Shown in pieces: positions 1-64,000 of a stretch of 64,000 nt of DNA. The notes beneath the pieces were generated by a model. It did no database searches. It was given only the letters and a program-made list of their open reading frames with translations, and was not told the origin of the DNA. Within the stretch, counting starts at the first letter, position 1. Each line of letters opens with the position of its first letter. Location: contig NC_090945.1 in the NCBI RefSeq assembly GCF_040807025.1, positions 76,849,088 through 76,913,087 of the forward strand, read 5' to 3'. The DNA is from Struthio camelus (taxonomy: Eukaryota > Chordata > Aves > Struthioniformes > Struthionidae). A program made the position numbers and the translations under genes.

Positions 1-39
1 CACCATGGTGAAGAGCCTTGATCTGTTTTTCTCTTCCCT

Positions 40-215
40 CAGCTGCCTCAGCCTCTCCTCACAGGGCTGGTGCTCTTGACTATCTTCAAGACCCTCAGCT
101 GAACTCGCTGCCGTTTATTCATGTCTGTCTTGTATCGGGAGGCCCAAAACTGGATGCAGTGTTCTGTGTGGTCTAGTAAGAGCTAAGAAGAGGGGGTTAG
201 TTGCTTTCCTTGATC
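40..215 (-). mobile_element. Decayed CR1 LINE fragment, antisense
   Basis: Phrases such as ctcagcctctcctcacaggg, and later a cccaaaactggatgcagtgt stretch, match the reverse complement of the CR1 3' region as I recall its consensus. It is a truncated old copy inside a NOP14 intron. Confidence 0.7.
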
Positions 216-1309
216 TGCTGACTGTGCTCCTGTTAAATATAGCCTTTAGCCTACTGGGCTGTAGAGAGAGCGTTAGCCTTACTGGTCACTTTTTTATTTG
301 TGCTATGCTTGCTGTAGTTTCCACCAAATTTCAGCCTGAGGATGTGTGAGTTTCTGAGAGAGCCTTTCCACTGTGAAATACCTTTGGTTAATGTGGCACA
401 GTAATACAACCTTAAAGCTAATGTCAGACTATGGCACGCGTGTGTTAATGCTGATTCTATCGTCCCCTTACCTGTAGGCAGCAAGGGAATTGCCGCTGTC
501 CTCCAAAGAGAGAATGCAGAAGTGACTTAAACCTTCTGTTGCAGCAGAGGATCTGAGCTCTTATGAGCTTGTCTTCTGATAACAGTACATGAAAGAATTT
601 CACAGTTTTTAACAAATTTGGTTAGAAAAATAACTATTATTTCTGAAAAGTGTTACTATAAAACATCATTGTTGTATTGCACGTTTGCTTTTGTTTTATG
701 CCGTATCAATTGTACCAAGTAAGAAATACTAACACTACCAGTGCTGCAAAGTCAGCATAGCATATAGCAAATACTATAAGGTACAATCACCAGTAATACT
801 AATTCTGGAACTAGTTTAGCAGTCTTTTTACTGATGTATGAAGTACACTCTCTATTTTTCTAGATTGTATGTAAATTTAAATGTACGCTTAATACAGTGA
901 GGGTAGGAAGAATTATTTGTCTGATATGCTATTTTAATACATGGAAGGAAGTTCTAAAAAAATATGTTTTTGACCAAGAATAATGCTTCTGTAAATGATG
1001 TTCAATTTTTTTTCTGTATAATCTGCTAGTGTTCTCTACTTTCCTCCTGATCCTTTTAGTCTTCGTAGCCTACTTCCTCCTCTTCTAGTTTCTTACAGCC
1101 CCGTGGAAAGACCCCACTATTTTTATATCTGTATGCTTGTTCTCTCCTTAAAGGCTGTTGGCTGGCGCTGCTGCCATTTCCTGCTTGTCAGAGTAGTAGG
1201 GCTCAGATCCTGTTCATGTGCCTTTAACAATAGCTTTGCATGATGATTCTGGCAAGATGCTATAACTTTCTTATCACTATTTTGAGTGGTTTATTTTCTC
1301 TACTGACAG
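216..1309 (+). other. NOP14 intron sequence
   Basis: AT-rich intron preceding the first in-window exon. No segment resembles the preceding Nop14 coding sequence, which should end in LLSYK-like residues, so that exon must lie upstream of the window. Confidence 0.7.
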
Positions 1310-1634
1310 GATGGAAAAATGAATATTGAAAAGGAAGAAGAGGAGGAAGAGGAGGAGGGTGGAAATGAAGAAGGTAATGAGAATGAAGAAGAAAACGAGG
1401 AAGAAAATATTGAGAACGAAGAAGAAAGCGAGGAAGAATCTGCTACTGACGATGAGGAAGGTGTTGATACAGATAATCACTCTGATCTTGAATCTGACCT
1501 TGAGAGTGAAGAAGAAGCCATAGGGAATAAAGAACAGAAGAATCAAAAGAGTAATGAAAATAAATCACAGAATATGAAGGAACAAGATCTAAAAATGGAA
1601 GCTGCCAGATCGGAGCTTCCCTATACATTTGCTG
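1310..1634 (+). CDS. NOP14: NOP14 exon, acidic low-complexity region
   Basis: The acceptor ends at 1309 (ctactgacag) and the donor is gtaagc after 1634. The frame begins with Asp-Gly-Lys-Met-Asn in phase 0, matching the mammalian exon start, and ends with ELPYTFA plus one base. Most of the exon encodes Glu-rich runs. The ATG at 1319 is internal, not the start codon: the frame continues upstream of it to the acceptor and the homologous protein has several hundred residues before it. Confidence 0.96.
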
Positions 1635-4600
1635 GTAAGCAAAGGACTAATCCAGATTTCCCTGTTGTCTTCAGGGGATTTAGAATCAATCTCTTTCTCT
1701 CCGGTGTAGAATCTTCAGTATTCCTGCTCATCCAAGAAGTTTTGCTTCAGAATAGTCTTCTACTGTTCCTAGAGTAGCCAGTAACCGCTGACCGTAGTGA
1801 TTAGCACTGATCATGCTCTGCGTATCATGTATTTAACCGCAGAGCTGTTTCTGCTGCTTGTAGCCGCCCTGAGGAGAAAATGAAAAAACATTGTAGGTCT
1901 GTACTCCTTTCTGAAGGTCACCAGCACATCCAGTCTAGGATGCTAGTGCTTTACATAAGGGAAGCCAGAATAATATTCTATTGTCTGTAGTTAAATGAGA
2001 AAAAAATTACTATTCTCTGGTGTTCAGACTGACATTGTTGTCAGAGAAAGATGCTCAAAGGGAGGATTCTGAGGTCTAATCCCTGTAGCGGAGTATCTCA
2101 GCATTTTTAAATAAAGAATCGCTCAAAGGTTGAATCTTTTGGAAAGAGGATGCATGTTTCAAGTAATTCACAATGTGTTTATTAATATTAAGTACATAAT
2201 GCACCCTACTAGTGCCCTAGTATAGATTTTGTTCACAAAATTAGCTGTCCCAAGATTAAACAACCTTCCAGAGAGTTTTCTTGAGTGCTTGCTGTTTTTC
2301 TTCAAAAGGAAATAGTGCATGTTCCACAGGCTTTTTAAATTGCATTCACGTTTTGTTTTAACCAGAAGGCGATGACATTAAAATAACTCTCAAGAAACTG
2401 AACCGGTTAGGATGTTTTATAGCATGTTGACTCGTGCATAAGACTAAATATATATCCAGCTTTTTTTTTGTAAAATTATTTTCTATTTTCCATTAGTTGC
2501 AAGATTCTTACTTCATACAGAAACAGATCCTTCATTCAAAAACTAGTTAAGTGTGAATTAAACATAGAGTTAGTTGTATTATGGTAAAGCTATGGTTGAA
2601 GCTTACGTTTAATTCTGAAGTGAAGTCTAATTCTCCTTCTGTATGTAGGAAAGTGTCAATGTAGTTATGCTCAGCATAGGCAAATAATATACGATGAATT
2701 GAATCTGAGTTTTAGAAAAACATTTACCGTATATTTCAGACCTATATGTTTATATGTATGTATTCTTCAATATATATTCATGTAATGCAACGTATTATTA
2801 GTGTTTACAAAATGATCATGTAAAGGCCATATGATATTTTCTTTTATTTTCTGAAAGACAACACTTTCAAACTGGAAATTTGTTAGAAGTCACGTGAATT
2901 AAATATGTTAAGTCTTACATAGGCTTGGGTCAATTTTTTTTTTTTTGATTTCTAGTTCCTGAGTCCTACGAGAAATTTAAATCTTTACTGACGGGAAGAA
3001 CAATAGAACAGCAGCTTATTATACTGGAGAGGATTCAGAAATGCAATCATCCAAGCCTTGCAGTGGGAAACAAAACAAAGTTGGAAGTACGCGCTTTTTT
3101 TTTTTTTTCCCCCTCCCAAAGGTTTAAAATTAACTTTGAATTCCTGAGTAAGTTTTAGCAAGAATTCAGGAAATAGTATAAAATATACATGCTTCCATGT
3201 TATTGAAGAACAATAGAATCAACATACCACCGTTCATTTGCTAACTTCTATATCACTGTTCTTCTGTGCTGCTTAAATGTACAATGAAATAAACCTAAAA
3301 ATTTTAACATATCATGCTTCTCGCAGAAACTGTTTGGCTTCCTTTTGGAGTATATTGGGGAGCTGGCTACCCTGGATTTTCCAGAGCTCAAAACAATCAA
3401 CAAACTGGTTCTGTAAGTAATAAATCATATTGACCGCGACTCCTTTATGGTCTAAGGAGAAGAGCATGCTATTTGTTTTGAATCATTTCTGAGCAGATTG
3501 TAAACAACTGTGTTTCTCCAGCTTTGTAGTGTTTTAACATTATTTCATATATTGGTGGAGCTTTAAATCATGCCAAAACCCTTTCAGAACTTCAGAATAC
3601 AGCTTTTGATCTGCAAGATGCTTTCCTTGGGTAATGAGTAATATCAAGTCCACATGCAGACTTCCATATATGAAGTTATTTAGATTGCTGATGGAGGGCT
3701 TTAAGCTGTGCAGTGACAGATGTGTGGTCGTCTCTGCAACTTTAGTTTTTCCCTAAAAAACTAGTTTTCCCTATAGTTGCCATTCTATAAATTCACTTAG
3801 ACAGGGAACTAGAAGAAACGGTAATTAAAGACTGTTATAGTTGGCTCATACGAAAGTTCCAAATAAAGACTTTGCAGGGAACTTTCAGTTTGGCATTCCT
3901 GTTTTCAAACGGGCAATTATAGAGATGACAGAGGCAAATTTGGCTCCAGAGGAACACAGCAAAAGGACGAGAGGCAAAGGACACAAGCTGCAACAAGGGA
4001 AGTTTCAACTAGACGTAAGGAAAAATTCTTCGCATCAAGGGTGGTCGAACGTTGGAACAGGTTGCCCGGAAAAGTTGTGGAATTTCTGTCTTTGAAGATA
4101 TCCAAAACTTCACAAAGCAACCTGAGCAACCTGATGCAGCTTTGAAGTTAGCCATGCTTTGAGCAGTTGGTTGCACCAGCTGATATCCAAAGGTCCCTTC
4201 CAAGTTAAATTAGTCTGGGATTCCTAGCTTGACTTTGCAAGTTAGACAAGTTTCTTTCAGTGAATTATTTGTACGTAGTTTTTCAGCCTGTGTTTTTTTT
4301 ATTGCCTGAGGAAGGAAATTAGTTTTAAAAAATCTTTTTGTGCAACTTGAGCATTCATGGCTGTGTTGCATTCATCCACAGGAGCGCTGAGGAGTTGATA
4401 TTGTAAGACATGCTGGAGCTTTGTGAAAGTGTGTAAACACATTTTGATTGTTTTGCAGAGCTGGGATTTATTAATATCATTACAAAGCATTTTAACCGAC
4501 AGTAATTGAAAAACTATGACTTCGCTCCTGACTGCATCTCCCCATAGGCAAAAACCATAGGCCTAGAGCTGGCCTAACTTTGGGGGAATTTTTTTCTTGA

Positions 4601-7600
4601 GTAATAATTTCGCTAACCACATTGCTGTGTTACACGTTGTTTAACATTGCCTAAGAGTATTGTAAGTAGTGGCTTACCTAGTGTATGCCAGAAAGCCTTA
4701 GTACAGCAAAATGAAGTGTTAGGAGATTCAGAAACAAATTTTTAAGTCATACGAGGTGATTTGAGAGTGTATTTTAAAATTCTTAGTTTTAATATTTAGA
4801 AACCATCCAATTAAAGATCATCTCACAAGGCATAATGGAAAAGGCCATTTTACACATCCATGTCTCTAAAACAAAAATATTACAATAATATTTTATATAT
4901 TAGGTGTATTTTATATACTGGTTGGCTATTCCTAAAAAAGAATACTTTGTTTCAGGGAATTTATTATTGTTGTAACATAGATGGAACATCAGAAATCTTC
5001 CTACAGGTGCTTAAATGTCGGTTTTTTATTAGCATCAATGATGTAACTCAATCATGACTTACATTTCTTGTTAACAGGCCATTGTACGATCTCTGCCAGA
5101 TGTTTCCTGAAACAGCCAGTGACAGTATCAAGTTTGTCCTTCGAGACGCTGCACATGACATGGCAGAAATAATTGAAGTCAAAGGCCGTGCAACGTTTCC
5201 AGGTTTAGACACGGTAACGTACAGATACTGTTAAGAAAATCTCTTGCTCTTTGCATTTGTACAGAAATGCCAAGATGACAATAAATACAATTTTGCGTTT
5301 CAAAGGATGTAATGAATTACTAGCATCTATGTAGTTTCTTTATACTGTAAATTGCCTGTCTGGAGATAAGTTTTAAAAAACATTCTTCAGAATAGGACTG
5401 TGACACTGCACTATTAATACAGAAAAAAGAACTTAAAATTGCCACCCCACCTTACATTGTCAGGAAAGTAAAGAAAGAACGTTCTGCTAAGTTTAAACGA
5501 ACGGTTCTAGGAAAAAAGGATGCTGTCAGTTACGTCCTAATTTCTTTAATTGCGTTAACTGCAAACGTTTAGGCAGTGCTCTGTAGAAATGCAGTATCTC
5601 ATAAGGCAGCAAAAATAACGTTAAGATATTTTCACGGGTATAAAAAAACCCTCACAAAATTATGCTGTTGATACAGCGTTAACGGCTCACGACGAAAGGA
5701 CTTATCTTTCCTTGTAATACTAATATTTCAAAATTTTGTTGGCCATGCTAAATCTGAACGGACTCCTCCTCAGATATCTAGGTAAATGGCTATTGGGGAA
5801 TTCAAGAAGGGAGCAAATGGAAAATGAATTTTGTTTTGTTTGTTTGTTGCAGTAAAATGAATATCCATCCATTTACAAAAGGACCTTTCAACTGATCATT
5901 TAAGATCCTTGTGATCGTGACAGGAGGTCATTCATAGCTCTCTAACACGTTCCCGGTAGTAAAAGCGTATTTAAGAGCTGTCTAGTTCTCTTATCCGCAT
6001 CTGCATTATTTGTTGATGCGTGTTGTGCCACCGGCCACGTAATTGTCCATATTGAGGACCTGTTAAAATGTATCACAGGTCCTGTGTGGCCACTTGCTCA
6101 TTCCTTTAGCACGAAAACAAGGGCATGTGGTAGAGGTAGGCTGGAGCATGTCTGGATTTCTTAAGTGCTTCCACACTGGTAGCCTTTTTTCACCCCTGCA
6201 AGGTCTTCCAAGTTTGTGCGAGGATGTTCTTACGCAGTAAATGGAGTTTTGTTTTGCCTTCTTGTTTGTTCATCGATCTGCCTCTTTCAGTTAAAGCGCT
6301 GTAGACATCTGATGGATGTTTCAGTCTCTAAAGCAACTTAAGCAGTCATCTCAAGAGGTTATATGCCATCAGATTTCGCAAAAAGATTTATATCTCAGTA
6401 TTTTTAGACTACTACATGGCAGTTACTCATCCATTACAGTCACATATACGTAAAATCTATTAAGGGTCGGGGAATAACGTCTTACTGTGTTTTGCCTTCT
6501 TACTCTGTGTTATCCAGCTTATTTATTTGAAAATTACGTCTCTACTGTTTCCAACTTCTGACTTCTGGCATCCAGTTGTAACACCTGCTTTTATATACAT
6601 GAGTCAGTTACTTACTAAGGTATGTCTGTGAAGTTGTATCTCAGCATAAAACTTCGTTCTTTGTTCCTTCCTAGGACTCTGAACTTGTATGTGTTATCAT
6701 TAATATGTATATTGGAACTATACTGAAAAGGTACATTTGTACTTGGGGTCGTCACAATTAGTCATTGGGAGGAAAAGCAAAGAGAAAAACCCCTTGCAGA
6801 ATACAGCAAAATCATATGCAATGAACTTTTAAGCAGTCACACAAGAATTTTCTATATGACAAATTACATGGGACTAATGGGGCAGACTGACTGAATACAG
6901 TACAAAATCATTCATTAGTAATTTCTCTTCCCTATATTCCACTCGTTGCTCTTTAAGGAAGGTGTTTATTTAAAGATTGGCAGGTTTTTTTTTCCCTTTG
7001 AAAATTTACCTAGTGCAGTGCATTGCAGTGCAGTAAAAATACATACTTATTTTTCTATCTAAATGTCCTGTTTATATGTTTGGAAAGTCCTGGGCTGGTT
7101 ATTTTGTTATTGTCAGAGATCCAGGGTGCTTTGAGTCTGACGTTTCCATAGTTCATTTCTGAAAGTGGATATGGGGCACTGCAGGGGAAGAACTAGGACT
7201 GAAATTTAAGAACAGGCCAGATAGCAGAGCAAGCAAGCAAAAAGAAAAAACTTGTTTGTGTGATTTAGCGCCTGCTAGCGGCTAAACCAACTCTGACAGA
7301 CTTTCTCTTCAGTTCTGCATACTCTCTTTAGTGAGGTATCAAATTAGGCAAGGGAAAGCTGGTATGTTTTTCACATAAACCCAGAGGGTATCATTTGTAC
7401 AGGTTTTAAATGCGTACAACTCATTAAAGACTTCTGCTTTTGGGGAGATGCTACATTTGTTTGTGATAGCCATTTATTTATTGATTTGTTCCATTCCTCT
7501 TTTTTCTTTTTAGTGTCGCATCACAACATTACAAGATGTTGTTAAAGGATTATTCATATGCTGTTTGTTCCTGGAATATGTATCTCTCTCTAAAAGATTT

Positions 7601-10600
7601 GTGCCAGAACTCATCAATTTTCTTCTTGGAATACTTTACATATCTCTACCCAAAAAGCAAGCCCAGGGTGAGTTTCTTTCAAGTGAATGAGTAATAAAGT
7701 TTTCTTTTAGGGTCTTTTTTGAAGTTTCAGTAAAATTAAGCTTTCACCTTGAATTGTTTGTTTTGAACAAAAATCCAGATTATCTGCTAGGTTAGCCATC
7801 CACAATTTTGATTCTCGAACATCTTATTATGAACTAGATCCTGTCATGGTTTTGGCAGGGAAGAAAAAGCTTACATAATTAAAGGAAATGGAATAATGTT
7901 GCCCACAGTGCAGTTTTTTTTTTTTTTTTGCAGTACTGTTGTTCCAAAAAGACCTTCTGATTGGACTGCAGTCAGAAATTCACAGTTCGTAAGGGATTTC
8001 TGACGAGTACCTGCTACTTCACAATGAGGCAGCAGCTGATGCTGCAGATACCTCCCCTTCTCACCTAATAACCATATCACTGAGGATTTTGGAGGGGTTT
8101 CTATAGCATGAAGATAAAAGACAGAAGTATGGCATGAAGCTGGTATTTGTCCTTTTTATTTGCTCGCCTGAACTTAACTGCAGTTCAGTAGAGGGCAGTT
8201 ATCCCCACAGGTTAGTCTGTCCTATAATATAGCTGCCAGTTTAGGAACTTGCACAGATAACAGGCAGAAGGCTGTCTCTTTAATTTGACACCATGTTTTT
8301 TTTCCCTTTAGGATTTTTATAACTTACCATGTTGACATTTTTTTTTTCCTTTTGAATCCTAAGGCTCCTAGTGATCCCTTTTCAACAGCCTTAGCACTGC
8401 AGTTTCTTATCTTGTGTGGCTGTACCCTACGGACTTTCTTCCAGCTCCTTCTCACAGCATAGCACTTTCCACTGAAGTGTGAGCCGTGGTTACACAGCTG
8501 GGCTGTATCAGAGCTAAGCCTTTGATTCTCAGAACGCCAGCAGCCGAACCCCTAGGAGGAGGTGGGAAGAGGTTAAAGAGTGGGTGGTTTATGCAGCACT
8601 TAAAAGTATTTGTGTACTCCTTTAGGAATATATGATCTATATGATCAAAGGTTTTTGGTTCAGCTAAGATAATAGGTTTTTGCAAAACTGCATAAGAAAC
8701 TATTTTAAAATAGTATTTAGCGGTAACAGAAGACCAACTTTTAACCAGTTTTTAAACTTCCTGTGAACTTTTGGTAATGATTTTGCACTAATTAAAATGT
8801 GCATGGTGTTGATTTAGCAGTGAGAAGCTTGGTAAAAGATATATGAGAGGCACCGCATCATTAGTCAAATCAAAAATTCTATGTGAGACTTTTTCAGTCA
8901 ATACTGATGTTTTGAAATGTATATCAAAGTAACCAATCTTGTTTTAAAATAGTCACGGTGGAAGTATTGCTGATAAATGTGATGGTTTGGCGGTCAACAC
9001 AGAATATTTTAAAATGAGCTCACATCTAATTCTGTGGTATGTTGATATACTCTCACACCAAAAAATTTCTGGGGGTTCAATTTTGACAATAAGTAGCATC
9101 ACCTAATAGAACTCGATCGTTTTAATTTTGAGAGCTTGGTCCATTAACTTCTCACATCAAGAAATGATATGGAGTAGAACTTCATAAAAGACTGAAATGC
9201 AGCTTCTGATCTACTTTAGTCTTTAAAAACAGTTGTTCCCTTAAGAAAAGGAGAAAAGATGGAGGTGGAGGGAGTGGGAAGGAATTGTCATTGTTGATAG
9301 CCTTTGCTAATAGAATTGGTAATGAGATCTGCTAATCTCTCACAAGTAAAGCAGTTAATAAAACTTGCATATCTTAGTTCCTGATCTTGCATATATTGAT
9401 TGGCATATGTCGTAATCTCTTGCAACTTTATGTCTTTACAACTGAAACTTTATGCATCTTTATCGGAGCATACTGTCTTCCGGCCTTCTGTAAAGTGCCA
9501 TGTGTAAGTTCTAGATTATGTAAATAATGTTAATGTACAGGGTTAAAAAGTTTTGAAATGAGTTCCATTTTAAGCTTGCAGGACTTTAAGGAAAACAAAC
9601 AAAAAAGAGGAGTCCAGCACACAGACTGCAAATTATTTTCTCCCTTAGTCATGAAATTCCTCTGGTGCTTCTCTCCTGCTGCTCTGCAAGTCCTTTTTCA
9701 CAGATCTCTCTGCTTATTTAGCCCAGTGATTCTCACATGTTTTTTGGATGCCCTGCCCCAGTATATATTTTGTTTCCTGCTCATCTTGCTTTAAAACTGC
9801 TTAGCTGGAGTGGGAGAGAACTTACAGAATGTACCTGAGGGCCCCTGCTGAGAGATCGCTGGAGAGGCTCAGTCGTGTTCAGCAGCCGTGGGCTCTCCCT
9901 GCTCCAGCTCTCTGTGCTTTTTGCCCCCTTGCTGGTCAAAGCCTTCTGTTCCTTAATCCGATCTCTTTCCCTGCCCTTTCCTCTTGAACATATCCAGTAC
10001 TCCATTTTGACTAACAGTTTAACTATGTGTCCTGTTCCTACAGGGCAGATGCGTACCTACTGTAGGAACTGCTGCTGTCATTCCTTCAGCTGACAGCACC
10101 TTTCTTCCCTCTCTCCATACATACCTGTGATTGTACCCATGGTCCAGTGTTTTCCATTATTTTGGAAAAGCCTAATTCTGATAAAGTGTTTTCCTGAAGT
10201 AGTACAATTCAAAGCATGAACACAGGAGGCTTTTTCCCTTAGAAATAATGTTGAGAATTGATCTGTTCATGCAGATTGTTCCTGTTTTTTAGGCTATACT
10301 GTAGTGCATCCATTTACACCAGTGGGGAAGAATTTAGAATTGCTTTTGGTCTGTGATAAGAAGGATCTGGAAAGCTGGCAAAAGCAAAATCTGCCATTGA
10401 GTATTGTGACAAGATTAAAGGAAAGCAGCAGAACGGAAATGAATCACATCAGGTATGTAGGGAACGTGAACAGAAGAAACCCCAGACCGTCTCTTGGATA
10501 ATTTCAGTGCCAGTGTTCTTCACACACATGATAAAAATTAGGAGTAAGCATAAAAGTAGTGAATTGTTCTGCTTTATTTTCATAGTACTACTCTGTAGCT

Positions 10601-13600
10601 TATAAAATTATGAATCTTCTATCAGAATTTCATGCAGAGCACTTGTTCGAGTGCTCACACCTTCCAGTCCTGTTGAATACCGCTGTGGACTAAGCAGGAT
10701 GATGCAGAGCCAGAGAAGGTGTCAGTACGTTGAATTGCCAAGCCCTTCAGCAGCAAATACTGCATTAACATCCAGACACTGTTAGAAGCATGTCACTGAG
10801 GTAATCAAATGCTTAAAGCTAGGAAAGGCCAAAATTAAGCATGCCTGTTCAGCCTTATTTTTGTGTGCATTATGGTATAGTTTACTTCAGGGATGCATGA
10901 GCATTTTATTGTCAAGTTGAAAAGAAAATGTTTCGAATGTTTCTTCTGTTTCGAAGACATGAGACACCTTTGCAAATAGCATAGAAATTTCTTACTCTCC
11001 TTAAGTGGCAAAGACACAGAACTAGCTTTATGTTCTGTGCACTTATATAAAAACAAAGGTTTGTTGCTAATGGATTTCTGGATATTTGCACGTAATAGAG
11101 AGTGAAATAGTGAAATTTTTGCTCTGAATTAACAACAGTAAAAAGTTTCATGGTTGGTTTTATTAGGCAATCTTAGTAAGTGACAGTGCTTCCACTCCCA
11201 AATTTAATTACTTTGAATAATTTTATTTAAAAATCTACTACAATTTTTGCAAGTAAAGTTGTTAAATGTTTTTGTACATTAACAGATTATCATGTCTAGC
11301 CCTGTGCTTTGATCTTATTAAAAAAAGTGCAGCTCTCTATGGATCTCTACCATCATTCCATGAAATAATGCATCCTGTCAGAGTACTCCTTACACAACAT
11401 GTGCCAGTGAGTGAATATCCTGAACGAATGCAGGTATGTGTTCCTCAGGGATGAAGTCATTGGCGTAAATGTTTTATGAATAAATTCTGTGATCTTCATC
11501 TGTGCTTAAGCAAAGAAAACACAAATATAAGCCTCAGTGAAACTTCTTCAAGGGTCAGGCCTATTTGCATTTTGTGCTTTTCAAAAATCACAGAGATGTT
11601 GCTATGGAGAAACCAAAGAAGAGTGGAAAATGTTTAGAAAAAATATTTGCGTTGCGTGTCTTATCCTACCCCTCTGATTGAAGAGAATGGCACCTAACTT
11701 ACAATAATCTGACTTAATTTATAACAGTAGCAATCTGGTCATCCAGTTGGTCCTGTACTTTCCTAATGAGTCTGTAAGACCTTGTTACAATCAAATACCT
11801 GTACCAAATTGATGGAGTAGTATTTATAATTGTCTCAGTAAAACTAATATAAATATGTCTTGTCAACTTCATTACTTAAAACAGGTCAGTTGTTTCTTTT
11901 TCCAGAGATGAGGTTCAAATCAGCTTTTTCGTCTGTCTTTTTCTAGAGCAGAACTGTCCTCTCCTCAAAGAGGCATCATGAAATATCCTTTCAGAATAGG
12001 ATTTTGTAATGTATGTTATACAAAATGGCCTATATTTAAAAATTAAAGAAAAGAACATCCTTAGAATGACTCTCTGAAGGCCAGTCTCTGAGTTAAACTG
12101 GCTTTAGCATTACTTCATCCTCTGTTAGGTGAAACTGTCTGCTGATCTTCCTTAGCGTCCATGATACCATCTTAATAGACTTCTGAAAGTGTTTAAAAAT
12201 TATCCAGTCTGGAAGGCTTACGGCGTTTCAGTGTTAGCAACGTGCTAATGAATAGCAGTGATTTTACAAAGCGGAAGAACATATTTTTTTGGAGGATGCT
12301 TCAGGCAGGGGAGAACATTACTGGTGATTCAGTTTACAATAGTTTGTGAATTATGATTTTTTTGGATAAACTTTTAAAATTGTAATTTGATTTGCCTTTT
12401 CAGGAATGGTATCGCAGTGCTCTGAAAGAGCTAGAGAATAAAGTAAAGCACTATCCCCCACTGGTATGCGAGAAAAAGAAGCCAGTGCCACTGAAACAGT
12501 ATACACCCAAAATTGTGAAAGTGTAAGTAAAGCAACGCTTGGTACAAAAGGAGAAGTGCATTTAAACATTAAAGATTGTCAGTAGGCTGAAAGGATTTGG
12601 AAAGGAGGATATATAAGAGAGACCATTATTTGTTTTACATAAATAGAACTGTGTTCTGATTCAGGAAGTCTGACAACAGCATGTGACCTTTCTGCCTTAT
12701 AGTGGCTGCCGATTCATTTAGGCATGTTGCTTTTTATCTACAGAGACATAAACTGTCTGCTTTATTTCTTCTAGTAATATTAAGAGGCTAACTTTCTACA
12801 ATGTATGCATTTATCCCCAAATAACTGATGAAATGGCAAACTGGACCTTTTCTGTAGAATTCGTCTGCCAAGGAAGCCTGCAGACATTTAAAATACGTTT
12901 GGAGATTCCATCTTTCTCCAGACGTGTTTTCAGCTTGAGACCTTGGCAATTTTGGATTTTATTCTTCTGCTCTAGGTTTCTCAGTCCGTTCCAAAAAAAT
13001 GCAAGGGTATCTGTGGGGGGTTTGCAGTTTAACTGTTTTCGGGAAAATGTTATCTGCTTGTCATCTGCATGATGATGGCATGCAGTCAGAAGTTCTGGTG
13101 AGTGTTTCTCCAGTGTGTGCACTGGGGTGGCCCTTTATTTTGCAAGTTGACCACATAATATGCAGGAAGTAAAAATATTGAGTTAGCATTCATACAAAAA
13201 CTCACTACTCTTGAGCATAAAAAGTTGCATTTGTTAAAGTGTTTAAGTGTTAAAGCGTTTTGTGCTCACAGATGCTTTCTCATTTCAGTTTAGAGTTTGG
13301 AAAAAAGCAGGGAGGCAGCAAAAAGGAGCAAGAAAGAAAGCGGTTGATTCACAAGCATAAGCGTGAATTTAAAGGAGCTATTCGGGAGATTCGGAAAGAT
13401 AACCAGTTTCTGGCTAGAATGCAACTTTCAGAAATCATGGAGAGGTGATGTAGTCTTTGTTTCAGCACCAGTTTGGGGGTTGTTGTTCTGTGTGTTCATT
13501 TTTTTTGCTCCGTGTCAAGATTAACAGTGATGATCAACCATACTAAATTTAAAAAATATATTTTGATAATTTGGGGAAAACAAATATATTTTGAAGTGTG

Positions 13601-13827
13601 TGAGACTGCAATTTAAGAGTTGTGGGGATTTTAATAAACCAATAATTCTTGTCTAAATGTACGTTTTTTCCTCAATACCATGTTTCTGAAATATTTAAAT
13701 ATATTTGTTTGTTTGTTTGTTTTACAGAGATGCAGCCAGAAAGAGAAAAGTGAAAGAGCTTCTTAGTAGCCTTGCTACACAGGAAGGTGAATGGAAAGCA
13801 ATGAAAAGGAAAAAAAGGAAAAATTAA
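1310..13827 (+). CDS. NOP14: NOP14 nucleolar protein, 3' part (11 exons, 5' end outside window)
   Basis: Joined exons 1310-1634, 2956-3086, 3327-3412, 5078-5213, 6518-6619, 7514-7667, 10293-10452, 11286-11433, 12404-12522, 13289-13444 and 13728-13827 give one open frame of 538 codons plus TAA, about the last five-eighths of a protein of roughly 850 residues. Every junction is GT-AG and phases agree throughout. The piece opens with an acidic Glu/Asn/Ser/Asp stretch, continues through the conserved helical Nop14 region (ELPYTF, CNHPSLA, MFPE, FPTSDFWHPVVTPA, LQDVVKGLF) and ends in a basic tail rich in KRK and RKDNQFLARMQLSEIMER-type motifs. Family knowledge: NOP14 is a nucleolar component of the SSU processome required for 18S rRNA maturation and 40S assembly. 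The acidic and basic segments fit binding to nucleolar proteins and RNA. Identification is by recognised similarity; the N-terminal exons are not in the window. Confidence 0.97.
2956..3086 (+). CDS. NOP14: NOP14 exon
   Basis: A T-rich tract and tttctag lead into this exon and gtacgc follows it. It completes the split Val codon and reads PESYEKFKSLLTGR...CNHPSLAVGNKTKLE, a well conserved Nop14 segment. Confidence 0.95.
3327..3412 (+). CDS. NOP14: NOP14 exon
   Basis: The acceptor is tctcgcag and the donor gtaagt. It encodes KLFGFLLEYIGELATLDFPE and on to LVL, leaving a two-base remainder that the next exon completes. Confidence 0.95.
3925..4232 (+). mobile_element. Decayed CR1 LINE 3' end, sense
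   Basis: The run from aggacgagaggcaaaggaca through tggaacaggttgcccgg to aaaggtcccttccaa follows the order of the CR1 3' tail (gene end plus 3' UTR). It is diverged and lacks an intact terminal repeat. It sits in a NOP14 intron. Confidence 0.85.
5078..5213 (+). CDS. NOP14: NOP14 exon
   Basis: The acceptor is ttaacag and the donor gtaacg. It encodes PLYDLCQMFPETASDSIKF, then VLRDAAHDMAEIIEVKG and GLDT, ending in phase 0. Confidence 0.95.
6518..6619 (+). CDS. NOP14: NOP14 exon
   Basis: Thirty-four codons in phase 0 between tatccag and gtatgt. They encode LIYLKITSLLFPTSDFWHPV, the strongly conserved core, then VTPAFIYMSQLLTK. Confidence 0.95.
7514..7667 (+). CDS. NOP14: NOP14 exon
   Basis: The acceptor is ctttttag and the donor gtgagt. 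It encodes CRITTLQDVVKGLFICCLFL, then EYVSLSKRFVPELINFLLGI and a final split Gly. The hydrophobic helices are typical of the Nop14 helical domain. Confidence 0.95.
7668..10292 (+). other. NOP14 long intron
   Basis: A 2.6-kb intron, the longest of the in-window NOP14 introns. I see only homopolymer T tracts (for example near 7913-7930) and short chance reading frames; nothing supports an exon or RNA gene. Confidence 0.6.
10293..10452 (+). CDS. NOP14: NOP14 exon
   Basis: The acceptor is gttttttag and the donor gtatgt. It encodes VHPFTPVGKNLELLLVC and ends MNHI plus two bases of an Arg codon completed by the next exon. Confidence 0.95.
11286..11433 (+). CDS. NOP14: NOP14 exon
   Basis: The acceptor is attaacag and the donor gtatgt. 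It encodes LSCLALCFDLIKKSAALYGS, then LPSFHEIMHPVRVLLTQHV, ending in phase 0. Confidence 0.95.
12404..12522 (+). CDS. NOP14: NOP14 exon
   Basis: The acceptor is ccttttcag and the donor gtaagt. It encodes EWYRSALKELENKVKHYPPL and ends CEKKKPVPLKQYTPKIVKV, with the Val codon split. Confidence 0.94.
13289..13444 (+). CDS. NOP14: NOP14 exon, basic conserved motif
   Basis: The acceptor is catttcag and the donor gtgatg. It encodes LEFGKKQGGSKKEQERKRL, IHKHKREFKGAIREIRKDN and QFLARMQLSEIME. This basic block is nearly invariant in vertebrate Nop14. Confidence 0.96.
13728..13827 (+). CDS. NOP14: NOP14 terminal coding exon
   Basis: The acceptor follows a (TTTG)n-like tract (tttacag). It encodes RDAARKRKVKELLSSLATQE, then GEWKAMKRKKRKN and the TAA at 13825-13827. 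The Lys/Arg-rich end is usual for nucleolar proteins. Confidence 0.96.
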
Positions 13828-14045
13828 CTGGGACTATCTGCAGAAGGAAACCTTGTTTTTACTGCCACGTAAAATATCCCAATCCTATGGCTTTTGAGTA
13901 GACTCTAGCTACATTTTTTGGATGCATTTTTTTGTATCAAATATCATCAAACATATCATCAAATCTATCTAAAGAAGTTAACTTGTTTATTAGAAAAAAC
14001 CCATTATTTCATATGAAAAATAAAAATAACATTTTTATGCGTGGA
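13828..14045 (+). terminator. NOP14: NOP14 3' UTR and likely poly(A) signal
   Basis: The first AATAAA after the stop is at 14019-14024, followed by T-rich sequence, giving a short 3' UTR of about 210 nt. A second AATAAA at 14525-14530 could give a longer form. The cleavage site is inferred. Confidence 0.6.
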
Positions 14046-17000
14046 ATATTCCATTTATTTTAGTAACTGAGAACATTTGGATGAAGGATCAGAATTCTCA
14101 CGATTGCGTGACCAGGTCTTAGTCCATCCTGAAGTACACAAAAAAGTCTGTACAGCAAAAAGCTTTTAGTATCTTTTTAATATTAAATAAGTACAAGTAG
14201 CTATCTTAATCAAAGCCTACTTGCAAAATAAGCAGTAAGATTTTAATTAGTTTGTAGCATTGGGACAGTCTAACAAGTATTCAGTGGACTAAGGGAACTG
14301 TTTTATTAAAGCTGTACTTCCATTCATTTCTTAAGTATTGTTGGATTGAGCTCAGATATGAAATCCCTAATAATGAACTAGGGCAGTTAACTTAGACTTC
14401 CTCAACTCACTCTTAACTGTCGCAAGTGACATCTTTAACTCTTTTACACTTATTTTATCACGAATGTCTAATTACTGAAAACTGCCAAGAGTGACCTTTG
14501 GAAGACATTTTTTCCAGTAGAGCCAATAAATTCTTTTAATATATTTTTTAGAATACTGTTTTTGTGAAGAAACATTGAAGTGAGACAAACAACACCACAG
14601 TTATTTAAAGTTGCTGGCCTGAACTGGGTCACTATCCAGGTATTCACTGTATTCTCCCTATTTGATAAATCCAGTGAAGGTTATTATGCATTGAAAAAAT
14701 AATTGTAATATTTTCCTGGAAACCTCATAAAAATGAAGAACCCTTTAAGAATAATGTTCCAGTATTTTTAACGTTCTTTTCATCCTGCTAAGAAAAAACT
14801 ACTTGGCCAAGGTTCTAACAAAAGAAAACAAAAAAAACCCTCTTGCGTTTTCAAACACTGTTCTTAGGTTTGTTCCCTGTGATTTGGCCAATTGATAACT
14901 TGGAAATGGTAACGATGGCCTACTGTTCATAAAGAAAGATTTAAACACTGGCAGTAACTCTAATTTAACAATTGGTCTTGGTTGTTTCAGACTGGCTAAG
15001 AATGTTTTCTTTGTGCTATTTTTTTCTTTCAGAAGAGATTTATAATGGAACCATGAATAAAACTAGGAGGGTATGATTTTAAAGAATTAGGGTTTACATT
15101 TAAATTCCAATGACAAAATTTTTTTGTAAGGTAAGATGTGCTAAAGGGTTACCTATATCTGTTTCTCTTTAAAAAAAAAAAAACAAAAAAAAACCCTTTA
15201 TTTGGAGTAAATGAGCTTTTACTGAGTCTCAGTGTTACTGTAGCAATGCAAGTAATGCATGAATATCATCAGCCCTTTTTGCTTTTATAACTGGTTGTAT
15301 TAAATATTAGAATACATTAGATTATAAGTACAGGTAGGGGAGATACTCATATCACATGAAAATTAATAAGATTTGCACGTTTGAAATCTATTCAGACTTC
15401 TGAAAACAAAATACATTTCCATTTAGCCTTTCCAAAATCAGTAGAGCTGTCCTCAGAGTCTTCAAAGAGATTTCAGTGTCAGAAGATTACCTGCTGTTTT
15501 ATTTCCATTTGGCACAGCATAGGATTTTTTTCCTCCGTTGCAAAAGTGATTACCTTGATCTTTAAAAACAAAACCTTTTATATAGTTCAAGTCAAGCAGT
15601 TAAAACTGAAGCAATGAGGAAAGAAATAACTTCCCATTTTGTGCTATATATCAGCGCTCTCAATCTAGGGATTTAGTTCCAGTTTATTTCTCCTTTGTAC
15701 AATTAAACTGTCAAAAGGTAGTGTTTTTTTATTTATCTGACTGTATTTTTCCAACAGCAAGTGGCTTCAGAAGTTTAACCCAACATGGTATTATAATCAC
15801 CGAGAGGTTAACGGCTGCACTTTCATCTTGGGGCAGGGATTTTTGATACCACTTGCAGCTGCTTGTTATTTATTTTTTGTTTTCATTACTTTTTTTTCAA
15901 CAAGTTAGTGCTGGGAAGGATAACTAAAATTTTCCATGTAATCTGAACACTGAATGGGTATAAAATACTGACTAAGATGAAGAACTCATTTTTGAAAGAC
16001 TAAACCCTATATGTCATTAAATTTCTCAAATTATTAATGTTTGGGTTGAGAGGGAATACTGTTGTTCTTTTGCAGTAGAGCAGGAAAGTAAAATCTGGAG
16101 AGGGACATTACTTAATCAAAAAAAAAAAACAAAAACCATTCAGTGATGTAAGAAAAAATTAACATTAATAAATGCAGTCCAAAAACCAAATTTAAATTTT
16201 TAATTATCAGACCAGCAAGACTCTGGACTGGCTTTCCACTGGGACAGGGTAGACAATGACTTTCTCTAGTTCTAAAAAGAGATTGTGTTTACATGCAGGA
16301 TTGTATGACATGGCTGACTGCAATAACGCAACTGGACTCAGTGACCTACAGAAGCTTTAGGTTGGCAGGTTTAATAACAGGAACGCCTGGATTTCTCTGA
16401 AATCTTAAAAAGTTTAATTCATGTGGTGGCTGGTAAGTTATATACAATGATTCAGGAGCAGAGGTGTACCTCTACATACATTTCCCAGACACTACAAGAT
16501 TATTCATTGTTACTCTGGAGCACCTCACAACAGATTCTTCCCTCCAAGTCAGCAGTGGTCCTTACATAATCATTCAGTTTTCAGAAAAGGTTTTGCAGGA
16601 GTCTTTAATGCAGTTTACGGCATGCTCTGAGTTAGGCCCAATTAATAGTAATAGAGCTTCTAGCACAGTAGGTCTTTGCTTTTTTGAAATTTCATAGCTG
16701 GTTGCACTTCCACTGCAGTCTTGCCTGTAGCTTTTTATCTGTCCACTTGTAAGAGCCTGCTGTTTGACTCAACACCTACTTGAGATTTTGTTCTTCCAGC
16801 ATGCTTTGCTTTTCTTCATCTCAACTGTAGATAAGTTTCAAGTGAAAGTTTCAAATCTCAGAGGCCCTTCGGATTTCTTCCTTGGCAAGAAGGGGATTTT
16901 AAGGAGGGCCAGACAAGTATAAAATATTCAGGGATCTATTGTTGATGCAGAATCAGCCCAGAAGTTCCTTGATGGCTAGATATATCTCAGGAGTTACAGG

Positions 17001-18400
17001 GTGCTGTCATTGGACTAAGTCAAAAGGGACATTAAAAAAAAAATCTGGGAATGAGATTGGGTTTGAAAATTCATAAATGAAATAGCAGAGGTGACAGGTA
17101 GGCTTCTATCTTCTTATCTGTTCTCAGCTATCACTCACATATGAAGTGGTATCAGACTAGATTGTATCAACTGGTTTGATCTCTGATAGATTTCTGTGCA
17201 GAGAGTAAATTTGCTGGATGAGCATCACGTTAAATTCTCTCTTGAAATAAGCAGTATGGATAAATCTCAGTGCCACCGTTGAGCCCACGGAGCTTAGTGA
17301 GAAAAAAAAAAAAACATTGATTTAACTGGCACAAAATGAAACACATACCTATAAATTAGCATTATCAAAGCCTTCACAGTTAGGAATACAGGATATATAT
17401 ATATCTTAAGTACACTCTGATCAGCAGAATTCTTTTGCTCTAACTCAGAAAGCTCTTTAATTCCCCTGCAAGTCTCCCATCTATCTACAGTATTTCAGCT
17501 GTTAGTTTTCAATCTGAGTTGTAAATTGTTTGGAGCTGGTGCCTTCTTTTTAAGTCTCTATTCTGTCCAGTCTCATGTGCAGCGGAGCTCTGATTTGTGA
17601 GCAGGGGAGTGCAGAAGTATGCAGGTTTATAGATGCCGTATGTACCAAATGCACCGTGCATGTGCCGCATAGGCACCACATATGTACCAAATTCCTTTTC
17701 TCACACTGAACTGGCTGCATAAACGCTCAGCTAAACAAGAGGATAGCAGCTTACTGCTTGACCTACTTGGCAGGTTATCCCTGAAGTTTAGATAAGCTCC
17801 TCCACATCCAACTCGTGGGGGAATCCATGACGGACACGCTGCTGTGGAGAGAGTGTAAGGGCTTTGTCAGAGGGTTCATAAACTTAAATCCAGACCATCA
17901 ACAGGACTGTATTACCTGGAAGGGAAAAAGAAGCCCTTTCAAAACCTGTATTAATTTGCTTTAAACCCTTTGTTTGCAGATCCTTATGTATTTAAGAGCG
18001 GGAGGATGGATTTCTAGTCCACTTGCAACCATGCACTGCTCTTTTAACGAGGCAGGCTGAATAGCAGACGTGGCTGGACTGCAGAGCAACGTTAGTAGCA
18101 TGGATACCAAATCTATTCCCGTTCGCTGTGTTCACACGCTTGGCTTTTTCGAAGAGCAGTTTGCGTTGGGAGCAGAGCTAGTCTGCTGCAAGTACCTGCT
18201 TCTCAGCATCCAGGACATTTTTCATTTATCAAAACCACAGCTAACCGCTGCTGCGCAACGTGGTCGTGTAGCAACTAACGACGAACGTGGCTTAGTTCTT
18301 GGCACAATCATGTTCTCGTTAAGAAATTCTTTGCTATTACCACCAGAAGGAACTGCTGCAGTTTGAGGTATGATACCATTAGGCTGCTAAATCATTGATT
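14046..18400. other. NOP14-MFSD10 intergenic region
   Basis: AT-rich sequence without recognisable exons, repeats or RNA genes. Short poly(A) runs occur at about 15170-15195, 16120-16135 and 17302-17315. A chance 98-codon frame at 18070-18366 has no recognised similarity. Confidence 0.6.
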
Positions 18401-18419
18401 CCTTAGGTCAGGGGCTGCC

Positions 18420-19620
18420 TTTTCCTCCGCGTCCGTGCCGGAGCCTGCCGCGGCGACGCTCCCCAGCGCTACGCCGAGACGCTTGGTGAGGCGCTTCCCC
18501 AAAACCCGGTTTTAAACCGCTGTGACTCTTTCCCAGGGCTCGCGCCGCACTGCTGCTATCACGCTCCGAGAGGAGAACGGGGGTTTCTGAGCGGGGAGGC
18601 CTGAGCTCTCCGGCGAGAGCCGAGCCCCCAGGGGCTGTCAGGGGCCGCGGGAGGCCTCACGGAGCGAGAGCCCACAAACGGGAACCGCAGCCAGGCCCGA
18701 ACACGGGGGAAAACCCGCAGCTAGAGCCGAGGCCCGGGCGACACGTCCCCGCCGGGCCGCGAACTCGGGGCTCCCGCAGCACCGGGCGGCGCGGGGCGGC
18801 CGTGAGGCTCGGCGGGGGGGGGGCGCGCGCCGGCCGTTGGGCGCGGCGGCTCCCCTCAGGGCGAGCGGGCGGCTTCTTCCTCCTCCTTCTCCTCCTCCTC
18901 CTCCTCGGCGGCGCCCGGTGCGGGGAGCGAGGGCGGGAGCGGCTCCGTCCCCGGCCGGAAGAGGAAGGCCGGCGCCGCGGCGTGCGGGAGAGCCGGGGAG
19001 GAGCCGCCGCCCGCAGCATCGCCAGGGCCGCCCGCGGGGCCGGCCGCCCTGAGGGCCGGGAGGCGGCGGCGGCGGCGGCTCCCGGGAGGCTCCGCCGAGG
19101 CCGTGCCCTTTCCGCTGCGCGGCGCCTCTCTCCTCTGGGCTTCGGCTGCTCTGGGAAATTGCCCTTTTTTTTTTTTTTTTTTCTTTTTTCCTTTTTAGTT
19201 GAAGCTCTTGCTCTTGACCTGAATCAGGATTTTGTTAAGGAGTCAGAGAAGCCTTCCCAAAGCTTAGCAGGTAAAGCCAGACGGGAAGGGCAGTCGGAAG
19301 ATACCAGCAGGATGAGATTGTTATTGGTGAGGGATAAACACATCTCTGCCTTACGGGCAGGGCCAGCTTCCCGGAGGGGCGCTGTGCGGGGGGCACCCGG
19401 CCCGGCCCTGCGAGGATGGAGCGCGACGGGAGGACGAGCGCGCAGCCCAAGCCGGGCAGGCCCCCGGCAGACCGCAGGGCGCCCCTCGGGAGAAGGGGGA
19501 GGCGGAGCAGAGCGGGTCGGGGTCCCTTCGTGTCTGAAGAAGCAGCTTCCCTAAACGGAACCTCTTCCCCGAGAGCGCGTTCGCGCAGCAGTCGGGCGTC
19601 ACGGTGGAGATGAAGTGTTT
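18420..19620 (+). promoter_or_regulatory. CpG island, likely MFSD10 promoter
   Basis: A sharp rise in G+C and CpG density against AT-rich flanks, with a (CTC)n tract near 18878-18915, a GGGGGGGGGG run near 18814-18823 and (CGG)n at about 19062-19080. No TATA box is evident, as expected for a broad CpG promoter. It lies about 2 kb upstream of the MFSD10 start codon. No second gene is seen on the minus strand that would make it bidirectional, although long GC-rich frames on both strands here are expected by composition alone. Confidence 0.75.
19199..19270 (+). other. MFSD10: Candidate MFSD10 5' UTR exon
   Basis: A 72-nt segment follows an almost pure T tract ending in ctttttag (19191-19198) and is followed by a good donor, gcag|gtaaag. 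It lies between the CpG island and the acceptor before the MFSD10 start codon, so it could be a spliced non-coding exon. It is also possible that the first exon simply ends here or at a later donor near 19326 (attg|gtgagg). This is read from splice signals only. Confidence 0.4.
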
Positions 19621-21483
19621 TGTTTTCACCGACGGGATGCCAGGGCGTATGAAACGCATGGTAGTTTCCTGCCTAGTAGAAAGTACAGAGAGGTTTGAAC
19701 AACAAAACCGCTGGAGCACAAAGGCAGAAGCGTGCAGTGCTTGGGTTGTTGCGTAAGGGAAGTTGCACATAGCCAAAACTTGTGCCAAAGGAGAGGTCGG
19801 TGCTAGCATCAGCGGGTTCAAGCCGCAGGCTAGCTGCAAGGGCAATGGGAGTGAAGTGTACAGGATGTTACACTGTATACATAATCCCCAAATAAGAGAG
19901 TTCAGCTTGGTGATACAGTTCAGTGGATGAGTAAACAAATTGTGGGAAAAACAAGATAGGAACGGTCATAAAGAACACATCTGTCAACTGTTGGCTGCAT
20001 CAGGGGAGACCCAGAGCCAGGGACTTCTTGTCTAAATGGTTGGTTGGGATTCCAGATAATCTCATATCGTTTGGATAAACAAATAATGGAAAATACTTGT
20101 AGTGGTGATGACGTACCATTTTAAATAAAAGGATCCTGTCCGTAACCAAACCATTCTGTTCACTAGCAGATTTAAGAGCATTATGCCAACAGTTTGGTGA
20201 ATAGATTGCAGGTTGCCCCCTTTCATGTTTGCTTCGTGATTTCTGACCTTTAATAGTGCTTCAGCTCTAGTAAACTGAAACCGTAATAAAGAAATGCCAC
20301 AAAAATGAATTTACTGCTAAGCATAACAAAATGTTGTGTTCTTCAGTTAGTGGACTATGGACTATGATGTTATATTCACAGTGCCTTGTATGTGTAATAT
20401 GGCCTGTCTTGTCTTGTACAGAATTTATATCAAAAATATTGCTCAGTGTTTTCATTTCTGACTCATCAAAGTCAATGGATATCTTGATATTGACTAACTT
20501 TCAGTTGGATTAAATTCTGTCTCCTTCTTTACTCTTTTAGTGCAACGAACATTCTGTTTTTTTTGCAGGGAAAGGTACTTAATTGTTTTATGGCTGAGAT
20601 ATACTGTAAAGTTTGACAAATCTGAAATGTGCAGGTTCGTGGTCTATGTATTGCTCCTTGTTTTTGATATTTGTTGAAATGCGTGTTTTTCCGGATAAGG
20701 ATTGACTTCCTTATTTGTTGAATGCTGAATGTGATATGAGCTACATCCTTGTTTAGGTCTTCAAGACAGTTTAGAATATTGTCAAAGGAAGTGTCTCTGC
20801 TGATGGTCTTGATATTTCTGTCAAACTAAAATGCTGCCTCAATCATTTGATGCCCCAATTCAAAGCCTATCAGTGGCTTTGAGCCGGAAATTTAAAAAAA
20901 AAAAATCAGGTTTCAAAATTGTGTTATATTGTTACTTGAATTGCTGTTGCTCTCCAGGATTTATCTTGAGGACAGCACTCTGCAATAATTAGGAGGTCTG
21001 CCTTTTTTTGTTGTGCTTACTGATATTGCTCTAGTGATTTACAGTGTACGTTGAAAGCATAAATAATTTATTAGCTACTTGAATGTAGCTATTCAAAATC
21101 AAGAGTGCCTTTTTATCTATTTTACTGGACTGCTGGATTGAAAACATTTTGTGAAAGTTGTATTTGCATTACTCACATGTTAACAAGTTTTTAACTCTCC
21201 TTAGTTCTGTATTTTATTTGGAATTCTCCTATAATAGAATTGTTAATCTTATTGCCCTTGTAGCCTGTTCTTTATGAAAGCAAACTCGGTGCTGAGCTAA
21301 GGACTGGGAACGGAGAATTGAAGTTCTATTCCCTGTGAAAAGTAGGTAGCTTAATGAAGCTGTATTTTATATTTCTTATTGTGAGGTCTATAGAAAGTAA
21401 GAATGCATCAGCAAGGTACTCTTATGAAAGGCCTGCAAAAAGCATCATATTGACGGGACAAATTTATTTATTTATTTATTCAG

Positions 21484-21673
21484 AAACAGAACACCTGGGA
21501 AGATGGCCCTGAGAGAGGGAGAAAACAACAGCAGCTCTGTCAATGACAAGCAAGAACAGAGTGGCAATCGTGTTATTACAATTGTCTTCCTGGCACTCCT
21601 CATTGACTTGTTGGGATTCGCTCTCATCTTGCCACTGTTTCCTTCCATCCTTGATTATTACAGCAAGACTGAG
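21484..21673 (+). CDS. MFSD10: MFSD10 first coding exon (CDS from 21503)
   Basis: The acceptor is a (TTTA)n tract ending tattcag at 21483, leaving 19 nt of 5' UTR before ATG 21503. It encodes a polar N terminus (MALREGENNSSSVNDKQEQ) and TM1 (VITIVFLALLIDLLGFALIL), ending KTE before gtaagt in phase 0. A second AG at 21489 could act as an alternative acceptor without changing the protein. Confidence 0.93.
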
Positions 21674-24600
21674 GTAAGTAAAAAAGAGAGTCAGCCTGCT
21701 GAAAGTGCTGGGCATGGGAATATTTAGGGAAGGATGGGAGGAAAATCCCTTTCCTTCGGGCACACCAAATAGCTGTAGGCGGAATAATAATTCCCAGCAC
21801 ATTTAAATCGTTCATGGACTTGATTTGTTGAGAACCTGCATGAGACTCTTCTGTCTTGCTGCCTCATTAAAACAAGGGATTTGTTTCGGAGGAAATACAG
21901 GTACTTCTTAGGGCTAGTCCTTGTAATTATTGGCCCTTTCTCTTGCTTTGCATTTGGTCATATGTTGCAGCGGTCTTTGTCTTGTAAAAGATGGGTGCTT
22001 TCATGAATGTAAGGTGTGTTGCTGTTGCGAAGCTGAGACTTACTTAGTTCTGAAAACTGTAACATAGAAGGTCTGGCTGAAGAAAGATACACATTTGTAT
22101 CTTGAATCTATCTTGTTTGATAGATTCCCCCTCGCTTGGTAAACAAAGAACTAAACACTAATTCCTAAATGCGTTATGTACTCCATAGTTAAACATGCGT
22201 TATTACCTGGAAATCTGTTTCTTATCAAACGGCAGTTGGGGGAGTGGAGTCAACATAAAATCCCTAAGGAGATTTTATAATGTATCTGTCAAAGATAGCT
22301 AAGGCCTGGATGTGCCCTTGTTTAGGACATCGCTTCTGCTGTGCTGTCCCTGTTTCATTGATGCAGAATACAGTTCTTTGGTGGTTTCCCCACTGCTGCA
22401 GCTACATAAGAGATCTTGAGATGCAGAGAGAAGGGTGAGAGCCAGCATGTTGGTGACTTACACTGATGTCATGGGCAAGACAGAGTAAACAACGATCCAT
22501 AGTGGATCTGGATACTGAGGTTTATTTAAAAACTAGTAAGATAAGAGCTTTTACTCTACTTGATTATTTCACATGCTCACTAACTTGCTCCCACCCCCAG
22601 CATCTCATTCACTAGGTCTCGACTTTCCTTCCCAGCAGGGAGATAGATGGCAGCTGGTCTGGGAAGGGTGGGCAGAAATTCTTGCTGGTTCCCTGCTGTG
22701 CAGCTGCTCACAGTTACCAGCCTCAGGTGTTACTGGACAAGATGAGGAATTTGTCAGGGGGAAATTATTTTTGCAGCCCATGCCTCCCTCACACAGTCCC
22801 TTTCCAGCCCCACTCCCCACTCCACCTGCAGCTCTAGTCTCTGTCTCTCTCCCAAACCTAGCCCTAACCCTAAAGGTAGATTCAGCTTGAGTTCAAGCTG
22901 AACATGACCCCCAGCCATGGCCTTCAGGAGAGACTTCTTTCTGTAGCCCACACCTTCCTCATGCAGACCCTTTTCAGCCCCACTCCAATTGCACCTCTAG
23001 CCTTTGTCTTCCTTCAACCCCAACTCTAACCCGAACCATGGCCCCTGATCTCCAGGATTTCCCCCCACTGCCAGTATCTTTCCTACAACCAGGATCTTCA
23101 TGTTTTTCTTCTCGGGGCACCCTTCTTCTCTAAGTCCTCCTTTTCTCAGGAACCCTTCTTTTTGCACCACCTCTTCTTTCTGAAACTCCAAGCACCTGAT
23201 TTTCCCAATCTGAATAGTTTATGTGCAGAAGCACAGCACAGGTTTCATGTTCCTTTATGAACTGAAGGATTTAGAATGTGCCATTCCTATTTAGTCCAGG
23301 TGGTATCAAAATTTGCAACCAGCCCTTAGCAGCTGCAGCTAGCAAGCAGTAGGCTTCTGCTTGAGAGCTCAGTTTCAGATCTTCTCCCACAGACACATAT
23401 ATACCCGATGATCTGCTGCCTGTTAGCATTCACAGTTTAAGCTATTCTTAGCTCATGACAACTGATCAACCAGGAAACTTTCCCTTGGCAAAGAAAGAGG
23501 GAAGAAATCACCTAACACGGTCTCTAGTTCACTAGGCTCTGATGCTGTGTCTTTGAATATAAAACAGAAAAACTGTCCTCCTATTTACCAGATAGCTCTT
23601 TTGCAGGATGGATTCTATTTGTCATTGCAACGTGGTGTGGATTGGTTTGCAGTCATGGTTGGGATGCCTCCGGAGAGGAAATACAACAGTGTCTTGTTTG
23701 GAGGTATGGCGAGTCAACAAAGAAACAGACTGGTGCGGGGGGAAAAAAAAAGGCCAAAATTTATGTTGTTTTCAAGTTACTTGCTATATTGATATGAGGA
23801 ATGATGAACTATCATGAGGAATGAGGAACTATGAGGAATTTGACAAGAAATATAAAATGCATGCTTCCCTCTTATTAATATAGTAGATAAAGACTAAACT
23901 TAAATAACATTTAAAATGTGTCTCTAAAAGCAGGCTATAAATAATTTTGCTTTCCTCCCACTGATAGCAGTGATGAGTTGCACCGCCTCATCTCTGCCTC
24001 AGATCTAGACAGGCTGGAGGAACAGGCCAACGGGAACCTTGTGAAGTTCAACAAGAACAAATACAAAGTCCTGCCCCGGGGAAGGAGTAGTCCCTTGCAG
24101 TGATGCAGGCTGGGCACTGACTGGCTGAGGAGCAGCTCTGCCATAAAGGCCCTGGGGAGCAGCAGGCTGAGCGTGAGCCAGCAGTGTGCCCTGGCAGCAG
24201 AGGTGGCCAGCAGCATCCTGGACTGTATGAGCAGTCAATGAATCAAGGGAAGTGATCGGCCCCCTCTTGTAAGACCTCGTTAGCACTCATTAGGCCACAT
24301 CCAGAACACTAGATCCAGTTTTGGTCCCCAGTACAAGACATCGATAAACTGGATCGAGTTCAGCCACCAAAATGGAACAGGGGGCTGTAGCATGTGCTCT
24401 TTGAGGGGAGGCTAAGGGAGCTGGGTTTGTGCAGCCTGGACCTAAGAGCAGCCTTCTAATATCTGCAGGGAGGTTACTGAGAAGACAGAGGAAGGCTCTA
24501 CACAGTGGTGCATGGTGAAAGAGCAAGAGGCAGTAGGCGTAAACTGAAACAAGAGAGGTTCAGACATCTTTTTATGGTAAGGACAGTCAGTGGAACAGGC

Positions 24601-27600
24601 TTCCCAGCGAGGTTTTGCAGTCTTCATCGCTTCTTTCACATCTTTCAAAACCTAACTGAACAAAGCTCTGACCTCATCCTAGATGTGACCTCATAGCTGA
24701 CCCTATGAACAGGAGATTAGAGCAGATGACTTCCAGAGGTGCCTTTCAACTGGAATTATCCTATGATCTTGCCCAATTTGTTCTTCAGACTTCTTCAGAA
24801 ATACAGGCCTGCTATTCCTTATTGTCATAGCATCAGGTGTGGGTCAGGAGCCTGCTGTTTTAGACCCTGTGCAGTCACAGAAGTTACTCTCCCTTTGCAG
24901 TTCATCCTCACGTGACTGGAGATCAATCAGTAGGAAACACTGGAGTTAGAAGCTTGTGAGTTCAAGTCCCGCTTTCCCACTGGGCAGCTACAGAGCAGTG
25001 CTGCTTGTAAATGTTATTAGTCATATTAAGAGGGGCTGAGCTGCTGACTTGCTGTGTCTAGAAGCATTTCCCGTTGCCAGGACACTGCTGATGTGGCTGA
25101 ACTCCACCAGGAGTAATGTAGGAAATCCAGGTCACTGGAAAGGAGTTCTACATGTAAGCCTTTGGGGAAGGATAAGGGGCTTGTGTTGGGGCGTGCATGT
25201 AAATAGACTGTAACAAGAACACGACGTTTTAACTCAAGTGCAGCATAGATATCATGTTACACGTCGGAGGCTTTTTTGGTTTCTTGTGTTCTGGAAAGTT
25301 GTAAGAGGAAATTCTGGGATTCCAATGTATAATGGTGTGAGGGTGTCTGGGTTAGTTTTAGCTGGAACTGTCTAGATCTTCTCCTGTTAGTGAGCTGAGG
25401 CCTCCCCTAAGATGAACAAAAGGCTTTTAACTAAAAATAGGAAAGCTTTATTATTATATAATATTGTATTTATATAAATGTGAATGTATTTTAACTATTT
25501 TAAGTGGTTTCTTTGGGTATTACAGATATGAAAAAGCTTATAAATTATTTTCATCTTTCCCACTGTGTCCTTACAGGGAGGTTTCGGTTTCTGTGCTCGT
25601 TTTCAGCCAGCTTACTGGCTTTGAATGGTAGGAAAACAGTTTCCTTTAGTACTTCAGGAATTACTTTCCATCTCCCCAGGAGGCTGGCAGCCTCCTCCTT
25701 TTCCTTCTCAGAGACTGTTTAAGCAAGGAGCTGGGAACTCAGAGCTGTGTCCAGCTTGCTGCCTGTCCTTTTACCTGCTGTGTCCTGTATTCTTGGGAAG
25801 TGTATATCCCTTGACCTAGCTCAGTTGCTTTCCAGGGGAAGGAGAAATTCGCCTGCTCCTTCCAGAGAAGTCTATCTGAGCCTGTTGCTGCTTGAAGAAA
25901 ATATAACATGTAACTGAGAACGTACAGATAAAACAGACACTGTTTGTTTTGGAAGGGAAGCCAGTATTCCTTGCTGCTTCCTCTCAGGAGGCAGAAATAC
26001 TGAGTAACGATGGGAAGGATCACTAGTTCCCTGGCACCAGCTAACTAGCACCAGGCAGTGAGGGTGCAAACAAGGTGGCTGAGTTGATATACTAATATAC
26101 AGTTGATATACTAATATGTACTGTATTTGACTCCTTCTTGTCTGCTGGCTTGGGTAGCAATTCCTCCTAATAGGCTATCTCAACTTGCTAAACCAACAGG
26201 ATACTTTTTTTTTTTTTTTCCCTCTCTTCCCCCCCCCCCCCCCCCCCCCGATTAGTTTTGCCAGATTGAGTTGAATTAGCTCACTGGAGAATTGGGGGAA
26301 ATGCCCTAGCCATCCTAGTGGTAGTCAACTGTTGTCTCAGCCCATCTTGTCTGATTGCACCTTAAATAGTTATTGTGGAAGAGGTTTATTTTACTTGTGA
26401 TGTTAAGCAGAAGGTGCCACAGTTGTCTTGTTGCCTGTGTTCCTTTATTGCCTTTGTCTGCAATGTGGAGGGTAGGATTGGAAAGATACTTGCAAGATCA
26501 TTTTATTGCATTCCCCAGTGTGGGATCTATTTGTTCTCTTTCTTCTGCTGCTTAGATTGCAACTCCTTCAAGGCACAAACCTTTACTGTGAACGTCAAGG
26601 CCCTGAGGGTACCAATAGGCTTAAAGGCCCTGACCAGCCTCCACCCACACACCTTCTGCCCAGTGATTCAGGAGCTCCGTATAAGCTCAGGCCTGGGCCT
26701 TGCCTGAGCTACGTTGTAGGTACAGCCTTGTCTCCAGTGCTGTCTCTGGCCCCATCTCCTGGACTGGCTTCGGACCTACCTTGCAGGCGGCTTGTCTCCT
26801 GAAGAGACCTGTGTTGTAGCCATGTTTCCAGTCCTTTCTCTGGCCCTGTCTCCTGCTGGTCCTGACTGGACACCCTGCATGGACCCAATTCGTAACCTTA
26901 CCTTATCTGGGACTGCCAGTGGACCCTGCTATTGGCACACTGCTTTGCCTGCCCTATCCAGATTGTGTGGGACTGCACCCTGGTCCATGAGGGCACTGCC
27001 AGTGCTGTGGTCACCCTTGGTGCCCGGCTCCTCTTCTGTGGAGCAACCTTCCTCTTGCTGCTCCCTGAGTGAAGTGTTTGGCATGTTTGGGTGTTTTTAC
27101 AGTGCTAGAAATACAAGGAAGAAAAGTCTCTCATTAATGTAAGCTGCCAATTTTTTAAAAGCTGAGAATTTTTACATAGTTTTCTGGGGCTTTGAGCTAC
27201 TGTAAGCAACTGTTCTTCCCTAGATGTTCACTATCAATATTCTGCCACCCTTGAAGTTGATCGGAGCAGAACTTCTGGTCTGCTTTAATTAGCATTGATA
27301 GCTGAGTGATCTGTGTTGTATAACCTAGTTTTTCTTTAAGGAAAAGCTGTGGCAGGAAGGCATCTTCTTGCCTCCTTATTTGATAGTATAATGCAAATTA
27401 ATGTGTGCATGAGGCTAGAAATGGCAAGAGAAAAGAGGAATTAAAGATCACAGAAGTAGGAGGCAGATTTCAAAAGACTCTTGGAGTCACTCCTACCTCT
27501 TAGAGCGCCTCACTAACAGCAGCAGTTACATTCTTCCTCCCATGACAAGAAGGAAAGAGAAGGTAATTAAATGCAACAGAAGAAGGTTCAGACAATCAAA

Positions 27601-30600
27601 AACTTCTCAAAAGAACTGTGACTTTTAAAGACTGCGTTATCTCCACATTGGGAACAGAAAATATATGTTGTCAGTCAGGAAGCTGGCGAATGGAGAATCT
27701 GCATGCCGTTATAACCAGCGAGTGTGAAATTCCCTTCTCACAACAAAGTAATCAGTGAGTCATCCAGCTTTTCCGTATTACTCTGGTCTGTCTGTGTATT
27801 TGCCCCCTCAGTTAATAACAGTGCAAGATGTGTTTTGAGGGTAGCTTGGTTTTGGACAAAACCGTTCTTTGCAGCGGTTGTTTAACATTTAATTGTGTAT
27901 GTGTGTTAGGGACTTGAGGGAGCCTTGGATCTTGAACGGCTTGTCTGCCTTTGTATTTTAAATGAACACAGCAAGTCTAATTTTTTTTTTTTTTTTAAAG
28001 GTCTGGTTGGCTCAGTCTTTTCCATCCTGCAGTTTTTCTCCTCTCCGCTCACCGGTGCTGTGTCAGACTGCTTGGGGAGAAGGCCTGTTATCTTGATGAC
28101 AGTGGTATGTCTCATGCCGATTTTAGTCACACCATCTCAATATGCAGTTGAAGGCACTGTGGCTTTGTCATTAGCAAAAAGGACTGGGAAATTTAGAGTT
28201 CTAGGTTTGATGGTTATTAGCTTTTTCTTGACAAGTCACTTGACTACACTTCCAATTCTGAGTGCCTAAACTTAGGTCTCCAGATCCGTAATTGTACTTT
28301 AAAGGCACCAAAATACCTGTCTGTTTCTGAGATTTTTTTCCAAAAGCCCTTACCTCTGTGTACAGGAGTCAATCTTCAGACGCACCGTTTGCAAACGTTA
28401 AACTTAATTCCTGTATATTTTAGTTCCCCAAGTGACTAATGAGGACTGATCACTTCATGACATATTTTACAGAGCCTGGAGAGTGTTGGTGAGAAGGTGC
28501 TATACAGCAGTGCAAGATGTATTTATTATGAAACTGAACGTTCTCCAAGCAGTTTGGTCTGTTGCTAGTCAGAATATCGAGTTCTAGAAGCAGCGTGGAG
28601 CGAGTATCAACATACATGGTGGATCTTGGCAACAAATGAAATAGAAATCACTCTATCCTGTATAGTTGTTGAGAATGAATTAAATAAGGATGTGTGCTTA
28701 TAATTTATTATGAAATTAAAGGGCTGGAACTGTGAATTCTTCATATTTTGAATTTAAAATTTTCTTCACGTTGGGAACAAATGGAGCAGGATATACAAAA
28801 GTGTTCTAGTGCCCAGGACTGTTTTAGCTCCTTTTCAACTATAGATATCCGTTGCTATTCTAACCGTACTTAGAATAGCCTCGTATTTATAGGAATTTTT
28901 CAGGGATGCATTTCTATGGATTTATTTCTATTTCTTTTGTATCACTGTCCCATACATGGTGGAGCACCAGTAAAAGTATCTTCTGTTGCATGGCTTTTGG
29001 AGTAGCTGCTGAAAAAGCAAAAACAAACAAACAAAACCCCAATGACCTCCCTTCCGAATGTTTAGCTGGGAAATGTGCAAAAATAAGATCAATTTTGCTG
29101 TCCTTTATAAAAACCTTTTCTTGCTTCTGCAGATGGGTTTAATAGCATCGTATGCACTGTGGGCTGCCTCTAGGACTTTCGGCATTTTTCTTCTCTCCAG
29201 GATCATAGGTGGAATAAGCAAAGGGAATGTCAGCCTTTCCACAGCTATAATTGCTGATTTGCACTCTCCGAAGGCACGGAGCAAGGGCATGGTGAGTTAC
29301 GCGTGTGGGATGTGTTTGGGATTACTGGCCAACTTTTAATTGATTTCAGGTGCTCAAAAAAGTCTTCCCTCAGATGGGTTTTCACTGATCAAGTAAAAAT
29401 ATGAGTTTATATAGTACCTTGCTTCTGAAAAGATGCTAGATAGTTTTGCTTGTCAGCTCTCAGACCTCATTTGCCAATGACTTTTACCTACAAGCAAAAT
29501 GCAAATGCCCTAGAGGTAGAAAAACTAACTGTTATAACTGTTATTCCTGCTGATTATTGTGTTGCTGATGGTAACAGCTGAGGAAACTGAAAGATCTTTT
29601 ATCTCAGAGTGGCCCAATTTTGAAAGCTGGCACCCTGTTATAGGACCTTCCCTTTTTTCTCATCTTCCCAATCTGTGTAAATGCAGCAGCTCTGTAATGT
29701 CCCTTCTGCCATCCTAGGATGCTGAGTTGGTTTCAGGGTCTGAGCTCAGCGGGTGAACGATGTGGCATTTGGCTGACTGGATAGTGAGCAGTGCAAGCGT
29801 CTGCCCCTTCCTCCTCCGAAAGGCAGTGGACCAGATGGAAGCATCCTGCAGGCTGAACTTTACCTGTTGGTTGCTAGTTTGATCTTTTATCCTACAAAAC
29901 CTCTGAGGCCCAAACTTCTCCTACCAGACTGTTATAAACCACTATGTGGACTGCTCCCAGGGAAGGGAAAACTTTAGATTTCACAGTATAAGGAATTTTT
30001 CAGAAGTAATGACTTTTCAAAGCAATTCATTATTATTATTTCCAAGTAATTTATTGTAGCCCTGGTGAGCCAAAATATATTTTTATTTATGGATAGGCGT
30101 AGCTGTTCAGCATTAGTGAATAAAATTGAGCAGGGCCTATTTTTAGGGCTTGAGAGCAAGTAGCTTGGTACAGCATGGCTGGCATTCATATGGCTAAACT
30201 CTTTCTTCACTTCATTTCCCTTCTTGCAAAGCAAAGTGGGTACGTCCATTCTGCTTTCTGGGAAGAGTCCTCATTGATGCTGTTCCCATGCTGTACTGAG
30301 GCATTACTTTGGAGAGAGCTAATTGGGGCAGGTTGGAACAGGGCTGGAGACCATGGGGTGAGCATGCCCTGGCCTTGTTTAGTTTAATACTGTAGGTTTA
30401 GTAAAATAGACTCTGGGAAGCGGGATGATAATGCCCTGGGATGGCACATGTTTGGGTCCTGCATGCGTGAATATACATCTCTGAATATCTCTTAAAGAAA
30501 ATGAGCCAGATCCTGCCAGGAAATACAAATTGTTTTAGAACTGAGCTACCTGAACAAACTGATGTCTAAAACTGCCTGTCAATGTTCATTGTATCACTGC

Positions 30601-33545
30601 AGGCAATGATTGGTGTTGCTTTCTCCCTTGGTTTTACCCTGGGTCCCATGATTGGCGCTTACCTCGCAATGGAGGCAGAGAAAGGAGAAGTCTTCTTCCT
30701 TCGTTCAGCATTGTTAGCACTCATGTTTGCTGTGGCAGATTTACTTTTCATCTTCTTCCTGCTTCCGGAGACACTCCCCAAAGAAAAACGGGTAAATGAG
30801 TCAGTCTTTAGATCTGTGTTTCTTGCAGGCAGAGCCAGGATTTAAGAAATGTTGAAATGCTGGAAGAAACGTGGAAGGGCCGGAGCCAATATCCCAGGAA
30901 TTTAGCTTATTCCTGGGACCAGGTTTTAATACTCTATAAGCTGGTGGCAACAAAGCACAGTGGTTGTATGACAGTCCTACCTCCTAGCCCAGTGTAACAT
31001 AAGAAATGTGAATAGCTAACACAACTGCTTAATTGCTATTTTTGGTGTGCTGAGTTTAAATTTCTCAAAAACTAGTGAGACCCTGGGATGGAGAAGGTGA
31101 ATTTTGAACTATGATCACAATGAGTCCCTGGGGAGGAGTTTCAGCCAATCCTAAAAGTGCATGCATCAGGGAGCATGGATTTTCTTTCAATCGGCCAGAA
31201 TACATTAGAAATTTTCGTAAGTATTGTCTTATCTTTGCTTGACTATTTTGAACACTAATGTAGCAAATGACTCCAATCTCCAAGCTGTGCTGTCTTCCAC
31301 ACGTACAAAATATCTACTTCTGCTAAAATGCAGTGACTTTTTAGATTTGAAGGAAAAACATTCACTAGCACTGTGATTTTAATATTATATGATCGGACAC
31401 TGTCCGAGAGATATCTGAGGAAGTCTGTTGGAAGTCTCCTTTGTAGCGTGGGAAAGACTAAATTCAGTCCTAGGTATCTAGCTGAAACACTGTTAACCTG
31501 AGGCTTTTAGATGGGCTGGGTGTTTCCTATCGTCCCTTGTTTCTAAGCAGCGTTCAGCCATAGAAGCGTGGTTGGTCTCTGGACGGCGAAACCCATAGGA
31601 CACTGAATTCAGGAAGCTTTTTTGTCTGTGGTGCACCTGCCCAGGCAAAACTCTAGACCTGCCCTGAGTCTTTCCCAGCAGCATATCTCATGTGACATTG
31701 GTTGTTTGTTTGCTTATTTTCCCAAGCACTACAGTTACTTTTACAGCTTTTTTCATTCATCATTTCTTCCTTTTTCCTATTTGGCTGTTTTTAAACAATC
31801 CAAATAAAGCAAAATCTCGTTCTTGGTTAGAGCTGCTTCACTCTGCGGTGGTGACAACCTGTTGGTGTAAGGAGGTACCGTAGAGTGAATATGTATTCTA
31901 AAAGCAATTCCATCTTTGCTGTACAGGCAGTAGAGAGATAAAAGAGAGCTTCAGGAGCTTTGAGGACTGTACAATGAACTCTTGAGAGTTCTGCTGATAA
32001 ATTAGTCCTTGTTACTCTCAATATGATTGAGTTTTGATAAGACAATGAATACTCTGTCCCTGCTTTCTTGCGCTCTGTCTCTGTGTAACAGTAGGTATTG
32101 TATGGGGTGGATTTATGACTTCCAAAGTCATGCAGCCAGGTCCCAGTCATGCAAAATTGACACAGAGTGTTTAACTGCTGATGAGATAGTGGCTTTTCTG
32201 GCCTCAGAGCTTCCTCTAATTGATATCAGGGTTTAGTGCTATCAACCTGCATCTGTGTAGTGGCCCCATGTGATTTATTTGCTCTAAGGCATTTGCAATT
32301 GGCTGCTAGGCTGCTTTGCTCTTTTCTTGGGTGCTTCCTCCCAGTTTCTGAGCGGGCAGGGAGCAGTTTTCTAGATGCCCAGACGACAGGGGAAAGGCAG
32401 ATATGTTGGCTGCCTTTCTGGAGCTTGGCTGGGCTAAGCTGGAGCAAGTGTTCCTGGAGAAGGAACGGAGACGGTAGAAAGACAAAGCTGTAAAAAGAGG
32501 GCAAATGGTAATGATAACCGGTAGAAGGATGTGCCAATGGAATCGGACATCTGTTTCCCTGAAATGTGCTGTGTTCTCATGGTATCCTGTTTCTCCATCA
32601 CTCATCTTTCCATAGTGGGGAAGAGAAGCATTTCACATTCCCTTATGTTGGAATTAACTTGTAGAAAGGGGAAGGTGAAGGGGGACAGGAGGAGCAGGGC
32701 TGAGGTTTCATCTAAAGAGAACAGAGTTCTTTGCTATTCTTCTTCCCCTTTTTTTTTTTAATAATTCCCAAAGTTTCTCAGGTGGAGAGTTACTGGAGCT
32801 CTGTACCTTTCCGCTGTTGGAGATACTGGTCTTACGTGTGAGAGGGCTGAAACAGCCCTTCGGGAGAAGGGAGGAACAGAAATGTCTCCAGAAGAATCTG
32901 TCTCCTTTAAGGGTTTTTGAGTCTCTGTCTATTTTGAGCTAAGCTAGTCATAGGCAAGGCTGCCTTGCTGGAAAGGAGGGTCTTACGACGAGATTTTTGG
33001 TGTCTTACCGAGACTGTGTGTAGGGGTATGCAGCATCATTAGCAAACTCATGGGAAAACAGGGCTTTTCTTCTGTGCACACTAAATAGTGTATGATTTGG
33101 TGGCTAAGGCAATAGACGGGAGCTTGGAAGGCCCAGGCTGCATTCTCATTTGAACCAAAGCTGTGACTTCATAACATGTTACTTAGTCTCTGAGCGTCAG
33201 AGTGAAATACAGTAAATGGTATTTGAAGTTACTGTGAGGATACGTCTGATGTTTGAGGTGCGTGAAGTGATCGTGAAGTAAAATTGAGCAACTTTGAATA
33301 ATAAGTCAGAAGTATAGAGATTAAATACAGGTTGGAGACTGCAGGTTCAGAATCTGCAAAGCAGACCCCATACGGTTGGTGACATTCACGGAAACTGACC
33401 ATGCAACTTTGTTATTTGGGAATATTGAAATGTGTCAGTCAGTTTAGAAACAGAGTTAGCACTCAGCGTATGAAGTTGTTTCTCGACCACTGTTTCTGGG
33501 GCAAAGATAGCAGTAGAAGATATTATTTATAGATATAGATATATA

Positions 33546-33578
<33 letters not shown>

Positions 33579-36500
33579 GAAGAATTCTCCAGACAAAACT
33601 AAAATCAGCCTTGTAGCACAAAGCAGCTTGGCACCTTGTCTGACGTGGATAATAATTCAAAACAGTTGCAGACTAAATAACTTTATTACTGTTATTACTG
33701 GTAAAACTTTCTTGAAGGGACTTGCTTATTGTCAGGTTCCTCACGCTGCAGTGCAAACACCGTCGTGCCAACAAGTGCAGGAACTGAGGATTGCTACAAG
33801 TCAGCTTCAGGAAATCCTTTTACAGACCTCTTTAAAAGCATGAGGAAACTTCTTGGGAGTGCCTCTTTACCCTTTGCAATACCCTTATGGAGCAGAAGAG
33901 GGAATAATTCCCCGCCATATCTGTTTGATCTGTGTGGATCAGCAGCTGTAGGACACCATACAGAAACAGCATGGCATATTTAACTGATTACTGTTGTGGG
34001 CTAATGGGCTCCAGGGTTTTACTGTTGTATGCTCAGAGCAAGATGGGGGTTGTGCTAATATCACTGTAAAGTTAGCTTTGTTTCCACTGCTTCTGAAACC
34101 CGGTCTGTACGAGTGCTCAGGCCGTGCACTAAAGACCAAGTTCCACTGATAATTTGACTTTATAATCTCTGCCCTAAAAGGGGGGATAGCTCCCTCCCTT
34201 CTTCCTGGCCTCCCTTCCTCCCTCCCTCCCTTCCGAAATGGGATGAGAGAGAAGTTCATCAGATAAATCTGTGCAGCACTTTGAAGATGTGAAATGCTGA
34301 GGATGATTATTCAGGATTCTTAAGTCTGTTTTATCTCTTTCTGTGATTGTCATGTGAAGTGACAGCCTAAACTCTCCTACTTTAAAAGGAATTGTTTCCT
34401 TAAGACATTAGACACTGTTTATTCTTTAATATTTTCTTTAGTTTTCCACACCTAGGACTAAAAAATAAGCAAATTTAAAAAAAATAAATAAATTCAGTAT
34501 AGATGAAAGAATAAGCATCTCCTGAGCACTGTTTTGCTGAGGAGCAGGGAGGCTGTCACTAGCAGCGTAACTTAAGCTGAGATGCAAGAAACAGAAGGAC
34601 CAGAAGTGCTACAAAATACATTTTGCCCTTTAAAAAGCCACACACTGTGAAGCTGAGCAGAATTTCTCCAAAAACGGTATTTTCCTTTGCTTCTCCAGGA
34701 GGTGTCACTGGCTGGCTAAAAGAACCATAAGGATCAAAACAGACTGTTGCTTGATATGCCGTAGATAGCGTTCTCAGACCTGTGACACAAGCAAATCCTC
34801 AGCTTCCCATGACATTGTAGGCAGATGTGTCATTATTTACCCAATAAATATTTTTCAGACACGAGGGATGATGCGTAAAGTTAACCAAATAAAGCACCTT
34901 CAATCTATTTCTATGAAAAATGAACCTCCTCCCCTTTTTAAGACAGTTTTAATTACAGGGAAGAACCTGTTTTCTGTCCTCAGTGAAAGCTGCTAGTAAT
35001 GTTCTACCTTATGGAGCCAGTTCTGTATTCAGAAGGTCTGAGATATTACTGGGGGTCATTGAGACCCCAGTATTAGTTCTGTTGTGTCATCTCAGCTAAT
35101 TTGTTTAGGTATAGGAACTCTTTTGACTCTTACTGTCAATTCCATGCAGTAGTTATTACATCAGCTTTGAAGCAAACATCTTTCTTTGTCTGATTAGGTC
35201 TCCTCTGTGACGTCCGGATTTCAGGTGGCAGTTGACTTGCTCAGTCCTTTGGCTTTATTTCAGTTCTCTGCAGTCAGCCGAGGAAGGGATTCCCCTTCAG
35301 AGAAGAGTAAGTGTTAGCTGGCCTTTTGTGTTACGTGGTATGTCTTTCTTGTATATGGGGGTGGTTTCTAAGTGAAGTCTTTACTCTGACCGTTTCAGAA
35401 GTGGCGCCCTGTTCACTTTTTTTAAACCTACATTATTTACTTATGCACGGGGAACTGCAAGTTCCCTTGAGCACTGGCCCTGTTATTCCCAAAAGAAGGT
35501 TTCCGAGACTAGTGCTTTGAGGATTTCTGACATGCTACTTCCTGTCTAACACGCTTTTTCTTCAGGCAGTGGCTGCAGTATGGAGTAGGCTGCAGTGAGT
35601 GAAGTGATCTGGAAAGACAGATCAAGGCATGAGAAAGGGAGATGTGAGTTTGCCAGTCCAAGCTACAAGCTAGGAAATTTCAGATGGGAATGTTATTTCT
35701 CGCTTCAGAATTTGGAGAGGTGGGATTTGAGCTGGGTATTTCTCTGTGTGAAATTATTTAAGCCACAGAAAGTAAATCAGTGTTTGCCAGGCACTTTAGC
35801 TAATCATTTAGTTCTCCTTACTGTTGCATCAGGGGAAAGGACTAATATTTGCCGCTTAGGATAAAACCTGTTAAGCACTGCTTTGGCAGAAAACCAAGCA
35901 AAGTAATCTGTCAGAGACCATAGGCTCTGTGCAGTATAGTCCTGAAAGGGACATTCCAAGGCATTAAATGGAATACCGGTATTCATTTTAAATACATATA
36001 CATGTATCCTGAGATTGGTGGGGGTGTGAGTGTGAGGCAGAGGGGCTAGATTGGATCTATGGGAGTAGGGTGTCACAGGGAGAAAGTTCAGTCTTTTTGG
36101 GCCTCCTCTTGTCGTAAGAAGGGAGCTATTGGGCAGAATCTATTTTGTGATGTGTCTTGTCTGGTTATTTAAAATGAGCATCTGAAATAAGACCTTTTTC
36201 CTACATTATATATATATTGTTTTCTTTGCTATTGTATTTTTAATGATGCTTGGAAAATAACACTTTTTTTTTTTTTTATAGACCTTCAGAATCTCAAAAT
36301 CCTGGGCCTGGCTTATTTCATCTACCTCTTCCTGTTTTCCGGCCTGGAGTATACATTGAGTTTTCTTACTCACCAGAGATTCCAATTCAGCAGGTATAGT
36401 GTGCTTAGAAGACAAATGTTGCATACTTTTTTAGGATATTTTCCAAAAGATTAATTTAAGGCCTCTTCATTTATTTTCAAGAACAGCTTTAAGAGGAGAG

Positions 36501-39500
36501 TAATACTCAGTTAAAAAACACTGAGAAAGCATCTACTGTATTCAATTTTAGATGGGCTTTTAAGGAAGAATTTAAGAAAAAATATGCACACTTTTTATCA
36601 CAGAAGGAAATACTCGTTGAACATACAGCTTCTAGTACCTAGAGAAAATCAGTACACAAAAATTAAGGCACCTGAAATGAAATATGCATACCTGGGCTAA
36701 TAGGTACTGATTATCATAATAGTACTGATTATCATAAAGCCTTTTCTCTTCTTCCCTAAGAAGAGTACAGCAGTATCAGAACAAATCTTGAAACTCAAAA
36801 AAGGCAAGGGATGGTGTACAGTCATTACATCATACAGTTTCATTTCCTTTAACCAAACACTAGAGAAGTAGAACAGAATTCACTGAAAACAGCTGAGCTT
36901 GAGGTGTTTTTCCTGCCAGCTCATAGGCAGATTTCCAGCTGGGAACATGATCTTGCAGCTTGATTCCTTATGTGTATCCTTTCCTTTGAGTAATTTTCAG
37001 GATTTTGTCTCATCTCTCCCTGTCTTTCATTATAGGGAGTTAAGCCATTATAGCGGCTTAACTAATTTGTGTGCATCAGGGAAACGTCTTCCATTGTATT
37101 AAGCCTGCCTCTCTACAGTTCTTCCAGGATAGCCATGCAGTGAGACATACAGCTTTATGCCACAGTATAGGCTTTGTGACAAACAGACTAGTTATGGAGG
37201 TGAGAAGTTTTAGTTGAGAATATCCACGTAGTTTGGTAGTTAATAAGCGAAGGGGAGACTTGAAGAAATATTGAAGGATGCAGGGAGTGACAGTGCTGGC
37301 TTCCCAGCACACACATCATCACCGGCCTGCCAGGGCCACAGCCCAAGCTGTGCCTTGGTGACCTTGATCAGGCTCTGCATGAGTGGTGGCAATTTTTTTT
37401 TTTTACATTCTCTTTTTTTTTTGGTACTGCAAAACACTTGTTCCTTGGAAGCCAACAACTGCTGTGCTTACGGCACCGACTTGCCACAGCACAGGATAGC
37501 GTGTTGGTTCTTTGTGGGCTGCCCTAGAAACAGCTAAATACACAGTAGCAGTCTACAGATGAAGAATTCTTTGCAGTATTTGCTAGCACCCCTCCTGTTA
37601 TCGCAAAGAAAGATACCACAGGTTTATCTTCTGGCTGTTTGCCTGCCACAGAAACTAATGTGAGCATATATTAAGAATTTTGTACTGCTTGTGTGAATAT
37701 CTGAAAGCATTTTATCTTTGTTCAGGAAACAATCTAAACTGGACCTGTATATCCCAGGGTGGAATGCTTTGTGCATGACTCTCTGTAATTTGTGCTTTTG
37801 CCTCCCTTCTAGTATGCAGCAGGGCAAGATGTTTTTCTTTATTGGAATAACAATGGCTGTGATCCAGGGAGGCTATGCTCGCCGAATCAAGCCAGGAAAT
37901 GAAATCAGAGCTGTAAAAAGGGTAAAAAAATAAAAATAAAATAAAATAAAAAATTACATTCTTCCTTTCCTTCTCCCACAAATCTGGCATGTTAATTTTC
38001 AGTCCAGTGAGCAATGAAAGGTGCTTGGAGGCTACGGCTGTACTTGTCAAATCAAAGTACGCTTCTATCGCATTTCGTTCCTCTAGCTAAATGGCTTCTC
38101 TAAACCCTGGTTGATGAACAACATGTCACTTAGTAATGTAACCAAACTTCTGAACATGAGAGCCGTTTCCCCTCTATCAGCTAAGATATTATCGAAACTC
38201 AAAGTTCTTCCTAAGATATCTATGCTGCAGGGAATAAGAACTAAGTGTCTGTGCAAGTAAAGGGCATAAAATGCTATGAAGATTCTGTTTTTGTTTTAAT
38301 GACTTCTCTTGCAATACAGACATTGAAACTATTAAAACTGCTACAGAGCCTATCCCTTTCTGGAAAATTATTTTCAGGGACATCATCAGTGTGGCAATGT
38401 GTGCTTGACAGGCTTTCCCTAGACCGTGTGTCGGTGGTGGGCAGGAGGAAACACAATTCTTTCTCTAATCTTTGTGATCTCCAGTGGTACATGAAACAAT
38501 AGCATGTACCAACATTCAGACAGAGGTTTCACCGACAAAAGTGTGCGTTTCTTTCTCTTGCTTGCTTCTTCATAGAGATGATGATACTGCACAGAGATGA
38601 CAGGGAACAGTTCCCTGCAGCTCATAAAAGCTCTGGGACGAGGAGATATGTTTGTCATATACGTTTGTATGTAGAACTAAAGAAAGTAGGTTTCCAGTGT
38701 TTCTGAACTTTTGTTGGCTGCTCAGTGATATAGGGATGCTTGGACTGTTAAAGCCATTATGAATTTATTGCACGTAATTTTCAGGCCAGTATGATTTCAA
38801 CACATGACAGAGTAGAAAGATTAACAAGCTCCACTGCATCTCGGTGATTTGACTCAGCTTTTCTTAATAGTTACTTCTGCTGGTGAAACCATATCCACCC
38901 TGCTCCCTGGCAGGCGAAAGTTAATGATTTCCCCTGCTGTGTCATGTACTGAGCATTATTGTATGAATGAAAACAGATACGTGACTCCACTGCTGTGTTG
39001 GTGCTGCTCTATCCTCTGCATTGACTTCCTCCGCTTTCTCTGCCTGCTTGCTATGGTTGCTGTCACTACACCACAGTTTATGCAAACTGTGGCTCCCCCC
39101 ACTAGCTTTTATACTCCTTCCTCTTCCATGCGCAGAGAAGTGTAGCTGCCTCAAAACCCTCATTTAGTTTGGCTGGTCTGGGCCAATCGCTCCTCATAAA
39201 CACCCGCGTGCACAGTGCAGAAACCTGCTGGCCCTGGGGCGCTCTTTATGTGAATGTGTGTGGCTTGAGTGGCTTTTGTGGGAGTTTGTCCTTTTGTTGT
39301 AGCTACTCTGGCAGCTTATTTATGAATTGGGATCATATTGTAAGCGTGGCCTCCCTTTAGCACAGTGATTACAGTAGTTCATTTGTAACTGAGTTTTCAA
39401 AGTGAGACCATTGCAGGGAGTGGAATTAAAAACTCTTTGTGAAATGCAGTGCTCTGTCTTTCCTGTGAAAGCTGTATGCGCGAGGGAGAGATCACAGGGC

Positions 39501-42500
39501 AACTGGAGTCCAGGCCCTCAGAAGAGAGAAAGAATGTTGTTTTTTCTTTTTGCTTTGGGATTTCAAATGCCATTCCCCCCCCCCCCCGCCCCCATTTTTT
39601 CTTCTGCCTCCAGAACTACAGAACTATGAAAAGCTCAAGAGGGGTTGGCGTAGCCCTTAGAATCCATCAACACTGGGGAGAAAAAGCAGAGGAGGTAGTC
39701 CTGCTGCACATAAGCTTTTTGATCTCTTTCACTAGCTGAGGAGATAGATAGAGAAATCTACCTTTAGGACTTTAACGCCAGTTTGACACAGAACAAGAAA
39801 GAACAAAAACAGTAGATCGTGTAGGAGAGAGAAATCTGCAAAAAGCATATTTTTTCCTCCGATTAAATTAGTTGTGGGATAATTACAGCCTATGTTATAG
39901 GTGACTGCAATCATGTGATAACTAGCAAGAGAACAGAAGAGTAGACTGTGCTGATGTGTAGCCATCCAGATGCATTTGAAATGCCAGGAAAAAAGGGCTT
40001 TCTGCCTCCAACTTGAATGTAGTTCCTTCAATAGAAGAGAACTGCCAGGACACCCAGAGTTAGGCTTTTACAAGTCTGACTTAGATATAATAGTGTGACT
40101 CATTCATTTTGCAGGCCATAATGTTGCTGATTCCAGCTTTCTTGTTAATTGGATGGGCTGCAAACGTGACCATGCTGAGTGTTGGACTGTTGCTGTACTC
40201 TTTTGGTGAGCTATTCAAAGTGCACTGAAATATAAGCAAAAATGTGTTTTCTTCATAGATTTAATCACCCCATTTAAAAGGATCTACTTTAATTTCAAGC
40301 TGTAAGTAACAGAAGTTGACTTTTCTGTTTATAAAACCCGAGAGAAACAATATCTGGTTTTTTGTTTTGTTTTGTTTTGTTTTTTTCTGATGCTGTTTCT
40401 ATCCCAGGAAGCTGCTATGGTGATATTTGGAAGCCTCACCAGTGTTCCTGATGGAGTTCTTGAGCTCTTTTCCACCCTCCCCCCGCCTCCCTCCACCCCC
40501 CCATCAGGCCTAGAAGTAAAATATTAATTAAATAGCCCAGCTTGGAAAAAGAAATGGAAAAAGCATTTCTTTACACCGATATAGTGCCTGCATTATTTCA
40601 TAAACAGGCTGAAGAGAGCTGCATGATCTGAAGGTGAAGGCTGGAGTGCATGTTCAGGCTGGGTGGGAGCGAGGGTACGTGAGTGTTGTCCTGTATCCAA
40701 TGGCACAGCGCTCTGCTGGCCGGACGCTCTTCTGCCCCTTTGCTTCGCAAACTCCCACCTTGAGAAGAGGTTAAAACGCCACCTATTCTTTTCTGAAGAG
40801 TGTAGGTGGTTTTCAGACTTGCCTAAATGTTTACATAAATAATCTGTCAATTTAAACCCTTATTCAGGGAAGCAATTACGATTGAGGTTGGATCCATCTA
40901 TGTTGGGGGGAGTACTGAAGTCCCTATCTATCTGAAGAGTTTTCAGATATTCCCAATACCTCTAACTATTGTTAAGAAGCTTGAAAAGAGGCTGATTACC
41001 AAAGCAGGAGACTTTGCTTTTGGGTAGTAAGCTTTGAATTAATAGTAAATTGTAAAATAACTACAAAATGCATCTATTTAGTAGCTTGCTTGTCTAGGGA
41101 CAGACGTGTGTTTGACAAGTTTCAGCATCTAGATCTTATCTATGGATTAGCTTCCTTCTGAAAGCCCGCTCGAGTGGTGAGCCTGGGGGACGCATTTTGT
41201 CTACCTCTGTGCTTCGAAGTTTGCAGCCTTGTCTTCCTAGGCTCTGTATCTGAGCAGAAGCCACTAGCCCTTCCCTAGGAGCCTCTTTCCTCCCTCTCGC
41301 CCCCTGCCCCAGGTTTAGAGTGCCTGCAGTTAAGGCAACATGTCTATCGTTCCTGCTCTCCAGTTGTCCTTTCCTTCCCAGAAGAGATTCTGCTTTGTAT
41401 GCTTAAAGCACTTCCTTCTTGGCAGAAAAGGTCCCTGTTACAGTAAGGGGACGGTTACTGTTGACAGCTCTTGGCTTTCTGTATTCAAAAATTTTGAAAC
41501 CTCTTCTTGTTGGACTTAACGGTCTCATTTCCCAAGAGGGAATGTAGCTGCCTCCCTCGCCCGCGAGTTCAGTAAAGCCGTATGCGGCAGGGACGCTGCG
41601 GTCCTGTGTGAAGCCATTGCGTGTTTGAAAGATCTCCTTCCCCTGCTTCACTTGACGAGACCACAGCGATCTGGAAAACTACCAGTTAGTGGATCGGACA
41701 GATTGTAACTCTGACCTACCCGCCCCTTTCCCATGGGCTCACAGAACGAGAGAGTCTAATGTGAAACATCTGCTCAGAGCATTCATGGCTCTGTGCTTTC
41801 TGTGCAGGTTGGCTTTGAGGGGGTGTTTTTATTATTGAACTGGATTAAACCTTATGATTCATTGTTGGTACAAAGCCCCAGGGCTCAGCATATTTCTCTG
41901 CAGTAGAAACTAGTTTGGGCTGCGTGTTTTTCGCCAGTGCTCTCGTAACTGTTTTGAGCTTTCTGCTGTTCATTGACAGTCTCTTTTGTGGATTTTTCCA
42001 GCTGCTGCCATTGTTATCCCGTGTTTGTCAGCAGTGGTGTCAGGCTATGGTGAGTGTCTCATTTCTTGTTTTGAGGAGCAGCGCTTGGTTGCATATTATT
42101 GACTTGGCTCAAATACAGAATTGAACTCCAAGAAATTTAGTAATGCATCAACAGGAACTTCTGTGACTTAGGTGCACCTCAGAGCTGAAACGTGTAGCGG
42201 TGGCTCTGGCTGCTGTTTGCCTAAAAGGCCTATCAATCAGCCTCTCCAAATGCCTTAACTAGGAAAGCAGAAACTGTTAAAGGACAACGAACAACTACTC
42301 CACTTACTTCTTATATAAACACAATGCAAGCATACATAACCCTGAAGTGATAAGCATGGTCTGAAGGAGTAAGATTAAAAGCCTAGAAAAGAACCCTTCT
42401 AGTAACTTGTACCGTGTCCTTTTTTTCAGTATAGCCGGTGATTAGTGAGGCTAGATACCCTCGGAATGTGTCATGCTGTGCTATGGGGGGGACAGATCAT

Positions 42501-45474
42501 CGGGCGGGAATGGAAGCTGTCTGTGTCATGCTGGAGGTGCTACAGACCTAAGTCCTACAGCTCATGTACTTGTATCACAGAAGAGAAGTGAGATGGGACT
42601 CGGGGAGGGGGGGTGGGGGGTGGGAAGGCAATATCCCAACCCTGGGAAATCCAGAAGCATCCCTCAAGGAAGAATAGGGAAAAGCAAAATTAATAGTACC
42701 TGTTTCTGAAAACTGGCAGCACTTCATAACAGAAAACAGATCAGTTTGACAGATGATCTATTGATAGTGAACATCAGTATCACGCTTCAATTTTCTGCTG
42801 TGTGATCTGGCTTGTTCCAGTGTGATGAGGAAGCTTGAAGCAACTCTATTTTTGGTTGTGATTTAAAAGATTGTGACCAGTGGGCAAGGAATTAATATCC
42901 GGAGCAAAAAGGTCACCACCAACACTGGGCAGGGAGTGGCCTGATTTCTGTAAAGGAGACAGTAGCCGTCTCTGCCAGCACTAAAATCATTTCTTCCTTA
43001 TCCCTTAGAAAAGACGTGGCTTTGTGGCCCTGGTTGTTAAGTAAAGTTGTAAAGCGCCTTGCCATCTGTGGACAACACAGGTCTCTAGCGTCATTCCATT
43101 ATCAAGGTTACCAGCTTGCTGAAGGGAAAAAACAAGGCTCTTTCTTTCTTTATTACGACCAAAGTGATTTTTACTTGCTTTCTTATATAACTTGCTTTTG
43201 CATTTTAACTATGGGGGGGAGGGGGTTATTTATTTGTATTTATTTTAACTATTAACTATGCTTTTGTATTTCTTGTGCACTTGTACCTTCTCAGCTAATC
43301 TCTGTAAAATTGCTTTAAAAATCCAGAGAGGGAAACATAGCTCTTCTGTAGAGCGCAAAGCTGTTTTTTTGTTGTTGCTGTTTTGTTTTTGTGGTGCGCT
43401 GCAACAGGTTGCTGGTAGACAAGCGCTCTTGACAAGACCTGGTGTTTTCTCAGTGAAGCAAAAAAAGACGTTTTTCTTGGCGGAAGGGAAAAAAGTGTAA
43501 AACAACTTGAGCAGTGACTGTTAAATAGGAAGGAGGGGGAGATGCATGCAGGAAATAAGGCCAAAAGAACACTAAGGCTCCAACAGCTATCGCAATCCCC
43601 TCCTCTTCACGCCCTCTCTGTTCCCCAAACCAACCAAACCCCCAGACTGAGTAATGCCTCTCTGCACAGGTGCTGCCAGCCAGAAAGGAAGAGTCATGGG
43701 AATTCTGAGGAGCCTGGGTGCCCTTGCCAGGGCCATGGGACCCATCCTGTCAGCAACAGGTGAGTGTGCCCTTGTGGGGCGTCCACAGCCTGGGGCAGCT
43801 CCGAGGAAACCGAGACGGGGAAACACATGCTGTGTTTCAGAGCCATAAATCCATCTTTGTGGAGGTGGGCACCCTTGAGAGCTGCATGGAATGGGCCAGG
43901 GCAGCCTGAGGGTCTTGTAAGCTTCAACAAAAGACTCACTGATGAATTAAAGAAAAAAGTACAAGAAGTACAGAAAGTACACAGAAGGTTTTGTCCAACT
44001 CTGTCAGGGTCCAGCAGGAGGATCAAACTGACCAAGCCCAGAATGTAGCTGTGCAGGCAGAGGAGCCTGGCGGGAGACTGCTCCATGCCTGTCCTGGGCT
44101 GGCCCCAGTGCACAGAGGGAGGAGTCGGAGGGTGACCAAGAGCTAGTTCCTTTGCTGAGTTTGTTTTCGCCCGTTTCAGCAAGTCACGAGCCTGCTGTGA
44201 GGGACCACCTCGGCACCGGGGCTGGCTCTCAGCAAGCAAGAGTTGGTGAAACCAGGTCTCCTTTATACCGGTGGCAAACTAGTAACGTTTCCCTGCCCCG
44301 CCCCCCTGATCTCAGCTGCACCCTGAGATAATACAAATTAAGCAAGGACAGCCCATAATGTGTGTTTATTTAAATGAGCGATACATTAAAAAGAACACCT
44401 CTTCTGCATTAAAGTGCCCATATCCCATAAATGAGGTTAAAAAACGTCCGTGCAGTACTACTTATGCTGCTGGAGCTCAGGGCAGTTAGTCTGCAGTGCA
44501 GAGCCTTGCTTAAAGCCAGGTCTAGACTCTGTGGCTAAGCGCAGGTACAGCCTTGGACAGGTCCAGCCACTTCAATAAGAAACCAGCTGCTCAAGTATCA
44601 TAACCTAAAGGGACAGAATAAGAGGGGAAGCAGCTGCACAGCTGTTCAGAGCTTTAGCACTGTCCTAATGTACAGCTTTGAGCAAAGCCAGACCCTAGTT
44701 CCTGACTGGGTTCAGATGCTGACCAGCATCAATAAACAAACGAACGCCCTGTACCTCAGTGAGCGCACCTGGAAACAGCAGACTTCTTTTTGAAAGGAAA
44801 AAAAATGGGTGTCAAGGCAAAATATATATCTTTCTTACTGTAAAAACCACAATGGCAAAACTACCCAGGTGTGCAGCACCTGTACTACCCTTTCCTACCC
44901 ACCTAGGCATTAGATTCCTGTGTTCCAGATCCCAACAATGCGAGCCCTTCAAGAGACGCAGACAGCTTCCACCAGGAGCAGCCATGCAGGGAAGTCGTAG
45001 GAACAAAGAATTTAATAGTTGCCTAGTGGTTAAAGCTGAATGCGTGAAACAAGCAGGTGAATAGGAACCTTCCTCCCCTTGCTATACTGGCAAGAATGGA
45101 AAAAAAAAAATCTTTTTTTAAATAACCATTTTTAGCATGCTGTTTCCTTGGAAGCGAATTGTTACCAGCAAGGCTATTAACCACTGCCTGTGTATGACTT
45201 GTATGCAAGCAAGCAGTTACGGGTGAAGATTCAGTAGTTCCAGCTGTACTGACACCACTATTCTTTGTACCAGTAAGCTGGCAAAAGTGAGCGCTTTGAA
45301 TGTCTGTCTAAATGCATGCAAGGACTAAAATATTATTAAATAACTAAAAATCTCATTTCCTTTTCAGTTTATTGGCTGGCAGGGGCTGAGATCTGCTTCA
45401 CCATCTGTGGCACTTTCTTCCTGATCCCCTTCATTTTACTTGGTTCTGTAAAACAGCAGACAAAGGAGGAGTAA
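21503..45474 (+). CDS. MFSD10: MFSD10, major facilitator superfamily transporter (complete, 12 coding exons)
   Basis: Exons 21503-21673, 23607-23703, 28001-28104, 29133-29291, 30603-30791, 35198-35306, 36282-36393, 37813-37921, 40115-40205, 42002-42049, 43670-43759 and 45368-45474 join to 461 codons plus TAA, close to the roughly 455 of the human protein. Features: TM1 at about residues 24-46; MFS motif A between TM2 and TM3 (D112, G115-R116-R117 in SDCLGRRPV); the drug-antiporter-type motif C GFTLGPMIG at 187-195; and repeated hydrophobic helices to the C terminus. The family (also called TETRAN) is a 12-TM secondary carrier of the DHA type; in mammals it moves some organic anions, and plasma-membrane and inner-nuclear-membrane locations are reported. 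The start has a strong Kozak context (A at -3, G at +4). It is in tandem after NOP14 and convergent with ADD1. Confidence 0.97.
22756..23040 (+). repeat. Imperfect direct repeat, about 170-bp spacing, with telomere-like hexamers
   Basis: Two copies begin near 22771 (gcagcccatgcctccctcac) and 22941 (gtagcccacaccttcctcat), both passing through a cagccccactcc block and ending in CCCTAACCCT-like or CTAACCC-like sequence. Not assigned to a known family. Lies in an MFSD10 intron. Confidence 0.65.
23607..23703 (+). CDS. MFSD10: MFSD10 coding exon 2
   Basis: The acceptor is tttgcag and the donor gtatgg. It encodes DGFYLSLQRGVDWFAVMVGM, then PPERKYNSVLFG. The GVDWFA and YNSVLFGG motifs are strongly conserved in MFSD10. 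Confidence 0.95.
23955..24772 (+). mobile_element. CR1 LINE 3' end, sense, about 0.8 kb
   Basis: Contains the end of the CR1 reverse-transcriptase protein frame as recalled from the family (the stretch encoding GNLVKFNKNKYKVLPRGR-like residues near 24030-24085), then the 3' UTR: caggcttcccagcgagg, cctcatagctgaccct, and a terminal attatcctatgatctt resembling the CR1 3' octamer repeat. It is 5'-truncated with many small lesions, so no functional protein. It sits in the MFSD10 intron between coding exons 2 and 3. Confidence 0.93.
24925..25020 (+). repeat. Possible relic of a tRNA-derived SINE
   Basis: The segment gtgagttcaagtcccgcttt resembles the B-box and flank of ancient tRNA-derived SINEs such as MIR. 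Too short to assign firmly. Confidence 0.3.
26205..26249 (+). repeat. T-run plus C-run pyrimidine tract
   Basis: A T15 run, a short C/T spacer and then 21 consecutive C give 45 nt of uninterrupted pyrimidines in an MFSD10 intron. Confidence 0.95.
26711..26870 (+). repeat. Imperfect direct repeat, about 95-100-bp spacing
   Basis: Two related blocks, gttgtag...ctccagtgctgtctctggcc (from 26714) and gttgtagcc...ttccagtcctttctctggcc (from 26813), each followed by a tctcctg motif. Origin not recognised; MFSD10 intron. Confidence 0.5.
28001..28104 (+). CDS. MFSD10: MFSD10 coding exon 3 (MFS motif A)
   Basis: A 17-nt T tract and taaag lead into the exon and gtatgt follows. It encodes LVGSVFSILQFFSSPLTGAV and SDCLGRRPVILMTV, containing TM2 and the MFS loop signature with its Asp and Gly-Arg-Arg. 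Confidence 0.95.
29133..29291 (+). CDS. MFSD10: MFSD10 coding exon 4
   Basis: Fifty-three codons in phase 0 between cttctgcag and gtgagt. It encodes MGLIASYALWAASRTFGIFL, then RIIGGISKGNVSLSTAIIA and DLHSPKARSKGM, which are near-identical to the mammalian protein. Confidence 0.96.
30603..30791 (+). CDS. MFSD10: MFSD10 coding exon 5 (motif C)
   Basis: Sixty-three codons between cactgcag and gtaaat. It encodes AMIGVAFSLGFTLGPMIGAY (the antiporter motif C helix), a further TM and FLLPETLPKEKR at the start of the central cytoplasmic loop. Confidence 0.96.
33095..33300 (+). repeat. Probable MIR-type SINE relic
   Basis: The order agctgtgact, tgttacttagtctctgagcg, aaatacagtaaatggta, gttactgtgaggat follows the MIR core and 3' part as I recall it. 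Diverged; MFSD10 intron 5. Confidence 0.5.
33538..33579 (+). repeat. (TA)n/(TG)n microsatellite
   Basis: Alternating atatat, tgtgtg and again atatat runs in an MFSD10 intron. Confidence 0.9.
35198..35306 (+). CDS. MFSD10: MFSD10 coding exon 6 (central loop)
   Basis: The acceptor is tgattag and the donor gtaagt. It encodes VSSVTSGFQVAVDLLSPLAL, then FQFSAVSRGRDSPSEK, the loop between the two six-helix halves. Confidence 0.93.
36282..36393 (+). CDS. MFSD10: MFSD10 coding exon 7
   Basis: A long T tract ending tttatag precedes it and gtatag follows. It encodes NLQNLKILGLAYFIYLFLFS, then GLEYTLSFLTHQRFQFS, a conserved TM7 region. Confidence 0.95.
37813..37921 (+). CDS. MFSD10: MFSD10 coding exon 8
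   Basis: The acceptor is cttctag and the donor gtaaaa, weaker than the others and followed at once by repeated AATAAA. It encodes MQQGKMFFFIGITMAVIQGG, then YARRIKPGNEIRAVKR. Confidence 0.95.
40115..40205 (+). CDS. MFSD10: MFSD10 coding exon 9
   Basis: The acceptor is attttgcag and the donor gtgagc. It encodes AIMLLIPAFLLIGWAANVTM and LSVGLLLYSF, two TM segments. Confidence 0.94.
40474..40502 (+). repeat. C-rich tract, G-quadruplex potential on minus strand
   Basis: Several runs of three or more C separated by one to three bases, ending in a C7 run, between MFSD10 exons 9 and 10. Confidence 0.75.
42002..42049 (+). CDS. MFSD10: MFSD10 coding exon 10 (short)
   Basis: A 48-nt exon between tttttccag and gtgagt. 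It encodes AAIVIPCLSAVVSGYG with split codons at both ends, matching the family helix. Confidence 0.93.
42602..42624 (+). repeat. G-rich tract with G-quadruplex pattern
   Basis: Runs of four, seven, six and three G separated by single bases, within the MFSD10 intron between coding exons 10 and 11. Confidence 0.85.
43670..43759 (+). CDS. MFSD10: MFSD10 coding exon 11
   Basis: The acceptor is ctgcacag and the donor gtgagt. It encodes AASQKGRVMGILRSLGALAR, then AMGPILSAT. The RVMGILRSLGALARA motif is characteristic of the family. A 181-codon frame on the opposite strand (43694-44239) is a shadow. Confidence 0.95.
45368..45474 (+). CDS. MFSD10: MFSD10 terminal coding exon
   Basis: The acceptor is ccttttcag. 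It encodes VYWLAGAEICFTICGTFFLI, then a last hydrophobic segment and a short polar tail ending KQQTKEE before TAA at 45472-45474. Confidence 0.95.
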
Positions 45475-46285
45475 AGGGAATTACAGAACAGTTCCTGGTT
45501 TCCAAGGACCTCCAAAAGACTTGATGCTTGTCCCTCTACTCTGCTAACTGAGTTGGAATGAGGCTTTTGATCTTCTGGAAGGCCATATTCAATGGCCACT
45601 TGCACCATCAACATGTTCAGCTTGCTTTCTTACAGCTTGCCACAAGCAGTTCAGTTTACCACAGGCTCCCAATTGGCTTGGCTAGTTTTGGAAATAGAAA
45701 AAAATATATGCTGCAGTTGTTGAGTAAAGCATTAAGATCGGCACCCGAGGCTAGGCAAGCTGCACCTTCCAGTACTGCAAGACTGTGCTGCACGACATAC
45801 CCCAGTTACAATTTCCTGTCAGCTGCAGGGGCTTCAGCTGCTGCTTAAAAGTAAACTGCAGCATACACAGTGCTTGTCTTTCCTTGTCTCCGTCCCATTA
45901 GCAAGAGCCAGACCAAAAGCAAAAGCACTGCCCAACGCCTCCACGCAGAGGGCTCGTCTGTCTGTTTTAAATAGCAGCGAACAGATACACCAAACCTCTG
46001 AACAGTGAGGGGAAGTTTCTGTGCAACAGTCATGAGATTTGCACAAACTCTTAAGTGGAGCAGGTAAAAGCTTTACTCAACTGCCTTAAACCATGACAAT
46101 CAAAAACAAAAGAAACATACTCCAGGCTTCCTGAGCCTGACTGATATTCTGTCACAGGTGGACTGTTTTTAGTATACAAATAAACTTTGAGCTGTTTTAC
46201 GTTCCTAACACTGTATAGTATTTTTTGATGATCAAGCACTTTTTTTTTTTTTTTAATGTTACAAATAAACTGTTGCATTGTATAG
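45475..46285 (+). terminator. MFSD10: MFSD10 3' UTR with two poly(A) signals
   Basis: AATAAA occurs at 46179-46184 and 46264-46269. The second is followed by a T/G-rich stretch suited to cleavage near 46285. The UTR end is inferred. Confidence 0.6.
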
Positions 46286-46588
46286 TGGCCTGTCAGTTAA
46301 CTGCAGGTAAGATAATACATCACTCTAAAAAGATGATCTCTGTTTGGATAACTCAACGTTAGGTGCTGAAAGTGCCCTAGAAGGAGCCAACCAACAACTG
46401 TAATGGTGCTGAAATGGATTTCAGAAGGTTGCTCAGCAAAGGTAGCAAGCTGGGATGGGGTAAAGACCTCAGTGGGTGGTGACTGCTCACTCCTTCAGTT
46501 AAAGCTCAACTGCTTCTGCTTTTTAATGCCTGGCTTCTGCCTATTGCTCAGGTGGGATGCCCTAGGAAGAAAACCCAACAATGACCAA
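46286..46588. other. Gap between convergent MFSD10 and ADD1 3' ends
   Basis: Roughly 300 bases separate the inferred poly(A) sites of the two genes. Nothing else is seen here. Confidence 0.5.
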
Positions 46589-46753
46589 TTTATTTTACTT
46601 ATTTAGCAAGACTACATGGAATCAATCACTAATCAATCACTATATTATCATTAAAAAAATAGATCTAATTCAAAGTCCAGGGCTACAGCTGTAGAATAAA
46701 ACTGTACATGAGTTTTGAAAGTAGGGGGAAAAAAAAGACCTTTTTTAAAGAGT

Positions 46754-48905
46754 TTTATTTGTGAGTAGAACTTAATGATACAAGAAAGAAAGAAAAATAC
46801 AGGACTTGATTTTGCCCCAAAGTGTGTAACCATACCATACATAACTACATTTTTAATTCTTTGTATTACAATATGAAAGAACAAACTACAAAATTAGAAA
46901 TTAAAAATCATTGCATATGTGGTCAAGATAAATGGGAGGACTCCATTAATGAACTGAAACATATAGCAATTAGTAATTTAATTACGACCTTGGCAATAAA
47001 ACACAATTTAGCAAAATAAGTATTGTATGCTTCCTAGTGTACAGAGGACATACAAGGTTAAAGTACAAGCTCAAAGCCATTAGTGCCATGCAGTCCTTAC
47101 TAAACATTACTGTTTAGGGGTCTCTCTTACACAGTGGTTTAACTGCTGCTTCTAGTTCCACCCTACCTCTACCCATTCCAAAATAGGTGAAGTTCTCAGG
47201 GTATTAATTACTACCTCTAAACCTCTCTTCTCATTTGAAGCCTTACAGCTCTAAATTGTCATTTCAGCTCTTTCCCCTTCCCTGTCTGAAACCTGTCCAA
47301 GGTATCAATACGCCTGAGGCCTAATGTAGGCCTTCCAAATCTATCCGACTGCTGAACCCTTCTGTTATTTGATGCTTTCCACTGCGTGAATTGTAAGGCA
47401 TTAGTTTTCTGCTGTTTTACCAGTTGCAATGTTTAATATTGTCCTAAAAGGTTACATCCATATTCTGTTTTGTTACAGACCCTTATTGTGAGTCAAAAGT
47501 GTTTCCTTCTCCCATACAGGAATTTTTAATGTTTTCTGCTGTTACAACCAGAAATGCATAATACTTGAAATCTGAAATGGTAAACAACCTTGTCCACTGT
47601 TGGCTGGGATGAATCATTTATGGTTTCTGGAGAATCCTTGCAGGCTTTACCTATCTGATCTTGAAACTACTTTTATGATTAGTGATAGATAAAAGCATGG
47701 CAGTAACTGGAAAATGGCCAATTCAGTGGTGTAAGGGATTTTCTTTTCCATACTACATGTTAAACAAACACATACTTACAGCAAACTCTGGAAATACATC
47801 TTTAAGGTTAGTTGGGATTTTAATACCTCACTGCTAGCAACAAAAAATCAAGAAATACCAGTTTTTGTAAGTAAGTGAAAATAATTCATTTGTAAAAAGT
47901 GTTAAATATCCAGTGGAATACATTTAAACTTTTATCATGAGAAGGAATGAACGCAAAAGGCTGCAAAGAGGTTTTATATGCAACAGGTTTGCATATGTAC
48001 CCAAGGGATTTTTAAGAAAAGGGTGAAAGCCAGGCTAAGGCCCCAAGGCAACTGCCCCTGCTTTACCTCACCAACTGAAAAACTTCTGAAATACTTTAAT
48101 ACAGTTACTTTTTTTAACAGCCAAATTAACTTGTGACCGATTTTTAGGGCGGCAAGGTCATAAGACAGATTTCCCTTAAACTGCATTTACTAGAAAAAAA
48201 AAAAACTGGGCTCTTCAATGCACAATATGAGCAGAACACACCATCGCTATCAGTCCTCCTAGACAAAGTTAATTTCAAGTGCCAGCTACAACATAAAGTG
48301 AAAAAACACTTTCATTTTTTTTTTTTTACAATAGTCAGATAGGGGGGGAAAAGAGAGGAAGGTGCAGTATGGATAGTCTCAAAGCTTTACTATAACATGA
48401 TCTGTAAGCACAAGATTGCAGAAGCTTACATCTCTCACTTCAAGAATACACTCCCTGAAAATACCATTGCAAAAGCATCCTCTCTGAAATTCAATATTTA
48501 AAAAGAAACTTACTTGTGACTGACAAAACATTGCAGAAGACCACTTCTTGCAGTAAGCAATTTGTGTTGTATTTTTAATTGTGAATACATTTTTATTCTT
48601 ACGTAAAGCAGTGTGGGATTTAAATTAAAAATAGTGATTCAGTGCCTTCCACATGGAAATCATTTACGTTCGTTTACAAATTAGGGATCAGATCAGTGGT
48701 AGCTGCTGAAAACACAGGATTAGCACCTTTTTGCACATTGATTTCTGGTTATAATCTTAAACAATCAAGCCATAACTTGAGGGGCTGGTTGGATTACTTG
48801 TTGCATTCATTTACATAATAAGACAAAACACTCAGTACAATCTGGTACATTCTAGTGGTTAATGAATTTTAAAATATGACAGTGTTTCTGCAGTGTGTTT
48901 GGCCT
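46754..48905 (-). terminator. ADD1: ADD1 3' UTR, about 2.1 kb
   Basis: A minus-strand AATAAA lies at 46754-46759 (read as tttatt on the plus strand) and another at 46589-46594. AT-rich with several A/T homopolymers and no further coding signal. The end is inferred. Confidence 0.5.
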
Positions 48906-49258
48906 TTAGGAGTCACTCTTCTTTTTGTTCTTCTTCAGGAAGGAAGGAGTGCGAAACTTCTTTTTCTTTTTCGATGGGGACTTTCCTGGAGATTCATCAC
49001 TACCTGCATCAGCTGCTGTTCCTTCCTCAGTTGTTGGCGTTACTGGCTCTTCAGTGGGTTGAGACTGGGGTTCTTTATTTTCCACTGCAGGTGATTCAGT
49101 TTGGCTTTTGGGCAGATCTTCATCACATCTCCCTTCCTCCTTTCCCAAGGGAGGGAAGCTGAGTGCTTCTGAAGGCTCATCAGGGGTGAGATCTGGGAGG
49201 GTTTGCTTGAAAGTTGCAGCATCACTGTCATCTTTGTAAGACCGGTCCTGCTGTGTCT
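48906..49258 (-). CDS. ADD1: ADD1 terminal coding exon (MARCKS-related domain)
   Basis: The acceptor is atccattag. It encodes ETQQDRSYKDDSDAATFKQT, LPDLTPDEPSEAL, a Glu/Pro/Thr-rich linker and the basic end KSPSKKKKKFRTPSFLKKNK then KKSDS before TAA. The linker is diverged from mammals, whereas the DDSDAATFK and basic blocks are conserved. Confidence 0.97.
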
Positions 49259-51509
49259 CTAATGGATGGACAGAGAATGACCCGGTTAGTTTATGTATGT
49301 GTCCCTAGAACATAGGAAGCGAAGCAAGTTGATGGTGAGTGCTCTGTATAAAACAAAAACAAAACAACACACTAAATATATTTACTTTGCATAAAGCCTT
49401 TGGAATAGGTCTATTGTCCTCTAGCTTTGGGCACAGAGATAGAAATAGAATATTCCAAAGTTTTGTTTGTTTTTAAGCTGCTTACTGCAGAAGAGAGAAA
49501 GCTGAATTCCATCATGCAGGTGTAAAGCAGAAGTCTAAATAGTTAATTTTATTTCTCTCTTAGGTTGTAGCTATAACATTTGCAAATAACAAGAGATTTT
49601 AGTACATTAAGAATGAATTAAACCTAGTTTCTGTTGGCATTGAAGAGAATGTCATGAAATTCAGCTTTTTTTTTTTTTTTTTTTTTTTTAAAACTTGGTG
49701 GGGTAAGATTAATTGCTGGTTTGTTCCGATCTGAGATATGGAAATCCATTAAGTTCCAGGCTGTTGGCCTGCCAATTTTAATTGCAATATTTAGGTTTCC
49801 ATTATATTCTTCTATGAGTTCTAACAGATGGAGTTTCAGAATACAATTTCCTACCACAAAGGCTTCACTGCTTTTTGCAAGATACATGAGAATATAGTAT
49901 GGATTCTTGTAAGTAAAATCCATGTAGTTCATCAAATTAAATGAGCTCAGCAGGTTATGCAGTAGGGGTGTGTGTTTGTTTGTTTTTTTAAAACAGATAT
50001 GGGATGTCTAACACCAACACTTACCCCTATATAAGGAGGGTCCCTACAGCACAAGGCAAAGAAATCTTGTGATAGCTTAAATGTCCAAAGGTGAATTTTA
50101 CCACTACTTTCTACATTATAACACTTTTCTTATTCACTACTGAGCTTTAGGGATGTTCTGTTTACAGCTCTTCTGTGTGCATCTGTATTTAACATGGACT
50201 TTAAAAAAATTTCTTGTGTTTTTCATCACTGCACTGAAGCTGGAAATACTCTGTTCGCTGTGTCAAATACATCCCTGTTGTCGTTATAGAAGGAGAAATC
50301 TAGAACAAAATCCAGGCCATACTCATTTGTAAGGCACAGAAAAGAGGCAACGTTTTTTTCCGTTAAAGGTAAGAGCTTGTTAGAGCAAGTTGGCCGGCGT
50401 TTATGTCAATTTCAAAAATACTGAAGGTTTCACAAGAATTTACAGGAAATGTTTGATACACTCCCATTTTTCCTATGGAAAAGATACTTAGTGTCCTTTT
50501 TACTTCTGCCAGGTGGGATTAATGATCTAATACACCTTACAGGACTGTTGTGTGACTATCTGGTAGGAAACTAACATGTTTTGCTTGGAGCATCATGAAC
50601 TTCTAGTATGTTAAATAAGCAGAACACACTAGTATTCAGTGCCAAACACTCAGAATGCACAAGTTAGAGGTTTGAAAGTTATAATGCAGACAGAATTTAA
50701 AAGAGAGAAGGCAATTACGTACATTACAAGCTGTCTCCTGAAGCTGTAGTTTAAGCTGTGCATGTATGTAACACGCACAGAAGCGCGCACACAGATCTGT
50801 AAGAAGCACCACCTACAATTCTTCACTACTGCTTTTTTAAGTTTTACTTCTTCAGGAATTAACTGAAAGCATTAACTGGTGTGATGGTTAAGAACAGGTG
50901 CCATCTTGATCAGTCTTGATTTTTTTTTCTTTTTTTAAGCCAAGTCTAAAATGGGGGGGAGGGGTTGAAAATCCTTAAAGAATAGGAAGCTATTGACATT
51001 TCAATAGCATTTGCCAGTTGGCCTAAACATTACAAAAATACAAAATGTATGATAACTCTTATCTAGGGCAGCTATCCTTCCCAGTCTGTAAAATAACCAT
51101 CACCTTTACGAAACAGATTAACATTAACCTAGAATGAAACAAACATCTTATTTAGCTCTCTGTAGATAACAATCCACCAGAACTGGGGAGATCTACAAAT
51201 TCCACATGAGAGAAAGAAAATATACAACATGTAACAGGCTTACTATTTTGCTTGATGGATTCCAGTAACCTAGCCAGGAAGGTTTCAAAAAATATCTTGC
51301 TGCAAAGCCTATGTACAATTCAAGAACTCAACAATATCTCAAAGTTTCAACAGTTTTTGGTACAGTAAGTATGTCTACAGCCATGCTTTCCCTTTATACA
51401 CATCCACTGTAGCATAAGAGAGTTTTGAAAATTATCACTGATGCTTGTATTTACAATTCACAGTATTTATGAAAACAAAGAATTTTTTTCCCCAACACAA
51501 ACAAATGTA

Positions 51510-51542
<33 letters not shown>

Positions 51543-52085
51543 GCTATGCTATAACTGAGTTAACACCACAAAACACTTTTCTGATTTCTGCTACGCTGAA
51601 ACAGCCAAAATTTGAGAGGTGGCTCTATACAGAGTACACCATCATTCAACAGAATTCCTGCCAGTAAAAGCTGTCATGGCATTAACTCCTAGTTACTGTA
51701 GTGTATAAAATAAGCTTCATGTGTTTGTCCCGAAAAACTTATACAAGTAGAAGAGCTCAGAAAATACAATTATCTGAATTTAACAGAATTTATAAAGTTT
51801 ATTAATAATGTCACAGTTGTCTAGGATGTAGTTTGACTTTCATGTCTAAGACAAATACAAAACACTGACTTTTGGATAGAACAGGACATAAAAATGGAGG
51901 GAGCCAAACAGATTACCTAAAAGTATACTTATTACTTAGAGTATAATCTGATGTAGCCTCGCAAATCTAGCTGAAGCAGCTGTAGAAGTTCCTGCCACCA
52001 ACTACTTACTATTAGTAGTTTTACTATTACTCAGTTGAAATTTGAATTCCCCTACAGCTGATATATATATATGTATATGTATGTA

Positions 52086-52118
<33 letters not shown>

Positions 52119-55100
52119 TTTGTGTGTGTGTGTGTGTATAAAAACATAAAACCCGAGGAGCTCCGTCCCCACTTCCGTGCAGAAGTCAGATGGATTAGTT
52201 TAAATCAACACCAGTGATAACACTTTTGCACTGAAATAGATTAAGATTTCTGTAACATTTCATTACCAGGTCTAAGTTATGCAGCCAGAAGCAAACTGTT
52301 GGGGCAGAAACTCCCAGAACTGTTTCAGCTATGTCTGAAAGACAACTCCAGACTATTCCTTTTTAAACTATGAGGAGTCAGAGACACAAATATGGAAACA
52401 CACAATGTCACTTTCACAGTCTCTTGTAAAAGAAGAGTGCATTTTAATGTAAATATCTATGACTATCTAGAATTTCAGGAAATCAACAACTAAAGAAGTC
52501 AGTGTCTCAACTGAAAAGAGCCTGCTTTTTTTTTTTTTTTTTTTTTCCAAACACACAACACACCAAAAAACTCAGTAAACAAAAATGCAAAAGCAAAGCA
52601 AAGCACATAAGCAGGTCAGAGTATGGAATGATACTTACTATGGTAACAGGTACTCTTTAGCATATCCATCTCCTGTTTGTAACGCAGCCACAAGAAGAAA
52701 AAAGCACAAGTAGAGAATCTATGCATTCATCACAGCCATTGTGTTAAATTAGAAGAATGGTTGCAACCATTCTTATAGAAAACAGAATGAGATGAAGTAG
52801 TGAGTGGAAGACTTTAACAGACAAGTGATATATCCAATGTACAAGGTAAAGGAAACAAGACAAAAATTAGATTACACCTGTTCAAGACTTAATATTTCTT
52901 TTTTGTTTTGAGGCAATTACAGACTTTCCCAGCCCTGCTCTCATTTTAGTTAAAATTACTACATAAGGTTAGTGACTAATAAAATTAAGACTCAAATTGA
53001 GTTGGAAAAATATATACGGAGGTGTAATCCAAGTACAATAATGTTTAAGAAATGTGCAGTCAGTGAAGGAGATTTACAAAACCATCTAATTTATGTCTGG
53101 TTCATCATCAGACATTATTTCATTTTATAAGAGCAATTCTCTCTTGCAGAAAACGCACAAAGGGGGTATTCGGCTGAGAAACATCAAGACATGACACAGC
53201 AATTCTGAAGTGGTGATAATCTGTCTTTATGTTAATGCACACTTCTTTATTATTGTAAACATAACTCCTATTACATTTACAGTTTATAAAAGTTAACACA
53301 AGAAATAATTTACCTTTATTAGGTACTAGCTCGTACATTATCATGCGTCAGTCACTAACGATGCAGTTACTGGCTTCCCCTGGCCCGCAAATGAAAAGAA
53401 CATACCTTCCTCTACTTTAATCGGTGTACTGGGAGGAGTGCGAGCTGAAGTGTGATCAGGGGGACTTCTCTCTTTCTGTTGTCTGCCATCTTCTGAAGGC
53501 TCTGCAGATGTAGAACAATAGAAGTTAAAAAAAAAAAAAAAAAGAACAAAACAGACAAAATGTTTCAGCATGCGGTAAGGCAAGACCACTCTCCTCCCCT
53601 CCACACTATGAATACATTTTTCTGAATCAAAATTCTGCTAGGATATTCAATAATACCAAAACAAGCAAAAGAAAAATAAGTGATAGTTTGATATCAACAA
53701 AACTGTTAAAGTCAAAGTCTGGCTTTGTTTTTGTGTCCCCTGCACCCCTCACCATGTAAGGGGGAAATAACAATTGTTTACAAACTGATATGGCAGCGTT
53801 TACAAACTGCTGTGGCAGACTGTTTGAGAACTTGTTAGGAAAAAAACTTAAGGAAAATATAAACAAGTACATGGACGAAAATGCTACCGGACTTGCACAC
53901 AACAATGTTCTTTTGCTTGCTTTGAATTGTTTGCTGAATTTCAGAGAAAACAAAATTGCATACCAAAAGAAAAGAATGAAAGACTGCACAGATAATCACA
54001 AAAACATGCAATAATTAAATGATTCAAAACAGATTTTGCAGTAGTTTGCGTATTTGTTATTAGTAAGGAGGGTTCCCCTTGCTTCCAGGTTTTAACAGCC
54101 CTATAGCCAAAAGAAAACATTAATGGAGTACACCTTGTAACAGGAACAATACTAAAACATTGTTCCATACAGTCCACCTAAACAATTAAAAGTGAAATCA
54201 GTCCCAGAGATGATGGGAGTCAACTGAGAGAATCTCCAAATGATGTAGATAAAGAGTTTGTTCCTTTGATTGCAAGCACAACTATACCATATTCATAATA
54301 CCTGAGGCCTCAGCCAAAAGGTCAGGATTAGACCTTAATGCTTTGACCACTGCAGTATGAAACTCCTTATGAGATGACTTCTGCACATCTGGCTCTTCTT
54401 GGTTAAGATGTGTGATGACTTGCTGCGTGGTCTGACAAGAAACCCATGCAGCAGCAAACTGAGTGTTATCTAAAGATTTAGACAGTGACAATACTTCACG
54501 ATCCTGTAAAGTCTTCGTATCTGCTCCTTGAAAGGTTTTTGATCTGCCTTTCAAATCCAGAGATTTTTTATCTGGAGTATTTTGCTCACTGATGTTCTGA
54601 TTTCTAAGCAAAGTACTCTGTTCCCCAGCGGGTGTCTGTCTCAGTAACACAGTCTCTCCACATTTTGAAATCTTATCTAAGAAGGATGTAGCAATGTTAC
54701 TGAGAGAATAAAGGTATGCAGTTACAGAGGCATAACAGCACAGTATCCCACTTCCCCAACCGGCCCAGTACTCGTGCAACTGAAAACAGATGATCTACAA
54801 TGTGTTATCCAAAAGCTGAAGCATGGAGCACACACTACAAGACAGTTCCTGCATCATTCAAACTGTAACAGATTAGTGGAAATGTCCTAAGTAAAATCCC
54901 ATGAAGCTTAAAAATAAGTAACACAGGGTAACTACTCCAGATGTAATAATGATCTCTTTTTACAGCATGATTCAGAATTTTATCATCCTTTAGAAAGTCT
55001 CTGCTTCTGGGGAATCCTCGAGATGCACCATCTCCAAGCAGCAATCAAGTTTTGTTCTGCATCTTCCCAATTCAGATTTCTTGGGTCTACAAATTTCAAC

Positions 55101-57912
55101 AAGTTAGAAAACTGCAACTTGCTGCAGAAAAGCAACATCATTCTTTCACCTCAGACTATCTCCAGTGCTTAGGGAAACAAAGCAGAACAAGCTGCAGTTC
55201 TTTGCAGTACCTGAACGTTTCAACGAGTGAAGTGTCAAGATTTCTAGAACCTAGCAGCAGCAATAACTGGCCATTTTAAACACCCTTTTTTGGGTACTAG
55301 GAAAATTTTTCAAATAAAATCTACACATTTTACAGAATACCCCAAAACCATTAAATTGCACTATCACCAATATGCTTTCTAAGTTCATAATTTACACTGG
55401 AAAACTGAAACACAGAAGCTGAATAACAGTTCCTTGACTTCGGCAGGTAACCCACAATCCAAAGTAATGCTGCTGTTATTACAGCCACTTGCAGAAAACA
55501 ACACACAGGCAAACCCACCTTCTGGCCCCTTCTGCTTTCTTTCTACTTCTTTGCGATATTCTTCCAGTTCTCGATCAGTGAGCTTATTGAAGGGATTTGG
55601 TCCTGTTGTGCTCACTATGACTCTTGGCTGATACTCTTTCTCAATTATTGCCTTTGATGCAGTCACCAGTTCTCCCTGACAAAAAACAATTAAGATAAAT
55701 CTGCGATCCAGCAGTAACTTGCAGAACCCTGGAAAGTACAGAAGTCACAAAGCAGCCAAAAATGAAACAAAAGATAATTTGAAAAATGCTATATTAATTT
55801 TCTTTTAGGTTTAAAGAATAAAATTCTCTATTTCAGAATTAAAAAGTAATAATAATTTACAGCAGGTTAATGTTAAGGAAAAAGCAGGTCTCATCAATTA
55901 TTTTCGCAGAGACATCAGTGTTTTCACCAGGCAATATCCACCATTAAGCAGCAAATCAAATAGCAGCCAAACAGTTTAGCTAGGTCATATTTGAAGTCAC
56001 AAAAGTATCAACTTTCTTTTACTCCCAAGAGAAACAGGACACTAGGCCCAACTGCACAGCAATCTAGGCATGGCGTTCCTGTAGAAATTAACAGGACTGG
56101 CAGCTAATGCTCATAGGTTCAAATAAAATTTGAGTACGGGAAAAGCCATTTCTGGTAGCTTTTATATAACATCTAACAGACGTTACAGTAAAAGCCATCT
56201 TGTACGTATTCTGTGTACACCAGATTAACTGTTTACTATAAGCTATTTGTAAGTAAATAAGGTTAACATAATCTTATTATGAGTTAGCATGTTCACTTCT
56301 ATAACATGTCATACAAGCAGGATAAAAATTTATACAAATAAAGCATTAGCAATTCTAAATACAGTAAGCCCCAAGGGACAAAAACAGCTGCATCAGAGAT
56401 TCTCTCTGTAATGGCAAGTTTTTTATTTTTTCTTCTCTAAGCTTATGGTGAAGACTAAAGTCACTGGCTTCACATCATCTCAGATACAGAAGACTAGTTG
56501 ACCCAATAGCTGCCCCACCTTTGAGGTGTCTTGTCTAAGAATTTGTCTTCTCACCCGATACTCAGAACATTACTGAGACACGTTTGAAAACGACTGATGC
56601 GTGTGATCTGTGCTTCTCAGTGTGATTCCCAAGTTGTCTCCATTGCCAAAAAGAGGGTCATTTAACTTCATTACCAAAGTAGCGTGGGATATTGATTGGC
56701 CTAAATCATTTTCACGTTTGTATTGGTATTTTAAAGAAAGCATAAACACGTGAAGAGTTTAAGAATAATCACAGTGTGGATGAACACACAGGTATTCCAC
56801 CCCCCGTCCATGCTTGACGGCCAAGCAAGAGAGCTTCACTATAGAACCGAAAACGAGACAAGACGGAATGTTGTTTTGGACGCGAAGAGCGCTTGGGACC
56901 AAAAGGTCAGGACCAGAAAGGTGCCAGACAAGAATGTCTACGTGGGATGAGGCAAAGAGCAGTTAGATATTTCTTGAAGCCTCACAAGAGATCTCCAGGA
57001 ACCTGCACTGGCATGGAGAAATCCAGGGCGATAAGAATAGCTGGTTCTTAGAATCTACGCTTCTATTCAGGAAGCTCACGTCAGCCAGAGTACTGAAGAA
57101 CACACAGCGTTACCACAGCTCTCCACTACAAGATCCTGAAGAGAAAGATTTACAAAACTTTATAAACTGTCTCTCGTCCTAGATGCAGAGGGTCCGTAAA
57201 CACCAAAAGTCTCAACTATTTCCACTAAGCACCTGCTATCTTAATACTAGAAAACCTCAAGTTTGATACTTACAGCTTTTCTTATAGGATCATACATTAA
57301 AAGAAGCCAGAAAACATCAGCCTTTACACCAATTATATTTTGGCGAACAAACGTAACACCTCGCCCGCCAAACTACAGGCTCCAGCTTTTAATGACAGCA
57401 GAAATCGGTACCCATGCAATTTTAGCTGTCTATTTCTGCCCATCCTCCCAAACTAAATAGGCAGTCTTTAACTGAAACATCGGCAATAAGCAACAGGAAC
57501 CTACTAAGTACACAGGCAAATACATACAGAGAGTATTCTAGGACTGTAAAAATCAATAGAGAAGGAGCAAAACATACAGTGCACGCTGACGTCACTGAAA
57601 TGTTTAGGACTCTTAGAAACTTGTCTGCAAGATAAATCCAAAACGACTGGATAGAACGAAACGAAACGAGATTTTACTCAACGCCTATGAAGTGGCAGCA
57701 ACAAACAGCAAGGCATGCAGTTTGCAACAAGATCACTAATTCATTGGCATTACGAATGTTTTTTCTTAAGAGAACACCTTTGTTAACTACCGAGAAGTAA
57801 AAGCAGCACTAAGTTTATCACTTACTTAAGAAATTCAGTACCAAAGACGGGAAAATAACACAAAGGGACCTGGAAAGTTGAATATGAAATCAAGATTCAT
57901 CAACCAGAAAAA

Positions 57913-57954
<42 letters not shown>

Positions 57955-60900
57955 TCATATATATATACACATACATATATGAATGCACTGATGCGCAGAA
58001 TTTTAAACAGAATTTATATCAGCTGAATATCTTTGACTCAAGAGAAATAACGTTTAAAAAGATCACAGGCAACAACAGAAAGCAGATTATACGTGACAAA
58101 TAAAAAGCACTTGTGTTTTTGGACTGCAAAAGCAGAAGACTTACATGACAGCCCAGCTGGATGATAGCGATTCTAGTATCATGGAGATGACTATTAGAGG
58201 TCTGACTACCCGCATCAACGCTTGACTATCAATAGCGTTTCCTCCACCATAAGAAATAGTGGATAAATGATATCTATAAACAGAACGTATTTTCACTCCC
58301 GAGAAGTTTGCAGCGACTTACTCACCCAGAATGACTGGGCAAAGGGAAAGGTAGTTACGGCTAATGATGTACCTTCATACTAAACTTAGGACTTCACATA
58401 TCCTACACGAAAACTCTAGATTATCAAGTCATTTTGCAACTTCTCCACTATATCCTGCTTTCAAAGAAAAACTGAGAAATACAAGGTGATCAACATTTAA
58501 TAGACAAGTACTTCATCTTATTCTCAGGGAGGGGTATGAGCAAAACTAGCACCTTATACATACCATTTTTCCCATTAATCAAACAATATATTCACAGTAA
58601 CTGACTAAAGTTAATCAGTCTTAATACCATCTGACATTAATGTAGTGCCTTTATCCAAAAAAACCCCCAAGATCCTTAACGCACTTTTCAACTTGGAATC
58701 ACCCTTACACTCCAGTGCTACCTCTGGAGGCAGAGCAGAGAGGCTACTCATTAAGGCACAGAATTTTCATTTTAAAATAAAAGACAAGAAATGGGCTATT
58801 CCCTTGTACTTCAAATTCTCTTGTTTTAAACACTTTTATTAGATTGCAGGATGTCAGTGGTAAGAATAACCAACATTCTGGTTCAGCCAAGACTGCAGCA
58901 GAAGCTCAGTTAACCAAGTCTGTAACATTAATAAAATCAGGATGCACGAGGAGCTTGTGTTGCAACATGGCGAGGACTTCTCCCAGCGCTGCCAAAGCAC
59001 GACAAGGCAAAACGGAGCATTTACTGATGCAGCTGTAGGCAGACAAGACTCAAAGCATTACATGCATACTGTACACAATGCGGGAATTTTTTCACCCAAA
59101 ATCGTGTGTGTTGATATAGTTGATATAGCTTTCAATGTTAATTGAAAGCATAATATATTTTTAAGTCTTATTGCAATCAGAGATGGAACTTTTCACTCAA
59201 ATTGTAAATGAGTGCCTAAAAATTTGTCAGCTGAAAACTTCTAATTATCTGGTACCTAAATGTTCTTAAGACCTTGATATACAGGTTTCTTTCTTACAGC
59301 TTCATTTACTGTGGGATTTATGTGGGTGTCATTAGACTGTGGAACAGGAACTATACGAACTATGGCATTGATTTTCAGCATAATGTTTCTAAAAAAAATT
59401 TCTCCGGCTTTTTTTGCAACAAAAAACTCCTCATTAAGAATTCAGGTCACAATATTTATTAAGATGATAACGAAATTGGCCACTCCTACTCGAGCTGACA
59501 TTCTGAATGATCTAATTTTACAGAGTATTTCAGGAGGGAAGCACTTTCACAGCACCACAAAGGAGGAATGCATCATTTGGACACCTAAACCCTAACGTTA
59601 TATCACTAACAAAACCATATAGCCAACTGACCTTTCTTGTTGGCTACTGGCTGTCTTTAAAACTCCTTATAAAATATTTGAGTAATTTTATAGAAAGACG
59701 ATGCAGTTAGTCAAAAAGAATACCTGAAAGATACCTTGCACATTACTGGTGAAAGAAATTGCCTGTTTACCATAACCAACGCATGTCTATCATAAAAGTC
59801 ACCTTTTGCTTGGAAGGTATTATTAAACAAAAAAGCTACTACAACAAAGGGCAGGCACTGCCTTGAGGAATTTGCTTTTTTTTTTTTTGTTTGTTTTTAA
59901 ATCTTGCATCCGGAAAGAACATGTTATGATTCTTCCTTTCAAATATGGATAAAACAAATCATAATCTGAAACACTTTTATCAAATTCTCAGTATGATAAA
60001 GACTATAATACAAACTGGCTGATTACTCCCAAGAAAGGTTATAAAGTCACGAGATTTGCAGCTATAACGCAATTCAAATTGTTCTGGTTTTTGATGAGAA
60101 AACTGTTCTGATAATAAGATTTTAGCCACAACCTAGATCAAGATTTAAAAAATTGTTAGAGAAAAACACTGAGACAGAAAAGAGACCCTGATGCATATCT
60201 ACACCCTGTACACTTGGACATTAGATTACCTCTACCTAAACGCCTAAAAAACTTGGGAGAGACAGACAACTAAGGACAGATTGTTTCCAATATGGAACTG
60301 TTCCTATTTACTCAGTCTCAAAGGACTTCACCTCCCTTCCCCTGCACACCTATTGTATCTATTCTGTATTCGAAGTATAATACATAAGCCAATAGCATGA
60401 ATATATTAACAGCTTCAAAGCCAATGTATTTCGAATGTGCGAGGCATTATTCAGTATCTCTTGTACATCAACTCAGGAAGTTTTAAGGAAACACAAGACA
60501 TCTAGCAATGTAGGATTAAAAGCTGGCAGTGTTTGTCAGCATGACACATCCCGATCATGTGGATATCTTCAGAATTACACTGATGTAATCAGGCTGAGCT
60601 TAAGCTAGCTCAAAATGGATCTCAAATTAGAATAATTCAATATTAATAACATGCGCAAAAAACCTGCTACATGCACAACCTGTTCAGCACCTTCACATCA
60701 AAAATGTTTCCCCAATAGCTTTTTTTACACACATATATGTATAAAATCAAAATCCTTAAATAATACTTTTTACAGGGTAACTTAACTGCTTGTATAATTG
60801 CATATACGTAATTTGGAGATCCATCTATTTTTTTTCCTTTTATAGCCAAATCATTAGCTCAGAAAGGGAAGAGGTCAAGGGTAAGGAAGAGGTAAATGAA

Positions 60901-63900
60901 GGGTGAACAATAGTATTTAGAGCAGTATGACAGGGCAGTACCTTTCTAACAGACAGAGATTTAGCGGGACTAAAGGCCTGCTCTGTGAGATCGAGCCCTT
61001 CAATAGTTTCCGTACAGTCTGAGAGGGGAGCATCCTGCAACAGTAAATTGAGTAAACAGAGCAAACCGAGCCCGGGCTTTAAAACATCAACCAAGAGCAT
61101 TATGATGCTTGCTAAAAAACATGCAAAGAAACAATAACCGGTAGACAAAATTGCAGTGACAGTGGATTGACATGCACACAACATGACACCCAAATGAATA
61201 ACGCTATTGTCATGGTAAGAGTAGTCAAACTCTAAATTTAAAGTGTATCAAAAAATACTTACTGGTGCAGTTAAAGCACTCAGATATATAGAGCTTTAAA
61301 GTCATTCACGTGTGTTTAACAGAGTAACCGTATAGCTCTAACTTTTATTTTGAGCTATGATTCACAGATAATCTCTTCAGTATATCCAGATATACTGCTT
61401 TCAGGTTTTACTGATGCATAATAGCTCTTTATTTTGATCGCTCTTCAAATAAAGTATTGTGAAGCACAATAATATATTCAACACACAACACTACAGCCCC
61501 AAAATGAGCTTGCCATGCCCAGTATTTAATACTTCAAGATACATAAACTTGGAGGAAAAAAACAAAACAAAACAGAAAAACCCACAAGTTGTCACAAAGC
61601 CTGACTAGTTTTGAACAAGAATCTAACCCATATAAATAAGCCTTTTGAATTTCATGCATTACATTCAGCAAAAAAAGAAAAAAAAAAAGCCCCCTCCACA
61701 GACATGCTTGAGCTACATGACTGAAGCTTCTTAAGTTTCTGATCCTGAGCACTCTTGCAAAGAGAACGGCGTTACCTCTAACACTTACCTTATAAACAGT
61801 TACTCTCTGCCAATTAAAGAATAATTTTATAGTGACATATTAGGTGAACGCAGAAGACATAGATCAACTTTAAGCTAATATTTTTAGGCATTTTGTGCTC
61901 TCACCTGTACAAGACTCCTGTCCACAACCACCCCAGAAAGAACCTGGGATTGAGGGCCTGCAGTTTTAATATCTTGTAAGTTTTGCTCCCGGATCTGTAA
62001 AGGAAAGCAGCAGAATACACGCACATGAACAACAAAGAAAAGTTAACCATACTCTTTTAATTGAGAAAAGGGGTGGGTAAACATGCCAACAGGCTGCAAC
62101 TGGTGTAGATAATTATGGGCCTACTCACACCAGTAAAGCTGTGATTATGAGCATTAGCTGAAGATAGGTGACCAAGGTTCTGTTTGTTTCCCCACGTTTC
62201 TCAGAATTTAGTATTTGAGTGCCACAGCGCACACTGTCCTTTGCTTTTTAGTACTGGCTTGTGGTGAAACTGCACAGATCAGGTGGCAGACAAATCCACT
62301 TTGTAGAGAAAGGTGGGGAGAGATGAGAATCACAAAGGTCGTTTTTACGCAAGTCTGCTGTAAAAGAATGATCTGGTAGAGGTTTCTATCAACAGCCTAC
62401 AACATAACAGTATAATCTACCTACAGGATTTTTGCAAAACACTGGTTAACATTCAACTTTTGTAATTAACCGGGACCATACTTCTGGAAGGGCACACAAG
62501 TATTTATCTGTGTATAAAATGACACTCACTTCAGAGTATTCAAAAACACCCTTTTTGTTGCATCCTAAATACCTCCTACTTCTTTCCATACAGAAGATGG
62601 CAACAGAATTATGATATTTTAATGTAGGTATTATCTACTTAAATTAGATATCCTGTTATGGTAAAGAAAGCATAACAACAGGCTCAAAATGTATTTCTAA
62701 GGTATTCTGGCTCTTCTTCAGAAAAAGACGAAGAAAGGGATGAATTCCAAAAGACCTCGATCTTACAACTGCAAACTAAAAAAATAGCGCTTGATTTATA
62801 CAAAAATGCACATACACAAGTATAAAAATGCGCAGTATTATTAATGCTTGATACTTCAGAAAGCTAAAGTATAAAAATCCTGTATCATCTGTATCTCCTT
62901 CTCGTCATCAGGAGAAGGAAAAGTTGTCACGCAGTTAAGTTTTACTTCTCTCCTTTTAGACCATTTCATTGAAGTTTTTAACACAGCAATATTTTGCGTT
63001 TCAAACACCAGGAAACTGCTTGGCAATTTCATTGGGCTTCTCATTTAAGAGATTACTATTCAACAATGCAAAGTCAGGAAGAACAGACGCTCTATCAACC
63101 TTATACACATTCTTTCAGCACAAATCAGTTTCCTGACAGTAGCCCTGCGCACAGACTTCCCTGGGACACCACGCCAGCTTCCATGTTCTGTATGGCCATC
63201 ACTCAGGGGCAGCAAAGCAATCAAGAACAAGCTAAACATTAACAAGATATATATTTAGTATAGAACTGGTATATATTTAGTATTTACAAAAAATAAAGGA
63301 AAAACTCTACACATCCAACGCTTTCCTGTCAGAAGACCGTTGACTAGAGTAATCTAAAATTTGAAGACTGGAAGATTAACTGCTTAGGCCACTAAAAATA
63401 AAAAATAAAATAATATTAATAAATCCTAAATGCCCTCAAATTCCTGCAACAGTCACAGCACATTATAATAATATAATAATATAATATGGAGAGATCAGTA
63501 GCCTGCTACAGCTGCAAGTGGTAAAACCAAAACAGGAAGACAGGCCACTAACGTGAAAGTATATGATTTCAGGGGACAAAATTAATACCATAAACCCTGT
63601 GGTGTTTTTTCAGAGATATTCAGCAACAGTGAAAAAGCAAAATTAAGGTTAATATGACTTAGCTGCAATACTGAAAATCTACATGTTGGAACTGGTCTTC
63701 AGTAACAAAATACAAGACAATGCAAGTCTTCATATGGTGGATGGTTATCCCGTCCCCCCCGAGCTCGGTACTGGTACAAACCCTAAGCATTCTGAATCTG
63801 CTTATAAAGGGTAAGCACCATATAGCAGCTGTGTTTTTAAACCCCAAAAGATTCCATTGTAGCAAAATAAATTAGTTCATTACAAGCATGCAACTTAATG

Positions 63901-64000
63901 TAATGATGGAAAAAAAAAAAAAAAACATTTTACTGCTATTACAAACCTTGTTCCTCATTTCTTGGACCTCCTTTGGGTTAGTGTTCAATGGAACAAACAG
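48906..64000 (-). CDS. ADD1: ADD1 alpha-adducin, tail region (5' exons beyond window)
   Basis: Minus-strand exons 64000-63947 (open at the window edge), 61994-61905, 55675-55519, 53501-53406 and 49258-48906 join to 249 codons plus TAA. The sequence begins LFVPLNTNPKEVQEMRNK, runs through the tail (SKAIIEKEYQPRVIVSTTGP, LTDRELEEYRKEVERKQK), and ends in the Lys-rich MARCKS-related segment (KSPSKKKKKFRTPSFLKK) and KKSDS. Family knowledge: adducin heterodimers cap actin barbed ends and recruit spectrin at the membrane skeleton; the MARCKS-like tail binds calmodulin and is phosphorylated by PKC, the Ser in RTPSFLKK being the usual target. The head and neck domains are upstream. Three further exons (separate entries) appear optional. 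Phases agree throughout. Confidence 0.97.
51511..51541. repeat. (AC)15 microsatellite
   Basis: Uninterrupted AC dinucleotides on the plus strand, hence (GT)n in the ADD1 transcript. Confidence 0.95.
52061..52140. repeat. Compound TA/TATG/TG microsatellite
   Basis: Alternating atat, tatg and tgtg runs in the ADD1 intron, about 500 bases from the 34-nt exon. Confidence 0.9.
52639..52672 (-). CDS. ADD1: ADD1 alternative 34-nt exon (truncating)
   Basis: Exactly 34 nt between acaaacag and gtaagt. After VEE it reads GDGYAKEYLLP and then a stop whose last base comes from the next exon (TA|A). This corresponds to the known mammalian exon that yields the short alpha-adducin isoform lacking the MARCKS-related tail. 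Confidence 0.88.
53406..53501 (-). CDS. ADD1: ADD1 exon
   Basis: The acceptor is catctgcag and the donor gtatgt. It completes a Glu codon and encodes PSEDGRQQKERSPPDHTSAR then TPPSTPIKVEE. The SPPD and PPSTPIK motifs match the adducin tail, though the first residues are diverged from mammals. Confidence 0.94.
54302..54676 (-). CDS. ADD1: Candidate 375-nt ADD1 cassette exon
   Basis: An open stretch with an acceptor catccttcttag and donor tcag|gtatta. Both ends are phase 1, so inclusion between the 55519 and 53406 exons adds 125 residues without shifting the frame; the joined product would be hydrophilic and rich in Ser, Thr, Gln, Lys and Asp, like the rest of the adducin tail. I do not recognise it as a published exon. 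A stronger acceptor (ttctctcag) ends at 54706, but entering there in phase 1 gives an early stop, so usage could instead produce truncation. No transcript evidence is visible. Confidence 0.5.
55519..55675 (-). CDS. ADD1: ADD1 exon
   Basis: The acceptor is ttttgtcag and the donor gtgggt. It encodes GELVTASKAIIEKEYQPRVI, VSTTGPNPFNKLTDRELEEY and RKEVERKQKGPE plus one G, so its donor is phase 1. The DRELEEYRKEVERKQKG motif is hallmark adducin. Confidence 0.96.
55676..60941 (-). other. ADD1 long intron
   Basis: A 5.3-kb intron between the 31-codon exon and the 55519 exon. Apart from the TG repeat I see only chance reading frames; the longest has no recognised similarity. Confidence 0.6.
57914..57952. 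repeat. (TG)n microsatellite
   Basis: About 19 uninterrupted TG units on the plus strand, hence (AC)n in the ADD1 transcript, upstream of the alternative-exon cluster. Confidence 0.95.
60942..61034 (-). CDS. ADD1: ADD1 alternative exon (31 residues)
   Basis: A 93-nt phase 0-0 exon between ctgttgcag and gtactg. It encodes DAPLSDCTETIEGLDLTEQA then FSPAKSLSVRK. It falls precisely between SLVQ and GELVTA, the place where a mammalian alpha-adducin isoform carries an extra 31 residues, so it is most likely the orthologous optional exon. Ser/Thr-rich; contains an SPAK site that could be phosphorylated (inference). Confidence 0.85.
61905..61994 (-). CDS. ADD1: ADD1 exon
   Basis: Thirty codons in phase 0: IREQNLQDIKTAGPQSQVLS then GVVVDRSLVQ, between an acceptor ctttacag and donor gtgaga. 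Matches the conserved tail. Confidence 0.95.
61995..63946 (-). other. ADD1 intron
   Basis: AT-rich sequence without supported exons, including short TAA-rich stretches near 63465-63485 and an A run near 63910-63925. Confidence 0.6.
63947..64000 (-). CDS. ADD1: ADD1 exon (cut by window edge)
   Basis: Reads LFVPLNTNPKEVQEMRNK up to a gtttgt donor, phase 0. The exon continues beyond position 64000. Confidence 0.93.

Follow-up and report, generated by a model that had tools for sequence, protein, structure and literature searches.

Optional exons are common in disordered tails. For the alpha-adducin gene ADD1, Lin et al. reportedly described, in 1995, an alternative donor of exon 10 that inserts 31 residues near residue 471. 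PMC7224547 presents ADD1 exon 15 as a 34-nt alternative exon under the control of MBNL2; according to two further papers, the same exon is also affected in Srrm4-mutant mice (PMC3464207) and Add1 isoforms are shifted by loss of MBNL2 (PMC13044900), and the review PMC5976920 describes in ADD3 a cassette exon upstream of the MARCKS-related region. Our search of the full-text literature, by titles and abstract openings, gave no exon between ADD1 exons 13 and 14 among the matches listed, and the terms ADD1, ADD3 and adducin are all missing from a chick splicing paper (PMC8456117).

Within the window, by which we mean the whole 64,000-nt stretch of DNA analysed here, the tail of ADD1 lies on the minus strand and harbours, in an intron of 2017 nt with 38% GC, a candidate cassette exon between the counterparts of exons 13 and 14. 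Exon numbers 13 to 16 are those of human ADD1, which we take to apply here.

55519 to 55675, minus strand: ADD1 exon 13-like, the upstream exon, 157 nt, ending in phase 1; matches positions 536-587 of the Adducin 1 chain in PDB 8iah
54700 to 54701, minus strand: AG of a competing upstream acceptor, 3.19 bits; an exon starting from it at 54699 reaches a stop after seven codons
54677 to 54678, minus strand: acceptor AG of the candidate exon, ...CTACATCCTTCTTAG/ATAAG, 2.95 bits
54302 to 54676, minus strand: candidate cassette exon, 375 nt, 125 residues (DKISKCGETVLL...NPDLLAEAS), open, phase 1 at both ends
54588 to 54589, minus strand: possible internal donor, TCA/GTGAGC, 0.56 bits, giving an 87-nt in-frame version
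54300 to 54301, minus strand: donor GT of the candidate exon, GCCTCAG/GTATTA, weak, -0.71 bits
53406 to 53501, minus strand: ADD1 exon 14-like, 96 nt, the downstream exon with TPPSTPIK; second, weak stretch of 8iah (7.5 bits)
52639 to 52672, minus strand: ADD1 exon 15-like, 34 nt, reading GDGYAKEYLLP and then a stop; the known alternative exon of the tail
48909 to 49258, minus strand: last coding exon of ADD1, with the MARCKS-like basic end

The sequence-only reading had assigned the flanking exons to the ADD1 tail, and database comparison bears this out. The exon 13-like sequence matched the 'Adducin 1' chain of PDB 8iah, which we take to be from pig (E 2e-24, whole query). Both this chain and the Aldolase_II/adducin domain were also matched by an exon lying upstream of the window. 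In the 8iah chain, KGPE is followed directly by the exon 14-like part, by a weak alignment (7.5 bits), and the candidate segment is absent. The exon 13 donor reads AAG/GTGGGT; its frame stays open for about 44 codons beyond it (55388-55518, minus strand), and a later donor there could add residues.

Equally exact was the description of the candidate itself as an open stretch of 375 nt that can be taken in or left out without a change of frame. Phase 1 is both the exit phase of exon 55675-55519 and the entry phase of exon 53501-53406, an AG precedes and a GT follows the segment, and the joined frame runs across all 375 nt without a stop, so that inclusion adds 125 residues in frame. They fall after the KQKGPE stretch and before the TPPSTPIK segment, and the tail, counted from exon 13 up to the stop, measures 326 residues with the candidate exon and 201 without it. 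A complete CDK-type motif, TPDK, occurs in the candidate peptide, as does a further TP site.

Set beside the described variants, the candidate is, as a splice variant, of an ordinary kind. It resembles the exon 10 insert as reported in being in frame, optional and in the same gene, and differs from it in that the latter is said to belong to an earlier exon, near residue 471, and to be shorter; the idea that the candidate is this mammalian 31-residue insert was dropped because of that reported position. Like ADD1 exon 15, as the papers cited above present it, the candidate would be an optional exon with weak splice sites in the tail of the same gene, whose 34-nt counterpart is present here at 52672-52639; unlike exon 15, whose stop cuts the tail short, it stays in frame and lengthens the tail. 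As with the ADD3 cassette exon described in PMC5976920, the insert would be optional and within an adducin tail, although in another gene, and the candidate peptide shows no similarity in the partial, 3-kb ADD3-like and ADD2-like loci. A homologous exon in the paralogues was accordingly rejected, tblastn having given no match in these partial loci, namely the ADD2-like L003 (contig C27) and the ADD3-like L004 (contig C7). The ADD2-like tail of L003 (G000:C27:3094743-3097835) lies amid proline- and glycine-rich repeat frames hundreds of codons long, its adducin motif falling within a 1312-codon open frame that we take to be mostly tandem-repeat DNA.

We scored the splice sites with simple weight matrices of general averages, which are crude and no trained splice predictor. 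The candidate acceptor, at 2.95 bits, is close to those of exons 14 (2.85) and 16 (2.81), and 5.4% of the 533 AG sites in 61900-53502 match it; the candidate donor, at -0.71 bits, falls short of every other ADD1 donor we scored (six, 1.63 to 6.13), and 10% of the 570 GT sites in the same interval reach or exceed it. The acceptor of the exon 15 counterpart scores -0.31 bits, so that weak sites are nothing out of the ordinary in a regulated ADD1 exon, and a weak donor combined with an equal upstream acceptor fits an exon that is mostly skipped. Motifs of splicing factors occur as TGCATG at 54450 and 54010 and as a TTCTCT-type motif at 54708, among others, these being raw occurrences with no chance level set.

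A stronger upstream acceptor at 54706, leading to a premature stop, had been named as the weakness of the candidate. The competing acceptor is real, and the exon entered from it at 54699 reads VTLLHPS followed by a stop; its AG, however, lies at 54701-54700, and its score of 3.19 bits against 2.95 makes it about equal rather than clearly stronger. The two acceptors are 23 nt apart, have near-equal scores and give opposite frame outcomes, as would be expected if the exon had two fates, entry at 54699 making it a poison exon subject to nonsense-mediated decay and entry at 54676 making it an insert, the choice setting both the amount and the kind of ADD1 product. Matrix scores are crude and both acceptors are predicted from sequence, which speaks against this account, and we regard it as highly improbable. 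A lineage-specific version of it, in which acceptor choice would tune the amount of adducin together with the reach of the membrane-skeleton linker, likewise earns very little credence from us.

The 5' boundary was further examined through the residues encoded in the same frame on both sides of the acceptor, whose character shifts in its vicinity, in favour of the exon. Hydrophobic residues make up 21 of 39 upstream and 30 of 124 in the exon (Fisher p 0.0008), and charged residues 1 of 39 and 31 of 124 (Fisher p 0.001). The best hydrophobicity breaks fell at 54641 and 54701, the break at 54677 coming fourth; under a position model for which three ADD1 exons served as the training set, the best-scoring segment starts at 54734, upstream of the acceptor, and ends at 54297, five bases off the exon end. 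The 5' boundary of the candidate exon is thus less sharp, since both the segment start and the breaks lie away from the acceptor.

The sequence-only reading had also held that the encoded peptide is unlike that of most chance frames. A frame that arose in an intron by accident, was never spliced in and has splice-like ends by coincidence would be one alternative to a coding exon. In dinucleotide shuffles of the intron, a 170-codon sense frame such as that around the exon was matched in 10 of 3000, and some 125-codon sense frame was reached in 147 of 3000; the latter count agrees with a chance frame, and length alone is for this reason suggestive only. Composition was compared with simulations that were themselves open frames, so that these nulls are already conditioned on openness. 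The base-by-codon-position chi-square of the exon was 27.2, whereas the null averaged 7.4 (p 0.001, 2000 simulations), and that of the whole 170-codon frame was 19.3 (p 0.035). Among 24 held-out coding segments (spectrin and kinase genes, same genome), values spanned 11.9 to 53.7, and seven lay above the exon. When the exon was halved, the second half carried the signal (p 0.000 as printed, 600 simulations; first half, p 0.278). Among the 31 frames of the window with at least 100 codons and less than 50% GC, the chi-square exceeded 20 in three, namely a NOP14-assigned frame (70.4), the last ADD1 exon (26.0) and a plus-strand frame at 59278-59592 (20.3) matched to no gene.

The ADD1-trained position score of the candidate exon was likewise extreme (p 0.0004 against 5000 open-frame simulations). 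Its frame reached 18.7 bits, compared with -35.8 and -26.6 for the other sense frames and 10.2 for one antisense frame, and the 170-codon frame came third of the 31 (z 1.86), behind the NOP14-assigned frame (4.03) and ADD1 exon 16 (3.38). Matched for composition, the exon has a z of 2.10, above those of ADD1 exons 13, 14 and 16 (1.43, 0.64 and 1.81); the 24 held-out segments span 0.82 to 4.26, two being lower and one equal. A cruder position score with general frequencies, since superseded by the models trained on the same genome, was equalled or exceeded by 24 of 702 open 124-codon windows and placed the frame fifth of 77.

Plain codon log-odds went the other way. With 15 AT3-rich training segments the exon scored 0.04 bits per codon, under every one of the 15 held-out segments, of which the lowest had 0.061. 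When all 53 intervals were used for training, it scored -0.176 and did not stand out from the other five frames (-0.37 to -0.14). These 53 were kept from 60, after removal of L017, L030, L060, L061 and L062 for stops and of L052 and L059 as near-duplicates. The ten best frames of the window by this measure all lie in the GC-rich 18.4-19.7 kb, and the measure is for that reason perhaps largely driven by GC. The claim of a frame unlike chance draws on position-specific composition and on the 170-codon length, and is not favoured by plain codon usage.

We also ranked the candidate among all comparable intervals of the window and 40 kb beyond it (104 kb, 99 kb readable), on both strands. The scan admitted open frames between about 120 and 600 nt long with an acceptor of at least 2.5 bits, a donor of at least -0.75 bits and a GC content of at most 50%; its cut-offs were chosen in knowledge of the candidate's splice scores, which assured its listing but not its rank, and its score was trained on spectrin and kinase exons, without ADD1. 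Of the 132 exon-like intervals found, 65 remained once overlaps were removed, and the candidate exon came seventh of these with a score of 2.49, a small margin over the next (89483-89629, 1.34), which is without a Pfam match. The six intervals ranked higher overlap exons that we assign to genes. Two are NOP14-like, with Pfam Nop14 matches (E 0.0011 and 0.0014) that each miss the curated cut-off; 72290-72439 is an ADD1 head exon confirmed by Pfam and PDB; 71192-71335, without a Pfam match, is presumably another ADD1 head exon; and 21484-21673, also without a Pfam match, we take to be an exon of MFSD10, its antisense ranking above the candidate as well. Another piece, at 30603-30791, matches Pfam MFS_1 (E 3.6e-5, below the cut-off). 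Two real ADD1 exons fell under the candidate, exon 13, within a longer interval, at 11th and 79041-79192 at 22nd, which indicates that the score separates imperfectly; exons 14 and 15 are shorter than the length limit. Ordered by length, the scan placed first the candidate's 54699 variant (132 codons, not in the frame entered from exon 13) and second a NOP14-like interval of 131 codons. The top position score of the 31 belonged to the plus-strand frame at 1307-1774, an acidic one of 156 codons that matches Nop14 weakly (E 0.0011, below cut-off).

Taken with its neighbours in the scan, which are assigned to real exons, and with its composition (p 0.001 and 0.0004), the candidate exon looks like more than chance; the weak donor, the competing acceptor and a codon log-odds that is not coding-like keep a never-spliced chance frame in play as an unlikely explanation. 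The pairing of coding composition with a weak donor, and the absence of the segment from the 8iah ADD1 chain, would also suit a relic, that is, an ancestral coding exon now skipped or decaying that retains its leftover composition. A run of 125 codons without a stop or frameshift, with AG and GT in place, argues against decay, and we judge a relic very unlikely.

One copy of the candidate sequence was found. In the genome searched (1.45 Gb in 262 contigs, the window lying on contig C4), the peptide and the DNA each gave one match, the candidate itself, the repeat counts being lower bounds; origin as an exonised transposable element is not supported, neither protein nor DNA search having found a second copy. 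The peptide had no relative in Pfam or PDB up to E 10, the viral and prokaryote contigs, searched with the insert and with exon 13 for strays of vertebrate origin, gave no match, and Rfam gave none over the window at gathering scores; the lack of Pfam, PDB, viral or prokaryote relatives says little in the case of a disordered vertebrate insert. In the same genome, contigs G000:C40 and G000:C41 share six pairs of kinase matches with equal or near-equal scores, their coordinates differing by about 18 to 20 Mb, one pair being on opposite strands and one C41 match unpaired, as if one chromosome were present twice in the assembly, either as haplotypes or as little-differentiated sex chromosomes.

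We conclude that 54676-54302 is probably a coding cassette exon of ADD1, mostly skipped and included in some cells or stages, a reading drawn from sequence statistics. The proposal of an optional extension of the ADD1 tail is upheld to the extent that the segment behaves, by these statistics, as a coding, frame-neutral cassette; the 8iah chain without it fits skipping and absence alike. Automated annotation of bird genomes may include the exon already. Default inclusion of such a cassette exon would be held down by its weak donor and by the competing upstream acceptor of nearly the same strength. Where included, the exon would insert 125 mostly hydrophilic residues into the alpha-adducin tail, between KQKGPE and TPPSTPIK, and would thereby lengthen the linker that bears the MARCKS-like basic end and add potential phosphorylation sites to it; from this we infer that binding of actin or spectrin may be affected. 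If the exon is used, alpha-adducin in a bird-like lineage would carry 125 additional tail residues before the MARCKS-like basic end, and this would be relevant to the tuning of the spectrin-actin skeleton, for example in nucleated red cells or neurons.
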